Below, one piece after another: positions 1-64,000 of a DNA stretch of 64,000 bases (positions are counted from its first letter, which is position 1; every line of letters starts with the position of its first letter). The notes beneath the pieces are model-generated. The model worked only from the letters and a program-made list of their open reading frames with translations. It ran no database searches and was not told the DNA's origin. The DNA is from Prevotella sp. GTDB lineage: Bacteria > Bacteroidota > Bacteroidia > Bacteroidales > Dysgonomonadaceae. The stretch is from assembly GCA_031285625.1 (NCBI GenBank), contig JAITVV010000007.1:62001-126000 (forward strand), in the 5' to 3' direction. The position numbers and the translations under genes were made by a program.

Positions 1-861
1 ACCGGAACAGAAATATTGAACGGAAAGACAATAAATTGTACTCTGAGCAGACTGGTCGGTCAAATAATATTCGATATATATAAAATATTAAAGGAAGGAA
101 ATACAACTGTCAGCCAGGATGTTTCTTTACCACATTTCACAGTTTTAGACCGTGTGTATAAAATTGAGATAGAGTATAGTGACCTTACAAAAGGTGTTGT
201 TTACAATAACGATAATGAAATAATACATCAAAGCTTGTGGAACGATTCATATAAACAAACCATAGAACCTAAACTATATGAAAATGAAATTCCATGGTTC
301 CGGAATTTTAAGGTAAATGCTTCTCAACCTGTTACTAATCTTACATTTTCGGAAGAGAAGAATGGAAGTGCCCACATAAAAGGAATTTATTGTATGCCCT
401 CTAACGAGAATCTGAAAATAAAAATGACATTCTATTATTATGATACAACTCCACTGTGTGAAAACACAGAACATATACATTCAAAGTACTGCTACACCTA
501 TCTGGATACATATAACAATACACAGTTTCTACCCTCAATATGTGGTATAGCTGAACATACCCATATGAATAGCTGCTATAAAGACGGCGTATTGATCTGT
601 ACCAAAGAAGTTCATATACACAGAGTAGGGTGCTACGATATAGATCCGGTATGCGGAATGAATGAATATGTTTACACCAGCGATTGTTTTACAAAGAAAT
701 TCATTGTACTTAATCTACCGAAGAAGGATGCAACTCCATTAAGTGTTATTCCTAATCACTATACCCTAAATACAGCTAAGATCAGATATGATAGGATTAT
801 AGATGTTGGCGCTAATTTCTCCTTTGAATTTGATACAGCTTGGAAAAATGATAATAACTAA
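1..861 (+). CDS. Surface protein with Cys/His repeats, 5' end missing
   Basis: The frame is open to the left edge, so the N-terminus lies outside the window; a TTG at 16 is inside the gene, not a convincing start. The visible 286 residues have no recognised domain, but bases 457-690 encode four spaced repeats, each a Cys-x10-Cys unit. The first three contain H-x-H and end in CY; the fourth has Y-V-Y in place of the histidines and ends in CF. The gene lies 15 bp upstream of a lipoprotein gene and a FimB/Mfa2-type gene, so a fimbria-associated or adhesin role is likely by context. Similar C-x3-E-H-x-H-x3-CY repeats occur, from memory, in large surface proteins of gut Firmicutes. Function is unknown. 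The repeats could bind metal or form disulfides after export. Confidence 0.75.
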   Translation, partial: TGTEILNGKTINCTLSRLVGQIIFDIYKILKEGNTTVSQDVSLPHFTVLDRVYKIEIEYSDLTKGVVYNNDNEIIHQSLWNDSYKQTIEPKLYENEIPWFRNFKVNASQPVTNLTFSEEKNGSAHIKGIYCMPSNENLKIKMTFYYYDTTPLCENTEHIHSKYCYTYLDTYNNTQFLPSICGIAEHTHMNSCYKDGVLICTKEVHIHRVGCYDIDPVCGMNEYVYTSDCFTKKFIVLNLPKKDATPLSVIPNHYTLNTAKIRYDRIIDVGANFSFEFDTAWKNDNN

Positions 862-876
862 TAAAACCGCACTATT

Positions 877-2085
877 ATGATACGTAAAATAATTTTGCTA
901 TTGGGCATAGCCATGTGGATAATATCTTGCCAGCAGGATGATCAGGAACTTGATATGAGTGGCGGTAACACAAATAATGGGGATGGTATTCCAGTAAAAA
1001 TATCATTATCAATAGAGGATGGAATAGACAATCAAACCGGGTATATTCCGATGAAAGTAGGTACTGAGGATGAAGTTAAATTAAAGATATCCAATTTATA
1101 CCGGATCATTATTATGAAGAAAATCGGAAATAAAATAATAATAGACTCTTTAGCTACAGGTATTGCTGATAATTCTTTAAGAGAATGGGATGCCGCCAGT
1201 TTCAAAAAAGGAGATAATCTTAGCGACCTTTCATTAGTTCTCACTCCCGGAGAGTATTATTTATCCATTTTTACCGGATTTAATAAGCTAATGTGGAATT
1301 CCCACATTAAAAAAGGAGGAGTTGTAGCTGATGATTCATCCGATGGAACCCATGACTACGCCTGTACATACGGAATCGGAGCAACAAGCTACTCTAATGT
1401 AGGTGTAAAGTACGTTTCGGAAGAAATATTCAGTGGGACAACACATTTTATAGTAAATAAGACCGAGGATCTACATTCCAATCCTGATCCCGTACTAGAG
1501 AATATAAAAGTGACCTTGAAACGCAATGTTACCAAATACAGGATGGTACTGCATGATTACGATGGAGTTGATCCTAACGATGCTTTTGAAAGCAATTTTT
1601 CTGAACCGATAATTAGAGGTAATATGACGGCCCTTAATGGGACTAAATTCGTAGATGGACTTGATATCTGGGGAGATCCATGGTATGATCAGGATACACC
1701 AACAACTGAAATGGAGTATTGTACTGAAACAAAGAGTTCAATGATTACCTTCGGAAATGAAAGATATTACTTCAGTACACATGGAACGAGAGTACACGCT
1801 CCTTACTTCTTCTCAAAAGAAGGGGATGAAGTAGAAGTACGCTTTTCAAATTTAAGAGTCTATTTTGGTTCCAACTCAAGATATTACAGATACAATGAGA
1901 CCATTGATGCAACACTGATGCATAACAATGTAGATGGCATAATATTCACTCCCGGGAGTGAAACCGACGATAATGTCTGGCCTCCTGTAACCAATATGAA
2001 TCTGGAAATGAATGGAGCAAAACCGAAAAACCCATTAGATATATTCAATAGTTATGCAGAATTTAATTTTCTCCAAACCCCTTAA
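877..2085 (+). CDS. Putative fimbria-associated lipoprotein
   Basis: The 402-residue product begins with a short hydrophobic segment and a lipobox ending in I-I-S-C at Cys18, so it should be an outer-membrane lipoprotein. The rest is beta-rich and Asn/Asp-rich with no motif I recognise. It is followed after 4 bp by a FimB/Mfa2-type subunit gene and preceded after 15 bp by the Cys/His-repeat protein gene, so the three are probably cotranscribed. By position it may be an accessory or tip component of an Mfa/Fim-type (type V) pilus, whose subunits are exported as lipoproteins and processed. That role is inferred from context, not from a detected domain. Confidence 0.7.
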   Translation: MIRKIILLLGIAMWIISCQQDDQELDMSGGNTNNGDGIPVKISLSIEDGIDNQTGYIPMKVGTEDEVKLKISNLYRIIIMKKIGNKIIIDSLATGIADNSLREWDAASFKKGDNLSDLSLVLTPGEYYLSIFTGFNKLMWNSHIKKGGVVADDSSDGTHDYACTYGIGATSYSNVGVKYVSEEIFSGTTHFIVNKTEDLHSNPDPVLENIKVTLKRNVTKYRMVLHDYDGVDPNDAFESNFSEPIIRGNMTALNGTKFVDGLDIWGDPWYDQDTPTTEMEYCTETKSSMITFGNERYYFSTHGTRVHAPYFFSKEGDEVEVRFSNLRVYFGSNSRYYRYNETIDATLMHNNVDGIIFTPGSETDDNVWPPVTNMNLEMNGAKPKNPLDIFNSYAEFNFLQTP

Positions 2086-2089
2086 AATT

Positions 2090-2992
2090 ATGGCTAAAAG
2101 TATAAAAATATTTGGAATATTATTATTGCTGGTTTTCTTCTCGGGCTGCGTAAAAGACGGAGAAGATCTTTGTCCTCCGGCAGGAAATGTAAAGATGGAT
2201 TTCTTTGTTGAGAAATTTCGTAATAAATCAGAGAATCCGCTAGATGACAGAGAAGAAGATTTTTTAAATAGAATCAATCATCTGCGCTATTTTATCTATA
2301 AAGAGGGCAATTTATATCAACAAGGCATAATAGATAATTTCACCAAAACTTCTAGTCCTTCATATTCTTTTCGTTTCACAGGTTTAGATTATGGAAACTA
2401 TAATATGGTTGTAGTTGCAAACTGTACGAAAGAAGCACTATCCGGTGACCCTGTTAATGCAGATAATCTATTGTTGACTTTCCCCGGTTGTATGGATACA
2501 GAAGACTTCTTTACTGCAGTATTCCCTTTCAGTATACAATCTGATGAAGTAAAAGAATATGAAGTAGGATTAATGCGTACACATGGCATTATTCGCTATA
2601 CGTTTAAGAATATGCCAGATAATATAACTGACATGGAAGTTGTGATGAAGAATGTAAGCCAGGAAAAATGGGTAACGGGAGATTATCGGACTACTTGCGA
2701 AGCATCCCGGCGATATGCAGTAATACCCTTGGTAAAAAAAACGGAAGCAGATGATTATATTATAGGCACCTTCCCTACCCTCACCAATGAAAAATCTGCT
2801 TATTACCTTAATATGTACAAAGAAGGGGAAACAACTCCATATATAAGCCAGATGATAACAGATGACCTTACAGTTAAAAGGAATCAACTTTTGGATATAG
2901 CTGTAACATTCAATGATGGATATCTGAGTTTCGAGATAGATATGGATAGCGATTGGGGCGGTTCTTCTTCCGGCGAAGTAGGTATAGAATAA
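2090..2992 (+). CDS. FimB/Mfa2-family fimbrial anchor lipoprotein
   Basis: The 300-residue protein resembles the FimB/Mfa2 family, the anchor subunits of Porphyromonas-type fimbriae. The chosen ATG gives a compact signal peptide with lipobox F-F-S-G-C; an earlier in-frame ATG at 2054 would overlap the upstream gene and put 12 charged and polar residues before it. After the lipid Cys come C-x-P-type residues (DLCPP), then alternating beta strands and the family-like stretch F-x-G-L-x-x-G-x-Y near residue 100. It is 4 bp downstream of the preceding lipoprotein gene and 25 bp upstream of the DUF3575 gene. The likely role is anchoring and length control of a fimbria at the outer membrane. Confidence 0.75.
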   Translation: MAKSIKIFGILLLLVFFSGCVKDGEDLCPPAGNVKMDFFVEKFRNKSENPLDDREEDFLNRINHLRYFIYKEGNLYQQGIIDNFTKTSSPSYSFRFTGLDYGNYNMVVVANCTKEALSGDPVNADNLLLTFPGCMDTEDFFTAVFPFSIQSDEVKEYEVGLMRTHGIIRYTFKNMPDNITDMEVVMKNVSQEKWVTGDYRTTCEASRRYAVIPLVKKTEADDYIIGTFPTLTNEKSAYYLNMYKEGETTPYISQMITDDLTVKRNQLLDIAVTFNDGYLSFEIDMDSDWGGSSSGEVGIE

Positions 2993-3017
2993 TAAAGCAA
3001 CATAAAGAAAATATACA

Positions 3018-3584
3018 ATGAAAAAAGGAATTTTAATATTGATTTCATTAATATGTTCGGTGTCGATATTTCCACAGTATGTTGGAATTAAGAACAACCT
3101 TGTATATGATGCAACATTAACCCCAAATCTGGGAATCGAATTCGGATTAGGAAAAAAGTCGACTCTTGATATGAATGTAGGTTATAACCCATTCACATTC
3201 AGCGACCATAAAAAGTTCAAACATTGGTTAGTACAACCTGAATTTCGTTTGTGGTTTTGTGAAAAATTCAATGGAACATTTTTCGGAATCCATGCCCATG
3301 GAGGAGAATTCAGTGTATCTGGTAATCATTTGCCTTTTGGTATATTTCCCAACTTAAAAGGCTATCGATACGAAGGTTATTTCTATGGAGGAGGTATCAG
3401 TATTGGCTACCAGTGGATACTTAGCAAACGTTGGAATCTAGAAACATCTATAGGTGCAGGTTATGCCAGGCTAGAATATGATAAATACAATTGTCCTGAT
3501 TGCGGACCTAAGCTAGATTCGGGACACTACAATTATTGGGGGCCCACTAAAGCTACTATCTCGTTTATTTATATCATCCACTAA
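3018..3584 (+). CDS. DUF3575 outer-membrane beta-barrel protein
   Basis: The 188-residue protein has an N-terminal signal peptide (MKKG then a hydrophobic run) followed by the DUF3575 pattern: G-I-K-N-N-L-x-Y-D early, a G-L-x-x-K-x-x-L-D-M-N-x-G-Y-N-P-F strand pair, and a glycine/aromatic-rich stretch (EGYFYGGGISIGYQW). A C-x-x-C pair (CPDC) lies near the C-terminus. Alternating strands ending in aromatics suggest a small outer-membrane barrel. DUF3575 genes commonly sit beside DUF3868/OmpA genes and fimbrial operons in Bacteroidota, as here (11 bp before the DUF3868 gene). Its biochemical role is unknown; it may help assemble or anchor the fimbrial system. Confidence 0.8.
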   Translation: MKKGILILISLICSVSIFPQYVGIKNNLVYDATLTPNLGIEFGLGKKSTLDMNVGYNPFTFSDHKKFKHWLVQPEFRLWFCEKFNGTFFGIHAHGGEFSVSGNHLPFGIFPNLKGYRYEGYFYGGGISIGYQWILSKRWNLETSIGAGYARLEYDKYNCPDCGPKLDSGHYNYWGPTKATISFIYIIH

Positions 3585-3595
3585 ACATCGTAAAC

Positions 3596-5044
3596 ATGAA
3601 AAAAATAAACTTATACATTCTTGCCTTCTCACTATTACTTCCTTTAATAACAAGAGCTCAGGCAATATCGCCAAGTGGAATAAAACCGGAGCAGGTACAA
3701 ATAGGAAGAAATGGAGATTATATACAAATAGGAATGAGAATTAATCTGGATAATATTGATCTTGATTCTCAGGAAATGATAGTTCTAACCCCTGTAGCAA
3801 TGTCAGAAGACAGAGTGACGATGCACACCTTTGCTCCCGTAGTTATAACAGGAACAAAAAGGAACAAGGCACTGAACCGGGCTTTAGAATTCGGATCTTA
3901 TGAATTTCCAAATCCACCACAGCAGATAGTCCCTAAAAACAGCGTACAATATATACCTTTAAATCTCAGTCTTCCATATAATCAATGGATGCATAGTGGT
4001 ATTTTGGCATTTAAGGAAGAAAGAATAGGATGTGCCTGTGAAAATGAATATATCAACAACTATGATATTGCTCAGATACTACCTCCGGTATTCAATCCGG
4101 AATATACACTATCCTATATAACACCTCCTGTAGAAGAAGTGAAAAGGAGAAGTGAAACTTATAGTGCCCGTTTAAACTTTAAAGTAAATAGGTATGAAAT
4201 ATTGCACGATTTCAAAAATAATGCACAGGTATTATCTGAGGTCGGTCAGATTATAGAAGAGGTGCGGAACGATCCTAATCTGACAGTATCCGAATTCCTG
4301 ATTACCGGATATGCATCACCGGAAGGTAATTTTCAAAGCAATATGACTCTCTCAGAAAATAGGGCAAAGTCATTTGTCAATTATCTAAGCAATACATATG
4401 CGATAGACCCTTCAACTATCAAAACGGATTGGAAAGGCGAAGATTGGGATGGATTAAGAAAAGTGGTTGCTGACCTGCATATATCAGACAGGCAAAATGT
4501 ATTGGATATCATAGATAATGAACCAGATATACTGACTCGTAAAAATAAACTAAAACAGCTGTCGGGCGGAGAAACGTATAGAATGTTACTTCAAGACTAT
4601 TACCCCCCACTTCGTAGAAATGAATATACTATTTCATACGTTGCCCGCAGCTTTAGTATAGATGAAGCTAAAGAAAAAATAAAAACAAAACCTCAGCATC
4701 TCAGCCTTAATGAAATGTATCTGGTAGCAAATTCGTATACCAAGAATAGCGAAGATTTTAAACAAGTTTTTGAAATTGCTACCCGAATATATCCGGATGA
4801 TCCAGTTGCACGATTAAATTCGGCTACATTATCCCTGGAAAACAAAGATACGAACGCTGCCATCAAACAATTGGAAACAGTAAACTTACCTGAAGCATGG
4901 AATAACCTGGGAATAGCTTATATTCAGAAAGAAGAATATGAGATGGCTAAAGTATATTTTGATAAAGCAGCTAATATGGGATTAAATACGGCAACATATA
5001 ATTCTGAGCAATTATCAAAATGGCTTGAAGCACAACAATGGTAG
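3596..5044 (+). CDS. DUF3868 / OmpA-like / TPR protein
   Basis: The 482-residue protein has a signal peptide, an N-terminal DUF3868-type region (about residues 20-170), an OmpA-like peptidoglycan-binding module (about 190-290, with an I-T-G-Y-A-S-P-E-G segment matching the family's core and a following N-R-A-K-S helix), and a C-terminal helical region with TPR-like repeats (about 370-475). It probably sits in the outer membrane or periplasm and ties the fimbrial base to peptidoglycan. It ends the cluster; a 14-bp inverted repeat follows at 5053-5088. Pairing with DUF3575 in the same operon is typical of Bacteroidota fimbrial loci. The structural role is inferred. Confidence 0.8.
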   Translation: MKKINLYILAFSLLLPLITRAQAISPSGIKPEQVQIGRNGDYIQIGMRINLDNIDLDSQEMIVLTPVAMSEDRVTMHTFAPVVITGTKRNKALNRALEFGSYEFPNPPQQIVPKNSVQYIPLNLSLPYNQWMHSGILAFKEERIGCACENEYINNYDIAQILPPVFNPEYTLSYITPPVEEVKRRSETYSARLNFKVNRYEILHDFKNNAQVLSEVGQIIEEVRNDPNLTVSEFLITGYASPEGNFQSNMTLSENRAKSFVNYLSNTYAIDPSTIKTDWKGEDWDGLRKVVADLHISDRQNVLDIIDNEPDILTRKNKLKQLSGGETYRMLLQDYYPPLRRNEYTISYVARSFSIDEAKEKIKTKPQHLSLNEMYLVANSYTKNSEDFKQVFEIATRIYPDDPVARLNSATLSLENKDTNAAIKQLETVNLPEAWNNLGIAYIQKEEYEMAKVYFDKAANMGLNTATYNSEQLSKWLEAQQW

Positions 5045-5052
5045 AATCATAC

Positions 5053-5088
5053 TATAGCTTACATATTTTATACAATATGTAAGCTATA
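5053..5088 (+). terminator. Hairpin after the fimbrial cluster
   Basis: A perfect 14-bp inverted repeat (5053-5066 with 5075-5088, 8-nt loop) begins 8 bp after the stop of the DUF3868 gene. There is no strong T-run after it, so it may be a weak terminator or an mRNA 3'-end stabilising stem. Confidence 0.55.
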
Positions 5089-5224
5089 ATCCCATAAAGC
5101 AAGTAATCATTTCATATTAAACCAAACAATAAAACTTAAAAATTACAATAGAGAGAAACGCTCCACATATGTTAATACATGTTTGTCTGTCACAACTGGA
5201 ATTATTAACTAAAAGATTAGAATT

Positions 5225-6073
5225 ATGAGATTAGGTTTAGATATTGGCTATAAAAGCATTAGCATGGCAATAGTCAAGAATAATGAAGTTCTGGATTTAA
5301 TTGATAAACCGATTGCGACTTCCAAAAGGGATTGCAACAGAACAATAATGGACAAAATGTTAGCATCTATTCATAGTGTTTCCAAATCCAAAATAAAAGG
5401 TATTGGTTTAAGTTTACCCTCACGGATAGACGAAAAGAAAGGTGTGATATATGATATCAGCAGTATACCCTATTGGAAAGGGATGGGTATAAAGAAAATA
5501 TTAGAAGACGAGTTTAATACCAAAGTATGGATAAATAATGACGTCAACTGCTTTATCTTAGGCGAAAAATATTATGGAATGTGTAAAGATTTCAAAGACA
5601 TTGTTTGCATCTCATTAGGTCCTAATGTGGGCGCAAGCATTATTGTGAATAATAAATTATTTTTTGAGAATAACTATACATTCTATAATGCGAAATGTTT
5701 ATCTGTTCCTTGCTATGACTGTGTACGTATATATAGAAGCAGTTTTATACGAACAATGGAGGAACTTAACTTCTTACTCAAAGGCTACAAAGATGATATG
5801 GCAGATAATCCTGATCATGAAATATGGGCTGATTTGGGAATACTGGTCGGTAGACTCGTTTCTATCCTTCTATGCAACTATGATCCTCAAGTAATAGTAT
5901 TAGGCGGTCATTTAGCTAAACATTTTGTTCATTTCTCAGAATCAATGGATAGATATCTTGAAAAATTTATTCATCCGCAAGTACTATTAAATATGATAAT
6001 TTTTGCCTCTATTGTTGATCATCAACAAGCGTTAGGCGCAACGGCAATGGTAAAACAGCAAATATTAGTATAA
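5225..6073 (+). CDS. Degenerate ROK-family protein
   Basis: The 282-residue protein has the actin-like fold signature of ROK sugar kinases and repressors: L-D-I-G-Y at the start (usual form D-I-G-G-T), I-N-N-D-V-N at 103-108 with the presumed catalytic Asp106, and a phosphate-loop-like L-G-P-N-V-G-A-S near 131. The family's zinc motif (C-x-C-G-x2-G-C) is replaced by C-L-S-V-P-C-Y-D-C around 158-166 with different spacing, and the DIGGT Thr is lost. No helix-turn-helix is present. It could be a diverged sugar kinase or a non-catalytic sensor. It stands alone, 180 bp after the fimbrial cluster. Function uncertain; family assignment fairly secure. Confidence 0.65.
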   Translation: MRLGLDIGYKSISMAIVKNNEVLDLIDKPIATSKRDCNRTIMDKMLASIHSVSKSKIKGIGLSLPSRIDEKKGVIYDISSIPYWKGMGIKKILEDEFNTKVWINNDVNCFILGEKYYGMCKDFKDIVCISLGPNVGASIIVNNKLFFENNYTFYNAKCLSVPCYDCVRIYRSSFIRTMEELNFLLKGYKDDMADNPDHEIWADLGILVGRLVSILLCNYDPQVIVLGGHLAKHFVHFSESMDRYLEKFIHPQVLLNMIIFASIVDHQQALGATAMVKQQILV

Positions 6074-6464
6074 TAGAGCATCCAAATATTTGTTCATTTA
6101 TTAACCAATAAAAACATTTTGGATTAATAAAAATGAAAAATGTATTGTTTTTTAGTTAAAGTAAAATATAAAGGAAACAATCGGTTTATTACCAGTGTTT
6201 TTAATAAATACAAGATATTGAGGATAAAATAAGTATTCACAAATTACTAAAAACATCCGATATGATTATTTCCTTAATATACCATTATTTAGAATCTGCA
6301 TAGTAGGATTATGTAGTTTCTTCAAAAAGATACCCATCTAATTATACTAATGTCCATTTGTAAGTGATTCTTACAATAAGGGGATTTTTTGTGTTCCAGA
6401 ATTAAGTAAAATAAATATAAATATTTGATTTTTAGTATATTATTTAATTTAAAAGATAAGTTTT
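6074..6464. other. Intergenic region, nothing recognised
   Basis: This 391-bp stretch is very AT-rich. I see no coding frame with plausible content, no RNA gene and no strong hairpin. It must carry the promoter of the beta-barrel gene at 6465; a TTTG at 6424-6427 could be a -33 element, but no TAnnTTTG box follows at the right spacing. Confidence 0.5.
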
Positions 6465-6995
6465 ATGAAAAAGATTTTATTATTAGCAGTTTTTATTGCT
6501 GCCGTATTTGGTTTGTCAGCTCAGACATCTTCACAATTCAGATCACCTCAGGCAAGTGATTTTGCTGTAGTAGGGCATGTAGGCTATCAAACTAATTTTA
6601 AAAGATTTGGTATCGATCTTCAGGGACGTTATAACCTGATGAGAAATATACGTATTGCTCCGGACATTGCATTTTATTTCCCAAAAGATAAAGTAACAGG
6701 ACTGGATGTAATGCTGAATGCTCATTATGTATTCTATTTTCCACAAGACAGATTTTCGGTTTATCCACTAGCTGGCTTTGGGATGCAAAATAACTTCTAT
6801 GGTAAACAAACAATTGTTGTTGACGGAAGCGAGGTGAAGGCTGACTCACACAGTAGTACCGATTTTGCATTCAATCTGGGAGGCGGTATAAGCTATCAGA
6901 TCAGTCCGCAAGGCTTCCTCAATGCTGAAGTGAAATTTATGCTTGGAGATAATGATAATGCAGCTATTATGTTGGGTTATGGATATAGATTTTAA
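6465..6995 (+). CDS. Outer-membrane beta-barrel protein
   Basis: The 176-residue protein has a signal peptide ending near LSAQ and then alternating amphipathic strands with aromatic ends, finishing in a C-terminal Phe (GYGYRF), as in eight-stranded OmpX/OmpW-type barrels. A G-A-G-F/G-G-G-I-S-Y pattern late in the protein fits the outer-membrane beta-barrel domain family. No enzymatic motif is seen. It heads a run of small envelope genes on the + strand, 26 bp before the META-domain gene, and may be cotranscribed with it. Confidence 0.75.
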   Translation: MKKILLLAVFIAAVFGLSAQTSSQFRSPQASDFAVVGHVGYQTNFKRFGIDLQGRYNLMRNIRIAPDIAFYFPKDKVTGLDVMLNAHYVFYFPQDRFSVYPLAGFGMQNNFYGKQTIVVDGSEVKADSHSSTDFAFNLGGGISYQISPQGFLNAEVKFMLGDNDNAAIMLGYGYRF

Positions 6996-7021
6996 GATTG
7001 TAAATTGAAAAATAAATAATT

Positions 7022-7774
7022 ATGAAAACCTTGAAATATATATTCCTTATTATTAGTATATGTCTTTTTTCGCAAGCTAATGCTCAGGATGTTTCGAAAG
7101 AACAATTAGTAGATAAATGGGTATTAAAAACGATCAATAACCGCCCGGCTAATGAATTATTCACCAATAAGACTCCATATCTTCTGTTCAATTTTGATGT
7201 AGAACAGGTTTCCGGCAATAGCGGATGCAATACATTTAGTGGAAAGTTTAAATATAGTGGAGGTAAGTTTGAGGCACCTAACATAGAATTAGGAGATATC
7301 ACTTGTCCGGGAAGTAGCGATGAGACTCTTCTTGTTAAATTATTGAACAAATCTTCGAAACTTTCAATTATGAATGGTGAGTTGATATTTACTCAGGATG
7401 ACAAACCTGTATTGGTATTTTATCGGGCACAACCACTCACTGCTACCGATCTTTCGGGTATATGGAGATTACAATCCATCAAAGGCGATGATGTAAAAGC
7501 AGATGCTCCATTACAAACCCCAACATTAGAACTTAATTTTTCTGACAACAGACTGACTGGAAATACAAGTTGTAATTCTTATAATGCACCATTTACTTTT
7601 TCCAAAAATGTACTCGAGGTTCAACCTCTAATCACAACCAGAATGGCATGTGATAAGATGGACCTGGAAAACAAATTTGTAAAAACGTTTACAGGTCGTA
7701 TGGATATTGATCTTGAAAATGGCAAATTAGTTGTCAGAAAAGAAAATAAAGAGATAATGACATTTACTCGCTAA
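7022..7774 (+). CDS. Tandem META-domain (HslJ-like) exported protein
   Basis: The 250-residue protein has a signal peptide (cleavage near ANAQ) and two META/HslJ-type domains. Domain 1 (about 25-140) has the hallmark G-N-S-G-C-N-T-F-S-G and a later D-I-T-C-P-G; domain 2 (about 145-248) has G-N-T-S-C-N-S-Y-N and T-T-R-M-A-C-D. Each domain therefore carries the usual Cys pair, probably a disulfide after export. HslJ is linked to heat shock and novobiocin resistance in E. coli; biochemical function is unknown. It lies 16 bp before the small lipoprotein gene. Likely part of an envelope-stress operon. Confidence 0.85.
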   Translation: MKTLKYIFLIISICLFSQANAQDVSKEQLVDKWVLKTINNRPANELFTNKTPYLLFNFDVEQVSGNSGCNTFSGKFKYSGGKFEAPNIELGDITCPGSSDETLLVKLLNKSSKLSIMNGELIFTQDDKPVLVFYRAQPLTATDLSGIWRLQSIKGDDVKADAPLQTPTLELNFSDNRLTGNTSCNSYNAPFTFSKNVLEVQPLITTRMACDKMDLENKFVKTFTGRMDIDLENGKLVVRKENKEIMTFTR

Positions 7775-7790
7775 TTAAACTATAAAAGGA

Positions 7791-8066
7791 ATGAAAAGAA
7801 TATTAAGTATATTATTTATTAGCGGAATATTACTTAGCTCGGTTTCTTGTAGTAATAAAACTAAAAAAGATGCAGAGGACACCTATGAAGATGCAAAAAA
7901 AGAGGTGAATGATGCAGCTAACAAAGCCGGAGATAAAGTAGAAGAAGGAGCTGATAAAGCTAAAGATGCATGGGATGATACCAAGAAAGATGTAAAGGAA
8001 GGTGCTGATAAAGTAAAAAAAGAAGTTAAGCAAGCTGCTGATACAGTAAAGAAAAAGCTTAATTAA
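7791..8066 (+). CDS. Small LEA-like amphipathic lipoprotein
   Basis: The 91-residue product has a lipoprotein signal (V-S-C at about residue 20) followed by an uninterrupted Lys/Asp/Ala-rich amphipathic helix with a roughly 11-residue periodicity (repeating D-A-x-K-x-x-x-E-A-x-D-K forms). This composition resembles late-embryogenesis-abundant and YtxH-like stress proteins. It has no aromatic core, so it is probably disordered until it binds membrane or dehydrates. Context with META, BON and LysM genes supports an envelope-protection role. That function is an inference. Confidence 0.75.
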   Translation: MKRILSILFISGILLSSVSCSNKTKKDAEDTYEDAKKEVNDAANKAGDKVEEGADKAKDAWDDTKKDVKEGADKVKKEVKQAADTVKKKLN

Positions 8067-8072
8067 TAGATA

Positions 8073-8129
8073 ACTGGGAAGAAAGCTGGAGGTACAGATA
8101 TTTTATTTGTACCTCTTGGTATCCCCAGT
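8073..8129 (+). terminator. Composite hairpin between lipoprotein and esterase genes
   Basis: An inner 8-bp stem (8089-8096 with 8108-8115) is enclosed by an outer 6-bp stem (8073-8078 with 8124-8129). No strong T-run follows, so it may attenuate or process the transcript rather than end it. Confidence 0.45.
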
Positions 8130-8154
8130 CAGGACAAACAATAAAATTACCATT

Positions 8155-9135
8155 ATGAATAATATAGATAAGGCTCCGGATTATTTGGATGATCCGCATT
8201 TAAGCCAACAAACTAAAGAATACCTGAAAGTTCTAAACTCTGGCGACAAACCAGTAGAATCCCTACCGATTGCAGATGCCCGCAAAGTTCTCGAAGATGC
8301 ACAATCGTCGGTGAATGTAGATCTATCAGGTATAGAAGAGAGTGAAAAAACAATAACTCAAGATGGATATACGATAAAACTTAACATCGTACGTCCTCAA
8401 GGGAATAAAAACAAATTACCTGTTTTCATCTTCATACATGGAGGTGGATGGGTTTTAGGAGACTATCCTACACATAAACGCCTGGTACGTGATCTTGTTG
8501 TTACATCCGGTTTCTGTGCAGTCTTTGTAAATTATTCACCTTCACCTGAGGCCAAATATCCTACAGCAATAAATGAGATATATGCTGCAACCAAATGGGT
8601 TTCGCAACATGGAGAGGAAATAAATGTCGATGGGAAGAAACTGGCTGTTGTAGGTAATAGTGTGGGTGGGAACATGTCGATAGTGACCAGCCTGAGAGCT
8701 AAAGAAGAGAATGGACCTGAGATAAAAGTACAACTATTACTCTGGCCTGTTACTGATGCCACTTTTGACTGGGACTCTTATACGTTATATGGTAAGCAAA
8801 GATTTCTCACTACTCCATTAATGAAATGGATGTTTGACCAATATACGACCAATGAAGAAGAACGGAAGAATATACATCTTTCTCCACTGCAAGCATCTAT
8901 CGAAGAATTGAGAGGCTTACCTCCAACTTTAATAACAGTTGCAGAAAACGATATTCTGAGAGATCAGGGAGAAGCATTGGGCCGTAAACTAGATGAGGCC
9001 GGAGTAAGAGTTTCTACTATTCGGTTCAATGGAGTAATACATGATTGGGGAATGCTTAATGGTTATGCCAGAATACCGGAGACTTGTTCATTAATAGGAA
9101 TCTCTGCAGCAATGCTCAAATATTATCTTCAATAA
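8155..9135 (+). CDS. Alpha/beta hydrolase, HSL-type esterase
   Basis: The 326-residue protein fits the hormone-sensitive-lipase (family IV) esterases: oxyanion-hole H-G-G-G at 95-98, nucleophile elbow G-N-S-V-G-G with Ser169 (usually G-D-S-A-G-G), Asp266 in A-E-N-D and His296 in V-I-H-D-W. The triad is complete, so it should hydrolyse short acyl esters. No signal peptide is visible, so it is probably cytoplasmic. I chose the ATG at 8155; a TTG at 8107 would place the start inside the preceding hairpin. It lies among envelope genes. The Asn/Val changes in the elbow are unusual but leave the Ser. Confidence 0.85.
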   Translation: MNNIDKAPDYLDDPHLSQQTKEYLKVLNSGDKPVESLPIADARKVLEDAQSSVNVDLSGIEESEKTITQDGYTIKLNIVRPQGNKNKLPVFIFIHGGGWVLGDYPTHKRLVRDLVVTSGFCAVFVNYSPSPEAKYPTAINEIYAATKWVSQHGEEINVDGKKLAVVGNSVGGNMSIVTSLRAKEENGPEIKVQLLLWPVTDATFDWDSYTLYGKQRFLTTPLMKWMFDQYTTNEEERKNIHLSPLQASIEELRGLPPTLITVAENDILRDQGEALGRKLDEAGVRVSTIRFNGVIHDWGMLNGYARIPETCSLIGISAAMLKYYLQ

Positions 9136-9161
9136 ATATTGTATTAAATAAATAAATGATT

Positions 9162-9653
9162 ATGAAAAAAATGCTTTTTATTATTACCTGTATTCTTATA
9201 TCGGGTATAGCAATGCAGTCATGTAAACAAAGTGACGAAAATCTGAAAAAGGATGTGGATAAAGCAATTCAGGGACGTTACAACAGTACCATTAGTACTT
9301 CTGTTAAAGATGGAGTAGTAACACTTATAGGCACAGTAGAATCACAACAAGAAAAGACATCAGTTGAAAGTGAAGTGAAAGCTGTAAAACATGTAAAAAC
9401 GGTAGTAAATAATATCTCGGTTCGTGAAAGTAATATTACCTCACAGCAACCTGTGATAAATCCTGATAATACTATTAAATCCTCTATTGAATCAAGACTG
9501 GCAACAGAAGGGTTTAAAGATGTTAAGGTCGATGTTAGCAATGGAGAAATTATCCTGAGCGGAAACCTTAAGAGAAGTGACCTTACTAAAGTAATGCAGA
9601 TAGCTAACGAGTCGAATCCTAAAAAAGTTACTAACAATCTAAATCTGAAATAA
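9162..9653 (+). CDS. Two-BON-domain lipoprotein
   Basis: The product (about 163 residues) has a lipobox ending in Q-S-C followed by two BON domains, about 30-90 and 105-160, each with the G-x-V-x-L-x-G-x-V/L strand pattern and a following amphipathic helix. BON proteins bind phospholipid surfaces and occur in osmotic-stress proteins such as OsmY. An ATG six bases upstream (9156) is an equally possible start. The stop overlaps the start of the LysM gene by one base (TAATG), so the two are translationally coupled. Confidence 0.85.
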   Translation: MKKMLFIITCILISGIAMQSCKQSDENLKKDVDKAIQGRYNSTISTSVKDGVVTLIGTVESQQEKTSVESEVKAVKHVKTVVNNISVRESNITSQQPVINPDNTIKSSIESRLATEGFKDVKVDVSNGEIILSGNLKRSDLTKVMQIANESNPKKVTNNLNLK

Positions 9654-10021
9654 TGGACTTAAAAGATAAATACAGCAAAATAATTGATTTTTCCTCAAAA
9701 CCAAATGTAGATAATCTTTCTATTAGCGAGAATGATGGAGTATTGTATATTTCAGGTACAGCAAGTGAGTCTGTAAAAGAAAAACTATGGGATCTGTATA
9801 ACCAGATAGATCCGGATATGCGATCCGGAGATATGGTACTGGATATAAAATCGACTGGAGGAAGCGAACAGATTTATGAAATTAAACCAGGAGATAGTCT
9901 AAGTAAGATAGCTCAACACTACCCCGGAGTGACATGGCAAAAATTATATGAGGCAAATAAAGATGTAATAAAAGATCCGAATGTAATACATCCCGGCCAA
10001 AAGATTAAAATTCCTAAATAA
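9653..10021 (+). CDS. BON-LysM protein (YgaU/Kbp-like)
   Basis: The 122-residue protein combines a BON-like N-terminal region (about 15-65) with a C-terminal LysM domain (about 74-121: Y-E-I-K-P-G-D-S-L-S-K-I-A start and H-P-G-Q-K-I-K-I-P end). This is the architecture of E. coli YgaU/Kbp, a small potassium-binding protein with stress-related expression. There is no signal peptide. It overlaps the upstream BON lipoprotein gene by one base. The potassium-binding assignment is by architecture only. Confidence 0.85.
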   Translation: MDLKDKYSKIIDFSSKPNVDNLSISENDGVLYISGTASESVKEKLWDLYNQIDPDMRSGDMVLDIKSTGGSEQIYEIKPGDSLSKIAQHYPGVTWQKLYEANKDVIKDPNVIHPGQKIKIPK

Positions 10022-10078
10022 TCACTTATCCCATCTTGGAGAATATTGATTTTTAGTACGAATTTTAAATAAACGATT

Positions 10079-10303
10079 ATGTCAAAAGATGATATAGGAA
10101 CTGAATCCGGAACTATTTGGTTATTACTTTCAGACAAAGGGAAATTATCTATAAGAGAAATCGGTGAATTTACAAATTGTAAGGACTCACTTATCTTTTT
10201 AGCATTAGGATGGTTATTAAGAGAAGATAAGATTCGTTTTTTTGATGAGAATGGTATTTTGTATGCTGAACTAAATAGGTGTGGATCTGAATTATATTAC
10301 TAA
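10079..10303 (+). CDS. DUF2582 winged-helix protein
   Basis: The 74-residue protein matches the DUF2582 winged-helix family: it starts near I-G-x-x-S-G-T-I-W, and has the diagnostic A-L-G-W-L-L-R-E-D-K-I segment at about 41-52. Members are small cytoplasmic proteins proposed to bind nucleic acid; no target is known. It lies 57 bp downstream of the LysM gene and is followed by a strong terminator, so it may end the plus-strand stress operon. Confidence 0.85.
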   Translation: MSKDDIGTESGTIWLLLSDKGKLSIREIGEFTNCKDSLIFLALGWLLREDKIRFFDENGILYAELNRCGSELYY

Positions 10304-10361
10304 ATAATCTATCTCGATTACACATTATATCTATCTTAAACTAATGAAAGTAATTTCTGAG

Positions 10362-10391
10362 AAAGAGGTATAGATAGTTCTATACCTCTTT
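10362..10391 (+). terminator. Rho-independent terminator
   Basis: A perfect 13-bp stem (10362-10374 with 10379-10391) with a 4-nt loop ends in a short T-run, 58 bp after the DUF2582 stop. It should end that transcription unit. Confidence 0.85.
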
Positions 10392-10484
10392 TATATATGA
10401 GTAACTTAATTGATATTAGTCATGTATAAGATAATTTATAGACATACCAGATATGCCATATTTAAAACTGTAAAGCATTGCTTT

Positions 10485-10748
10485 ATGAAAACAAGAAATA
10501 AAATTTCTCATAAGTTAGACGCTGATGACAGGAATAAATTACGTTCATCGGATTTTGGAATTCCAGATCAACGGGAGTATCCGATGCCCGATGCTGCCCA
10601 TGTACGGGCGGCAGAGTCTTACTTTAGGTATTCATGTGACGAAAAGAAACCGATATTAGCTCACCGTATAATTCTAAAAGCGAGAAAATTCGGAGTAAAG
10701 GTAGAAAGTCCCATTATATTAGAATGGGCAGAAAAATTTAAAAAATAG
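10485..10748 (+). CDS. Small conserved protein with Y-P-M-P-D-A-A-H motif
   Basis: The 87-residue protein contains F-G-I-P-D-Q-R-E-Y-P-M-P-D-A-A-H-V-R-A-A, a motif I recognise from small conserved proteins (DUF6582-like) in phage and bacterial genomes, plus a Lys-rich helical tail. The ATG at 10485 gives a hydrophilic N-terminus; ATGs at 10410 and 10422 would add basic residues. No function is known. Its stop lies 3 bases before the apparent start of the next lipoprotein gene, so they are probably cotranscribed. Confidence 0.65.
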   Translation: MKTRNKISHKLDADDRNKLRSSDFGIPDQREYPMPDAAHVRAAESYFRYSCDEKKPILAHRIILKARKFGVKVESPIILEWAEKFKK

Positions 10749-10751
10749 TTT

Positions 10752-11159
10752 ATTAAAAAAGGTTTAATTTATAGCCTGTTACTTATAGGCTTAACGATGG
10801 GTTTTATCTCATGTGGAGATGATGACGATGCTCCTGTATTAGGAGCAAATGTAAAGGTAACTGTAAAAAATATTGCAGGAGTAGTACAGGAAGATGTTGA
10901 AGTGTATATGTTCAAAGACCTGGAACCAGAAGAATCGACTGATCCTGGATCGGCATCGAAAAAAGAGGTTACAGATGCAGACGGAGTAGCTTACTTCAAA
11001 CTAAATCTGACCGAATTGAATATTACAGAATCTAAAACAAATCTCTATTTTGCTGTTTATTACAGAGTTGGTGATGACCTTATATTCAAGGCCGGAGATG
11101 AATCTGTGACCGTAAAAAGAGATGAAGAGAAAGCAATTACATTGACAATACCAATTTAA
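10752..11159 (+). CDS. Small lipoprotein, apparent ATT start
   Basis: The frame opens just after the previous stop codon (10746-10748). Reading from the ATT at 10752 gives a textbook lipoprotein signal: two Lys, about 14 hydrophobic residues, then G-F-I-S-C. The first ATG (10797) lies inside that signal and would leave only M-G-F-I-S before the lipid Cys. So the real start is probably ATT, or an ATG that has mutated. The mature part is an Asp-rich segment followed by an Ig-like/CnaB-like beta domain. Function unknown. A strong terminator follows. Confidence 0.65.
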   Translation: MKKGLIYSLLLIGLTMGFISCGDDDDAPVLGANVKVTVKNIAGVVQEDVEVYMFKDLEPEESTDPGSASKKEVTDADGVAYFKLNLTELNITESKTNLYFAVYYRVGDDLIFKAGDESVTVKRDEEKAITLTIPI

Positions 11160-11183
11160 TATTGCTCACTTCATAAAAATGAT

Positions 11184-11212
11184 AAAGCCCTGACATTTAA
11201 TATCAGGGCTTT
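11184..11212. terminator. Bidirectional terminator between convergent blocks
   Basis: A 10-bp perfect stem (11184-11193 with 11203-11212) is flanked by A-rich sequence on the left and a T-run on the right. It sits between a + strand stop at 11159 and a - strand stop at 11231 and probably serves both. Confidence 0.85.
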
Positions 11213-11230
11213 TTATTTGGAAAACGAAGA

Positions 11231-11425
11231 TTATTCCCTGTCACTTTTTCCTGATAACTTACCAATATAAAAAATCGCAAATCCTATCAGGGAAATTACT
11301 GCTATAGCACCTACAACATAAAGCACAATAGTAGATACTACTTTTACTCCTATAACAAGGAGGGTAATAAAAAGCAAAATAGATATTACACCTATCGCTA
11401 TTAAAATATTCTTCAATATATTCAT
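11231..11425 (-). CDS. Small two-TM membrane protein
   Basis: The 64-residue product has two hydrophobic segments (about 5-27 and 33-54) joined by a short turn and ends with a charged tail. No family is recognised. It is the last gene of the - strand block and lies 25 bp after the DUF937-OmpA gene. It is probably an inner-membrane stress-associated peptide like others of this size, but nothing in the sequence shows a specific role. Confidence 0.6.
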   Translation of the reverse strand: MNILKNILIAIGVISILLFITLLVIGVKVVSTIVLYVVGAIAVISLIGFAIFYIGKLSGKSDRE

Positions 11426-11450
11426 ATTATTTCTTATTTATATTAATACA

Positions 11451-12650
11451 TTATTTTTTCACAAAACGTAATGCTATATCTCTGTCTTCAGCTCTTTTTG
11501 CTTCAGATTCGGAAGCACTATGTTTTGCAAATTCATCTCCATATCCCTGAACTTTAACAATCTGGGAACCTACTCCCCTCTTCTCAAGCAATGATTCTAT
11601 TGTTTTTGCCCGTTCCTGCGAAACTTTCAAGTTAGCTGCTTCAGTTCCTTTCTTATCAGCAAAAGCTGCTATTTTAATTCTAGCGTCCTTATAATTCTTC
11701 AAAATAGAAGCAATATTATCCAATTGAGTTTCAGATTCCGGCTTTAATTCGGTAGAGCTTCCAAATCCAAATGCAATATTGTCAAATTCAAACCATTTCT
11801 CTTTGAGCTCACTGTCTTTTGCTTTTTTATATTCATCAGATTGCAGGAACTTTACCATAGCATCTTCTACTCCTTTTTCATATACATTTATTTTTGTACT
11901 ATCAGGTAATCTCAATACATTAGACGCTCTGTTCGCTGAAGATGAAGATTGTTGAGAAGTAGGAGTTTGAGCTATAGTGTCTGTGGTAGCCACCTGTTCA
12001 ACAGGTCTTTCGGTCTCATTACTCCGACAAGATCTCCAACCCCAAAGAAGTAAGAGTAATAAGACGACAAGTACCACCCATATAACCCAATTATTCTTTT
12101 TATCTTCTTTTTTTGTATCTGTATTTAATACAGATGAGAGCCCGAATGATTTAATCAAATCAGAGGGAATCATTCCTATTAAGTCATTCTTCTCACTCCT
12201 TATTTCGTTCAGTAACATTGACATAGTCTTATTCTCCTTCACTAACTTATTACCTAGAAATCCGCAAAACAAAGGGGCAATCATAGCTATAAGTTTGTTT
12301 GCTGCTACATTTGATATTCCATTATTTTTTGCAATTGGATCTGTAAAGTCGACAGCTTTGTCACCTAAAAGGTGTTGCAAAAAATCATCACCGATTTTAA
12401 GCTGTTCGAGAGTTGGTTGCTCAGCCCATAATTCTCTGAATTCAAGAAGTAAATTTCGTCTACCGGCATCTTCAAGTATATTCATTATCTGTGGAGTACC
12501 TCCGTTCTTTAGCATAACACCTAACAAACTAGCAATAATAGAAGATGAAGTACCCGATATTCTTTCTTCACTTTCATCTAGTACTGTTGCTGCCTTTGAT
12601 ATCATTTCGTGACTTACAAGGCTTCTTAATGAGTTGTAATAATTATTCAT
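11451..12650 (-). CDS. DUF937 / OmpA-like membrane protein
   Basis: The 399-residue protein has an N-terminal DUF937-type helical domain (about 1-150, with repeated G-N-K-L-V and leucine-rich helices), a single transmembrane helix (about 188-205) and a C-terminal OmpA-like peptidoglycan-binding domain (about 280-398; the conserved R-A-K-T-I and V-Q-G-Y-G-D segments are present). The topology is cytoplasmic DUF937 joined through the inner membrane to periplasmic peptidoglycan. DUF937 resembles the YidB family. It lies 71 bp downstream of the SDR gene in a five-gene run. Confidence 0.85.
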   Translation of the reverse strand: MNNYYNSLRSLVSHEMISKAATVLDESEERISGTSSSIIASLLGVMLKNGGTPQIMNILEDAGRRNLLLEFRELWAEQPTLEQLKIGDDFLQHLLGDKAVDFTDPIAKNNGISNVAANKLIAMIAPLFCGFLGNKLVKENKTMSMLLNEIRSEKNDLIGMIPSDLIKSFGLSSVLNTDTKKEDKKNNWVIWVVLVVLLLLLLWGWRSCRSNETERPVEQVATTDTIAQTPTSQQSSSSANRASNVLRLPDSTKINVYEKGVEDAMVKFLQSDEYKKAKDSELKEKWFEFDNIAFGFGSSTELKPESETQLDNIASILKNYKDARIKIAAFADKKGTEAANLKVSQERAKTIESLLEKRGVGSQIVKVQGYGDEFAKHSASESEAKRAEDRDIALRFVKK

Positions 12651-12721
12651 AAGTTATTTATCTTAAGTTATCTGATATGTGAAGAATGTAGGTTGTGAAT
12701 ATCAGTACATAGAATAAAGGA

Positions 12722-13621
12722 CTAACCTAGATGATTTCCGCCTGTAACTCCGAATACTTCTGCTGTTATATAGCTGGATTCTTGTGATGCCAGAAAAACA
12801 TATATTCCAGCCAGTTCTGCTGGTTGTCCGGCTCTTTTAAGAGGCGTTTCTTGTCCAAATTTTGGTAATTTCTCTTGTTGCTGTCCACCACTTATTTGTA
12901 ATGGAGTCCATATAGGACCCGGCGCAACACAATTTACCCTTATACCTTTTGATGCAATTTGTTTTGCCAGTCCACGGGTCAAATTCAAGATAGCACTCTT
13001 TGTTGCTGCATAATCTAACAGGTCAGGACTAGGTTGATATGCCTGAATTGATGAACATGTGATAATTGAAGCTCCGGGAGGCAATAATGGTAAAGCTGCC
13101 TGTACTGTCCAAAATAATGAAAACACATTAATCTTAAATGTATTGGTTAATTGTTCGGTCGTTATTTCCTCTATATCCTTTTTAGATACTTGTTTACCTG
13201 CTATTAAAGCTAAGATGTCTAATCTTCCCAACTTCTCATGGGCTTCTTTAATCATTTGCTTATTAAACTCCTCGTCGCTTAAATCTCCTGGAATAAGTAT
13301 TACTTTTTTTCCTTCTTTTTCCAATAATTTAACGAGCGACTCCGCATCTTTCTGCTCTGATTCCAGATAGTTAATTGCAATATCAGCACCTTCGCGCGCA
13401 TAGGCGATTGCAGTAGCCCTTCCTATACCCGAATCACCTCCGGTTATAAGGGCTTTTCTTCCTTTTAACCTGCCATTGCCGACATAGCTTTCTTCACCAC
13501 AATCAGGAACGGGATCCATTTCACATTGAATACCCGGATATTCCTGAAGTTGTTTTGGAAAACCGTCCTGTCTGTATTGAGTCAGAGGATTTTGCATTTC
13601 GTTTTGTGATTTAATTTCCAT
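12722..13621 (-). CDS. SDR oxidoreductase, general-stress (GS39/YhdF-like)
   Basis: The 299-residue short-chain dehydrogenase has an N-terminal extension (about 1-50, typical of the GS39/YhdF stress group), the NAD(P)-binding T-G-G-D-S-G-I-G at 60-67, Ser190/191, and catalytic Tyr204 and Lys208 in D-Y-A-A-T-K. Members of this group are induced by general stress in Bacillus. The substrate is unknown. It lies 30 bp downstream of the FAD oxidoreductase gene in the - strand operon, with DUF937-OmpA next. Confidence 0.9.
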
Positions 13622-13651
13622 ATTTTTTGTCTTTAATAATTAATAATCAAT

Positions 13652-14863
13652 TTATTTCCCTCTTTCAAATCCAAAAACTTTTTCTCTTTCATCTTTTACA
13701 CCACTCAGCTTATTTTTTATAAGTTGTGCAGCAATCATACTAAATGTGATACCGTTTCCCCCGTATCCTAATGCATAAAACATTCTTTTTTTGCCTGGCC
13801 AATTTCCTATATATGGTAAGCCATCTTTTGTCGAACTAAATGTCCCGCACCATGCCATATCTGTTTTAAAAGGTATATGAGGAAATAGCTTTTTTATCTT
13901 TCGCTCTAATATTGAAACCTTTTTTCTTAGTAATTCATCCCTTTTTACAGGATTTCGAAATTCTTCATCTTCCCCACCTACTATGATCCGGTTTTTGTTA
14001 TCTGTACGAATATATAAGTACGGCTCTTGGGTTTCCCATATGAGGCTCCGTTTGTGCCATATATACTTTTCATCGACAGGCTCAGATATAATTGCATATG
14101 TAGATGTCAGATTCATTACCTGTTTAGGCAGGAATTTTCCTGCTTCAAACCCTGCAGCAATGATTACATTCTTACACTTAATCTTATACCCGTCTATAGT
14201 AAGCAGTTCATATCCTTTTGGCGTTTCTGAGTATTTATCAACTTCAGTATGTGTAAAAACACTCAGATCATTTTTAGCCATATGATAATCTATGAGATGG
14301 GTAGCAGCTTTATAAGCATCTATCTGAGCCGATACATTATTTTCCAGACTACCCAATGCTTTAATTCCATATTTATTAAGTAATTCCTTTTTATCCAGAA
14401 AGTCCACAGGCAGTTTATGCTTCTTTCTTATCTCGTATTCTTTTTTTATAAGTTTTTCTCCTTTTTTGTTACTGGCATAATATACACTGGGTACTTTTTC
14501 AAAATCGGGATCGAAGTTAATACTCTTGAAAACATTTTCAATATCTGTTATTGACTGTAAACAAGCTTTATAAGCCATTACAGCTAAATTCTCATCTATT
14601 ATTTTTACCATCTCACACAATGGTGTATCAATCTCATATTGCAACAAAGCTGTACTGGCAGTAGAACTACCAGCTGTAATGCTTCGTTTATCAATTAATG
14701 TACATTTCATTCCTGCCCGACATAATTCATGAGCAACTAAAGCTCCTGTAATACCTCCTCCAATAATTACTACATCTGCAGCAATATTGGATTTTAGCGG
14801 ATTAAAATAATTATACAATTGGTTTTTAGCCATCCAATAGGGAAGCCCTGAATACAAATCCAT
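13652..14863 (-). CDS. FAD-dependent amine/amino-acid oxidoreductase (DAO fold)
   Basis: The 403-residue protein belongs to the FAD-dependent DAO family: dinucleotide-binding V-V-I-I-G-G-G-I-T-G-A at about 31-41, a later Y-A-L-G-Y-G-G-N-G-I motif near the C-terminus that contacts FAD, and the D-K-R at the end of the second strand. The substrate cannot be read from sequence. Only 10 bp separate it from the alpha-amylase gene. No Rieske domain is present, although related stress-cluster DAO proteins often carry one. Confidence 0.85.
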   Translation of the reverse strand: MDLYSGLPYWMAKNQLYNYFNPLKSNIAADVVIIGGGITGALVAHELCRAGMKCTLIDKRSITAGSSTASTALLQYEIDTPLCEMVKIIDENLAVMAYKACLQSITDIENVFKSINFDPDFEKVPSVYYASNKKGEKLIKKEYEIRKKHKLPVDFLDKKELLNKYGIKALGSLENNVSAQIDAYKAATHLIDYHMAKNDLSVFTHTEVDKYSETPKGYELLTIDGYKIKCKNVIIAAGFEAGKFLPKQVMNLTSTYAIISEPVDEKYIWHKRSLIWETQEPYLYIRTDNKNRIIVGGEDEEFRNPVKRDELLRKKVSILERKIKKLFPHIPFKTDMAWCGTFSSTKDGLPYIGNWPGKKRMFYALGYGGNGITFSMIAAQLIKNKLSGVKDEREKVFGFERGK

Positions 14864-14873
14864 AGAGTTACTT

Positions 14874-16316
14874 TTATTTTTTTACCCAAACTGCTACTTT
14901 ACCACCATGTACCTTAAAGAGAGCTTTACCATCATCTCCTATAATAACTTCATCATCAATACTGCCTGTAATTTCGTGCCATGTCTCTCCTTTGTGATGT
15001 TCTCCAACATACATCACTTTATCACCATCTTCCCCGTTTGAAAGAAGCAAAGCTAAACCTGAGTCTTCACGTATATCATCACCTTCACGGGTGAGACCTA
15101 CAGTATTGGGATGATCAAAATAATAATTTTGCTTTCCATAGGCATATCTAGCACGTGCATCAAGAAGAATGTCTAAAATCTTCCGATGCGGAGATTCCTG
15201 ATCCCCCATTTTGTAATAATCTCCATAAAAAATACACGGATATCCTTTTTCCATAAGTAAGATAATACCATAGGCCAAAGGCTTAAACCACGATTTTATC
15301 TGTGACTCCAACGAACTACCATGCTGAGAATCATGATTATCAACAAACGTAACGGCTTTATCAGGGAGCTGAGATACTAATGTTCCATCAGGTAGATTGG
15401 TTAAGTCAAAATCGCGTCCCTGCTGTGAAGCCTGATAGAATTTATAATGTAAGGGTACATCAAACAGATTGAGCTTATGATCAGTGATATCCAAAAATTC
15501 TTGTAATGCATCAAAATCTTCTTTCCAATATTCACCAACAGCAAAAAAGTTATCTCCTCGTTCTGAACGCACTTCATCCATAAATTTCTTAAGAAAATGA
15601 GCATCCATATGTTTGATTGCGTCTAATCTCATTCCATCCAGATTAAGTTCTGTAGAGACCCATCTTCCCCATTTTCCCAATTCTCCAACAACTTCCGGAT
15701 GGTCTAAATCCAGGTCATTGAACATCAGATAGTCGTAGTTGTTATTTTCACCATCTACAGCCTGACTCCAATTCTTGCCTTCACCCAAAATACGATAAAT
15801 AGCAGTCTTTTCATTAGCTGCATTATAGTCAGTACCTGAGAAGTGATACCAGTGCCATTTAAAATCCGAATATTTATCTTCCCTTCCCGGGAAATTATAC
15901 CCTGTATATGCTTCTATTTCATAAGGATCACTTACAGTTTTGGTCCTGTCATCAAAATCTACTTCCTGAGCCATAAATTTTTCAGTGTATTCGCCTCCTG
16001 CTTTATGATTCATTACAGCATCGAGATAAACTGATATCTGATATTTATGCAATTCAGTAATAGCATCAATCAGTTCCTGTTTAGTACCATATTTAGTTCT
16101 TACAGTACCTTTTTGATCAAATTCACCCAAATCGAAAAGATCATAAGTTGCATAACCCTCATCTTCTTGCTCATCAGCTTTATACGCAGGAGGAATCCAT
16201 ACTGAAGTTACACCGATCTCACTCAGATGTTTTGCATCATTTTTCAATTGCTTCCAGAACTTACCATCATTAGGTAAATTCCATTCGAAGTATTGCATCA
16301 TTACACCATTTTTCAT
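14874..16316 (-). CDS. Cytoplasmic alpha-amylase, GH13_5-type
   Basis: The 480-residue protein begins M-K-N-G-V-M-M-Q-Y-F-E-W, typical of cytoplasmic AmyA-type (GH13 subfamily 5) alpha-amylases, with no signal peptide. The conserved GH13 regions are present: V-M-N-H-K near 101, catalytic Asp232 in G-M-R-L-D-A-I-K-H, Glu262 in F-A-V-G-E-Y, and Asp329 in F-V-D-N-H-D. It should hydrolyse alpha-1,4 bonds of intracellular glycogen or maltodextrin. The ATG at 16316 gives the family start; an upstream in-frame ATG adds 33 unrelated residues. It heads a five-gene - strand operon. Confidence 0.9.
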   Translation of the reverse strand: MKNGVMMQYFEWNLPNDGKFWKQLKNDAKHLSEIGVTSVWIPPAYKADEQEDEGYATYDLFDLGEFDQKGTVRTKYGTKQELIDAITELHKYQISVYLDAVMNHKAGGEYTEKFMAQEVDFDDRTKTVSDPYEIEAYTGYNFPGREDKYSDFKWHWYHFSGTDYNAANEKTAIYRILGEGKNWSQAVDGENNNYDYLMFNDLDLDHPEVVGELGKWGRWVSTELNLDGMRLDAIKHMDAHFLKKFMDEVRSERGDNFFAVGEYWKEDFDALQEFLDITDHKLNLFDVPLHYKFYQASQQGRDFDLTNLPDGTLVSQLPDKAVTFVDNHDSQHGSSLESQIKSWFKPLAYGIILLMEKGYPCIFYGDYYKMGDQESPHRKILDILLDARARYAYGKQNYYFDHPNTVGLTREGDDIREDSGLALLLSNGEDGDKVMYVGEHHKGETWHEITGSIDDEVIIGDDGKALFKVHGGKVAVWVKK

Positions 16317-16951
16317 ACTAATACTCTTTTTATATTTTGATCTAATTCTGTCGTATAAAGGATAATAAATTATTAGGTAGTTTTTCTTTGTCTTATGGTA
16401 TGAAGTGTAAATCAAGCTCTGATCATACTAATACAAAACGCATATAAAATCTATTTTGTTTAATACCCAGCTAAGACATTCTTTTTTGAACTTTCTGGTT
16501 TTGAGATTGTTATATACAACTAATCTGATTTTTAAGTCTTACCTCGATTAATCTTCAAAATGATCCTATCTAACTAATACTGAATTTAGTATAGAGCTAA
16601 AGAGGTATATTAATAATTCAAAAAAATTAAGTCCACTCTTGAGAAAAATGAATAAATCAAATAGCAAACTTGTTGTTTAATTGTGATTTTTTAACTTAGA
16701 GTTACTGTTCTATAAATGGCATTCATATTCGCTATTCTCCTGATTACATCTATTTCCATCTTTCTTGCGAACCTGGCAATAAAAATGCGATTAAAACTTT
16801 TTTACCATGTTATTTATATAGAATTTTCAGTCATTGGCCCCCTCTCGATATTTAAGAAAGTTTTTACTTGCAGTTTGATAAACTTGTTGACATGCTGTTG
16901 TCATCTTCATATAATACTTTTGTATGGTAGTTAAACTAAAAACTTTATAAT
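16317..16951. other. Divergent promoter region
   Basis: This 635-bp AT-rich stretch separates the - strand alpha-amylase operon from the + strand VOC operon. I see no plausible gene; a + frame at 16716-16934 has a hydrophobic low-complexity product and no motif. A small dyad (16577-16581 with 16588-16592) is present. A TAnnTTTG box lies at 16915-16922. Confidence 0.5.
16888..16922 (+). promoter_or_regulatory. Promoter and dyad of VOC-WYL operon
   Basis: A -7 element TACTTTTG at 16915-16922 precedes the VOC gene by 29 bp. A TGACA/TGTCA dyad (16888-16892 with 16899-16903) lies where a -33 element is expected, and could be the operator of the WYL regulator encoded downstream. The dyad assignment is inference. 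Confidence 0.45.
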
Positions 16952-17356
16952 ATGAAAATTAAACCTTATTTGGCTTTTAATGGTAATGCAGAAGAAGCGC
17001 TAAACTTTTATGCCGGAGTATTTAACGGAACTGTCGGAGAAATCTATCGTTATGGAGAATATCAGGAAATGGAAAGCCCTGCAGAATACAAGGACAAAAT
17101 AATCCATTCCTGCCTTACCTTTAGTAGCTGTACCATCAGCATAGCAGACACAATGCCTGGCACAAAATCCGACTTCGGCTCTTTGGGGCATACAATTACA
17201 GTATTTTGCGACACAGATCAACAACTTAAAGATATTTATGCAAAATTATCTGCAAGCGGGCAAATTAAATGCGAACTTTGTGAGCCCAGCTGGGCGAAAC
17301 TATATGCTGAAATTTTAGATAAATTTGGCGTACTTTGGGCACTGATTATAGAATAA
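16952..17356 (+). CDS. VOC (PhnB-like) family protein
   Basis: The 134-residue protein has the VOC/PhnB fold pattern: I-K-P-Y-L-A-F-N-G-N-A-E-E-A start and a glyoxalase-like second half with the terminal F-G-V-L-W-A. PhnB-like proteins are often annotated as 3-demethylubiquinone methyltransferase-like, but the catalytic role is unknown. The usual metal ligands cannot be assigned with confidence. It is the first gene of an operon with a WYL regulator (40 bp later), which suggests it is a detoxification or ligand-binding protein under that regulator. Confidence 0.8.
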   Translation: MKIKPYLAFNGNAEEALNFYAGVFNGTVGEIYRYGEYQEMESPAEYKDKIIHSCLTFSSCTISIADTMPGTKSDFGSLGHTITVFCDTDQQLKDIYAKLSASGQIKCELCEPSWAKLYAEILDKFGVLWALIIE

Positions 17357-17396
17357 CAGTATGCCTCACTGATTCGGATTAAAACAATAAAGCAAA

Positions 17397-18338
17397 GTGG
17401 ATAAAGACCTAAACCGGATTGACCGCATATCGGCACTATTAGTACAATTACAATCGCGACCGATTGTAAAAGCCTCAGAAATGGCAGAACGTTTCTGTGT
17501 GAGTTTACGCACTATCTACCGGGATATGCGAACTCTATCTGAAGCCGGAGTACCTATATGCGGAAATTCGGGAATCGGTTACTCTCTGGTGGAGGGTTAC
17601 AGGTTGCCTTCACTAATGTTTACTAAAGAGGAAGCAATGGCTTTCCTCACTGCCGAAAAAATTATTGAGCAGCTAACCGATACCCAGAACAGCAATTATT
17701 TTCGTCAGGGAATGGATAAAGTCCGTGCGGCATTGCGAGGTGTGGATAAGAAATATCTCCACGATATGGATGATACTATTGCTGTGTATAAAAGCCGGAA
17801 TACAAAGGAAAGTTTACCCAACCTGCTACAAATAATATTAAGTAGTATAAACGATCGGTTAATCGTAGAGATCGACTATATAAATGCTGAAGAAAGTACC
17901 AGTAAAAGATCACTGGAAGCTGTTGGGGTTAGTTATTCACATCCCTGTTGGTATCTTGCAGCATGGTGTCATTTACGAAAAGAATACCGGATGTTCAGGC
18001 TCGATCGTATTAATAATATAAAAATAACGGGTAATGAACAAACTAGAGTGCATCCTCCTTTAGAATCACTTCTTGGATGCGATGTTTCCCAATGTTTGAT
18101 AGAGGTCGTTTTGCTAACAAGCAAAGAGGTATCCAAACGTTTTGCCGACAGGTGCCATTTTATGGGACTGACTAAAGAAAGAGAGCTTGCAAACGGTCAG
18201 ATAGAACAAACCTATATGGCCTATTCTCTCGAAGGTCTGGCAAGGTGGGTATTGGCTAATGCTGATACAACAACAGTGATTAAACCTGTTGAGATAAAAG
18301 ATATTATAAAACAAATTATTAAAAACTTAGACTTATGA
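17397..18338 (+). CDS. WYL-domain transcriptional regulator (YafY-like)
   Basis: The 313-residue protein starts at GTG and has an N-terminal winged HTH (about 8-60: A-S-E-M-A-E-R-F-C-V-S-L-R-T-I-Y-R-D-M recognition region) and a central WYL domain (about 150-225), followed by the WCX-type C-terminal extension. This is the YafY/DeoR-like WYL class of ligand-responsive regulators. The stop overlaps the next start by 4 bp (ATGA). It probably autoregulates the VOC-WYL-GyrI operon. Confidence 0.9.
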   Translation: MDKDLNRIDRISALLVQLQSRPIVKASEMAERFCVSLRTIYRDMRTLSEAGVPICGNSGIGYSLVEGYRLPSLMFTKEEAMAFLTAEKIIEQLTDTQNSNYFRQGMDKVRAALRGVDKKYLHDMDDTIAVYKSRNTKESLPNLLQIILSSINDRLIVEIDYINAEESTSKRSLEAVGVSYSHPCWYLAAWCHLRKEYRMFRLDRINNIKITGNEQTRVHPPLESLLGCDVSQCLIEVVLLTSKEVSKRFADRCHFMGLTKERELANGQIEQTYMAYSLEGLARWVLANADTTTVIKPVEIKDIIKQIIKNLDL

Positions 18339-18808
18339 AAATAAATAGCACTGAAATAAAAAATCTTGAACCGCTTAAAACATTAGCAATTTCACACATT
18401 GGAGATTATGCTGGTATCTGTGGAGCATTTGAAAAATTAGCCGCATGGGCAGAGGCCAATAACCTTTGGGCGGCTGCACCTAAAATGGCAGGTGTCTATC
18501 ACGACCATCCGGAAGATGTACCTGCTGATAAACTTCGCTCAGAGGCTTGTTTGGAAGACTTATCCGGTATTGAACCCGGAGAAGGGATGAAACACTATAA
18601 TATAAGCGGTGGTAAGTATTTTGTGATGCAAGTAGCGGTTACTATGGCGGAATATAATGAAGCTTGGAACAAAGTGTATATTATCCTCCATGAGCAAGGG
18701 TATGAGATTGATACACGAGATCATTATGAGTTATATATAAGTTGTGTTGGTGATACTCAGGATGCTGATGCCCCATGGATAGTAGAATTGCGTATTCCAG
18801 TGAAATAA
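18335..18808 (+). CDS. GyrI-like effector-binding protein
   Basis: The 157-residue protein matches the GyrI/AraC effector-binding domain family: I-S-H-I-G-D-Y-A-G-I near residue 20-30, D-D-P/H-D-H-P-E-D-V segment, and the C-terminal Y-E-L-Y-I-S. Such domains bind hydrophobic small molecules and can shield gyrase or act as effector modules. Translationally coupled to the WYL regulator by a 4-bp ATGA overlap, so it may sense the same ligand. A hairpin terminator follows. Confidence 0.85.
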   Translation: MKINSTEIKNLEPLKTLAISHIGDYAGICGAFEKLAAWAEANNLWAAAPKMAGVYHDHPEDVPADKLRSEACLEDLSGIEPGEGMKHYNISGGKYFVMQVAVTMAEYNEAWNKVYIILHEQGYEIDTRDHYELYISCVGDTQDADAPWIVELRIPVK

Positions 18809-18840
18809 ATATCTTTATAATAAAAAGGGAGATTACATAT

Positions 18841-18878
18841 AAAATAGCTGTGCCACTTATATTTAGTACAGCTATTTT
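18841..18878 (+). terminator. Terminator of the VOC-WYL-GyrI operon
   Basis: An 11-bp perfect stem (18841-18851 with 18868-18878), 16-nt loop, and T-run follow the GyrI-like gene. Confidence 0.8.
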
Positions 18879-18896
18879 TTATATTAATTTTAGCAT

Positions 18897-19373
18897 ATGG
18901 AAACTGAAAAGCCATTGGTAGATAAAAATTACTTATTACAAAAATTTGAAGGTAAAGGGGGTTGGACTTATGTCGAAATACCGGAAATCCCTATGCCTAA
19001 ATCATCTTTTGGAATGCTAAAAATAAAAGGGAAAATAGATGATTATGAGTTTTCGAATGCACACCTGATGCCTTTAGGAAATGGTAATATATTTCTACCT
19101 ATCAAATCTGAAATAAGGAAGAAAATAAAAAAAGAAGCCCCAGATATAGTACATATCGTTCTGTATGAAGACAAAACATCATTGAGAGTGTCCGAAGAGC
19201 TACTTTTATGTATGGAATATGAAGATGGCATTCTGGATAAATTTGAGACTTACACCGATGGTCAGAAAAAGGCATTTATAGATTGGATTAATTCTGCCAA
19301 AACAGAACAGACCAAAGCCGACCGCATAGCTAAAGTAATAGCCATGGTACAAAATGGTGAGAAGTTTTATTAA
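18897..19373 (+). CDS. YdeI/OmpD-associated family protein (DUF1905)
   Basis: The 158-residue protein has an N-terminal DUF1905-type beta region (W-T-Y-V-E-I-P, then F-G-M-L-K-I-K-G-K-I-D-D-Y-x-F-S-N) and a C-terminal YdeI-like helical motif (F-x-x-Y-T-D-G-Q-K-K-A-F-I-D-W-I, about 115-135). YdeI has been linked to bacteriocin and peptide protection in enterobacteria. Molecular function is unknown. It follows a terminator, so it probably has its own promoter. Confidence 0.85.
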   Translation: METEKPLVDKNYLLQKFEGKGGWTYVEIPEIPMPKSSFGMLKIKGKIDDYEFSNAHLMPLGNGNIFLPIKSEIRKKIKKEAPDIVHIVLYEDKTSLRVSEELLLCMEYEDGILDKFETYTDGQKKAFIDWINSAKTEQTKADRIAKVIAMVQNGEKFY

Positions 19374-19419
19374 GTATAATCGCCATAATCATCTAAAACT
19401 ACAAATAATAATAAACAAC

Positions 19420-19767
19420 ATGGAAGACAAAAAAACATCCAAATTCCTGATTATTTATCAGGATATAAATACCGAAGATACTTTTACTCAGGAACAGATA
19501 ATAGATGCCACAAAAGCACATGTAGAACATTGCAGGGAATTGGACTTTAAAGGAATCCTTTTCTTATGCGGACCGTTACTAGGCAAAGAAGAAAAAGGAA
19601 TGTTCATCCTGAACGCTCAATCTTATAAGGAGGCTGAAGAGTATGTATTACGTGATCCGCTTATTGCCCGGAAAGGTTATAATACTTACCTTATCTATGA
19701 GATACAGGAAGCCAACGCTGAAAACAACTATCTTCTGGAGTTTTATACAAATATGGAAATGCAATAA
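19420..19767 (+). CDS. YciI-like protein
   Basis: The 115-residue protein fits the YciI family (dimeric alpha-beta barrel): T-K-A-H-V-E-H-C-R-E-L near residue 28-38 with the conserved His, L-F-L-C-G-P-L-L, and the D-P-L-I-A-R-K-G-Y motif near 88-96. The ATG at 19420 is preferred over an earlier start overlapping the YdeI-like gene. Enzymatic role unknown for most members. Confidence 0.8.
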   Translation: MEDKKTSKFLIIYQDINTEDTFTQEQIIDATKAHVEHCRELDFKGILFLCGPLLGKEEKGMFILNAQSYKEAEEYVLRDPLIARKGYNTYLIYEIQEANAENNYLLEFYTNMEMQ

Positions 19768-19850
19768 GAAGAATATCAAGAAAGCCCTTTTTAAGCTAAA
19801 AAGAAAAACCATTTGAACCAAACAGAAAATCTCTTTGATGAAATACAACC

Positions 19851-19858
19851 TACCTTTG
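19851..19858 (+). promoter_or_regulatory. -7 box before the frameshifted reductase
   Basis: TACCTTTG matches the Bacteroidota -7 consensus and lies 28 bp before the ATG at 19887. The nearest TTTG (19834-19837) is only 13 bp upstream, so the -33 element is not certain. Confidence 0.45.
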
Positions 19859-19886
19859 TATTAGATAAACTATCAAAGAAAAAACT

Positions 19887-20440
19887 ATGAATAAGAAAAG
19901 AATTTTAGTCATCACTGGAAGTCCCAGAAAGAATGGCAATAGTGATATCTTGGCAGAATCCTTCATTGAAGGAGCCCTACAAGCAGGACACACAGTAGAT
20001 CGCTTCGATGGTGGTCGCAAAAAGATCAGGGTGTATAGCCTGTGATAAGTGTTTCACAAAAGGAACTGCATGCGCAGTCAAAGATGATTTCAATGAAGTT
20101 GCACCTCTGATAGCACAAGCCGATATGGTTGTATTCAGTTCCCCGTTATATTACTTTTCTTTTACAGCACAGATAAAAGCAGTCATAGATAAGTTATACT
20201 CATTCAATTCGAGTCCTGAATCGCTCAATGAGAAAGAGTCTGTTTTACTTTCGTGTGGGGAAACAACAGACCTTACCGGACTTCGATGGAATGGTTAAAA
20301 CATACGAAAAAACAATCGATTTTCTGAAGTGGAATGATAGAGGACAAATACTCGTACCTGATGTTTATAACAAGGCCGAAGTAAATACCAAAGGCCAGGG
20401 CTATCTAAAGTTAGCGAAAGAATTAGGACTCAAAGCATAA
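19887..20440 (+). pseudogene. Frameshifted NADPH-dependent FMN reductase (flavodoxin fold)
   Basis: Three frames together make one flavodoxin-like reductase. Frame 1 (from ATG 19887) has the FMN-loop motif T-G-S-P-R-K-N-G-N-S-D near residue 10-20; frame 2 (around 20008-20298) has G-C-I-A-C-D-K-C and F-S-S-P-L-Y-Y-F-S; frame 3 (ending 20440) has F-D-G-M-V-K-T-Y-E-K-T and the C-terminus. Two frame changes of +1 are needed, near 20007-20035 (by an A5/G3 run) and near 20270-20290. Either it is a decayed gene or the two sites are sequencing errors. The C-x2-C-x2-C segment is typical of the iron-sulfur/FMN reductase subfamily. Confidence 0.85.
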
Positions 20441-20442
20441 TA

Positions 20443-20480
20443 ATCTAAAGCGGAATAGTTTTCTCTAATCCGCTTTAGAT
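20443..20480. terminator. Bidirectional terminator
   Basis: A 12-bp perfect stem (20443-20454 with 20469-20480) lies between the pseudogene's stop (20440) and the - strand hmuV stop (20501). Confidence 0.75.
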
Positions 20481-20500
20481 CTCCAAAGTATATTGAAAGT

Positions 20501-20839
20501 TTATTCAGGTACATAAATAATCTCTCCATTCTCTAACTCATAAGCAATGCCTACTTTTTTGCCTTTCTTCTGTGATGAAGACTGGTCTTGCGATGGAGTA
20601 TATTTTTCTATTTTATTTCCTTCTTTAGTAATGATTTCCATATTATCCTTTCCCGGATTCTTTACTATAGTATAATCCTCCTGAGTGAAAACCTCTGTCA
20701 TATTCATATGCATCACCATCGCTACCATCAGGGCAACAGCAAATACCATCGCCACATCGAACAGATTGACGATCACACTTAGCGGATCGGTATCTTCTTC
20801 TTTCGAGAATTTACTGATTCTTCTCTGTCTGCGTCTCAT
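20501..20839 (-). CDS. hmuV: DUF2149 membrane protein, HmuV-like
   Basis: The 112-residue protein has a basic N-terminus, the D-P-L-S-V-I-V-N-L-F-D-V-A-M-V-F motif of the DUF2149 family and one transmembrane helix (about 27-45), then a soluble tail. In Porphyromonas and Bacteroides heme operons the last gene encodes such a DUF2149 protein beside a TolQ/ExbB homologue, resembling an ExbD-like partner. The start overlaps the hmuU-like stop by 4 bp (ATGA). The gene symbol rests on operon position and domain. Confidence 0.75.
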   Translation of the reverse strand: MRRRQRRISKFSKEEDTDPLSVIVNLFDVAMVFAVALMVAMVMHMNMTEVFTQEDYTIVKNPGKDNMEIITKEGNKIEKYTPSQDQSSSQKKGKKVGIAYELENGEIIYVPE

Positions 20840-21438
20840 AGTTGTACTTCTTTTTCAGTCAATACTCTCGATACATAATCCAGATTATTCACATCTTTAG
20901 CATACCAGCGTTGTTTAAACTGTAATGTAACCAAACCGACTGCACTGACTACAAGCCCGACTACAGTGGTTGCAAACACAACCTGCATATTGTAAGCCAT
21001 TCCCGAAATGTCACCCGTAGACAGACCTACCAAAGCCGGACTCATTGCAATCAATGTTCCGATAAGCCCAAGTACAGGTCCCATTTTAGCCAATAATTTA
21101 GACAGCGATGTATCTTTTTCGGCTTCATTCTCGAAGTTAGAGATCATGAAGTCGGAATATGCCTCGCTAGGCGTAGTGGTCAATAAATCTCTCATATATC
21201 TTGTAAAAAGGGAATTATCCTTTTCAGGTAATGAGTTTTTCAAAGACTCTATATTTGAAGGATTGAGGTTCTTTATTTTATCATTCAATTCTTTATCATT
21301 CTTTCTTTTTACCATAAACTGATTGTAAAAACTACCTATTAATAAGAGTGAACGGGCAAAGAGAAATAGCAGGATGATAATATCAGGTATAAGTAAACTA
21401 TTCGCTACCCAGAATAATACTTTTGAAATTGCTTCCAT
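20836..21438 (-). CDS. hmuU: MotA/TolQ/ExbB proton-channel protein, HmuU-like
   Basis: The 200-residue protein has three transmembrane regions (about 8-30, 105-130, 145-170) and the MotA/TolQ/ExbB hallmark L-G-P-V-L-G-L-I-G-T-L-I-A-M in the third block and A-x-x-T-V-V-G-L-V near 150. It probably forms a proton-driven motor with the DUF2149 partner to power the heme system. It sits 8 bp after the hmuT-like gene. Confidence 0.8.
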   Translation of the reverse strand: MEAISKVLFWVANSLLIPDIIILLFLFARSLLLIGSFYNQFMVKRKNDKELNDKIKNLNPSNIESLKNSLPEKDNSLFTRYMRDLLTTTPSEAYSDFMISNFENEAEKDTSLSKLLAKMGPVLGLIGTLIAMSPALVGLSTGDISGMAYNMQVVFATTVVGLVVSAVGLVTLQFKQRWYAKDVNNLDYVSRVLTEKEVQL

Positions 21439-21446
21439 TAATAAAT

Positions 21447-22163
21447 TTATTTAGTTGATTGTAATGATTTTCTTTTTAATTCTTTCTTTTGACGTATAAT
21501 CCATTTTATCTTATTCCATGCATAACCTATAAGGAAAGCACCAGCGAATAAGCCTAAGGATAACAACAGTGCTTTTATATTCAGAGGTTCTTCTACAGCA
21601 GCATATGTCACATTACCATTTACTGTAGTGATCAGTCCGATAATGCATACAAAAAGGCTTACCAGGAAATAAACCTCGAGCCGCAATTCTTTTTCGGGAT
21701 AGAGATATCTTACCAGATAACTCAATGCAGGTAAACCAATAAATACACCCACTGCCAGTAAATAAGATATGGTTGTAAAATCTGTCCCCGGCATAGCAAA
21801 AATAATCTGCGTAAGGATGTAGAATAGTACAGGGAACAACAGCAAGCTTGGATACCAATACAATGGTTGTACCCATCGTTTGATTTTCTTACCGAACATA
21901 TTCCTCAATGCAGCAAAACAAAAAGCAAAGCAGATAGCCGACTCAATAGTAATCAGCACTGCTGAATCCTGCATTATCTTTGTATTCTTAAGGTAATCAG
22001 CCAACTGTGTTTTGGACTGTAGTATTGCATATTGGTAACCCCAGATAACGAAGACAGCACAAATAAGACCGAATATAGCCGCTTGCCAGGGTTTCCAGAA
22101 GCTTAGCTTAATGATGCAGTTTATAATGATAAACAGCATAAGTATTTGAATAATCAGTTCCAT
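21447..22163 (-). CDS. hmuT: Polytopic membrane protein, HmuT-like by position
   Basis: The 238-residue protein has about six hydrophobic segments, with a basic C-terminal tail. No enzymatic motif is visible. In the hmuYRSTUV order of Porphyromonas gingivalis and relatives this position is hmuT; the assignment here rests on position. It is separated from hmuS by 273 bp carrying a hairpin and a palindromic repeat, so it may be separately regulated. Transport or complex-assembly roles are possible. Confidence 0.65.
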   Translation of the reverse strand: MELIIQILMLFIIINCIIKLSFWKPWQAAIFGLICAVFVIWGYQYAILQSKTQLADYLKNTKIMQDSAVLITIESAICFAFCFAALRNMFGKKIKRWVQPLYWYPSLLLFPVLFYILTQIIFAMPGTDFTTISYLLAVGVFIGLPALSYLVRYLYPEKELRLEVYFLVSLFVCIIGLITTVNGNVTYAAVEEPLNIKALLLSLGLFAGAFLIGYAWNKIKWIIRQKKELKRKSLQSTK

Positions 22164-22190
22164 AATTAATCTACCTATTTGAATAATCTA

Positions 22191-22258
22191 AAAAGTAACA
22201 AAGGTGACAAAAGTGACACTTTTTATGTATATTTTATTTGTCACCTGTTTGTTACTTT
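22191..22258. terminator. Long hairpin between hmuS and hmuT
   Basis: A 21-nt arm (22191-22211) pairs with 22237-22258 with a 2-nt bulge (TG). T-rich ends on both strands allow it to act in either direction. It may attenuate the transcript before hmuTUV. Confidence 0.7.
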
Positions 22259-22310
22259 TTCTTATTACTTCTCTAGTATATAGATAAATAAATTCTTAAT
22301 TTATTATTCT

Positions 22311-22423
22311 TTGTCATCCTGAGGGACGAAGTATCTCTTAGCTTCTTTCCTTGACAACCAACGGTCACAGGAGCATAGCGTATGTAAATGGGTCGGGATG
22401 CTTCCTCCGTCAGCATGACAAAA
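22311..22423. repeat. Imperfect palindromic interspersed element
   Basis: The left end reads TTGTCATCCTGAGGGACGAA and the right end, read backwards, gives an imperfect copy (TTGTCATGCTGACGGAGGAA). The 113-bp unit has the form of short interspersed repeats found widely in Bacteroidota intergenic regions. No open reading frame is convincing. It lies immediately before hmuS's stop, inside the heme operon. Confidence 0.6.
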
Positions 22424-22436
22424 GTGTGTCAACAAT

Positions 22437-25400
22437 TTAAGAATTCGACTTACGTTTCTTTTTCAACACAACCAAAAGAATAACAAAAACTACCAGAACC
22501 ACAGCGACCACAATAATACCGTTCAGTGAGTTTTCTTCACCATTATCAGACTGTGAAATACCATCCTTTTTAAGGACTGTACCATTCTTGTTAATATCCG
22601 AAGAATCATCTGCAGTCTTCATTTTTTGAAGTTGCTGCTTGTATTCCGGTACGCTTTCAGGTGTGGTTTTCTGCGCAATAAAATCCTGCAACTTCACATT
22701 CGATCCTGCAAAACCGGAGCCGCTGGCACCAAATTCCTTAACCAGGTCGGTATGTAATTTTGCAATATCAGTCAACTGCTGATCAGATGCTTTCCACATC
22801 CCTTTCCGGGCTGTTTCGAGCATCACAGCAGTAATTTCCTGCATAGCCGCCGGATTTTGTTGTTTAAAGAAGTTTTGTACACCCAGATTATGCGAATCCT
22901 TTACATACACATCGTATAGTTGATCCCACATCTCATTATCAATCACGTCGGGCTTCATCACATTCCATGCATAGGTATTAGTTACTACCTCAGTAATCTG
23001 TGATGCGCTCGATGCTTTGCCTTTCATTACCTCTCTGATATACGCCGGATTGAAGACCGTAGAACGGGACTCCACTCCTATTGCTTCCTTTAGTTCCTGC
23101 ATCTTTACATTGTTGCGGTTACGGTAATCTGCAAAATAAGCATCCGGATCTTTTCCTGTCACATCACGAACAGCCAGGTTAAGACCTCCCATAAATTCGA
23201 ATACATGGTCTAAGCTCAATGCTCCCCATGTATTACTTTGGCGAGGCTGAACCACTACATCCGTATTATGGAGAACAGCACGCAACAGGCCTGCTTTGTA
23301 TTCTCCCCAGTCTTTGTCACTACCATAGACTGCACCCATATTACTAATATAAGTATCAGCTATCTCTTTCTCATTTTCCCATTTATCTCCACTTTTCACC
23401 ATTTCCTGAATACCTGTTCCATACATACCGTTTACTCCTCCGAATACACGCTGCGTAGACATCTCGCGTGCATTTTTAGGTGGTATACCTTGTTCTACAA
23501 GTTGGTGCTCGATTTCGGTGGCGCTTGATGCAACAAAATTTCCAAGTTTATCATCTTTAGCCGATGCTGCCATTTCTACAGCCCGGGTGATCAATGACAA
23601 ACGGGATGCTGCCAGATCACGGAACTGCCCTGAAGTTTGTACAACAACATCAATACGCGGACGACCTAATGTTTCGGATGAAATAAGTTGTATATCGGAT
23701 ACACGGCCAAAGGCATCACGCACCGGTTCTACCCCAAGCATATAAAGTACCTGTGCAATAGTAGTCCCTTCACTCTCGATAAACTCACTACTCCAGAAAG
23801 TATAACTCACCTTTTTAGGATATTCGCCATGTTGTTTTTTATATTGTTCCAATGTTGCATTCACCAAAGATACCCCTTTATCCCAGGCCACTTCCGAAGG
23901 TGTAGCTTCTGCATTAATAGAGTACAAATTACGTCCTGTAGGTACGGCATTGGGATTAGCAACAGCATCGCCACCTGATGACGGTGCAATATATCCTCCT
24001 GCAAGGGCATCCAATACAGATTTAATCTCCAGTTCAGGGCTTTGTTGCAAAGCATTCTTATAATTCGTAATGTTATTAATAGTACGCTCTACCTCTGTAA
24101 TGGCACGTGCACGGTCTTTTTGTTCTTTGGTATATTCCGGCATCTGCGGTTTACCACCCATTGGTTTTTGTTGACCCGCTTTGGTAGAATCCATACCATG
24201 CGGATGCTGAGGCTTTTCTGCCTTATCCGCTCCGGAAGGATGGCCTCCTTTAGTTTCAGCCGGCCTGGTTCCTATTTTAGGAATCCATGAAGGATGACCT
24301 CCTGATTTACTACCTGGCTTGCTTCCCGAATTTGCACTTTGCATCATTGCCATCATTGCAGCCATTCCATTACGTGGAGTAAGTATCTTTTTAGCTTCAG
24401 CCAGATCTTTAGTAGCAATTCCTGCAACATTACAGATTAATGCGCTGTCTACAGTTCTTCCATTCAATACCTGGTTTACTAACGACTTGGCAGGCTCTAA
24501 ATAGCGTTGGGTAAAGAATACTTTATTCTTCAATTGTTTATCGGTAACCTTACCCCTTTGCTTATCCAAAGCTGCGAGGCTATACGCTATAGGATCGGCA
24601 CTCATGGCCAGTACCGATGTCTTTATCTTTTCGGTTTCGTAAGGTACTCCTGTAGTATAAAGTTGACCTGTCATTTTCTCATTGGCAATTTCCTCTGCGA
24701 AGTTTTCAATGCGTTCAATTTCTTCTGTCGAATATGGATTAGCCAGAACACTATCCAGACGAAGTTCACGGTGCAGCCCTATCTCTATGGCGATTTTCTT
24801 TACGGCTAAAGAAGCTTTTGGCTGAGCGACTTCATCCGTTTTATAATAACCACGTATCTTATCCTGCAGAGCCTTAAACTGAGAACGGGTCTCGCTTTCC
24901 ATAAACGGAGGAGTAAGATAGGATATAGTTGTAGCATACGAACGGCGCTTAGCCATCATGCTTTCACCTATATTTCCGATTGTATAATAATAGAAATGAG
25001 GTATTGTACCTACCAGACGATCAGGCCAGTCGTTACTGCTCAGAGCCACTTGCTTCCGGGGAGTGAATTCGAGACTTCCATGTGTACCGAAATGCAACAT
25101 GGCATCCGCTTTAAATGCATATTGCGACCAGAGATAAGCACCAATATAGGTGTGTGGCGGAGCAGATTTAGCTCCGTGGACAATAGCAAAAGCATCACTA
25201 CCGAGTCCTGCCATAGGCTGAGGCAATAGAGCTATATTACCCAATTCGATACGGGCAACAGCCAAATAATATTTATCATCTTTATGTACACTCATATATC
25301 CTCCGGGCGCTTCACCATAAGTATCCACAACATCTGCATAAGATTCTTTCGAGAGGGACTGATTAATCCATGATTCGTATTCTGATTTTTCTACCAAGGC

Positions 25401-26720
25401 CGGTTTTCCGTTTTTCAGATAATCATCAAACGCTCCTTCGGCATAGGTACTTAATACTGCACCCTGTGTCATTAGCAGTTTTTCAAATTCCTGCTCGGTT
25501 GCAGGCAGATTGTCAACCTTATACCCTTCCGCTCTGAGTCGTTTTAATAGATTATATAATGATGGAACCGTTTCCAATCCTTGTGCAGTCAGCGTTTCCT
25601 GTCCGGCTCCTTTGAAATAGTAGATTGCAACTTTCTTATCTGCATTACTTTTTCGTTGCAACGATATAAAATTATTTATAATTTGGGTAAAGCTTTTTAG
25701 CCTGTCTGGAATTGCTTTAAACAAATAAAGTCCGTCCTTATCTACTTCCTGAGCATTGACTACATACGGATAAATAGCACCATCCAATTCGGGCATCACT
25801 ATACTTTGCGACATAAATCCACCGAACATTCCCATCGGGTCTTTCATCCAGTCTTCCTTAGTCTGCAAAATAGTTAATGGAGAAAACACAGGGATATTTC
25901 TTTGCTTAAGCCATTCTACCGCAGCATCAGCTTGTCCCATTGCCATACGTCCGTGCGCATAGTAAACTACTGCATCAGGTTGTATTTCTTTAAGAAAATT
26001 AAGACGTTTCATTGCCGAAACCACAGGATAAACGTTCATTCCTGAGTTCTGGAATGCGACAATCATACTGTCTATATTGTCCCTGTTTCCACTAAAAGGG
26101 TCATTCAATCCACCCACTATAGCTATTTTAGGGCCACCTTCTTTATAAAAGTTATTCTTTTTCAAATATTGTTCATATTCCTGAACAGTATTGAAAGACA
26201 AATCCTCATTCAGATGATAAAGTACATCCGAGGCACTCTCCACGACAGAATCTGCTGGCGCAACAAAGAATGTTTTTTTGTTTATATTCTGACGTATATA
26301 TTTTGCCAGATTTCTATAATTCTTTTTATTCCCGTTTTTCAGATAGCTTCCAATATCTTCTTTTGGTATACTATCAAGGTTGCATATATTATTATCGGGA
26401 TTAGTAGCTGCATATATATAGACAGGAGTGCCTTTATCAGCCGTCGATTGTATAATCTCACGCTCTTCGACAGATATATTTAACCCCATACCGAAAGCAA
26501 GAACGAAATCATAGTTCTTTAGTTTATCTACGTCTTCAACCGAAACAATCTCGTATTTTACGAAATTATCATCATTAGCTTTGATAATACTGGTAGTCTG
26601 AAATTGCTGAAAATTGACCAATGCAATTTTTGTAGTCGATGCCAGCTTATTCCATGTAAACCAACAGGCTCCGGCAACAATAGCAATTATAAGGATAGTT
26701 ATTAGTTTCTTTTTAGTCAT
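22437..26720 (-). CDS. hmuS: CobN/magnesium-chelatase-like HmuS
   Basis: The product (1427 residues) belongs to the CobN/BchH large-subunit chelatase family. It has an N-terminal anchor (about 3-23), a CobN body with conserved blocks (L-H-F-G-T-H-G-S-L-E-F near residue 560 and G-M-Y-G-T-G-I in the last third), a C-terminal transmembrane helix and a basic tail. HmuS proteins of Bacteroides and Porphyromonas heme operons are reported to work on heme, removing iron, rather than as cobaltochelatases. The ATG at 26720 is preferred; the frame also has a TTG overlapping the hmuR stop. A His/Met/Pro-rich low-complexity insert lies at about residues 785-865, with PHG, HPS and MGGKP-type repeats. The membrane anchors suggest it faces the periplasm. 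Confidence 0.85.
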   Translation of the reverse strand: MTKKKLITILIIAIVAGACWFTWNKLASTTKIALVNFQQFQTTSIIKANDDNFVKYEIVSVEDVDKLKNYDFVLAFGMGLNISVEEREIIQSTADKGTPVYIYAATNPDNNICNLDSIPKEDIGSYLKNGNKKNYRNLAKYIRQNINKKTFFVAPADSVVESASDVLYHLNEDLSFNTVQEYEQYLKKNNFYKEGGPKIAIVGGLNDPFSGNRDNIDSMIVAFQNSGMNVYPVVSAMKRLNFLKEIQPDAVVYYAHGRMAMGQADAAVEWLKQRNIPVFSPLTILQTKEDWMKDPMGMFGGFMSQSIVMPELDGAIYPYVVNAQEVDKDGLYLFKAIPDRLKSFTQIINNFISLQRKSNADKKVAIYYFKGAGQETLTAQGLETVPSLYNLLKRLRAEGYKVDNLPATEQEFEKLLMTQGAVLSTYAEGAFDDYLKNGKPALVEKSEYESWINQSLSKESYADVVDTYGEAPGGYMSVHKDDKYYLAVARIELGNIALLPQPMAGLGSDAFAIVHGAKSAPPHTYIGAYLWSQYAFKADAMLHFGTHGSLEFTPRKQVALSSNDWPDRLVGTIPHFYYYTIGNIGESMMAKRRSYATTISYLTPPFMESETRSQFKALQDKIRGYYKTDEVAQPKASLAVKKIAIEIGLHRELRLDSVLANPYSTEEIERIENFAEEIANEKMTGQLYTTGVPYETEKIKTSVLAMSADPIAYSLAALDKQRGKVTDKQLKNKVFFTQRYLEPAKSLVNQVLNGRTVDSALICNVAGIATKDLAEAKKILTPRNGMAAMMAMMQSANSGSKPGSKSGGHPSWIPKIGTRPAETKGGHPSGADKAEKPQHPHGMDSTKAGQQKPMGGKPQMPEYTKEQKDRARAITEVERTINNITNYKNALQQSPELEIKSVLDALAGGYIAPSSGGDAVANPNAVPTGRNLYSINAEATPSEVAWDKGVSLVNATLEQYKKQHGEYPKKVSYTFWSSEFIESEGTTIAQVLYMLGVEPVRDAFGRVSDIQLISSETLGRPRIDVVVQTSGQFRDLAASRLSLITRAVEMAASAKDDKLGNFVASSATEIEHQLVEQGIPPKNAREMSTQRVFGGVNGMYGTGIQEMVKSGDKWENEKEIADTYISNMGAVYGSDKDWGEYKAGLLRAVLHNTDVVVQPRQSNTWGALSLDHVFEFMGGLNLAVRDVTGKDPDAYFADYRNRNNVKMQELKEAIGVESRSTVFNPAYIREVMKGKASSASQITEVVTNTYAWNVMKPDVIDNEMWDQLYDVYVKDSHNLGVQNFFKQQNPAAMQEITAVMLETARKGMWKASDQQLTDIAKLHTDLVKEFGASGSGFAGSNVKLQDFIAQKTTPESVPEYKQQLQKMKTADDSSDINKNGTVLKKDGISQSDNGEENSLNGIIVVAVVLVVFVILLVVLKKKRKSNS

Positions 26721-26771
26721 TGTCTCATCACAATTATATATTTGAATATTTATATTTTCACACCTTATCAA

Positions 26772-28916
26772 TTATCTTTTAAATAATTTATCTATATCCA
26801 GTGAAATACCGGCCGAAAATGTTGTTCCCGTTGTATAAGGTGAATTACTATAGTAATATGACGGTACATAATTAAAGAGGTTATCTACTGCCAGTGTCAC
26901 ATTTATTCCTTTCCAGATATTCTGCAAAAGGCTGAGTTTCCAAATCATATATCCCGGATAGGTAACTTTCTCGGTTTCCTCATATGATGTCAGGGAAGTA
27001 TATTCATTCGTCGTCACTTTAGATAGGAAGCGCCCGTTTAACGAAAGATTAAAACCATAGTTTTTCCAGTCTTTACCATATTCAATACGGGCTGTAGCCG
27101 CATGAGGACGTGTCTGGGACATCAAAGGTTGCCCCTTTTTTATATGTTCGTAGGTATATGTATAAGACAAGCGGGCACCAATGCCACATGGATATTTAAC
27201 TGAAGCATTCGCATCTATACCGGTAATATCTATTTTATCAATATTGGTATATAACATTCCTTTCAACTCCTGACTCCATGCAGTTGTAATGCGATTATCC
27301 ACCAGATTATAATAGCCTGTCAGGGAAAAATTATAATAGTTATTAGTATATTCAGTAGAAACAGAAAAATTGTGGCTTGTTTCAGATTTCAGGTCAGGAT
27401 TACCATAAATCATAAACACACTTGCCATATCGAAAACCATATACATTTCTTTGAGAGTCGGGGCACGGAAACCAGCAGAATACGACCCACGCAAAGAACA
27501 GTTGCCTACTTTGTACATTAACCCTAGCTTAGGTGAAATGCGACTGATATCATTCTCTGAAAAATAATCGTAACGCAATCCGGTGATTACATTAAACCTG
27601 TCGACAGGAGTCCAGTCAAACTGAGCAAAAACATCTGCCACATACTGCCGGTAGCTCCCATTATCTTTGAACTGATAACTCATCAGATAATCACGCATAT
27701 AATCCCCTCCTACTGTCAGGGTATTTTTCTGATCGAACGAATAATTATATAATCCTCTTATACTATGTTGTACATTACTATAATCGCGCACATCATTCTC
27801 CGTACTCATAAGATATTCACTCTTATCGTATTGGTCGAATGAATAAGCCAATTCCATATTACTTTTTTCGTTAAAAGCATAATCGCCTTTCAAACCTCCG
27901 CTAAAGCCCCGGTAACGGTCTTTACTGGTTACTTGCGAATCTCTTTCCCTAAAGAAATAACCTGCACGTCCGGTAAGTTTAAGCTGATCATTCACATTAT
28001 ATTGCAGACGCTCCTTGATATTCCATGTGCGATTACCAAACAACTGGGAATAGGCGCCTTCATTTTTCATTTTGTATCCGTCCTCAGAAGTATGTTGTAC
28101 ATTGGTTATACTATTGAAGCGTCCTGTATTGAAGCTTACACTTCCTCCATGCCGTTGCTCATTATGTGCAGCAAACCGGCTATTAATATTCGCAGTCCAT
28201 GGCTCAGTTGCCGTTTTACTAATAATATTCACAACACCACCAACAGCATTCGACCCATAAAGAGATGATGCTGCACCTTTTACGATCTCTATACGCTCTA
28301 CATTATCAAGATTGAGCCTGCTATAATCTATATTATCCAGTGTTTCTCCGGCAACACGTTCTCCATCGACAAGGAAGAGAACAGAATTTCCACCAAAACC
28401 TTGCATATTAAGCGATACCTGCTGATTCATGGAATAAGAAAATTCAACTCCCGGAAGTTCCGATTGTAGTAAGTCACCAATATGTGTGGCATCGACTTTT
28501 TTTATCTCATTTTCAGTAATCACCTTTGTTATGATAGGTGAATTTTTCAATAGTTTAGGTGTACGTGTTGCGGTTATTACTACCGTACCTAAATCCACTT
28601 CTTTTTCCTTCAGGTAGAAATCTGCTGTTTCCGACTGATGTGGTCTCAACTTTCTATCTTGTTGTATATATCCTATGAGAGAAACCTGCAAGGTATATTC
28701 TTTATTATCGTCCGGTAAAGAAAGTGTATATTGTCCTTTAGAGTCGGTTGAGGTTGCTATACCATTTCGTTCTTTCAACCAAACAGCGACCCCTGCAAAT
28801 GTTTCATTATTATTATCGTAAACTGTTCCGGAAACAATCCGTTGAGAAAAGGCCGGGGCAGCTATAAAACAACAAAATATCAGGCATACTGTTGCTCGTA
28901 ATTTTCGCTTATCCAT
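26772..28916 (-). CDS. hmuR: TonB-dependent heme receptor HmuR
   Basis: The 714-residue protein has a signal peptide, a carboxypeptidase-regulatory-like N-terminal domain (about 26-110), a plug domain (about 115-230) with T-A-T-R-T-P near 115 and a 22-strand-type barrel ending in a C-terminal aromatic/basic segment. The heme-receptor boxes F-R-A-P and N-P-D-L are present around residues 480-510. Between them the usual heme-ligand His is absent; the stretch is Met-rich instead. It lies 5 bp after hmuY and precedes hmuS, as in hmuYRSTUV operons. Confidence 0.85.
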   Translation of the reverse strand: MDKRKLRATVCLIFCCFIAAPAFSQRIVSGTVYDNNNETFAGVAVWLKERNGIATSTDSKGQYTLSLPDDNKEYTLQVSLIGYIQQDRKLRPHQSETADFYLKEKEVDLGTVVITATRTPKLLKNSPIITKVITENEIKKVDATHIGDLLQSELPGVEFSYSMNQQVSLNMQGFGGNSVLFLVDGERVAGETLDNIDYSRLNLDNVERIEIVKGAASSLYGSNAVGGVVNIISKTATEPWTANINSRFAAHNEQRHGGSVSFNTGRFNSITNVQHTSEDGYKMKNEGAYSQLFGNRTWNIKERLQYNVNDQLKLTGRAGYFFRERDSQVTSKDRYRGFSGGLKGDYAFNEKSNMELAYSFDQYDKSEYLMSTENDVRDYSNVQHSIRGLYNYSFDQKNTLTVGGDYMRDYLMSYQFKDNGSYRQYVADVFAQFDWTPVDRFNVITGLRYDYFSENDISRISPKLGLMYKVGNCSLRGSYSAGFRAPTLKEMYMVFDMASVFMIYGNPDLKSETSHNFSVSTEYTNNYYNFSLTGYYNLVDNRITTAWSQELKGMLYTNIDKIDITGIDANASVKYPCGIGARLSYTYTYEHIKKGQPLMSQTRPHAATARIEYGKDWKNYGFNLSLNGRFLSKVTTNEYTSLTSYEETEKVTYPGYMIWKLSLLQNIWKGINVTLAVDNLFNYVPSYYYSNSPYTTGTTFSAGISLDIDKLFKR

Positions 28917-28921
28917 GTCTG

Positions 28922-29584
28922 TTAGAATTCAAGTGGATATATGTATTCGATAGTCATAAAGCCTTTCACCCCGGATGCATCCATAAAGTTTTTGAGGCGT
29001 ACTGCTGCTACAGTATTATCTTTCAACTTTACTACATATACTTTATTAGACGGATTATAATTGGGAGGCATACTACTGGTATCTACGAATAGCCATTTAG
29101 AAAGTTCCGTGTTATAGAAAGATTCAGTATATTTCAGTTCTCCTTCCATCATACCCGACATATCAATAACGATTTTCTTGGTAGTCCATTCATCTTTGAT
29201 GTAAGTTCCTCCGGGAATTTCCCCACTGGCCCTGAGTGTTGACAATCCGGTAAATCCTGTTTCAATTACAGATGCTCCATTTGTTTTTACATCATATCGG
29301 TGAATAGCAATATCCCATTCTGCAGGCTCAGTCATACCTTCTGTAATTTCCAGAGAATCTATGGTAAGGGTATGAAAATCTATATAAGTCCATTTAGTAT
29401 AACTTGTAGCATCAATGTAAATCGTGCCGGATTTATTTTCCTTATCTATCTCTATAAATCCAAAATCTGCCCTATCCTCAGCGGATGGTTCGTCATAGAT
29501 GTTATCCAATATGCCATTGCACGCCGGGAATGACATCAGAGTCATTCCCAGCATGATTATTTTAAAAAAGAAAGTGTATTTCAT
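28922..29584 (-). CDS. hmuY: HmuY-family heme-binding lipoprotein
   Basis: The 220-residue protein has a signal with F-P-A-C (lipobox) and the HmuY-family segments W-T-Y-I-D-F and W-D-I-A-I-H-R-Y-D-V-K-T-N-G. HmuY binds heme outside the cell and delivers it to HmuR. It has several Met residues in the second half (M-S-G-M-M near residue 145) that could serve as axial ligands, as in some non-Porphyromonas HmuY homologues; ligands cannot be fixed from sequence alone. The start overlaps the calycin-like gene stop by 4 bp (ATGA). Confidence 0.85.
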   Translation of the reverse strand: MKYTFFFKIIMLGMTLMSFPACNGILDNIYDEPSAEDRADFGFIEIDKENKSGTIYIDATSYTKWTYIDFHTLTIDSLEITEGMTEPAEWDIAIHRYDVKTNGASVIETGFTGLSTLRASGEIPGGTYIKDEWTTKKIVIDMSGMMEGELKYTESFYNTELSKWLFVDTSSMPPNYNPSNKVYVVKLKDNTVAAVRLKNFMDASGVKGFMTIEYIYPLEF

Positions 29585-30411
29585 TCTTCTTTGCTAGTAA
29601 AAACAGCAGTAATGTCCATTGGCATAGCGCCCGGTTTCATAGTAAATGTTATATTGGCTTTACCTTCTTTTATTGTTCCTTCCAGGCTACCGGTAACCTT
29701 TGTAGTACCACTGGTCGTATCTATTGTACCAGTCAACGTGTAAGAACCATCCGTCTCTGCAACAACTTCTACATCAGCTATTGTCATATCCTGGAAAGCC
29801 ATTGCCCCTTCTCCAAATCCAGCCAATAATACCTCTGCTTTTTCGTTCTCCTGACTCTTGATTGTAACTTTGCTATTATATGTTCCTTGCCCGGAGCCTG
29901 CAACAGATAGTGCCAAATTACCTTCGTACACACTGGCAATAACCATATTGGCAGGGGCATCACCTAATATAAATGATACTTTAAGCCCACCCATCACAGA
30001 AGGTACATTAAATACAATAGAAACTGTTTTCTTATCTTTACTTATAGTTCCCTCTACTGTACAATCATACTCTTTCTGAGATGCAGCATCCATACCCATT
30101 ACAGTCTTTCCACTACCTGTTACTGTGTAAGTATCGTTTTTTAATGATACAATTGCATCGGATATAGTGAATTTACCCCATGTGGTTGAAGAGAATGAAA
30201 CTGTACTTTTTCCATTTTCGTTTGCTACTATAGATACAGTCTCATCCGGTGTGGTCATTGGTATAGCTGTATACTTAAACTCTGCAACAGTATAACCGTT
30301 ATATGTATCTGCTACATCTTGGTCGGGAGTAGTAGTTGGATCATCATCACTGCTACATGCTGCCATAAATAATACGGCAGCCATCATAATTAAACTAAAC
30401 TTTAATTTCAT
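29581..30411 (-). CDS. Calycin-like lipoprotein, two repeats
   Basis: The 276-residue lipoprotein (lipobox M-A-A-C at about residue 19) contains two similar beta-barrel domains (about 35-155 and 160-275), each with a S-x-V-S-I-x-x-x-x-x-K/G and T-V-x-G-x-G/T-x-x pattern resembling the calycin-like lipoprotein family of Bacteroidota. It heads the heme operon, coupled to hmuY by a 4-bp overlap. A heme- or porphyrin-binding accessory is suggested by context; the sequence alone shows only the fold. Confidence 0.75.
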   Translation of the reverse strand: MKLKFSLIMMAAVLFMAACSSDDDPTTTPDQDVADTYNGYTVAEFKYTAIPMTTPDETVSIVANENGKSTVSFSSTTWGKFTISDAIVSLKNDTYTVTGSGKTVMGMDAASQKEYDCTVEGTISKDKKTVSIVFNVPSVMGGLKVSFILGDAPANMVIASVYEGNLALSVAGSGQGTYNSKVTIKSQENEKAEVLLAGFGEGAMAFQDMTIADVEVVAETDGSYTLTGTIDTTSGTTKVTGSLEGTIKEGKANITFTMKPGAMPMDITAVFTSKEE

Positions 30412-30633
30412 GTTAGAATTATTTTTAAAATGTGAATATTGTGTGTATTAAAATAAATTCAAAAGAGTTTTTAATATTGATTTTCAAAAAATAAAGCAAA
30501 GCTCCGCCATACGACAATTTATCACTATCGTTAATTATTTTATTTACAACATATTGCTAATGTGGGCCTTTTATATTTTTCTCATTCAAGGAATAGCGAT
30601 TTAAAAGTTCTATATATATTAGTTTCAATGATA

Positions 30634-30664
30634 CAAAAGTATGGTGAACGTATATGATGTACAA
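30634..30664 (-). promoter_or_regulatory. hmu operon promoter
   Basis: On the - strand TACTTTTG (30641-30634) matches TAnnTTTG, with a TTG 20 bp upstream (30664-30662) as -33 element. The implied leader is about 215 nt, unusually long, leaving room for regulation. Confidence 0.5.
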
Positions 30665-30795
30665 TCCCTAAAAATGATGAAATAAAATATTAGTGATACC
30701 TACATCTTGTTATAGATGAAATCTTTCATCAATCTATATAATCTATTTCTAAAAATCCGATAAACAGCTAATATATACCACTATAATAAAAAAAG

Positions 30796-30825
30796 AAAAG
30801 GAGTCTCCTAAAGAAGACTCCTTTT
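30796..30825 (-). terminator. Terminator of the RND efflux operon
   Basis: An 11-bp stem (30796-30806 with 30815-30825, 8-nt loop) is followed on the - strand by a T-rich tract, 31 bp after the outer-membrane factor stop at 30856. Confidence 0.8.
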
Positions 30826-30855
30826 TACTAAATCTGCGAATAACAACCAAATAAA

Positions 30856-32265
30856 TTATTCTATGCCCCCACCCAGGGCTTTATACAGATTCACAGTATA
30901 TTGTAATTGTTCGAGTTTGTCACTTACCTGATTCAGCAAGGCTGATAATAAGTTCTGTTCAGCCGTTAAAACTTCGGTATAATTTGCATCCCCGGCTTTC
31001 AATAATTCCTGAGTAAAGTAAACCGAGTTTTTACAAGATTGTACTTGCTCTTCCCTGATTCCATTCTTTTTCAAAGAAGACTCAAAAGAGAACAATATAT
31101 CTGTTACTTCCTGTCCGGCTGTTAACACAGTTTGTTCAAATCCCAATAAAGCTTCCTGTTGTTGCGCCTTGGCTATTTTCAGATTTCCCGTCAGTTGTTT
31201 CTTTGCAAAAATTGGTTGCGTTAGTCCTCCTATAATACTTGCAAAAATATTTTCCGGCTTAAAGAAATTAGATAAAGTATTGGTCGTTCCATATCCTATC
31301 GAACCGGAACTAAGAGTTATCGACGGATAAAAACTTGCCTGAGCTGCGTTCGTCAACTCAAATGCCGAACGGAATGTTAGTTCTGCTTGCTGCACATCGG
31401 GCCGCTTTGCCAACATTTGAGCAGGTACGCCATAATCCAGTTGGTCAGGATACTTTTGATCGTATATTGTAGAACGGCTTATCGTTTCAGCTTTTTGTCC
31501 TAACAGTGTACATATAGAATTTTCCAGTTGTCTGATCTGACTTTCCAAATCGGGAATACTAGCCTGTGTACTGTACAATAATGATTTACTTTGTTCTACT
31601 GCCGCACCATTTTGTAATCCTGCATTTTTCAAGTCTTCCATTGTTCTTACATTCTCTTCCAGCAGCTTTACCGTTTCTATTGTTATAACCAGTTTTTCAT
31701 CCAGTGCCAGTAATGAATAGTACGATGTAGCTATATTAGCAACTAAAGATGTCTGTATTAGGTTCTTGTATGCATAGCTATTTAAAAACTGGGCATACTT
31801 TGATTTTGACTGCCTGTTCAGTTTTCCCCATATATCCAATTCCCAGCTGGCAGAGATGCCCAAAGAATAGTTTGTAGAATGATAGCCTAGCACATCTTTA
31901 CCTCTCTGACCATCACTGCTTCGTGAATGATTCACCTGTCCTACAAGCGATACATCCGGAAAATAAGCTGCCTTTGCCATACCCAAACTGGCTTCAGCCT
32001 GCTGAATACGGGTATATGCTATCTGCAAATCATAATTTTTCTCTATTCCTTTATCTATCAGAGAAATCAGATAAGGGTCAGTAAAATATTCTTTCCACGG
32101 GATATTAGCTATAGTAGTCGTATCAGTACTATTATTATCTCTAAACAACTTTTCTGTACTCACTTCAGGTGTTTCATACCGGTTCATCACCTGACAGGAT
32201 GGAAATCCTATCAGGGCTATGAGCCCCAATAGAATAATTCCTTTTTTATATTTGTTCATAATCAT
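30856..32265 (-). CDS. RND outer-membrane factor (NodT/OprM-like)
   Basis: The 469-residue lipoprotein (lipobox P-S-C-Q at about residue 24) has two tandem OEP/TolC-like repeats with long helical hairpins (about 60-250 and 270-455). It is the outer-membrane channel of a tripartite pump. Its start overlaps the pump gene stop by 4 bp (ATGA); an ATG 6 bases downstream is also possible. Confidence 0.9.
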   Translation of the reverse strand: MIMNKYKKGIILLGLIALIGFPSCQVMNRYETPEVSTEKLFRDNNSTDTTTIANIPWKEYFTDPYLISLIDKGIEKNYDLQIAYTRIQQAEASLGMAKAAYFPDVSLVGQVNHSRSSDGQRGKDVLGYHSTNYSLGISASWELDIWGKLNRQSKSKYAQFLNSYAYKNLIQTSLVANIATSYYSLLALDEKLVITIETVKLLEENVRTMEDLKNAGLQNGAAVEQSKSLLYSTQASIPDLESQIRQLENSICTLLGQKAETISRSTIYDQKYPDQLDYGVPAQMLAKRPDVQQAELTFRSAFELTNAAQASFYPSITLSSGSIGYGTTNTLSNFFKPENIFASIIGGLTQPIFAKKQLTGNLKIAKAQQQEALLGFEQTVLTAGQEVTDILFSFESSLKKNGIREEQVQSCKNSVYFTQELLKAGDANYTEVLTAEQNLLSALLNQVSDKLEQLQYTVNLYKALGGGIE

Positions 32266-35200
32266 TTCTTATTTTGTTGTGCTATAAATTCATCATTAGA
32301 ATTAATCATACCCGATTTACTAAACTTGTCTTGTATAGACTGGAATATGATATAGAGAGAAGGAATTACCAATACCCCGATAAGTGTACCAATAAGCATA
32401 CCTCCGATTGCACTGATACCTATCGAACGGTTACCGATTGCTCCCGCCCCGGTGGAAATAGCCAATGGCAATAATCCGAATATGAAGGCAAAGGATGTCA
32501 TCAGGATAGGACGGAAACGGGCTACTGCTCCATTTACAGCTGCATCAATAATACTCATTCCCTGTTGCCGGCGTTGTATAGCATATTCTACAATCAGAAT
32601 AGCATTTTTGGCTAACAATCCGATAAGCATAATCAGCGATATCTGTACATAAATATTATTAGTAATACCCTGACTCAAACCAAATGCTGAAAGGAATATA
32701 AATACTCCTGCAAGCCCTACAGGTAATGAGAAAATAACGGCCAACGGTAAGATATAGCTCTCATACAGAGCTGCCAACAGCAAGTAGACGAATATCAGAC
32801 ACAACCCGAATATAAGTACTGTCTGACTGCTGCTTTCGGCCTCTTCACGTGTCATACCTGAAAATTCATAACTATATCCTGATGGCAATGCTTGCCCTTT
32901 TACTTCCTCTATAGCTTTGATTACATCACCTGAACTGAATCCACCCTGATAATTAGGTATAATGGTCAGTTCCATAGATGAATAGAGGTTGAAACGTGTA
33001 CGGGTTTCTGGTCCGGTAACATCAGTTATAGTAAGGAACTCTGTTACAGGAGCCATTTCTCCACTCGCAGTTTTTACAAATAACCCGTCCAAATCTTCCA
33101 ATTTCGAGCGGTATTCAGGTGCAGCCTGTACCATTACCCTGAATTGTTTCCCATACAAGTTGAAATTTGATATATACTGACTGCCTATATATGCCTGTAG
33201 GGCTCCCATAACATCACTGAGTGTTATACCGGCATCTTTAATTTTAGGCATATTTGCTTCCAGCTGTTTTTGAGGGAAATTGGGATTAAACGTTGTCATA
33301 GCCATCATCACCTCTTCCCGCTGATTCATCCTTGCCAGGAAGTCATTTGTAACGTCATAGAACTTATAAATGTCGCCACCTGTACGGTCTTGCAGATTTA
33401 CTGATACCCCGTTACTCAAACCAAATCCCATAATAGTAGGCGTACCGAAGAACATAAAGGTAGCATTATTAATAGATTTTGTTTTCTCAGTCATAATAGC
33501 AGCTATTTCATTTGCTGTGATTTTTCGTTCGTCCCAATGATCCATCTTGATGATAACAGACCCATATGAACTACCCATCCCACTCATAAAACTAACTCCA
33601 CTAAGGCTACCTATATTCTTCACTTCAGGGATTTCGTTTGCCATTTCGTTGATTACCTGTACTATCGAGTCAGTTCTTTCCAGAGATGAACCGGGAGGCA
33701 GTGTTATCATACCCATTACTCCACCACTATCTTCCTGTGGAACAAATCCGGTAGGTAATACCTTCATTAAACCAAAGAGTATAATAGAGCTTACCAGTAT
33801 AATACCAACAGTTATCCAACGATGCCCTTTTTTGCCTAAGAAAATAAGAGATTTCTTATATTTTGAAGTTGTCGCATTAAAACCTATATTGAAGAAATAA
33901 TAAAATCTCCTGATAAAACTCTTCTTCTCATGGCTTTCATCATGTGGTTTCAGGAAAAGAGCGCACAATGCAGGGCTCAGTGTCAATGCATTTACAGCCG
34001 AGATAAAGATGGCAACAGCCAGTGTTAATCCAAATTGTTTATAGAATATACCACTTGTTCCACCGATAAAGCTTACAGGAATAAATACTGACGCCATAAC
34101 CAGTGTAATGGATATAATAGCAGGCGCGATTTCACCCATTGCCTTTATAGATGCCTCCTTAGGATCTTTTGTACCGTTTTCGAGTTCGGCATGTACAGCC
34201 TCAACAACTACAATTGCATCATCGACCACTATACCGATAGCCAGCACCAAGGCAAAAAGTGTAAGCAAGTTGATAGAGAATCCCATTATCCACAAAAAGA
34301 AGAATGTACCGACAATTGCTACAGGTACAGCTATGGCAGGGATAAGTGTCGACCTGAAATCCTGAAGAAATACAAATACTACAAGGAAAACCAATAGGAA
34401 TGCTTCGAGCAAAGTGGTAATAACCTTGTTGATAGATGCATTGAGGAAATCGCTGACATCCATCAGATAAGTAATTTTCACTCCCGGAGGAAAGTCTTCC
34501 TGTGCCTTTTCTAATTCTGCTTTTACATTTTTGATAACCTCCTGTGCATTCGAACCCGCTGTCTGGCTGATAGCCATCATAATGGATGCCTTCCCATCAG
34601 TTAACGTGGATACGCTATACATCAAAGAGCCTAACTCTATATCAGCTACATCACTGAGCCTTACTATCTTTCCTTCTGATGAACGGATAATTATATCCTC
34701 AAATTCTTCGACCGAAGATAACCGGCCTGTATATTTCAATGTATACTGAAATGCCTGATTGCTGTTTTCACCCAATTGACCAGGAGCAGCCTCAATATTC
34801 TGATCCTGAAGTGCACTGACAACTTCACCTGTTGATATTTTATATGAAGCCATTACATCAGGCTTAAGCCATATCCTCATCGAATAATCATTAGCCCCGA
34901 ATACTGTAGCATTCCCAACACCATACACACGTTTTATCTGTGGAATAATATTAATATTGGCATAGTTTTGCAAAAACTTGGCATCATAATCAGGATTGTC
35001 TGAAACAAAAGACATCATCAGAATATTACTTGTCTGTTGTTTCCGCACAGTTACCCCTGTTTGAGTTACCTCGGCAGGTAATAATGAAGAAGCTTGATTT
35101 ACAAGATTCTGCACATTTACTGTTGCCATATCAGGGTTGGTTCCTTGTTTGAAGTAAACTGTTATACTGGCAGAACCTGTTTCAGCTGATGAAGTCATAT

Positions 35201-35429
35201 ATGTCATTCCTTCAACACCATTAATGGCTTCCTCCAACGGTATAATAACACTGTTCATGATCACATCGGAGTTTGCTCCGCTGTATGATGCTTCTACCTG
35301 TACTGTAGGAGGTGCAATATCCGGATACTGCTCTATAGGTAGCATATTAAGTCCGATTATACCCAAAACCACAATAATAATGGATATTACAGTGGATAAT
35401 ACAGGGCGTTCTATAAATGTTTTAAGCAT
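32262..35429 (-). CDS. RND multidrug efflux transporter, AcrB/HAE1 type
   Basis: The 1055-residue protein is a full-length RND pump with 12 predicted transmembrane helices, two large periplasmic loops and the TM4 proton-relay segment V-L-A-I-G-I-V-V-D-D-A-I-V-V-V-E (Asp pair). It exports drugs or bile-type compounds with the adaptor and channel encoded beside it. It lies 86 bp downstream of the adaptor gene; that gap contains a nested hairpin (35452-35497). Confidence 0.95.
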   Translation of the reverse strand: MLKTFIERPVLSTVISIIIVVLGIIGLNMLPIEQYPDIAPPTVQVEASYSGANSDVIMNSVIIPLEEAINGVEGMTYMTSSAETGSASITVYFKQGTNPDMATVNVQNLVNQASSLLPAEVTQTGVTVRKQQTSNILMMSFVSDNPDYDAKFLQNYANINIIPQIKRVYGVGNATVFGANDYSMRIWLKPDVMASYKISTGEVVSALQDQNIEAAPGQLGENSNQAFQYTLKYTGRLSSVEEFEDIIIRSSEGKIVRLSDVADIELGSLMYSVSTLTDGKASIMMAISQTAGSNAQEVIKNVKAELEKAQEDFPPGVKITYLMDVSDFLNASINKVITTLLEAFLLVFLVVFVFLQDFRSTLIPAIAVPVAIVGTFFFLWIMGFSINLLTLFALVLAIGIVVDDAIVVVEAVHAELENGTKDPKEASIKAMGEIAPAIISITLVMASVFIPVSFIGGTSGIFYKQFGLTLAVAIFISAVNALTLSPALCALFLKPHDESHEKKSFIRRFYYFFNIGFNATTSKYKKSLIFLGKKGHRWITVGIILVSSIILFGLMKVLPTGFVPQEDSGGVMGMITLPPGSSLERTDSIVQVINEMANEIPEVKNIGSLSGVSFMSGMGSSYGSVIIKMDHWDERKITANEIAAIMTEKTKSINNATFMFFGTPTIMGFGLSNGVSVNLQDRTGGDIYKFYDVTNDFLARMNQREEVMMAMTTFNPNFPQKQLEANMPKIKDAGITLSDVMGALQAYIGSQYISNFNLYGKQFRVMVQAAPEYRSKLEDLDGLFVKTASGEMAPVTEFLTITDVTGPETRTRFNLYSSMELTIIPNYQGGFSSGDVIKAIEEVKGQALPSGYSYEFSGMTREEAESSSQTVLIFGLCLIFVYLLLAALYESYILPLAVIFSLPVGLAGVFIFLSAFGLSQGITNNIYVQISLIMLIGLLAKNAILIVEYAIQRRQQGMSIIDAAVNGAVARFRPILMTSFAFIFGLLPLAISTGAGAIGNRSIGISAIGGMLIGTLIGVLVIPSLYIIFQSIQDKFSKSGMINSNDEFIAQQNKK

Positions 35430-35451
35430 ATTTTTATTGATTTTTAGGGTT

Positions 35452-35497
35452 ATACATCCCCTACTCTCCCAAAAAACAAGGAGAGCAAAAGATGTAT
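35452..35497. repeat. Nested inverted repeat between adaptor and pump genes
   Basis: Outer arms 35452-35458/35491-35497 (7 bp) enclose inner arms 35464-35469/35480-35485 (6 bp). It may be an intra-operon mRNA stem. Confidence 0.5.
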
Positions 35498-35515
35498 ATT
35501 ATTTGAATACTTTAT

Positions 35516-36646
35516 TTAATTAGAGGCAGTTAAGTTCTCTTTGACATTTATCTTCATCCCGTTTCTGAGAGTAGCTACACCATCCGAAACTATCTTATCA
35601 TTGGCAGACAACCCTCCTATTACAGCATAGTCCTGTCCATTAGGCATCGACTGAACCGATATAATCTGCTGTTGCACTGAGTCCCCTTCCAGTTTGTAAA
35701 CAAGTACTTTATCCTGCTGGCTGAATGTAGCTTTCTGAGGAATTACAAATACATCATTAAGGATTTTAGGTATAACTATCTTACCACTTGTTCCACTTCT
35801 CAGTTTGCCCGACTTATTAGGAAACTCTGCCCTGAAATTTGCAGTACCTGTAGTTATATCCACAGTACCTGTAATTGTTTCAATACGTCCCTGTTCTGCA
35901 TACTCAGAACCATCAGCAAGGAAGAGTGAAACAGGAGGCATGTTTTTTATTTTCTCAGATTGTGTAGAGCCCTCTACTCCTTCCAGAAATTCCATTAACT
36001 TTCGCTCATTCAATGAGAAGTAGGCATACACGTTTCCGGTGTTAGCTATTGTAGTGAGTGTATTGCTACTGTTTACCAGACTTCCCGAACGGAAAGGAAT
36101 GGAACCTACGACGCCGTCGACAGGGCTTGTTACAGTTGTCCAGCTCATTGTTATCTGGGCATTCTTTAGTGTAGCTTCTGCCTGTTGAAGGGAAGCTAAT
36201 GCCGTTTCATAAGCATTCTCATATGTTAACAATTGTACTTCACTAACAATACCTTTTTCAGCTAAAGGACGGTAACGGTCAACATTTACTTTTGCCGTAT
36301 TAACTTGTGCTCTTTCGCTGTTGATGGCTGCCTTAGCGGAAGATAATGCCTGCTCAGACGAAGGCGAGTTTATCCTGAATAACACCTGGCCTGCTTTCAC
36401 AACAGAACCCTCATCTACATAAATGGCTTCTATAAAACCTTCGACTCTCGGTTTCACTTCTATATCTTCTTGCCCTTTAATAGTAGCAGGATATACAGAC
36501 TGCATATTAGCATCCTGTGTATACATCGCCATTACCGGATATTCCTGAGCCGGTGCTTCCTGGTTTGCTTGATTGTTACCTCCACATGAGGCTAGTCCAA
36601 ACAGAGCTATTACTCCGCTAAAAATCATTTTTACTTTCATCATCAT
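35516..36646 (-). CDS. RND periplasmic adaptor (membrane fusion protein)
   Basis: The 376-residue lipoprotein (lipobox L-A-S-C-G near residue 22) has the biotinyl/lipoyl-like half-motif V-D-E-G-S-V-V-K-A-G-Q-V-L, a helical hairpin, and beta-barrel and membrane-proximal domains typical of AcrA/MexA adaptors. The start (36646) overlaps the MarR stop by one base; ATGs at 36643 and 36640 are alternatives. Confidence 0.9.
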   Translation of the reverse strand: MMMKVKMIFSGVIALFGLASCGGNNQANQEAPAQEYPVMAMYTQDANMQSVYPATIKGQEDIEVKPRVEGFIEAIYVDEGSVVKAGQVLFRINSPSSEQALSSAKAAINSERAQVNTAKVNVDRYRPLAEKGIVSEVQLLTYENAYETALASLQQAEATLKNAQITMSWTTVTSPVDGVVGSIPFRSGSLVNSSNTLTTIANTGNVYAYFSLNERKLMEFLEGVEGSTQSEKIKNMPPVSLFLADGSEYAEQGRIETITGTVDITTGTANFRAEFPNKSGKLRSGTSGKIVIPKILNDVFVIPQKATFSQQDKVLVYKLEGDSVQQQIISVQSMPNGQDYAVIGGLSANDKIVSDGVATLRNGMKINVKENLTASN

Positions 36647-37101
36647 TAATTATTTAGTTTGTTCAATTCATTGGAAAGTACTAATAGTTGGCTTGTGAGA
36701 TTTTCCTCATCAATATTGCGGTATATATTATTGCAACATGATAGCATCTTTGCAGATGCCATTTTATAAAGAATGTTCCCTTTCTCTGTCAACTCAATGT
36801 ATATTACTCTCGTATTTACAGTTCCCCGTACACGTGTAATTATATTATTTTTTTCCAGATTGCGTAGAATAGTAGAAATAGTCATTGGGTCTATCCCTGT
36901 TTCTTCCGATAGGTCTATCTGTATAATTTCTTTTTTATAATTACCCAAATGACAAATGGCAGACAATACTTCATACTGAGATCCTGTCAGATCGAATTCA
37001 TCCAATATCTGTTTTTTAGTTCTCATCCATAGTTTAAAAACATGTCCGATCAGTGAATCAACATTAATACCTCTCATATTCATTATTTTAACTTTTTCCA
37101 T
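36646..37101 (-). CDS. MarR-family regulator of the efflux operon
   Basis: The 151-residue protein has a MarR-type winged helix: L-T-G-S-Q-Y-E-V-L-S near 30, a recognition region D-P-M-T-I-S-T-I-L-R-N-L-E near 67-79, and a wing around R-V-R-G-T-V-N-T-R. I chose the ATG at 37101; an upstream in-frame start would add about 43 hydrophobic residues unlike the family. It is first in the marR-adaptor-pump-channel operon and probably represses it. Confidence 0.85.
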   Translation of the reverse strand: MEKVKIMNMRGINVDSLIGHVFKLWMRTKKQILDEFDLTGSQYEVLSAICHLGNYKKEIIQIDLSEETGIDPMTISTILRNLEKNNIITRVRGTVNTRVIYIELTEKGNILYKMASAKMLSCCNNIYRNIDEENLTSQLLVLSNELNKLNN

Positions 37102-37203
37102 TATATTATAAATTGGGATTATAAGTACACTTATTTTCGAGGGCGAAATTCGGGAAGTATCATAACCTTTCAAAAAAAAATCAATGAACACAAAAATTAT
37201 CTG

Positions 37204-37242
37204 TATGAAACCCTCACAGATATCCAACAACCCTGTTTCATA
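37204..37242. repeat. Inverted repeat in the marR/lytS divergent region
   Basis: Arms TATGAAAC (37204-37211) and GTTTCATA (37235-37242) are separated by 23 bp. It lies between the divergent MarR and sensor-kinase genes and may be an operator; this is a guess from position. Confidence 0.35.
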
Positions 37243-37382
37243 TAGAAAATCACGAGGAAATTAGTTTTCGTTGATTTTTTAGATAAATTGGTAGAGAGTT
37301 CCAGGCTATTGATTGAAATTATTTGCTTTTATATTCTGATTATTACTACATTTAAATCAGTTTTATAATCTGATACTGATTT

Positions 37383-38453
37383 ATGAATAGAATAATAAAT
37401 TATATACGTTCCTCGACTACACTACAATCGATACTTATCTGGATAATTGTTTATTTAATCGGATTTATACAAAATCTCTGGATAAGTGTAGAATGGTCGT
37501 TAAAAGTAGGTACATTGAATTTTATCTGTGTACTAAGTTTATATTATATAACTTATAAGATACTGATACCTAAACTTCTGATAAGAGGAAGGAAGGTATG
37601 GTATTTTCTTTTTTCATTTGCATTGATTGTATTATCAGCTAATATCTGTGCCAGATTCGAGGTATATATGTTTGAGAGTCTCAAAATAGAAATCGACCAT
37701 GAGTTCAGATTCGTCTTTTCAATATCAAGATATGCTACCATTCTTATACTGACATATTCCATATCCAATATAATTTTCTTTACCAGAAAAACGACCGAGG
37801 ATGCAAAGCAGAAAGAGAAATTACTATCAGAAAAAAATATACTTGAAGTCAGGGTGCTAAAATCTCAAATCAATTCCCATTTTATATTCAATGCATTGAA
37901 TAATATCTATTCTATGACTTATTTTAAGGACGAGTACACTTCAGGATATGTACTGAAACTAGGACAAATGATGCGGTACGTAATGGAGGATTGTGAAACC
38001 GAGTTAACCCCATTATCGAAGGAGATAGAATATATTGAGAATTTTATAGATTTTCAGAAACTACGTTTTGAGAACGATAAGAATATAACATTTACCTGCA
38101 AAGTAGAAGATAATACAAATATTTCAGTACCTCCGATGCTCTTCCAGCCATTAGTGGAAAATTGTTTCAAACATACTCCTCTCGAAGTAGATAAAAACAG
38201 CTACATACATATTTTGCTGGAGGTAAGAGAAATGCAAATATATTTTGTTGCCGAAAACAGCCAGCCACTTATTAAAAACACGCCTACACAAAATGATACA
38301 GGTATAGGTATTGAGAATGTGAAGAGAAGACTGGAGCTATATTATGAAAATAATTATACACTGGATATTTCTAATAATCCCGATTCTTTCAAAGTAGAAT
38401 TATCCATCAATTTACAAACATCACAAGACAAAAAACATGGTGGAAATATTTAA
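37383..38453 (+). CDS. LytS-type sensor histidine kinase
   Basis: The 356-residue protein has four N-terminal transmembrane helices (about 12-135), a short coiled coil and a His-kinase-type (PF06580) core: S-H-F-I-F-N-A-L-N-N with His166, then a GHKL ATPase region with V-E-N-C-F-K-H and D-T-G-I-G-I-E-N-V near 300. It signals to the LytTR regulator encoded next; the genes overlap by 17 bp. No extracellular sensor domain is visible, so the signal is probably membrane-embedded. Confidence 0.9.
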   Translation: MNRIINYIRSSTTLQSILIWIIVYLIGFIQNLWISVEWSLKVGTLNFICVLSLYYITYKILIPKLLIRGRKVWYFLFSFALIVLSANICARFEVYMFESLKIEIDHEFRFVFSISRYATILILTYSISNIIFFTRKTTEDAKQKEKLLSEKNILEVRVLKSQINSHFIFNALNNIYSMTYFKDEYTSGYVLKLGQMMRYVMEDCETELTPLSKEIEYIENFIDFQKLRFENDKNITFTCKVEDNTNISVPPMLFQPLVENCFKHTPLEVDKNSYIHILLEVREMQIYFVAENSQPLIKNTPTQNDTGIGIENVKRRLELYYENNYTLDISNNPDSFKVELSINLQTSQDKKHGGNI

Positions 38454-39165
38454 GGTTCTTATAGTTGATGATGAATATCACGCCCGAAAATTATTGTCGG
38501 AATATGTTTCGAAACTACCTTTCCTCGAATTGGTAGGAAAAGCTGCAAATGTATTTGAAGCAATGGATGTTTTGCGAAAGGAGAAAGTTGATATCATGTT
38601 ATCTGACATACAGATGCCTGAGATAACAGGGTTGGAATTTATACGTAGTCTCAAAAATCCTCCATCTATAATATTTACCACAGCCTATTCGGAATATGCT
38701 GTAGAGAGCTATGAATTGGATGTTGTCGATTATCTGCTCAAGCCTATAGCATTTCCCCGATTTTTGCAGGCAATCAATAAAGTTATAGAAAGAAGGAGTA
38801 ACGATATTCCTGAAAAGGCTGTAATCAATAATATCGAGAGGCAAGTTGAAAGCCAGGAAGAAGAAAGCATAGTTGTGAAAAGCGGATATAAATTTTACAG
38901 AATAAATTATAATGACTTACTCTATATAGAGGGTCAGAGGGAGTACGTTACTTTTCACAATACAAAACAACGTATTACCACACTTGCATCCTTAAAAGAT
39001 CTGGAAGAAAAACTTCCATCCAGCCGATTTATAAGAGTACATAAATCCTATATTGTTTCAATCAAGCATATAGAACTGATAGACAAAAATATCCTTCATA
39101 TTAGCGGACAGAAACTTCCGGTTGGAGGTAGTTATAAAGACCGGCTTATGAAAATATTTGAATAG
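38437..39165 (+). CDS. LytTR response regulator
   Basis: The 242-residue protein has a receiver domain (about 5-120; Asp11/Asp12, phospho-acceptor Asp57 in M-L-S-D-I-Q-M-P, Lys near 106 in L-K-P) and a LytTR DNA-binding domain (about 140-240; Y-I-E-G-Q-R-E-Y-V and F-I-R-V-H-K-S-Y). It overlaps the kinase gene by 17 bp. Targets may include the adjacent convergent GH2 gene, but none is shown. Confidence 0.9.
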   Translation: MVEIFKVLIVDDEYHARKLLSEYVSKLPFLELVGKAANVFEAMDVLRKEKVDIMLSDIQMPEITGLEFIRSLKNPPSIIFTTAYSEYAVESYELDVVDYLLKPIAFPRFLQAINKVIERRSNDIPEKAVINNIERQVESQEEESIVVKSGYKFYRINYNDLLYIEGQREYVTFHNTKQRITTLASLKDLEEKLPSSRFIRVHKSYIVSIKHIELIDKNILHISGQKLPVGGSYKDRLMKIFE

Positions 39166-39202
39166 GCCACTAAACAATTCACCTACAAACAATTATGCAT
39201 CA

Positions 39203-41662
39203 TTATTTTACATTTATTTGAATTTTGGCAGATTGAACACCCTTCGCTTTAGCTTCTAAGATTAATTTCCCACCATGTTCACCAGCTTGTACGATAGTAG
39301 TCAGTTGTCCGTTAAATAAAGGCATCCGGGGTAAGTGAAACAAATCGAGACTTGTCGGATTTCCGTTTGCCGAAGCACGATATTTGCCACTTCCCTTTAC
39401 CATGAAAGTTACCATCCTTTGATCATCCGGACAAGGATTACCATCCTTATCTACTATCCGTACGTTCACATAAGCCAAATCTCTGCCATCGGCAAAAAGT
39501 TGTGTACGGTCAGGAGTCAATTCGATATGATGGGGCTTACCTGCTGTACGTATTATTTTTTCTTCTACGGTTTTACCTTGTGTATCATATGCAATTACTT
39601 TCACCTCTCCCGGTTCGTAAATAGCATCTGTCCACATCAGACGGTAACGATTCTCCAAGGTTGAACTATTTTTGCTTTGCTTTCCATAACTTTTACCATT
39701 GATAAACAGTTCTGCTGATGGATAATTCGTATACACAAAGACTGGCGTTTTCTGCCCCTCACGCCCCTTCCAGTTCCAATGGGGGAGGATATGTAATGTA
39801 TTTTCATTCTTATTCCATATACTTCTGTACAAATAATATCTGTCTTTGGGGATACTTGCAAGATCTATAATGCCAAACATAGAACTATGACTAGGCCATG
39901 CATCGGTATTGTAAGGAGACGGTTCTCCCAGATAATCGAACCCAGTCCACACAAACTGTCCCATTGTCCAATCGTAATCGTCTGCCAGTGCAAAATCCTC
40001 ATCAGGAATATTTGACCATGAACAATATTCAAGATCATAAGACGATGATTGATGGTCTTCATACAAGGCATCAGCTTTTTTCTCTACAGGGAATTTATAT
40101 ACTCCGCGTGAACTAACTGTAGATGAGGTTTCGGAACCCAACACAAGATTTTGAGGTAGTTTTTCATACGTTTCTTTGTAACGCTGTGTTCTGTAATTTA
40201 GCCCCGGCACATCAATCATTGCCGCAAATCCATTATTCAATACGCATGTAACCTGATCCATACCACACGTTACAGGACGGGTAGGGTCTTCACGGTGACA
40301 TATATCCTGCAAGAAAGATGCGACCTTATACCCCTCATCACTACACTGTGTAGGTACTTCATTACCAATGCTCCACATAACTACACTGGCATTATTACGG
40401 TAATTGCGTAGCATATTTACCATATCTTTTTCAGCCCATTCATCAAAGAACCTGTGGTAACCGTTTTTGCATTTGGCGATATCCCATTCATCAAAAGGTT
40501 CTATCATCATCATGAAGCCCATTTCATCACATAGTTCGACCAGTTCAGGCGCAGGCATATTATGGGCGGTACGAATAGCATCGCACCCCATATCTTTAAG
40601 CAATGTAAGTTGGCGACGCAAGGCGGCAACATTAATGGCAGCACCCAAAGGTCCCAGATCGTGATGATTACATACTCCCTGAAATTTTCGCCGCTCACCG
40701 TTCAAAAAGAATCCTCTATCAGCTATTAGTTTTATATCACGTATACCAAAACGAGTGGTATATTCATCTACCAACTGGCCTTTTATATATATTTTTGAAA
40801 CAGCATTGTACAGATAAGGGCTTTCTGGAGACCATAACCGAGGTTTATCGACTATAAAATTCTGCTCAAAAGGTTTTCCATGATTTATTTTCTGAGTGTT
40901 ATCTTTTGACGAAACAATCTTATTATTTGCATCACGAATCTCAGTGTAAACCCTAACATCCTGTCCATCACTATTTCTTATTTCTGTTTTCAGATTTACG
41001 GAAGCATAGTCTTTTGATACAAAAGGAGTTGTAATATATGTTCCCCACACAGGCACATGTATTCTTTCCGTCACAATAACATGTACATTACGGTACAGGC
41101 CTGCACCCGGATACCAGCGTGAAGATTCGGGCTTGTTTTCGAGACGGACAGCGATTCTGTTCCCTTTCCCATCCGGATTTAGTAAATCCGTCACATCACA
41201 ATGAAAAGAATTATAACCAAAAGGCCAGAAAATCGCCTCTTTTCCGTTCACATATACACGCGCTTCGCTCATAGCTCCATCAAAAAGTAGATTAACATGG
41301 CTTCTCCCTTTTACGAAGTTATTTATATCAAATGTATTTCTATACCATCCTGTACCGATATAGGGCAATCCTCCCGTACGTCCGGTTTTTACGGTAGCAA
41401 CAGTTTCCCCGTTTTGAGTAATGGCCACTTCCTGTAAATCGTATTTACGGTCGAAAGGTCCATATATGGCCCAATCATGAGGTACGGTCACCACTTGCCA
41501 ATTTGTATCATCAAAATTATTTTGTGCGGCATCAGGAAAATCACCTTTGCTGAATTTCCAGTTCTTTTCTATAAGAAACTCATGCCTGGATGATTGTGAG
41601 TTACCTATGCTGACATGCAAAAAAGTGATTAAAAGTAGTGCAGAGTATTTAAGATATTTCAT
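39203..41662 (-). CDS. GH2 beta-galactosidase-type glycosidase
   Basis: The 819-residue protein has a signal peptide and the GH2 architecture: sugar-binding jelly roll (about 25-200), Ig-like domain (about 200-305), TIM barrel (about 310-600) with acid/base Glu435 in S-I-G-N-E-V and nucleophile Glu511 in L-G-S-E-T-S, then a DUF4982-type domain and an Ig/Big-like C-terminal domain. Likely substrates are beta-galactosides or related sugars. It stands alone, convergent with the LytTR gene, with its own promoter. Confidence 0.9.
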   Translation of the reverse strand: MKYLKYSALLLITFLHVSIGNSQSSRHEFLIEKNWKFSKGDFPDAAQNNFDDTNWQVVTVPHDWAIYGPFDRKYDLQEVAITQNGETVATVKTGRTGGLPYIGTGWYRNTFDINNFVKGRSHVNLLFDGAMSEARVYVNGKEAIFWPFGYNSFHCDVTDLLNPDGKGNRIAVRLENKPESSRWYPGAGLYRNVHVIVTERIHVPVWGTYITTPFVSKDYASVNLKTEIRNSDGQDVRVYTEIRDANNKIVSSKDNTQKINHGKPFEQNFIVDKPRLWSPESPYLYNAVSKIYIKGQLVDEYTTRFGIRDIKLIADRGFFLNGERRKFQGVCNHHDLGPLGAAINVAALRRQLTLLKDMGCDAIRTAHNMPAPELVELCDEMGFMMMIEPFDEWDIAKCKNGYHRFFDEWAEKDMVNMLRNYRNNASVVMWSIGNEVPTQCSDEGYKVASFLQDICHREDPTRPVTCGMDQVTCVLNNGFAAMIDVPGLNYRTQRYKETYEKLPQNLVLGSETSSTVSSRGVYKFPVEKKADALYEDHQSSSYDLEYCSWSNIPDEDFALADDYDWTMGQFVWTGFDYLGEPSPYNTDAWPSHSSMFGIIDLASIPKDRYYLYRSIWNKNENTLHILPHWNWKGREGQKTPVFVYTNYPSAELFINGKSYGKQSKNSSTLENRYRLMWTDAIYEPGEVKVIAYDTQGKTVEEKIIRTAGKPHHIELTPDRTQLFADGRDLAYVNVRIVDKDGNPCPDDQRMVTFMVKGSGKYRASANGNPTSLDLFHLPRMPLFNGQLTTIVQAGEHGGKLILEAKAKGVQSAKIQINVK

Positions 41663-41677
41663 ATTTTAAGTGTTTTT

Positions 41678-41728
41678 ACTTATGGTAAACTTATGGTAAC
41701 AAAAGTAAGGTAAATCACTGAAAGCAAA
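41678..41728 (-). promoter_or_regulatory. GH2 promoter with tandem 11-bp repeat
   Basis: On the - strand TTTG (41728-41725) is followed 17 bp later by TACTTTTG (41707-41700), giving a TSS near 41693. An 11-bp repeat occurs twice in tandem at 41678-41688 and 41689-41699, at the expected transcription start. One helical turn of spacing suggests a protein binding site. Confidence 0.5.
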
Positions 41729-41757
41729 AAACATGTAAATCTCAATTTACATGTTTT
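41728..41757. terminator. Terminator after the aldo-keto reductase region
   Basis: A perfect 13-bp stem (41728-41740 with 41745-41757) with a 4-nt loop is flanked by an A-run and a T-run. On the - strand it follows the 41760-41884 frame. Confidence 0.8.
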
Positions 41758-41759
41758 AT

Positions 41760-41884
41760 TTAATAAAATCTGCGAGCAATTGCAAGCTCATGCACAGGAG
41801 GATTCTTCATCTTATTGATGAATTCTTCTATCACAGGTAATATAGCTTCTGCAGATGTATCCTCGTTTTTTTGTTTTTTATCAT
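41760..41884 (-). pseudogene. Frameshifted microgene or gene remnant after the aldo-keto reductase
   Basis: A reading frame without a start (about 41760-41873) encodes a coherent peptide ending in L-A-I-A-R-R-F-Y just before the terminator at 41728-41757. An ATG at 41884 is in the other frame; adding one A to the 7-A run near 41866-41872 would join them into a protein of about 38 residues. It could be a decayed small gene, a slippage-dependent microgene, or the 3' remnant of a lost gene. Position, 9 bp after the reductase stop, suggests cotranscription. Confidence 0.5.
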
Positions 41885-41893
41885 TCTATGATT

Positions 41894-42748
<855 letters not shown>

Positions 42749-42765
42749 TTATATTTTTAATATAA

Positions 42766-42773
42766 CAAAGTTA
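42766..42773 (-). promoter_or_regulatory. Candidate -7 box for the aldo/keto reductase
   Basis: TAACTTTG on the - strand, 20 bp before the ATG, matches TAnnTTTG. No TTTG lies at the expected distance upstream. Confidence 0.4.
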
Positions 42774-42859
42774 GAACATAAAAAGATGACAGACTATTGT
42801 CATTCAAACCATAATTTATCCGAATCAAACAATTATACATTTCCCAGCAAAAACAAAAC

Positions 42860-42884
42860 CTGCGAATCATCGCGACTCACAGGC
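42860..42884 (-). terminator. Terminator after the three-paralogue operon
   Basis: An imperfect 10-bp stem (42860-42869 with 42875-42884; 8 pairs) is followed on the - strand by a TTTTGTTTTT tract, 55 bp after the last paralogue's stop. Confidence 0.65.
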
Positions 42885-42939
42885 ATTTAACTTAACACAA
42901 ACTTTACAAAAAAACTAGACAATAGACAAGCATGTGATT

Positions 42940-43830
42940 CTATTGGGACGGGGAGGTTCTATCTTCATAATATTGATAAGAAATAATCGATTTGGTAACG
43001 AAATTGTTTAAACTATTATTTGTTCCCCGGGTGCCTATATACAAAGCCTGACCTCCGGAATTCATACTATTTCTCCTTTTATATGCAACTTTCATTTTCT
43101 GTTCCGAAAGAGGAAGATTTTCCAATACAAAGTGTAATGTCTCTATCTGGAATACTTCTGCACTATTATGACTTTCATATACCAATCTTCCTATACGGGA
43201 GTCTTTTGCTACCCCATTTGCAAATATTGCGCCGGAATATGATATCCATCCCGAATTATTATTTGATTTATACTCCTTCATTGCAATAGTTTGAATTGTA
43301 ATAGCAATCCTGTTCTTTACATGGTTCGGTACTACACTGAAGATGTCACCTAGTTGAAGCCAACTTGTATTATCAGACAAAAATGTAAGTCCATTGTTTA
43401 TCTGGATCGATTTAGATTCGATCAATGAATATCTGTTTTCCTGAGCTAAAGGAATGCTGACTATTGTCCAGGTGGGTTTCAACTCCTGGTCCAACACTAA
43501 AAACTGTCCACTCGTAAATCCTTTAGGAAGATCCAGATTTTTCCATTTGATACCGTCATCAACACAAATACCCTTATCACTTGTATTGTTGTAAACCATC
43601 ATTCCTTCGACATGCCGGGATAAAGGTGAAGGAGAAACATAAGACAGCAAATTTACACGAGGGAGCAATAACCCTTTAGTTGACTTTCCATCTGCAAATT
43701 CCTTTAAATCAAGAAGGGCATCTGAAGCAGGCGCTATACCGGAACCAATAGTAACCTGACACTTTATATTAACTGATAAGATACAGAATAAAACAACTAA
43801 ATAAGTGCTTTTATAATTTTTATTTCTCAT
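42940..43830 (-). CDS. Secreted paralogue 3 with G-L-L-L-P-R-V motif
   Basis: The 296-residue protein has a signal peptide (ending near K-C-Q) and then V-T-I-G-S-G-I-A-P-x-x-D-A-L-L-D-L-K, followed by K-G-L-L-L-P-R-V, S-P-L-S-R-H-V-E-G-M-M-V-Y-N-N and a C-terminal beta domain ending S-Y-Q-Y-Y-E-D. These phrases recur in many Bacteroidota secreted proteins, whose function is unknown. It is the third of three paralogues in tandem. The ATG at 43830 is chosen because the upstream frame gives a poor N-terminus; it overlaps the preceding stop by 11 bp. Confidence 0.7.
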   Translation of the reverse strand: MRNKNYKSTYLVVLFCILSVNIKCQVTIGSGIAPASDALLDLKEFADGKSTKGLLLPRVNLLSYVSPSPLSRHVEGMMVYNNTSDKGICVDDGIKWKNLDLPKGFTSGQFLVLDQELKPTWTIVSIPLAQENRYSLIESKSIQINNGLTFLSDNTSWLQLGDIFSVVPNHVKNRIAITIQTIAMKEYKSNNNSGWISYSGAIFANGVAKDSRIGRLVYESHNSAEVFQIETLHFVLENLPLSEQKMKVAYKRRNSMNSGGQALYIGTRGTNNSLNNFVTKSIISYQYYEDRTSPSQ

Positions 43831-44719
43831 AATATTGATAAGATAAAGAGGTTGATCCTTGCACATTCTCATTCAGTGATTTTCCTATTAATAATGAGGG
43901 AACAGTTGTATTACTATTTCTCCGGATAAATGCTATCTGAATTGAATTTTCGCCAATAGGCAGATTTTGAATAACAAAGAATAATGTTTCAGACTTAGAT
44001 AGTTCACTATTATTACCAGAAGATCTCAGTGTTCCCACCCGTACCCCTTTCAATGAGTCATTTACAAAAATTCCACCTGCATACGAAGTCCATCCTGAGG
44101 AAGTGTATGCTGATTGCAGAATGGTTGTTTGAACGAAAATAATTGTCCTATTTGTAGCTTTCTTTACTGTAATCTTGAATGGATCGATAATCGTTTTCCA
44201 AGAACTATTTATTGCACTATTTTCTGTATATACTGAAGCACCGGAGTTGGATGAAAACTCAGCTCCAATATGTTGGCTATATGCTCCGACCTCCATAAGG
44301 CTAAATTCCTCAGATTTGACTTCCGGAATAAATACGGATGTCCATTTAGGGGCTAATGTTTCTCTATCGATAACTAGAAACTGTCCCGATCTTTCTCCTT
44401 CAGGCAGATGTTCCAAAATCCATCTGCTGCCATTATTACGGTACAGGCCGGGACTGACTACGCTGTTAAAAGCTGTATTATAAACAATCATACCTTCTAT
44501 ATGCATTGTAAGAGGTGACGGATCTATCAACGAAACCAGTTCTACCCGGGGCAATAATAATCCTTTAGTTTCCACTTCGCCCGATCCGCGTAATTCGAGT
44601 AACGCATCCGGGTCAGGAGCATCTGAAGAGCCGAATGTTACTTGTGCATTACTACTATTGTGACAAAGAATTAATAAAAAAATAAAGATTCCTGTTGATC
44701 TATAATTTACTCGTTTCAT
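43820..44719 (-). CDS. Secreted paralogue 2 with G-L-L-L-P-R-V motif
   Basis: The 299-residue protein has a signal peptide (ending near S-N-A-Q) followed by F-G-S-S-D-A-P-D-P-D-A-L-L-E-L-R, the G-L-L-L-P-R-V core, S-P-L-T-M-H-I-E-G-M-I-V-Y-N-T, a G-Q-F-L-V-I-D segment and a C-terminal beta domain with S-Y-Q-Y-Y-E-K at the end. It is paralogous to the genes on both sides and cotranscribed with them (16 bp from paralogue 1, 11-bp overlap with paralogue 3). No enzymatic motif is present. Trimerising or receptor-binding roles are possible but unshown. Confidence 0.7.
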   Translation of the reverse strand: MKRVNYRSTGIFIFLLILCHNSSNAQVTFGSSDAPDPDALLELRGSGEVETKGLLLPRVELVSLIDPSPLTMHIEGMIVYNTAFNSVVSPGLYRNNGSRWILEHLPEGERSGQFLVIDRETLAPKWTSVFIPEVKSEEFSLMEVGAYSQHIGAEFSSNSGASVYTENSAINSSWKTIIDPFKITVKKATNRTIIFVQTTILQSAYTSSGWTSYAGGIFVNDSLKGVRVGTLRSSGNNSELSKSETLFFVIQNLPIGENSIQIAFIRRNSNTTVPSLLIGKSLNENVQGSTSLSYQYYEK

Positions 44720-44735
44720 TTAAATAATTTGTTGA

Positions 44736-45662
44736 TTAAAAAGCCAGAGAAGTAGGATCTTCATAATACTGAAAGTATATAGATGGTCTGGCCATGAAGT
44801 TATTTAAGTTTGTGACATCGGCAGATGGTTTACCGATACTAATGTCTGTCTGATTTGCACTGCTGCCGATTCTGGTGATAGCCACATTTATATTCTGATT
44901 GTTTGCCTCCAGATTTTCCACTACCATATGCAATAATATAGTTTCAAATGTATTGGATCCTGTATTAGAATATGATAACTGCCCAATATTGGCTGACTTC
45001 AGCAGGTTGTTAACAAAGATACCTCCGGCATACGAAACCCATCCATTAGCTGTACCACTCTTTTGTATGGTAGTCTGTAATGTTATCAGCAACCGGTTCT
45101 TTTTATATTTGGGTACTATACTGAATGTATTCCCTATTTTACGCCATTTATTATCAAATGCATAGTTAAGAACGCATACAGAGATACCATTGTTTGTAGC
45201 TAAATCAACACCTCCATCAGATATATTTATGCTGGAACTAACCAAAAAGAAGTTATCATTCCGTATATCCGGAATATTCATTGTTACCCATCTGGGCTGT
45301 AAGTCATCCGAAAGAGATAAAGTCTGGCCTGCCAACCCATCCGTTAATCCTATTCGATTCCATTTTGTTCCATCATTATAGAATAGTCCTGATGAGATAT
45401 TCTCATTCGTATTTGTATTGTATACAATCATTCCTGAAGTATGCTGTAATAAAGGAAAACTATTATCTGTAGAAATAAGGGCTACCCGGGGCAATAACAA
45501 TCCTTTAGAGGATTCCCCATTCTCACTTTGCTTCAAATCGAGAATAGCATCCATATCCGGTTCTATCCCTGACCCTATTGTTACCTGTGCATTAAGGTGG
45601 AGGTTAAATAATATAGCAATAGCCAGTAGTGCGTAATTTTGTGTTTTACTATAATTCTTCAT
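44736..45662 (-). CDS. Secreted paralogue 1 with G-L-L-L-P-R-V motif
   Basis: The 308-residue protein has a signal peptide (ending L-N-A-Q) then V-T-I-G-S-G-I-E-P-D-M-D-A-I-L-D-L-K, S-S-K-G-L-L-L-P-R-V-A-L-I-S-T, L-L-Q-H-T-S-G-M-I-V-Y-N-T and a C-terminal beta domain ending Y-F-Q-Y-Y-E-D. It is the first of the three paralogues. A TAGGTTTG promoter box lies at 45732-45739. The regulator encoded at 46008-46997 may control it. Function unknown. Confidence 0.7.
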   Translation of the reverse strand: MKNYSKTQNYALLAIAILFNLHLNAQVTIGSGIEPDMDAILDLKQSENGESSKGLLLPRVALISTDNSFPLLQHTSGMIVYNTNTNENISSGLFYNDGTKWNRIGLTDGLAGQTLSLSDDLQPRWVTMNIPDIRNDNFFLVSSSINISDGGVDLATNNGISVCVLNYAFDNKWRKIGNTFSIVPKYKKNRLLITLQTTIQKSGTANGWVSYAGGIFVNNLLKSANIGQLSYSNTGSNTFETILLHMVVENLEANNQNINVAITRIGSSANQTDISIGKPSADVTNLNNFMARPSIYFQYYEDPTSLAF

Positions 45663-45731
45663 TTTATTCAGATAGTTTCATTAAAATCCGTATTAGGAAA
45701 ACAGCATATATTGATGTGCCAAATCCCGGTA

Positions 45732-45739
45732 CAAACCTA
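45732..45739 (-). promoter_or_regulatory. -7 box of the three-paralogue operon
   Basis: TAGGTTTG on the - strand matches TAnnTTTG and implies a leader of about 60 nt. CCTATA half-sites overlap and follow it, forming dyads (45736-45741/45758-45763 and 45759-45763/45774-45778); a regulator site is plausible. Confidence 0.5.
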
Positions 45740-45957
45740 TAGAATGTCAGTAAGAATTATAGGACACATTATGCCTATTTGTAATAGTGAATCTTTCTAT
45801 TTCTCTACTTACTATAATTGCCCGACTCTGTTTTTGCATATTATACAAAGCCGAATCTCTGTTTATATATATTCAGTTGTTTAATATCTATAAATCATGT
45901 TTAATCGTGATATTTATATGTTTTCGGTTTATATTTATCTTTCCATAAAACAAAAAC

Positions 45958-45984
45958 AGGATTGGCTAATATTTTGCCAATCCT
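45958..45984 (-). terminator. Terminator of the HTH regulator gene
   Basis: A 9-bp perfect stem (45958-45966 with 45976-45984), 9-nt loop, is followed on the - strand by a T-rich tract. Confidence 0.8.
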
Positions 45985-46007
45985 ATCACTCCATACAAAC
46001 ACATTTT

Positions 46008-46997
46008 CTACCTTGAGAATGAATTTATTATCTTTCTTTGCTCCTGAAAGAAGTTATACCTTTGCATTTCCCCGCCTTGCGTTATGAGCATCGAATACCT
46101 CTTCAGTGAATTGATCCATTCATTATGTGTCTGGCATATATTATAGCTTTGAGAATTTATTCCACTTATACCATACAGATTCAGGTGTGCATAAGAATGG
46201 CCACTATATTCTAATAATATATACGAAGCATCAATATCTACATTCGACAGATATAGAAGAATTTCCATTCCGGAGTTGTATGTTCCTGATATTGTAAGAG
46301 ACTCCATTTCCGTGAGAAGTTCATTCAATTCATCCTTTATGCTTTGAATATCAGTATCACTCATTAAATTAAGATTGTGAAAATATTTTATTTCGCGTAT
46401 AAAAGATGTAAATATATCCTGACTCAGTATAATGCTGGAACTTTTTATGTTTCTCGATTCAGAGATAAACATCTTTTGATATGCTATAGCTTCTTTTGTC
46501 AACTCCATTTCTCTAAAGGGCAAAGAATGAAGTCTTTTTATTTGATAGGCCCATTTAAACAGTTTGAATTTCGATAAATTTTCATAGTGTAAATAGAAAA
46601 AATAAGGTAAATTGTTAAAAGCACATATCAGTTTTGAGTCTGCTTTTTTATTTGCTCTTCTAAAGAGATTAACATACTCATCCATCCGCGCTATATAGTT
46701 CTGATTAATATCATTGGCGAACATAAGGTTGAGATCAAACACTGCTCTCTCTTTATTTCTTATCCCAACTATATTGTCTATTGAAATACCTAACTTAAGA
46801 GAAATTATTGCAACCTCTTCAAATGTAAAACGAACCTCACCTCTGAGGCGTCTGTAGATCGCTTCCTTACCCAAACAAAGTATATCTGCCAGTATCGATA
46901 CTAATTTTTCTTTTTCTGTTATGGTATTTATTATGTCTTTTTCAGTTATAGATGTTTTGATTGCCTCAATTAATTCTTCATGCATGCTTATTCTCAT
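46008..46997 (-). CDS. HTH regulator of Bacteroidota type
   Basis: The 329-residue protein has an N-terminal helix-turn-helix (about residues 28-75: I-L-A-D-I-L-C-L-G-K-E-A-I-Y-R-R-L-R-G-E-V) like XRE/BetR-type domains and a long, mostly helical C-terminal region without a recognised ligand domain. An ATG four codons later is an alternative start. It lies upstream of the three-paralogue operon on the same strand, with its own terminator between, so it may regulate that operon. Confidence 0.65.
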   Translation of the reverse strand: MRISMHEELIEAIKTSITEKDIINTITEKEKLVSILADILCLGKEAIYRRLRGEVRFTFEEVAIISLKLGISIDNIVGIRNKERAVFDLNLMFANDINQNYIARMDEYVNLFRRANKKADSKLICAFNNLPYFFYLHYENLSKFKLFKWAYQIKRLHSLPFREMELTKEAIAYQKMFISESRNIKSSSIILSQDIFTSFIREIKYFHNLNLMSDTDIQSIKDELNELLTEMESLTISGTYNSGMEILLYLSNVDIDASYILLEYSGHSYAHLNLYGISGINSQSYNICQTHNEWINSLKRYSMLITQGGEMQRYNFFQEQRKIINSFSR

Positions 46998-47377
46998 TAT
47001 TTGTTATAATTGTATGTTAACTCGATTAGTTTTGGATTAATCTGAAGTGAATGATCAAATAAATGTAGAAAAGAGATTTTGTTGCAACCTCAATATTTAA
47101 TTTAGCCTGAATGCGTTGTCTCCTTTAGTGAAAAAGCCTTTTCTTTTTCAAATACAAAATTATAGATTGTATAATGATCTGGATAGTAATTTTGAGTGTA
47201 TTCTCACCCTCTGTTTTTTCTATTTATTCATAAATAAAATTATATATATCTATAAAAGTTGATAATTTATTTATGAGACATTTTCAGACATATATTTGTA
47301 TTGCTTACACTATATAAGTCTACATTTAAATTGAAAATCAGATTGGGATAATTTGATTAGTTTTATATAAAAAACAA

Positions 47378-47410
47378 ATACTTACTTAATATACACTATT
47401 AAGTAAGTAT
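47378..47410 (-). terminator. Terminator of the fimbrillin gene
   Basis: A perfect 14-bp stem (47378-47391 with 47397-47410), 5-nt loop, is followed on the - strand by a T-rich tract. Confidence 0.8.
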
Positions 47411-47416
47411 CTGACA

Positions 47417-47440
47417 ACTTAAGCAGAAACTTAAGCAGAA
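47417..47440. repeat. Tandem 12-bp repeat
   Basis: ACTTAAGCAGAA occurs twice in direct succession just after the fimbrillin stop. Confidence 0.85.
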
Positions 47441-47445
47441 ATTAT

Positions 47446-48579
47446 CTATTCAAAGACGCTTGTTTGTGAGATATTAAGTGCCCAGGGGGCCACTGAAACC
47501 TGAACATTGAGAGATGATGGTGATTCGGAGCTGAAAGGATTGCTGGTTCCCAATCCTTTTACTATGGTTTTTATGTTATATGTATTATTACGCCTTATAT
47601 ATTTATGGTTATCTGAAGCTCCTGTTACAGTCGAATTATTGCCCTCCAGATTTATTATAACAGGAAAATAAGTATAACCTTCCGAATCTACACGACCAGG
47701 AATATTGCTAATATATTTGTTATTTTGTTTCACTTTTGCCCTTAAAACAAGTATTGTAGGATATATAGTTCCGTCGGCAGGCTGATTTTCATAAAGGTAA
47801 AAATATGTATTGTTGTTAGTTGCCGTTGAACTAAGAAAGTTTTCAGAACCAGACAAAACTGTGCTTGATGAAGGATATAAGTCACCGATCCCTGAAAGTC
47901 CCTGATAATAAGAGACAGGTAAAGATAAAGCAGAATTGCTTATATGTGAATTCTTTACTGCATTCAATATAAAAGCTGTAGCTCCTTCGAAAGAATACTC
48001 ACTGCTTTGCCACTGCATATCTTCAACTTTTACCCGCGCAGTTAATCTTGTAAGCAAGAATGTATGAGGCTCTAGTGAAGTTCCATCTGTAGGGTTGGAG
48101 GTATACCCTATATAGTTCTTTCCTGGAACAATAACAGCATTGATCACATCTGTGGACATAGTAAGCTGTCCGTTGTCTTTCTCATTTTTGAGATCAGATA
48201 GTGTATTTTGTAGTTCAGTGATACTTTTAATAGCTGATATATCAGACGCATAGTTAGCCAACACAAAAATTCTTTTTTCACCACTCGTAACAGCTATATT
48301 ATCTACCTTAGTAATGCTGTTATTCTGGCTGGTTACACTCTTTGCAGCTTCTAGGCTACCATCAATATTAAAAACAAAGGCATCCAGCTTAAGTACCTTG
48401 TCTTCCTGAGAAGGGTTGCCCGATGCTTTAGTTTGCGGTGTACCCGAAATTTGTAGGCTAATACTGGCCACTTTTCCCCTTACAATAGGCGTTGGTATAT
48501 CACTGTCTTCTGCCCTGTCACAGGATACACCCAAAATAGCAATAATAATTGCAGATAAAAATAAACCTCTTGATTTCAT
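47446..48579 (-). CDS. Mfa1/FimA-type fimbrillin lipoprotein
   Basis: The 377-residue lipoprotein (lipobox G-V-S-C-D near residue 19) resembles P. gingivalis FimA/Mfa1-type major fimbrial subunits: beta-rich body, S-I-S-L-Q-I-S start, K-L-D-A-F-V-F-N-I-D segment near 70, R-R-N-N-T-Y-N-I-K-T-I-V near 335, and a C-terminal strand (V-S-V-A-P-W-A-L-N) suited to donor-strand exchange. It is not clustered with anchor genes here and stands under its own promoter near an AraC regulator, with direct repeats upstream. The ATG at 48579 is chosen for the lipobox. Confidence 0.75.
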   Translation of the reverse strand: MKSRGLFLSAIIIAILGVSCDRAEDSDIPTPIVRGKVASISLQISGTPQTKASGNPSQEDKVLKLDAFVFNIDGSLEAAKSVTSQNNSITKVDNIAVTSGEKRIFVLANYASDISAIKSITELQNTLSDLKNEKDNGQLTMSTDVINAVIVPGKNYIGYTSNPTDGTSLEPHTFLLTRLTARVKVEDMQWQSSEYSFEGATAFILNAVKNSHISNSALSLPVSYYQGLSGIGDLYPSSSTVLSGSENFLSSTATNNNTYFYLYENQPADGTIYPTILVLRAKVKQNNKYISNIPGRVDSEGYTYFPVIINLEGNNSTVTGASDNHKYIRRNNTYNIKTIVKGLGTSNPFSSESPSSLNVQVSVAPWALNISQTSVFE

Positions 48580-48871
48580 AATAAAAACCTGATAATTAAT
48601 TAATAATATATAAAATTCCCTTTTTGATTCTGATTTTATGTGAGGCAATAGTTTCCCTGAGAAGGATTATAGTCCTTCTTTATCTAATTGTTTAAAGTAT
48701 ATTTCGGATGATTCCCTCTTGTTAAGATTCAAGAGTAAAATGGTATGTGACAGTTTATTGTAAAATCATATATTCCTCATTTAATGGCGCAAAAATAGAA
48801 TGAAAATCTATATATTTTTATAAAAAAAGGGACAAAATAAGTACTAAAAGGGACAAAATATCTATTGGCGC
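48580..48871. other. Fimbrillin upstream region
   Basis: The gap contains the -7 box (48790-48797), two 15-bp direct repeats at 21-bp spacing (48825-48860), and a 7-bp hairpin (48660-48666 with 48673-48679). Confidence 0.6.
48790..48860 (-). promoter_or_regulatory. Fimbrillin promoter with AraC-type direct repeats
   Basis: On the - strand the box TATTTTTG (48797-48790) is a -7 element without a TTTG at the -33 position. Upstream, AAAAGGGACAAAATA (+ strand) occurs at 48825-48839 and again at 48846-48860, 21 bp apart. That is the spacing of classic AraC half-sites. An AraC gene begins its 3' end 11 bp further on. Confidence 0.6.
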
Positions 48872-49732
48872 TTATTTACTTAACAGCTTAGTTTTTAAGT
48901 TGTGCTTTTCACAGAAGGCAATGAATTCAGCCATATTTGCAAAATGAAATTCTTTAAGGATATGATCCATTGATACCGTTTTATGAACTATGTAGTATTC
49001 CAGACTTTTAGCCTTCTGATGCATAATCCATTTATAAGGAGTGATCCCAAATTCAGTTTTAAACTTTCTTGTAAATGTTTTAGTTGTCATAAAACATTTC
49101 TTCGCTAAACTTTTAACAGAACTATTATGTGTATAATTTGCCAATACCTCCATTCTGAATTGGTTTTGACTAAGAAGTATCGGGGAAAAAAAACGGGCCA
49201 ACGTTTGTTTATCGTATAGGGTTCTCATTAGAAAAACAAATTCTTGTTTTTTCATATCATATACATACTTTGAAAATATCTTGTTACGCCTGTAGTAAAT
49301 TATACCCGACAGAAAATAGCGTAAAGTTTTCTTTATATGAAGTTTCTCTAATTCTATACTATTGGGGGCATATAGTGAGACAATCTGATTTAAAAGAACC
49401 TGATCTATAAATGGCAGGAGATTATCCGATTTCAGCTCAATATATATACTACTTTCTTTGGTTGTAGCTTTATACGGACCAAAGGCTTTAGATATAAAAA
49501 GCATATTATTTTTACTATATAAATTATAATCCGATTCTTTTTGAATTAATACTTTCCCTTTCATTATAAAAACAATACTATTTTCACCAGGGATACCAAT
49601 CAGAATATCACTATCTTCAGAATGGTAATGTACTTTGAATGAATCATCCTTTTCTAAAGGGAGTATATAATTTTGTAAAGAGCTTTCATATTCATTTATA
49701 ATTTTTTCAGGGCTCGTCAGGTATAGGTTCAT
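48872..49732 (-). CDS. AraC-family regulator
   Basis: The 286-residue protein has a cupin-like N-terminal region and a C-terminal AraC/XylS double helix-turn-helix (about 195-280, with S-V-K-S-L-A-K-K-C-F-M and F-G-I-T-P-Y-K-W-I). Its likely target is the adjacent fimbrillin gene, whose promoter carries 21-bp-spaced direct repeats. Confidence 0.9.
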   Translation of the reverse strand: MNLYLTSPEKIINEYESSLQNYILPLEKDDSFKVHYHSEDSDILIGIPGENSIVFIMKGKVLIQKESDYNLYSKNNMLFISKAFGPYKATTKESSIYIELKSDNLLPFIDQVLLNQIVSLYAPNSIELEKLHIKKTLRYFLSGIIYYRRNKIFSKYVYDMKKQEFVFLMRTLYDKQTLARFFSPILLSQNQFRMEVLANYTHNSSVKSLAKKCFMTTKTFTRKFKTEFGITPYKWIMHQKAKSLEYYIVHKTVSMDHILKEFHFANMAEFIAFCEKHNLKTKLLSK

Positions 49733-49843
49733 ATTTGTTTGTTAAATCTCATATCCTTAATAACACATAGAGAATTGAAATGTTCCAGTAAATGAAATAT
49801 GTAGAAATATAACATCAGCCAAACAAAGTAACCTGTAATGTCT

Positions 49844-49851
49844 TACCTTTG
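49844..49851 (+). promoter_or_regulatory. -7 box overlapping the helicase start region
   Basis: TACCTTTG lies only 4 bp before the ATG at 49856. If it is the real box, transcription would begin at or just after the start codon, giving a leaderless or nearly leaderless mRNA. Confidence 0.4.
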
Positions 49852-49855
49852 CCGT

Positions 49856-51196
49856 ATGAAAACAGAAGATCGAACAAAAACTATATTATCCAGCCTGAAT
49901 ATAGACAGGTTGAACAAGATGCAGATTGCAGCTGAGGATACAATAATAAAAGAAAAAAATACAATCTTATTATCACCCACTGGTTCCGGTAAGACTCTTG
50001 CTTTCCTGTTACCAACCCTCAATTTGTTGAGAGAGGATATAAAAGCTGTGCAATGTATGATTATAGTACCATCACGCGAACTGGCAATTCAGATTGAGAA
50101 GGTTTGGAAACAAATGGGAACAAAATTTAAAGTAAACGTATGCTATGGTGGACATTCTATTGAAACCGAACTTAAGAATCTAAGTAATCCCCCTGCCTTG
50201 CTTATAGGAACACCGGGACGGTTGACAGATCATCTGGAAAGGAAATCTTTTGATACTAACTCTATCGAAATTTTAGTTTTAGATGAATTTGACAAATCAT
50301 TGCAACTTGGATTTCAGGATGAAATGAATACAATTATCAGCCAATTACCCAACCTGCAGAAACGAATATTACTTTCAGCAACTTCTGATGTAGAAGTGCC
50401 TGATTTTGTATTGATGGAATCTCCTGTTACTCTCGATTATACCGAAGAAGAAAGGAAAGATACTCTTTCTATCAAACTTGTTTTATCTCCTGAAAAAGAT
50501 AAAATAGAATCCTTATTCCAGCTTATATGTTCGCTCAATTCAGAGCCTGCTCTTATTTTCTGTAACCATAGAGAAGTCGCAGAACGTATCAGTAGTTTAT
50601 TAAACAAGAAAGGCATACAAACAGGATATTACCATGGGGGCATGGACCAGGATGACAGGGAAAGAGTACTCATCCAATTCCGAAATGGTAGTTTAAACTA
50701 CCTGGTTACAACAGACCTGGCTGCCAGAGGTTTAGATATTCCTGAAATGAAACATGTGATACATTATCACCTACCTGCCAAAGAGAGTGAGTTTATCCAT
50801 CGTAATGGGCGCACAGCCCGTATGCATGCTTCCGGTACTGCATATATCATACTCTACAAAGAAGAAAAAGCACCTGATTATATTCCTGAGAATCTGGATG
50901 TATTGAGGCCAGGAACAAACAAAACGCTACCTAAACGTCCCGAAAACCAGACAATCTACATAAGTGGAGGTAAGAAAAACAAACTGAATAAAAGTGATAT
51001 TGTAGGATTCTTCTTACAAAAAGGAAAACTGGATAAATCAGATTTAGGATTAATAGAAGTAAAAGATTTCATCTCTTTTGTTGCTGTGCGTTCCTCAGCA
51101 GTCAGGACACTTCTAACCAACATAAGAGATGAAAAGATGAAAGGTAAGAAATATAAGATAGAAATAGCCAGAAATGTTATTAAGAAGACTGATTAA
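49856..51196 (+). CDS. DEAD-box RNA helicase, DbpA-type tail
   Basis: The 446-residue helicase has Walker A P-T-G-S-G-K-T (41-47), P-S-R-E-L-A (72-77), G-T-P-G-R (119-123), motif II D-E-F-D (143-146, instead of DEAD), S-A-T, and H-R-N-G-R-T-A-R near the end of the second RecA domain. A C-terminal DbpA-like RNA-binding domain (about 365-440) suggests rRNA targeting. The ATG at 49856 is used; an earlier ATG at 49838 would precede the -7 box. Confidence 0.9.
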   Translation: MKTEDRTKTILSSLNIDRLNKMQIAAEDTIIKEKNTILLSPTGSGKTLAFLLPTLNLLREDIKAVQCMIIVPSRELAIQIEKVWKQMGTKFKVNVCYGGHSIETELKNLSNPPALLIGTPGRLTDHLERKSFDTNSIEILVLDEFDKSLQLGFQDEMNTIISQLPNLQKRILLSATSDVEVPDFVLMESPVTLDYTEEERKDTLSIKLVLSPEKDKIESLFQLICSLNSEPALIFCNHREVAERISSLLNKKGIQTGYYHGGMDQDDRERVLIQFRNGSLNYLVTTDLAARGLDIPEMKHVIHYHLPAKESEFIHRNGRTARMHASGTAYIILYKEEKAPDYIPENLDVLRPGTNKTLPKRPENQTIYISGGKKNKLNKSDIVGFFLQKGKLDKSDLGLIEVKDFISFVAVRSSAVRTLLTNIRDEKMKGKKYKIEIARNVIKKTD

Positions 51197-51222
51197 TCTT
51201 GGTATTTCTCTAATAATATTTT

Positions 51223-52299
51223 CTAATATTTCAATGGCAATGAGATTTCCAGTTTAGTGTCCTTTCCCGTATGGCAGTTCAAAACAGTCATTATTCCTTC
51301 TTTGGGAAACTGAGTCCTGACTGTCTTATTAGCTGGTAGCCTATATTCTTTATCACCTATCATTAGCGAGTAAGAAATATCTGATATATTACTAACCTCT
51401 ATATCATCTCCACCTTTTATTACTTTTATCTTGATTGATGCCAAGAATAACTTTCTTAATAATTCGTCTTTTCCTGCTAAAGTACTATTAAATAAGACTG
51501 CTGTGCGTCCGGCAAACAAGGCCTCTTTTATGCCTGCCTCCGAGTATTCCTTTGCAAATACCAAAGTAACAGGGCGAGCCAATTTCTTATTTCCATAAAG
51601 TTCAGCAATAGGCTCATGTATATCCGAGTTACCCATAAAGCTCAGATTGTATTTATTCGCATAATCGAATGTAAGCGGATAATATTCAAGATAGTTAAAA
51701 ACCTCAATACCATTTATCAGACGTTCTGCAATCAATTGTTCGTGCACAGGATAAAGAGTACTCTTATTATCAGGCCATCCCGGATGGTTCCACATAATAA
51801 AAGCGCCTTGCTTTTTCGCTTCTTTCAGAACATCTACAGGATCATCCAGTTCCAACTTATTGGCATCGTTTATAAATAAAGCATTGAGATGTCCAATCGG
51901 CTTTTCACGTGTAATTTCAGTACCTTGTATAACTATAAAATTCAGCCTGTCGCCATGTTCTTTTGCTATTTTGAAACTGGCATTAAGATCTCCGCTAAGA
52001 ATTCCTTTATAGGGACGGTACTCAATATGATCGGTAATTGCAATAGCATCAAGTCCTTCCCTCCAGGCCTCGTTTACCCGTACATCAGGCCAAACCTTAC
52101 CATCCGAGAAAACAGTATGGATATGGAAATCGCACTTGAGAACCTGATATCCATCAAAACCCGGTATGGAGATATGTTCACGAATAGAACTCTGCCCCAT
52201 TTCCGGCAATTTATATACATCATCATTCTTTATTTGTCCGAATGCAAGGAAAGGACAAGTGAGTAATATCACTCCTGCAATAATCTTATAAATATTCAT
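51223..52299 (-). CDS. Secreted PHP-domain phosphoesterase
   Basis: The 358-residue protein has a signal peptide (cleavage near A-F-G-Q) and a PHP metal-dependent domain: C-D-F-H-I-H-T-V-F-S-D-G with His59, His61 and Asp65, and I-T-D-H-I-E-Y-R-P near 95. A C-terminal beta domain follows. Export implies it acts on extracellular or periplasmic phosphate esters. It ends the PUL unit, 48 bp after the ribulokinase gene. The ATG at 52299 fits the signal peptide. Confidence 0.85.
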   Translation of the reverse strand: MNIYKIIAGVILLTCPFLAFGQIKNDDVYKLPEMGQSSIREHISIPGFDGYQVLKCDFHIHTVFSDGKVWPDVRVNEAWREGLDAIAITDHIEYRPYKGILSGDLNASFKIAKEHGDRLNFIVIQGTEITREKPIGHLNALFINDANKLELDDPVDVLKEAKKQGAFIMWNHPGWPDNKSTLYPVHEQLIAERLINGIEVFNYLEYYPLTFDYANKYNLSFMGNSDIHEPIAELYGNKKLARPVTLVFAKEYSEAGIKEALFAGRTAVLFNSTLAGKDELLRKLFLASIKIKVIKGGDDIEVSNISDISYSLMIGDKEYRLPANKTVRTQFPKEGIMTVLNCHTGKDTKLEISLPLKY

Positions 52300-52347
52300 T
52301 CCAATATTTTTTAATATTAAAAATAACACTCCTGATAAAGATAACTA

Positions 52348-54024
52348 TTAATTACCTGAGCTCTCAATAAATCCTCCTATTTTCAAATATTTTTTATATA
52401 GTTTCTCATAGATAGCATTCTTTTGTGCATCCGGATAATATTCATAAGCAAAACCTTTTCCCATAGCAGCTTGCGCATCTTCTACACATGCATATTCCGA
52501 AGCGGCTACTGCAGCAAACATAGCTGCACCCAAGGCACAAGCCTGCTCCACACCCGACACTTTTATAGGCATTCCCAAAACATCAGCCAGAGTCTGCATT
52601 ACAAATGGAGCTTTTAATGGTATACCACCAATCCCAATTACATTCTTGATTTCAACGCCCTGTGCCAAGAAACTATCAATAATGGCTTTTGAGCCAAAAG
52701 CTGTTGCTTCTACCAATGCCTTGTAAATAACCGGGGCCGAGCTACCTAATGTAAGATCTGCAATACAACCCTTTACTACCTGATTTGCAAATGGAGTGCG
52801 ACGCCCGTTCATCCAATCGAGTGCTATCGGAGAACTTTCTGATACAGGAATTTTCTGAGCTTCTTCGTTCAGATATGGTAAAATACGATCCTTAATCTGT
52901 TCTTGTAATTGCTGTTTAAATTCGCTATCAGCAATATCTAAATTTGATAGAATATCTCTCAACGGATGGTAAATAATGTTTCTGAACCAAGCATAAATGT
53001 CCCCAAAAGCTGATTGTCCAGCCTCCAGGCCTATCATTCCGGGTATAACAGAACCATCAACCTGACCGCATATTCCGGCAATAAGTTTATCTTTCATTGT
53101 ATCATAGGATGAAACCATTATATCGCAGGTAGATGTGCCTATAATACGCACAAATGCACCTTCTGATATTTGTGCACCGACAGCTCCCATATGGCAATCG
53201 AGTTCACCGACACAAATAACTACCCCTGTATGTAGCCCCAGTCTTTCTGCCCATTCATCAGTAAGTGTTCCTACAACTTTATCACTTGTATGTGTTTGCT
53301 TAAAGAGATGCCCTTTGAACAAGTCATAAAGAGGATCTAAGGTATGCAAGAATTCTGATGAAGGCAATCCTCCCCAACTTTCATTCCACATAGCTTTATG
53401 CCCTGCAGCACAACGGCTACGCAGCATATTCTCCGGATTAGTATTACCTGTGAGTAAGGCAGATATCCAATCGCAATGCTCAGTCCAACTGTATGCTTTA
53501 TCCCTTATGGAGGTATCAACCCGAAGGACATGGAGCATTTTCGCCCAAGCCCATTCCGATGAATATACTCCGCCTGAATATGATGTAAAATCGATATCCC
53601 ATTTTTTTGCTAATTCATTGATTTCTGCTGCTTCATTTATAGCTGTATGATCTTTCCACAGAACAAACATGGCATTCGGGTTATCTGCATATTCCGGTAA
53701 TAAGGCTAAAGGCAGACCATCCTTATCTAGCAGGACGGGTGTAGACCCTGTGGTATCAAACCCCATACCTATTATCTTTGGTACTATTTCTCCCGGGCAC
53801 TTTTGGAATAAATGTTTTATCACATCTTCGAGACTTTCAATATAATCCGCAGGATGCTGACGATACTGATTATTTACAGGATTACAATACAAACCCTTTC
53901 CCCAACGGTTGTAATGACTTACTGCTGAGGCTTGTTCCGTACCTGTTGTAGTATCCACAATTATCGCACGACAAGAGTCTGTACCATAATCGACCCCTAT
54001 CACATACTTCTTTTCCTTTTCCAT
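52348..54024 (-). CDS. araB: Ribulokinase (AraB-type FGGY kinase)
   Basis: The 558-residue protein closely follows E. coli-type ribulokinase: V-I-G-V-D-Y-G-T-D-S-C-R-A at the start, H-P-A-D-Y-I-E-S, G-F-D-T-T-G-S-T-P near 90, N-P-N-A-M-F-V-L-W-K-D-H and a C-terminal G-I-G-G-I-P block. It phosphorylates ribulose to ribulose-5-phosphate. No araA or araD lies nearby. It sits between a GH172 gene and the PHP gene in the PUL, so the pentulose may come from furanosyl sugars released there, such as D-arabinose isomerised to D-ribulose; that link is inferred. Confidence 0.85.
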   Translation of the reverse strand: MEKEKKYVIGVDYGTDSCRAIIVDTTTGTEQASAVSHYNRWGKGLYCNPVNNQYRQHPADYIESLEDVIKHLFQKCPGEIVPKIIGMGFDTTGSTPVLLDKDGLPLALLPEYADNPNAMFVLWKDHTAINEAAEINELAKKWDIDFTSYSGGVYSSEWAWAKMLHVLRVDTSIRDKAYSWTEHCDWISALLTGNTNPENMLRSRCAAGHKAMWNESWGGLPSSEFLHTLDPLYDLFKGHLFKQTHTSDKVVGTLTDEWAERLGLHTGVVICVGELDCHMGAVGAQISEGAFVRIIGTSTCDIMVSSYDTMKDKLIAGICGQVDGSVIPGMIGLEAGQSAFGDIYAWFRNIIYHPLRDILSNLDIADSEFKQQLQEQIKDRILPYLNEEAQKIPVSESSPIALDWMNGRRTPFANQVVKGCIADLTLGSSAPVIYKALVEATAFGSKAIIDSFLAQGVEIKNVIGIGGIPLKAPFVMQTLADVLGMPIKVSGVEQACALGAAMFAAVAASEYACVEDAQAAMGKGFAYEYYPDAQKNAIYEKLYKKYLKIGGFIESSGN

Positions 54025-54045
54025 GATATATTTTTCAAAGTGTTT

Positions 54046-55965
54046 TCAATAGATTCGTTCCAGATATATACAATCAAATTCAAATTCATTTCTCCCATTA
54101 TTATTTTTCACTTTTATAGATAAAGAGTTTGTTTGCGCTGTTATATCCATATTACCTATGTATTGCTTTTCATTAAATTTGTCTTCGGTACTGTATGATG
54201 ATTTATAACTACTTATTTCCTCCTGTCTCTGCCAGATAATAAAATCGCCTCCTGTTGGTTTCATATGATAAGAAAGATAAATCCTATATCTTCCTTCGGG
54301 GATATCATCCAGAAAGACTTTTATTCCTCCTTCGCTCTTCGATTGTATATTTATCCCTCTCATATAGCTTATTTGTGTATCATGAAAGGCTGAAAACTTC
54401 ATCAATTGAGGATAAAACCGATAATTATCCGGCTCGTAAACAGTACGTAGTCTTTCTTCAGGTTCAATTTGTTGCAGCAGCGGTTTTTCTGCATAATAAA
54501 AAGCAACTGAGGTATAATCTACAGGATATTTATTTCCTACAGGCCCGTGTTCCATTGCATGACATATTTCCTTTTCGAATGAAAGTTTATCCCCCAGATA
54601 AAAGCGATATCCTCCTGTACGGGCAGATTGCAAAGAATAAGACAAAGATCCATGTATAGGAAGGCTTACATCGCGATCCCATCTGTCAAGCAATGCATAC
54701 CAACCTCCATTATAATAGTCCTCAGAGCCTGTACCATGTATACGCATCTTACCATCTACGTACGTAGAATCATCCCCTTCAAAAAATTCTGTCATCTGAG
54801 GTAATAATCCTTGTGCCTGATGTATTGTACCTATATAATGCCCTTTACCTTTTACTGAAAGGAAATCATAAAACTTCCCTTCTGGAGGATTAATCTCCCT
54901 GTTCCAATTGGTATAGAGTTTTCCTTCTTCTGCCGGATTCCTAACTTCTGTTTTATAATATACTTTTACCCTGATCAAAATAGAAGGCTGCCCTTCACCC
55001 TCACGTTTTTTATATATCAACTTCATTGTAGCAGTATTGTAAGGGCTGGGAATGTAACAATAGTTTATTCCATCCTTTTTCCCCAACAAGTAGCTTCTCA
55101 TAGAAGCTTTGCCATAAGCATATCCAAAAAAATCGGCGGCAGGGGCATGGATAGCAGGAATAGTTTCATTATCCCACACAACATTCAATATTATATCTTT
55201 ATATTTACTTTCGAAATAACCGTTATCATCAATCTCGAAGCCAAGGATACGCCCCGATTGGTTTTGTGAAAAGAATATTTGTTTGCTACCGGGCTCCAGT
55301 ACAAAGCTTTCCTCCTTCACCAATATATCGTCATTAACAGGTTTTGCCAATTGTTTCCATTTCAAATCTATGGTTTTCAATATATTCTTCTCATTCTGGT
55401 CAAGATCGCCCGTGAATGTTTCCACCTTATAACCCAGAAGATTACGATACTGTATCTGATAAAACTTCATTGTTTCGCCAGAAAACATAACCTTACACGA
55501 CTTGCTATAAGGAATAGGCAAATAACAATAATATCCTCCGATCTCATTACCGCATAAGGGTTTTATGAAAGGATAGACTTTACCTGAAAATAGATCATCG
55601 AAACATATTTTTAGTCCGGCATCTTTTTGACCATCGAAATAGAATTCTATAGTATCATTAGTGGGTGTAGGTGTCCATATACGATTAATCACTCCCGGGC
55701 CTTTCAGATCAGCAAGTATGAGTTTCCCATCCTCCTTGCCAACAAAAGAATATGTACCTTCAAAGCCATCGTTATTACCTCCTGTCCGATCATAACTGGA
55801 TACTTGTTCTACAATCCCATCACGATAGCAAGGGAGTAAATTGACATTATATAGTTGTTCCAGTTCTTTGGCATAACTGAATATCCGTTCATTTTTTTGT
55901 GCATTAATTACTACCCCAAAGCTCAGTATGAATAAAACAATAAATAATCTTACCCGATGTACCAT
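54046..55965 (-). CDS. GH172 (DUF2961) glycosidase, long form
   Basis: The 639-residue protein has a signal peptide (ending I-N-A-Q) and the GH172/DUF2961 fold: G-P-G-V-I-N-R-I-W near 90-98, a jelly-roll region, and G-S-E-D-Y-Y-N-G-G-W-Y near 423-433. Known GH172 enzymes act on alpha-D-arabinofuranosides or alpha-D-fructofuranosides. A C-terminal beta domain (about 530-639) may bind carbohydrate. It lies 52 bp downstream of a second GH172 gene. Confidence 0.85.
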   Translation of the reverse strand: MVHRVRLFIVLFILSFGVVINAQKNERIFSYAKELEQLYNVNLLPCYRDGIVEQVSSYDRTGGNNDGFEGTYSFVGKEDGKLILADLKGPGVINRIWTPTPTNDTIEFYFDGQKDAGLKICFDDLFSGKVYPFIKPLCGNEIGGYYCYLPIPYSKSCKVMFSGETMKFYQIQYRNLLGYKVETFTGDLDQNEKNILKTIDLKWKQLAKPVNDDILVKEESFVLEPGSKQIFFSQNQSGRILGFEIDDNGYFESKYKDIILNVVWDNETIPAIHAPAADFFGYAYGKASMRSYLLGKKDGINYCYIPSPYNTATMKLIYKKREGEGQPSILIRVKVYYKTEVRNPAEEGKLYTNWNREINPPEGKFYDFLSVKGKGHYIGTIHQAQGLLPQMTEFFEGDDSTYVDGKMRIHGTGSEDYYNGGWYALLDRWDRDVSLPIHGSLSYSLQSARTGGYRFYLGDKLSFEKEICHAMEHGPVGNKYPVDYTSVAFYYAEKPLLQQIEPEERLRTVYEPDNYRFYPQLMKFSAFHDTQISYMRGINIQSKSEGGIKVFLDDIPEGRYRIYLSYHMKPTGGDFIIWQRQEEISSYKSSYSTEDKFNEKQYIGNMDITAQTNSLSIKVKNNNGRNEFEFDCIYLERIY

Positions 55966-56017
55966 AGTCGCATATTTTTAGAAATGAATATCTATAGAAT
56001 TCTTATACTATTCCAAA

Positions 56018-57172
56018 TTAATGGTTCCAGCTTTTCTTTCCGGCCTTTGATTCCTGCCAAGCCTTACGCCACATATGTATATCCCAGAAATTAGTAAAAG
56101 GCATTAGCTTACGATTATTTCTATCAGGAATAGCAGGTATCATAGAAGCCTCAGTCTGATACCAATAAGCAACAGTTGCTATATCCAACTGCATATCATT
56201 GGATGTGCCATGCTCAATAGTAGCTTTCAGCGATTTTTCGAAGAAAACAGGATCAGTGATAAAGAAACGGTACACATGTGTTCTACCCAGCCAACCATTA
56301 TCCTCATTTACACGTGGGTAACCGAAAAACGGACTTTGAAAAGGTTCTTTAGGGCACCATGATGTATTAAAAAAATCTTCGGTTCCGGTTCCGACCATCG
56401 ATGGTATTTTCTCACCGTCTATATACCACATATCATCACCTTCACCATACCATGCCGGACTGGGAGAATGCACATAATAATTAAGACCGATAAAATGCCC
56501 CTCACCTTTAATATCAGCAAACACATAATTTTCTTTTCCATCTATATTGGCTACCTCATGGCCTGTTACCGGATCGCTTATAGCTTCTGTAATCTCACGG
56601 TTATACCATGCATGAAACCGCCCAAGGTCTTTATCCAGTTTGTCTACTTGCCAATAGTCCACATAGAAAAAGATATTATCTATTGTTTTATCAGTCTGGT
56701 TTTCTATCTCAATACGTGCTCCATTTGCAAAAGGCATAGCAAAATAAGAAGATAATCCTGTACCATTAGCCGGACCAGCCGACAAAGCATAAGAACTAAA
56801 GTTGTAACGCTCATCCCATCCTTGTCCGAAGAAAGGGCCGATAGGCGACTCCACGGAAGGATAATCTTTACCATCCCAATACATACGGATAATAATATCG
56901 TTCCTGTTAATCAATTCGGGTGGAGGTGCTATGGTAAACCATATATGATTGATTATTCCGGAGCCTTTTATATCACAAACTACAGCTTTCTCCCCCGGTT
57001 TTATACCAACGAGCCTGTCTCCATTAAATCCCTCTTTATCATAACTGCTGATTCTTTTTGAATAGTAGCCTTTCTTTATTTTTGCAAGATCATATGTGAC
57101 ACCATTAGACTGCTGTGCCATAATAGTAGTTGCAAAAAAACATAAGGCCAACATAATAAAATATTTTTTCAT
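56018..57172 (-). CDS. GH172 (DUF2961) glycosidase, short form
   Basis: The 384-residue protein has a signal peptide (ending I-M-A-Q) and the GH172 pattern: G-S-G-I-I-N-H-I-W near 72, G-E-G-D-D-M-W-Y-I-D-G-E near 245-257, and G-T-G-T-E-D-F-F-N near 262-270 with the catalytic Glu region. It has the usual single-domain length. With the longer GH172 beside it, two related furanosidases are expressed together. Confidence 0.85.
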   Translation of the reverse strand: MKKYFIMLALCFFATTIMAQQSNGVTYDLAKIKKGYYSKRISSYDKEGFNGDRLVGIKPGEKAVVCDIKGSGIINHIWFTIAPPPELINRNDIIIRMYWDGKDYPSVESPIGPFFGQGWDERYNFSSYALSAGPANGTGLSSYFAMPFANGARIEIENQTDKTIDNIFFYVDYWQVDKLDKDLGRFHAWYNREITEAISDPVTGHEVANIDGKENYVFADIKGEGHFIGLNYYVHSPSPAWYGEGDDMWYIDGEKIPSMVGTGTEDFFNTSWCPKEPFQSPFFGYPRVNEDNGWLGRTHVYRFFITDPVFFEKSLKATIEHGTSNDMQLDIATVAYWYQTEASMIPAIPDRNNRKLMPFTNFWDIHMWRKAWQESKAGKKSWNH

Positions 57173-57492
57173 AGATTTATCATATATTTCTGCAACAGCA
57201 ATAGTTGATTACAATTAAATGATGTTGCATTAAATGATTTTTACTTAAATAATTCTGTATCTTTAAATAGTTTTTAGCAAAAATGTCAATAAGTGGTATT
57301 TGAAGTAGATTCATTTTATACTTCTTATGACAGATTCATTCTTTTTTTAAAGCTCCCCGTTAGAGAACAGATTTTCGGGGAGCTTTCTCTTGAATAACTA
57401 AAATCCAAAACCAATAACTCAAAAGTCCCGGTATAAGTCTGTCTACTATAAGAAATATACCGGGACAGTATCAAAAAACAATCATAAGAGTA
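57173..57492. other. Intergenic with conserved module copy A
   Basis: This 320-bp gap between susD and the first GH172 gene carries copy A of a module also found upstream of susC: TTTATACTTC (57315-57324), TGACAGATTCATTCTTTTT (57328-57346) and a hairpin (57349-57386). Confidence 0.6.
57315..57386 (-). promoter_or_regulatory. PUL module copy A: conserved box plus hairpin
   Basis: The box halves at 57315-57324 and 57328-57346 are followed by an 11-bp stem (57349-57359 with 57376-57386). The 16-nt loop contains GAGAACAGA. The box and the loop sequence recur in copy B while the stem sequence differs, yet pairs. The hairpin has no U-tract after it on the - strand, so it is not a plain terminator. 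Confidence 0.65.
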
Positions 57493-59193
57493 CTATTTCC
57501 AACCTGGATTCTGTTCTAGTGCAGGATTTAGCAATATCTGCCTTGTTGGTAACGGGAACAGATAATGCTTCTGCTCAAAATTCCGCTTCGATGAAGCCTC
57601 CAACAAGATACAACCTTCAGAATCATAGTCATATTTTACGTTTTCCCATAATGGGTTTGTTTCATATTCAGTTCCTTGAAACTTAACTCCTCTAAGAGGT
57701 TCTTTTAATTCTACTTCGGCGGTTTTCCAACGACGCAAATCATCAAGTCTGTATCCTTCAAGGCTCAGTTCTATTGTACGCTCACGCCTTATTTCCGTCA
57801 GCATATCCAATCCGTATTTACTCACATGAGCATTTGTCAGATGTACCATGCTAACCCTGTCACGCAGCTTGTTTATACTTATTTTAAGTTCATCATCGGT
57901 TATTTTTCCATTTTTCTCATGCAGAGCTTCTGCATAAATCAATAATACTTCTGTATAACGGATAACCGGCCAATCCATTCCCATCGGGAAACTTATTTCT
58001 GAGACACCTTTCAGATTGCGATAACCTGTTTGTGTCCAGAAACCAAAATCTACATTGTAGATAATACCTGTACTTTCGGGATCGTCCCAATTTACATTAT
58101 ATACCGGTTGAGAAAATAGCCAAAAACGCTCAAACGGCTTCACAAAGAATATATCCATACGCGGATCACGATCCTGATATTCATCCAGCACCATATTGTA
58201 TCCTTTAAATACACTACTTGCATGCGTGATAGGAACTCCGTTCTTATCAAGATACATATCTGCCAGTTTCTTCGTAGGGCATAACTCATGAGAATGCTCA
58301 TAACGAGGAGACTCTCTTATATCCTGATCGTAACGATTGGCAAGTATAGTTTCTGACTGATCAGCTTTGGTCAACCCGGCAGGATTTGATTTAAGAGTAG
58401 ATAGAGTGAAATAATATTTATAGCTCAGATCACCCAGAACATCCCTACGATCAAATAATTTATATTCCTCCGAATCTATGACTGCCTTTGATGCATCTAC
58501 TGCTGCTGAAATAAATTTATCGGCATCACTCAATCCATGGTATTTACGCCATGTACCTTCAAACAAGCATACTCTGGCTTTAAAAGCTTGTGCAGCCCCT
58601 TTAGATACACGTCCTTTATCACCTGCACTGATATCTGATTCGAGAGGTAGATCTGTAATAGCTTCATCAAGGTCTTTTACTATAAAGTCTGCAATGGCTT
58701 CACGTGTTGCACGTGGACCATATAGATATTCCGTATCATTTAATGTTAATGTTTTATCGATCAGAGGAACGCCACCAAAACGTTTTAACAGATTAAAATA
58801 ATGGAATGCCCGGAAAAACTTAGCTTCAGCTTCATAAACTTTGATGCCACTCTTTATATCGTCAGATGCCTTATTAGCACTTTCCAGTGCATAATTAGCA
58901 TACCGGATCATCCTATACGAAAAATCCCAAGTTCCATCACCCGGCGATGGTACATAAGAACTATTACTGACGGAATTAAAACCACTTGGCTTTGTAATAT
59001 CAGACATATCATCATCAGCATTGAAGGATGGTAATTCAGGATAGAACTGGTTAAGATATAATTTAAAATCCTCAACAGTCTTAAAATACACAGCATCTGT
59101 AATCACATCCTTGGATTGGAGATCAAGACCTTTTTCACATGAAATTGTGAAAAGAGATATTAAACATATTAATAATATTTTTCGTGTTTTCAT
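57493..59193 (-). CDS. SusD/RagB-type glycan-binding lipoprotein
   Basis: The 566-residue lipoprotein (lipobox F-T-I-S-C near residue 19) has the SusD/RagB fold: A-K-F-F-R-A-F-H-Y-F-N-L near 125 and the C-terminal W-K end (A-L-E-Q-N-P-G-W-K). It caps the SusC barrel and binds the imported glycan. It lies 14 bp after susC. Confidence 0.95.
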   Translation of the reverse strand: MKTRKILLICLISLFTISCEKGLDLQSKDVITDAVYFKTVEDFKLYLNQFYPELPSFNADDDMSDITKPSGFNSVSNSSYVPSPGDGTWDFSYRMIRYANYALESANKASDDIKSGIKVYEAEAKFFRAFHYFNLLKRFGGVPLIDKTLTLNDTEYLYGPRATREAIADFIVKDLDEAITDLPLESDISAGDKGRVSKGAAQAFKARVCLFEGTWRKYHGLSDADKFISAAVDASKAVIDSEEYKLFDRRDVLGDLSYKYYFTLSTLKSNPAGLTKADQSETILANRYDQDIRESPRYEHSHELCPTKKLADMYLDKNGVPITHASSVFKGYNMVLDEYQDRDPRMDIFFVKPFERFWLFSQPVYNVNWDDPESTGIIYNVDFGFWTQTGYRNLKGVSEISFPMGMDWPVIRYTEVLLIYAEALHEKNGKITDDELKISINKLRDRVSMVHLTNAHVSKYGLDMLTEIRRERTIELSLEGYRLDDLRRWKTAEVELKEPLRGVKFQGTEYETNPLWENVKYDYDSEGCILLEASSKRNFEQKHYLFPLPTRQILLNPALEQNPGWK

Positions 59194-59207
59194 AATCTTT
59201 TCGTGTT

Positions 59208-62200
59208 TTAGAATACTACATTTATTCCTAATGAAAAAGTACGGGTGAATGGTATCAGATTTTCACTAAACGGTGCTTCAGGATCAAATCCCTTAGGAAG
59301 ATTATCAAATTCAAACAAGTTGGTACCATTTACATACGTGCGTACTTTTTCCACTCCAAATTTTCGTGTAAGGGTTTGAGGCAGAGTATATCCCAACTGT
59401 ATATCTTTCAGTCTCAGATATCTGTTGTTTACAAATTTGTAAGGGGCACTTGATTGTTGATAGTTATACCAGTGTACCCCGCCATCCTGAGTCAGACGTG
59501 GATATAATGCACCCATGTTTGTCTCTGTCCATGTATCCTGATAGAAATATTCAGAAGCTTGTTTCCATACCTCAGGACCCGCTGCATAAGTATTATTCAT
59601 TACATTCCATTTGCCTACCCCCTGGAGAAATGCTTTGAAATCAAAACCTTTCCACTCCAATTCTAAATTTATACCATATAGATAATGCTGATTACCATCA
59701 CCTTTGTAGATTATATCTCCGGAACTATCATCTCCTTCTTTATACAAATGAGGTTCTAACGTACCATCACCATCCATATCTTTAAATTTAGCATCTCCAA
59801 GTCTAAGATTTGTCGGAACACCTTTAACATTTGATAAATAGTTGTTCAGATCAGCCTCAGAGCTGATAAATCCATCAAATTCATAAAGGAAATAAGAGTT
59901 TGCAGGATAGCCTTCAATGAAAGCATTATGCCCATAACCCGGATTTCTGGCATCTTTCAGATTAACAACTTTACTTGTATTGTTACTCAAAGAGACTCCT
60001 ATGCGATAACCCAAGGCTCCTATATTATCTTTCCAGCTAATTGCAACTTCCCAACCATTAGTCCTTAGATGCGCTCCATTGATACGAGGTGCACCTGTAC
60101 CTAATACTGAAGGGAATTCCTCGGCATAGAACATACCTTTATTTTCTTTGATATAGTAATCAAAGGTTCCTCCCAAACGGTTGTCCAGTATGGAGAAATC
60201 CAGACCTCCATTATAAGAATTGATTGTTTCCCAAGTCTGATCAACAGCCGGCATACCTCCTAATGTAGCCTGCATTGACTTTGAAGGTGAATTTGAATTA
60301 CCAAAAGGGTATTGTCCACCTACATTGATATACTGATAATGATCATACAATCCGATACCAGCCTGGTTACCCAGCTGTCCCCATGATAGCCTTAGTTTCA
60401 GATAATCAATATAATTCTTTGCACCTTTAAAGAATTTCTCGTTGGAAACAATCCACGAACCTGAAACCCCAAAGAAATCTTCCCATTTGTGTCCATCCGC
60501 AAATCTGGAAGAACCATCGTTACGATAAGTCGCTTCAAGAAAATAACGGCTATCGAAATCATAGCTCAATCGGCCAAAAAAAGAAGTTATAGCCCAGTCA
60601 TTACGATATTCACTATTGAACTGCTCATTAGCATCACCAATACCCATTACCTCTAACTGGTCTGTAATAAGGTTGTAACGATGAGCACCAAAGCCACGAT
60701 TATCTAGTTCCTCATGCGAGCCTCCGGCCATTACATTGAAGCTGTGCTTATTTATATCAAAATTGTAGTTTGCATATATATTTGCCACAACATGCTCATT
60801 CCTATCATACTGAGAGGCAGCCTTAGTTTTTCCACTATACCAGTAATCGATCACATCATAGTTTAATGAACCATCCCAATGATATGTCTGGTGCCTCTTT
60901 CGAGAGTAGCTCTCATCACGAATATCATAATTCATAGAAAGGTCACCTGTTATAGTCAGGTTTTTAATAGGTGTCAGGTCGAAACCTAATTGAGTGTAAT
61001 ATGAATAATATGTTTTGTTTGTATTGCCTATATGATTAGCAAAAGCTATTGGGTTACCAAAACCACCGGAAGCATAGTATTCACCACGATCATTATATGT
61101 AGGCTGGCAATTCCATGTCCAGTAAGTTAACCATGCAAGCTGATTAATATCGTAAGGTTCTACAACTTTTTTACGACCTACGCAAACATTAGAGCGGAAT
61201 TTCAGGTATTTGTTAATTTCAAAATCATATTTGAACCGTGCAGAATATTTCTTATTTGAATGATCTCCATATTGGAACATAGAACTCTGGTCTAAATACC
61301 CCAGGGATACATAATAATTTGATTTTTCGGTTTTTCCTGAGATAGTAAGATTGTGAGAATGGTCGAATGCTGTTCCGTACATTTCATCCCACCAATCATG
61401 ATTACCAAGTACAAGATCGGGAGTATCACCAAATGGGCCCTTTACAACCAACGGATTTTTTGCATTAAGGTCTGCCGTATTGATATATTGTACCAAATGA
61501 GAGAAAAAATGAGTTGCGATACCATCATTTGTATATGCCTGATTCATCATATCGATGTGTTGCAGTACGTTTACTTTACGAGGAACCCGCGCCGGCTTAT
61601 TGAAAGAGAAATCACCGGAATAACTGATTGTTGGTCTTTCACTCCGACCCTTCTTTGTGGTAACCAGTATAACACCTCCGGCAGCACGGGCACCATATAT
61701 AGCAGCCTGCGCATCTTTGAGGATAGTCATACTCTCTATATCCTGAGGGTTGATTTTATTTAATGCAGAAGCATTATTATCTTTATAAGGAATACCATCT
61801 ACAACAACCAATATACCCGGATCGGCACGGGATGTAACTCCACGAATCTGAATATCAAAACCTTCTTCTCCAATTTTCCCGGGATTATTTCTCCTTATTT
61901 CCATTCCGGGAACAACCCCTTGCAAGAATGAAGCAGTATTAGTCATCGGCCTGTTTTCGAATTGTTTTTTGTCAACAACATCTACCGCACCGGTAGTCGT
62001 TGCCCTGGTTTTAACACCATATCCGATGGCTACTATCTCCTGAAGCATAATTGCATCTTCTTTCAGATCGAGATCAATTGTTGTCCTACCTTTTACTTCT
62101 ACTTCTTCGGATCTCATCCCCATAAAAGAGAAAACCAGTATATCTGTTCCAGCAGGCATATTTATAGCATATTTACCATCTACATCGGATAGTACACCAA

Positions 62201-62363
62201 CAGTTGTTCCTTTCACAACAACGGAAACGCCAGGCATTGTGTTTCCTTGCACATCTTTGATTATTCCGCTAACAGTTCTTGCATTCTGGGCATACATTGT
62301 CCCCACAGAGACAAGGCATAAAGCAAGAAACAGCATGGATATTCTTACAGATATTAATTTCAT
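59208..62363 (-). CDS. SusC/RagA-type TonB-dependent transporter
   Basis: The 1051-residue protein has a signal peptide, a carboxypeptidase-D-like regulatory domain (about 28-110), the SusC linker motif I-G-Y-G-V-K-T-R and plug domain (about 115-235), and a long beta-barrel ending F-S-L-G-I-N-V-V-F. It imports oligosaccharides across the outer membrane with SusD. A -7 box lies at 62396-62403. Confidence 0.95.
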   Translation of the reverse strand: MKLISVRISMLFLALCLVSVGTMYAQNARTVSGIIKDVQGNTMPGVSVVVKGTTVGVLSDVDGKYAINMPAGTDILVFSFMGMRSEEVEVKGRTTIDLDLKEDAIMLQEIVAIGYGVKTRATTTGAVDVVDKKQFENRPMTNTASFLQGVVPGMEIRRNNPGKIGEEGFDIQIRGVTSRADPGILVVVDGIPYKDNNASALNKINPQDIESMTILKDAQAAIYGARAAGGVILVTTKKGRSERPTISYSGDFSFNKPARVPRKVNVLQHIDMMNQAYTNDGIATHFFSHLVQYINTADLNAKNPLVVKGPFGDTPDLVLGNHDWWDEMYGTAFDHSHNLTISGKTEKSNYYVSLGYLDQSSMFQYGDHSNKKYSARFKYDFEINKYLKFRSNVCVGRKKVVEPYDINQLAWLTYWTWNCQPTYNDRGEYYASGGFGNPIAFANHIGNTNKTYYSYYTQLGFDLTPIKNLTITGDLSMNYDIRDESYSRKRHQTYHWDGSLNYDVIDYWYSGKTKAASQYDRNEHVVANIYANYNFDINKHSFNVMAGGSHEELDNRGFGAHRYNLITDQLEVMGIGDANEQFNSEYRNDWAITSFFGRLSYDFDSRYFLEATYRNDGSSRFADGHKWEDFFGVSGSWIVSNEKFFKGAKNYIDYLKLRLSWGQLGNQAGIGLYDHYQYINVGGQYPFGNSNSPSKSMQATLGGMPAVDQTWETINSYNGGLDFSILDNRLGGTFDYYIKENKGMFYAEEFPSVLGTGAPRINGAHLRTNGWEVAISWKDNIGALGYRIGVSLSNNTSKVVNLKDARNPGYGHNAFIEGYPANSYFLYEFDGFISSEADLNNYLSNVKGVPTNLRLGDAKFKDMDGDGTLEPHLYKEGDDSSGDIIYKGDGNQHYLYGINLELEWKGFDFKAFLQGVGKWNVMNNTYAAGPEVWKQASEYFYQDTWTETNMGALYPRLTQDGGVHWYNYQQSSAPYKFVNNRYLRLKDIQLGYTLPQTLTRKFGVEKVRTYVNGTNLFEFDNLPKGFDPEAPFSENLIPFTRTFSLGINVVF

Positions 62364-62395
62364 AGTTTTTTGATTTAATTGTAACTTTTTATCTA

Positions 62396-62403
62396 CAAAC
62401 CTA
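62396..62403 (-). promoter_or_regulatory. susC -7 box
   Basis: TAGGTTTG on the - strand matches TAnnTTTG and gives a leader of about 26 nt. It equals the box at the three-paralogue operon. No TTTG at the -33 position. Confidence 0.5.
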
Positions 62404-62621
62404 TTTTTTGTCCATCCAAGTATAACTGATAGTTATGACTTTAAAATGTGACATCATTATTAGCGTTTACTTATCTATTTATCAAAGTACATTTCATTTT
62501 ATTCTTCGAATAAAGAATTTCAAGTGTGGTTATTAATTTTCAGTTTGTATGCCTGTGAAAATATTTTTTATTAGTATTTGTCAATAAGAATTATTTATAA
62601 ACAGACCGGCATTTTTCTGTC

Positions 62622-62707
62622 TTTATACTTCGTTTTTGACAGATTCATTCTTTTTCGCCTTTCTTTAAAACTGCTTCCCATACGAGAACAGAAGTATGGG
62701 AAGCAGT
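62622..62707 (-). promoter_or_regulatory. PUL module copy B: conserved box plus hairpin
   Basis: TTTATACTTC (62622-62631) and TGACAGATTCATTCTTTTT (62637-62655) are followed by a 14-bp perfect stem (62670-62683 with 62694-62707) whose 10-nt loop contains GAGAACAGA. The GH116 stop lies 13 bp away. Confidence 0.65.
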
Positions 62708-62720
62708 CATTCACCTAAGT

Positions 62721-64000
62721 TTACAGAAAAACAACCTTAATTTTATCTCCTGTTTTTAAATTCAATTTATCAAATGATATATCTATCTGATCATTTACAT
62801 CAAATGTTGCTGGTATCACTTTATCATTGCAGAATACTTCTACCTTTTGCGGTGTAAATCCGGCAGGAACCGAAAGCTTTACTTTCTGCAGGGCAAGCCT
62901 GCCATGTTTTACTTCAATAGTATTCTGTTGATTACGTCCTTCTCCGGTTTGGGAGATATTACCCCATCCTTCTGCTGCCGTAAAGAATCCTCTGAATTTA
63001 TTTGAAATCAGCTTCGGAGAGAAGCTCATAACTCCTTTAGGACCATCGTACCAATAATTTTGAATAGCATTAAGAACTCCATACGATGCCATTGCACGTG
63101 CATAATGATCACCGCACTCAATTTCGTTCCATGGATTATGTTTGGCTCCATCATAACGTGAATGCACAGCTTTCACTATGGCAAGGCCTTCATCAACCAT
63201 ACCTCTCAATATCATATTGGTAGCTACCTGATATTCAATACCTGTCCATACCTCATCACGATACCTGACACCAGCCTCGCCCGGATGTTTACTGTGCGGC
63301 CATGTACAGATCAGTAATCCCGGTTCGCCTGAATGAGCATAATATCTTTCCGGAAGGTGTGCTTCTGTCTGAGGCCCCACATCATTTGTCCAGTTATACT
63401 TCCACACCGAACGCAGTGCTTTATCAATTGCATCATTCGGATACAGATCACCGAGCCTTAACAGATCTGCCCATGTTTGTCCAAATAACTGATCGCTAAG
63501 ACATCCTTTTCCATACTGATGCTCCGGATATTCCTTTTCATCTACATCCTGTATAAAGTATTCACCATTCCACAAACGATCCATTGTATTGTCAGATCCG
63601 GCAGTATATATCTTCTTGTAACGTTCAGCAGCTGTTGTGTCATTCATTATCATAGCCATCTTCTCTCCTGCACGCAATGCTGCCAGATACAGTGCGCCCA
63701 CATAGGTGTTGGCTCCATGAAATGAAATATCATATGTATTCGGTTGCTTCTTTACAATGAGACCATCTTCATTCCCATCTTCACGAATAATATATTCCAA
63801 TGATTTCTTTATTTTAGCCCAGTTACGGGATAAAAAGAAATTATCTTTCGACATCAGATGCTCACGATACATACGCAGTATAACACTCGCATGTCCGTCT
63901 ATGAGTATACCGTGCTCGCCATTGCGTGAGAGAATTCCTCCATCCGGTTGGAGAGATACACTGTAATCGGTTTTTTCGCGTAAGTTCCGTTCCAGTTCAG
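62721..64000 (-). CDS. GH116-type glycosidase, N-terminus beyond the window
   Basis: The frame is open to the right edge; about 425 residues are visible. The GH116 (DUF608/GBA2-like) catalytic-domain signatures are present: I-D-G-H-A-S-V, D-E-V-W-T-G-I-E-Y-Q-V-A and W-N-E-I-E-C-G-D-H-Y-A-R-A-M. A C-terminal beta domain ends the protein. GH116 enzymes include beta-glucosidases and beta-xylosidases. Substrate here is unknown. It precedes susC in the same orientation and is probably part of the PUL. Confidence 0.85.
   Translation of the reverse strand, partial: ELERNLREKTDYSVSLQPDGGILSRNGEHGILIDGHASVILRMYREHLMSKDNFFLSRNWAKIKKSLEYIIREDGNEDGLIVKKQPNTYDISFHGANTYVGALYLAALRAGEKMAMIMNDTTAAERYKKIYTAGSDNTMDRLWNGEYFIQDVDEKEYPEHQYGKGCLSDQLFGQTWADLLRLGDLYPNDAIDKALRSVWKYNWTNDVGPQTEAHLPERYYAHSGEPGLLICTWPHSKHPGEAGVRYRDEVWTGIEYQVATNMILRGMVDEGLAIVKAVHSRYDGAKHNPWNEIECGDHYARAMASYGVLNAIQNYWYDGPKGVMSFSPKLISNKFRGFFTAAEGWGNISQTGEGRNQQNTIEVKHGRLALQKVKLSVPAGFTPQKVEVFCNDKVIPATFDVNDQIDISFDKLNLKTGDKIKVVFL

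Follow-up and report, generated by a model that had tools for sequence, protein, structure and literature searches.

A hairpin and split-box module repeated at two gene boundaries of a probable D-arabinan-type utilization locus

Introduction

D-Arabinan is a polymer of mycobacterial cell walls. GH172 and GH116 enzymes act as exo-D-arabinofuranosidases in characterised D-arabinan systems, and among the carbohydrate-active proteins of Dysgonomonas gadei on D-arabinan a predicted fucose isomerase ranked first in abundance, according to the available text of the two reports (PMC10509167, PMC10115798). In Bacteroides, locus-specific operators located before susC and other units were predicted for 16 HTCS and four SusR-like regulators. 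As given in the available part of that study, the predicted operators are direct repeats, those of the HTCS regulators being on average 21 bp apart and those of the SusR-like regulators 67 or 77 bp (PMC3878776).

Here we analyze a non-coding module present in two copies, A and B, on a contig of a Prevotella sp. assembly (GCA_031285625.1). The window, that is the whole stretch of DNA analyzed, comprises 64,000 nucleotides. All genes around the copies lie on the minus strand, in the order GH116, copy B, susC, susD, copy A, GH172, GH172, FGGY kinase and PHP-domain protein (Table 1). Further up the contig, in the same direction, follow genes for an L-fucose isomerase, a DUF6786 protein, a second GH116, an MFS transporter and a LacI-type regulator. 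Since GH172 and GH116 activities and an abundant fucose isomerase are found in the D-arabinan systems, the locus is probably of the D-arabinan type, the substrate being judged from gene content.

Results

Two gene boundaries share a split box

A preliminary description had proposed a module that occurs twice, at gene boundaries of the locus, with a two-part conserved box in A (57315-57386) and B (62622-62707) and a regulator site as one component. The first two proposals were confirmed. Each copy is situated between a stop codon and the next start, and A and B flank susC-susD exactly, in the same orientation. On the minus strand, the box with its spacer reads AAAAAGAATGAATCTGTCA-TAA-GAAGTATAAA in A and AAAAAGAATGAATCTGTCA-AAAAC-GAAGTATAAA in B, a split element of 32-34 bp with 29 identical bases. 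The local score of the match is 51 and was reached by 0 of 500 shuffles (shuffle maximum 32). As to the third proposal, the sequence supports a putative regulator-like box.

Table 1. Coordinates of the module copies and of the surrounding genes in the window
Feature	Position	Strand	Description	Remark
Copy A box	57315..57346	-	AAAAAGAATGAATCTGTCA, 3 bp, GAAGTATAAA read on the minus strand; plus-strand letters TTTATACTTC (57315-57324), 3-bp spacer, TGACAGATTCATTCTTTTT (57328-57346)	One of two exact matches in the genome
Copy B box	62622..62655	-	Same two elements, 5 bp apart; plus-strand letters TTTATACTTC (62622-62631), 5-bp spacer, TGACAGATTCATTCTTTTT (62637-62655)	Direct reading and genome search
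Copy A hairpin	57349..57386	-	11 pairs, arms 57349-57359/57376-57386, 16-nt loop 57360-57375, shared 9-mer 57363-57371	No U-tract
Copy B hairpin	62670..62707	-	14 pairs, arms 62670-62683/62694-62707, 10-nt loop 62684-62693, shared 9-mer 62684-62692	Tail TTTAAAG
Copy A promoter-like block	57265..57293	-	CTTATTGACA ... TATTT, 21 nt after box	Aligned with B block
Copy B promoter-like block	62559..62588	-	CTTATTGACA ... TATTT, 33 nt after box	Aligned with A block
Hairpin after susD	57425..57466	-	Separate hairpin, tail TTTTGAG	Outside the repeated module
GH116	62721..64000	-	3' part of the gene in the window	1031 codons when extended into contig neighbour L136
susC	59208..62363	-	TonB-linked outer-membrane transporter	
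susD	57493..59193	-	Surface glycan-binding protein	
GH172	56018..57172	-	DUF2961, first gene after copy A	
Second GH172	54046..55965	-	DUF2961	
FGGY kinase	52348..54024	-	Best NCBIfam model is ribulokinase	
PHP-domain protein	51223..52329	-	Last gene of the row	

The likeness of the two copies ends soon after the box. The match between the promoter-like blocks is not significant alone (260 of 1000 shuffles), and beyond these blocks no similarity is detected, the score there being reached in 785 of 1000 shuffles. From box B to the susC start the distance is 258 nt. As far as the alignment tells, the module common to both spans about 100 bp. Both copies are old, the box and the loop having persisted where the remainder drifted past recognition.

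The susC-susD block enclosed by the copies is probably foreign, because its susC matches the susC genes adjoining the related loci of G007, G010, G015, G041 and G092 at only 27-30% and its susD reaches 47% with the best match in the family, compared with 67% for the best found anywhere. The latter is L027 (susC part 64%), followed by L028 with 53%. Together with the paired module around it, the block looks particular to this lineage. In L027, the closest susD relative, the long stretch between susD and the next gene (3930-4440) gives the impression of a broken-gene remnant. L028 carries a tandem repeat of about 21 bp (GTTGTCGACGGAAACTCAATT) after susD, up to the contig end (8020-8240).

Gaps were compared within and between 21 susCD stretches of the same genome, i.e. 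the locus in the window and 20 others, which together hold 22 of the 51 SusD places. A and B gave the highest of 276 within-stretch scores. A score of at least 36 was obtained in three of these comparisons: A/B, one in L176 and one in L191, the last of which looks like a dispersed repeat. Between stretches, 37 of 5726 comparisons scored at least 36, likely because of dispersed repeats; the 99.9th percentile was 55 and the maximum 107, so that a score of 51 is not unique genome-wide. The L176 match is an inverted block of 47 columns common to two gaps (2730-2990 and 5502-5601; score 41), perhaps a paired operator. A dispersed inverted repeat, GTCATTCTGAATG..GAAGAATCTC, occurs in several gaps of the genome, namely in L191, L193 and L136:2700-3060 (minus strand), upstream of the GH116 gene adjoining copy B. 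We take it to resemble a widespread intergenic repeat of the Bacteroidota.

The box differs from the operator types compared

The LacI-type front of the locus carries palindromes. Upstream of lacI we found the palindromes TTAAACGTTTTA and TGAATCGATTAA, and upstream of the MFS gene the palindrome TTAATCGTTTAA (L136:11168-11236 and 10080-10091), a candidate D-arabinose regulon; kin of the motif occur upstream of lacI and fucI in the relative G041 (L214). In copy A, no LacI-type palindrome near TTAATCGATTAA was found within three mismatches, and the box is not the LacI-type operator of the locus. Copy B contains a single match with three mismatches and one match to TAAACGTTTA with two, both far from the box. 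The box precedes two units that have no good LacI-type operator, and the simplest account would be that A and B are the targets of another regulator dedicated to them.

The copies were also compared with the direct repeats predicted for Bacteroides. At 10 of 12 matches, a threshold that misses weaker repeats, neither A nor B contains an HTCS-type tandem repeat at 21 bp, and B has no repeat at any offset from 8 to 89. In A, AATGAATCT occurs twice, 25 bp apart. No SusR-like site pair at 67 or 77 bp is common to A and B; one 67-bp repeat match in A is located outside the conserved parts. The regulators among 24 scanned proteins of the window and L136 were of the LacI, AraC and MarR types; none was an HTCS. 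An Rfam scan of the window at gathering thresholds returned no match.

The hairpins are related and their pairing is kept

In copy B, the minus strand reads from the GH116 stop codon through 13 nt into the hairpin ACTGCTTCCCATAC-ttctgttctc-GTATGGGAAGCAGT, followed by TTTAAAGAAAGGCG and the box. In copy A, the susD stop codon is followed by another hairpin and then, at 106 nt, by the hairpin AAAGCTCCCCG-aaaatctgttctctaa-CGGGGAGCTTT, AA and the box. The intervening hairpin (Table 1) is probably a weak terminator or the 3'-end hairpin of susCD. A hairpin was found shortly after susD in six of the seven best susD relatives (of 79 loci), with unrelated sequence; a 3'-end hairpin is thus normal at this place. 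A box-like string beside the susD hairpin of L032 was rejected, being in the opposite orientation with 16 bits and an E-value of 0.64.

Both hairpins of the module are stable, with minus-strand folding energies of -18.8 (A) and -24.7 kcal/mol (B), and 0 of 200 shuffles were as good for either. The stems had been described as different in sequence yet perfectly paired. The perfect pairing holds, with 11 and 14 pairs; the stems themselves turned out to be related, as the hairpins align without gaps and 26 of 39 positions are identical. Copy B has seven of the 11 A pairs in identical form, the other four being changed on both sides. Counted by the 14-pair structure of B, five pairs are changed on both sides, in addition to two that A does not form. 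When the pairing was controlled by shuffling, 13 of 500 shuffles reached the observed values, which is a weak control with only two sequences. When eight random substitutions were placed in the arms of A, all 11 pairs stayed standard in 45 of 200000 simulations. For the hairpin and loop part upstream of the box alone, the A-B match score was reached by 21 of 1000 shuffles.

Pairing kept despite changed stems agrees with the preliminary claim of a structured RNA under selection, but two sequences cannot separate selection from repair of the arms by template switching, which is a described route to apparent compensatory changes and keeps stems perfect (available text of PMC8794818). The structured-RNA interpretation is accordingly possible rather than established.

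It had further been stated that no U-tract follows either hairpin and that a plain terminator is unlikely. As expected of an intrinsic terminator, a stable stem is present shortly past the upstream stop codon. Hairpin A has TTT only within the stem base, then AAAAAAA, and lacks a U-tract, and here the statement is right. Hairpin B has TTT directly behind the stem, a weak U-tract, so that the statement is nearly right. The 8-nt tail contains no T in A and three in B (TTTAAAGA), the median being four over 47 oriented gap hairpins, two of which had cut tails counted as 0. Calling a plain terminator unlikely is therefore fair for A, whereas B may be one. A terminator scan lists neither hairpin, and its loop limit of 8 excludes both anyway.

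The loops contain a common 9-mer, as had been described, which reads GAGAACAGA and on the transcribed strand TCTGTTCTC. When pairs of random loops of these lengths (16 and 10 nt) were drawn with an assumed composition, a common 9-mer arose in 35 of 200000 cases. Among 38 hairpins with at least nine pairs and loops of 8-22 nt in 381,519 bases of the genome, no other pair of loops shares nine bases. Since a terminator needs no fixed loop, reading the hairpins as terminators leaves this identity unexplained. Recognition as RNA, a repeated DNA word, and a leftover combined with template-switch repair remain as explanations, between which two sequences cannot decide. A third hairpin with 12 perfect pairs (window 20443-20480) shares TTAGAGAA, eight bases, with the loop of A on the opposite strand and was judged a chance match. 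In the relative G010, a hairpin upstream of GH116 (L207:11421-11641) is directly followed by TCTGTTCTGG, which equals eight bases of the loop word.

Further copies were searched for in the genome and in relatives

The split box has two matches in the genome, A and B. Its 19-mer, allowing up to three mismatches, gave 14 matches, two of them A and B; three of the remaining 12 were examined in context and lack the second box element. Visual inspection of the flanks of the 16 matches to the 10-mer of loop B showed a hairpin loop only in copy B itself. A covariance model built from A and B (R1) found as its next match in the genome a hit with 19 bits and an E-value of 2.6. With two genomic copies, the module does not behave as a REP-like or otherwise dispersed repeat, which would occur in many copies.

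A shortened exact split box, searched in 101 genomes of the family, matched once each in G090 and G095 besides A and B; both matches are inside open reading frames and were rejected as coding chance matches. The longer split box matched only A and B in 395 genomes of the class and was absent from the other 394 genomes; none was found in viral contigs. In 295 genomes of the order, R1 gave ten matches beyond the own genome at E-values of 0.001-0.01, where about three are expected by these rough values; strict filters were used and 15 candidates were scored per genome. None is credible, and all ten were rejected for lacking the loop word. In nine genomes with related loci the best E-value was 0.03. 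Among 32 related loci, the best match (20.7 bits, E-value 0.044) lies directly upstream of GH172 in G007 and was rejected as a copy, as the hairpin there has neither loop word nor box. By titles and the beginnings of abstracts, no earlier description of such a hairpin and box module was found in the literature covered, most subscription papers lying outside it.

No further credible copy thus exists in the sets searched, an outcome for which the preliminary description had foreseen chance or recent duplication. Chance is unlikely in view of the box shuffles, and recent duplication is unlikely in view of the divergence between A and B. What the data show is an old duplication.

A related locus has a block of its own

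G010 has a D-arabinan-type locus with genes for LacI, MFS, GH116, DUF6786, GH172, fucose isomerase and kinase. G007 has the same set minus GH116, and the G015 stretch holds a part. The module is absent from the loci of these same-genus relatives, where the best gap score against A or B was 34. In G007, the gaps before GH172 (L208:10892-11124) and before susC (17217-17540) are the exact counterparts of A and B. They share an ungapped block of 28 columns in the same orientation (21 identical, score 31), reached by 2 of 1000 shuffles, a figure for this pair alone, which was picked among all gap pairs of seven stretches. The block ends in the identical run TATAGAGATTTTT and is unlike the A/B box. 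The hairpins here have no loop in common, and the one before GH172 comes after the block. The counterpart gaps of G010 share no block (scores 13-17); the gaps before GH172 in G092 and G041 are too short to compare, and the G015 stretch does not include that GH172. A locus-private block common to both gaps is hence found in one of two comparable relatives (G007, not G010), which favours an operator role for the box but lends no support to a general role of the shared-loop hairpin.

Discussion

The most likely account, which we consider slightly more probable than not, is an operon-junction module, composed of a 3'-end hairpin and a locus-specific operator, of which A and B would be two old copies. 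They resemble a matched pair of boundaries, each of which would end one transcript and govern the following one. In the arrangement we infer, regulator binding, promoter position, transcript ends and the roles of hairpin and loop all being predicted, the transcribed strand presents a stable hairpin behind the upstream gene and then the split box. The hairpin would protect or end the upstream transcript. The box would be a putative operator for a dedicated regulator of the next unit, B governing susC-susD and A governing GH172-GH172-kinase-PHP, and may allow joint switching of both downstream units, separately from the LacI-type front of the locus. In favour of an operon-junction module are the identical positions of the box set against the absence of likeness past the promoter-like block. 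Against it, no regulator for the box was found among the 24 proteins scanned, and the box halves are 3 bp apart in A versus 5 bp in B. The missing tandem repeat, the promoter-like block that is not significant alone, the distance of box B from susC, the gaps of G010 and the fixed loop also weigh against it. The block of G007 raised our estimate from an even chance to a little above it, and slightly lowered those for the two main alternatives and for a clustered operator, discussed below.

One alternative, close to the preliminary view, is a structured RNA in which a protein or small RNA would recognise the hairpin with its loop UCUGUUCUC and control how the upstream mRNA is processed or how stable it is, while the box would be part of the RNA element or a separate site. 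The loop word is identical while 13 of the 30 remaining aligned hairpin positions differ, and this speaks for a structured RNA, as do the pairs changed on both sides (four of 11) and the missing U-tract of hairpin A. Only two copies are known, however, with no Rfam match at gathering thresholds; the ten weak model matches in the order (E-values up to 0.01) lack the loop word, and the box folds into little structure. We consider this alternative unlikely.

The second main alternative is a plain old segmental duplication, in which terminator and promoter region were copied as susC-susD entered or was rearranged, the arms were repaired by template switching and the loop is a leftover. The copies flank susC-susD exactly, this block is probably foreign, and template switching can keep stems perfect (available text of PMC8794818). 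However, with no homology past the promoter-like block (785 of 1000 shuffles), 29 box bases and nine loop bases would need selection, and we regard a mere duplication as improbable.

A combination of RNA and DNA recognition is conceivable but doubtful. One factor would read the UCUGUUCUC loop hairpins as RNA and act on the adjoining box, so that ending or stabilising one unit is tied to starting the next, a switch pair private to the locus.

Loop and box might instead carry one DNA word, TCTGT(C/T), as a clustered operator, the dyad being incidental or also a terminator. On either strand, TCTGT occurs four times per gap, i.e. 12.5 (A) and 11.2 (B) per kb against 2.42 over 61 gaps including A and B, and the A and B gaps are the fourth and third densest for TCTGTY. 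The distances from loop to box (37 bp in A, 49 in B) and from box to block (21 and 33 bp) are each greater in B by 12 bp, which is close to one helical turn. The pattern was noticed after the fact, though, loop (TCTGTTCTC) and box (TCTGTCA) have five bases in common, and the other two TCTGT per gap are at non-matching places, so that we hold a clustered operator to be very unlikely. Ends of a mobile or recombining cassette, for which direct repeats in the same orientation exactly flanking susC-susD might be taken, are scarcely credible, as the genes between are susC and susD, with no recombinase, and there are no further genomic copies.

Other candidates were discarded. A small peptide encoded in the box, M-N-L-S-stop in A and longer in B, is not kept. 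A pseudoknot of the loop with AGAAUG of the box would have six weak pairs and, in A, a short linker, as judged from typical geometry. A small RNA on the plus strand would have no U-tract after the hairpin.

If the operon-junction reading is true, the box would be the likely operator controlling uptake and degradation in a D-arabinan-type locus, and the genome would contain a pair in which hairpin arms changed together and loop and box stayed constant. A direct question would then be if the 3'-end hairpins of these loci, besides terminating transcripts, also encode information in their sequence. Should the reading be wrong, the pair would be a clear case of an old duplicated gene boundary imitating RNA covariation.

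Among known systems, the FopS and GibS small RNAs of Bacteroides are also non-coding and act on susC units, and one FopS member derives from a 3' UTR; they differ in being small RNAs with a 5' seed and a 3' terminator, FopS having 14 copies in one genome, according to the available text (PMC11697453, PMC7366714). A and B have no match in Rfam, a set which may not include FopS. With intrinsic terminators and 3'-end hairpins after susD, the module has in common a perfect, GC-rich stem past a stop codon; the closing pairs AAAG...CTTT of A are also present in a hairpin at 11184. It differs from terminators in that A lacks a U-tract and that of B is weak, in the loop kept between the copies and in the attached box. 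PUL42 of D. gadei likewise contains GH172 genes, a fucose isomerase and a putative GH116, and the available text mentions no hairpin or box (PMC10115798, PMC10509167); compared with PUL42, no DUF4185/GH183 is among the 24 proteins scanned here. The operators predicted for HTCS and SusR-like regulators are set apart by their direct repeats, A and B having none in common, and by the HTCS regulators themselves, absent from those 24 proteins. Like A and B, they are boxes before susC and other locus units, and the split motifs of HTCS regulators, at about 33-37 bp in the available part of the study, resemble the box in build (PMC3878776).
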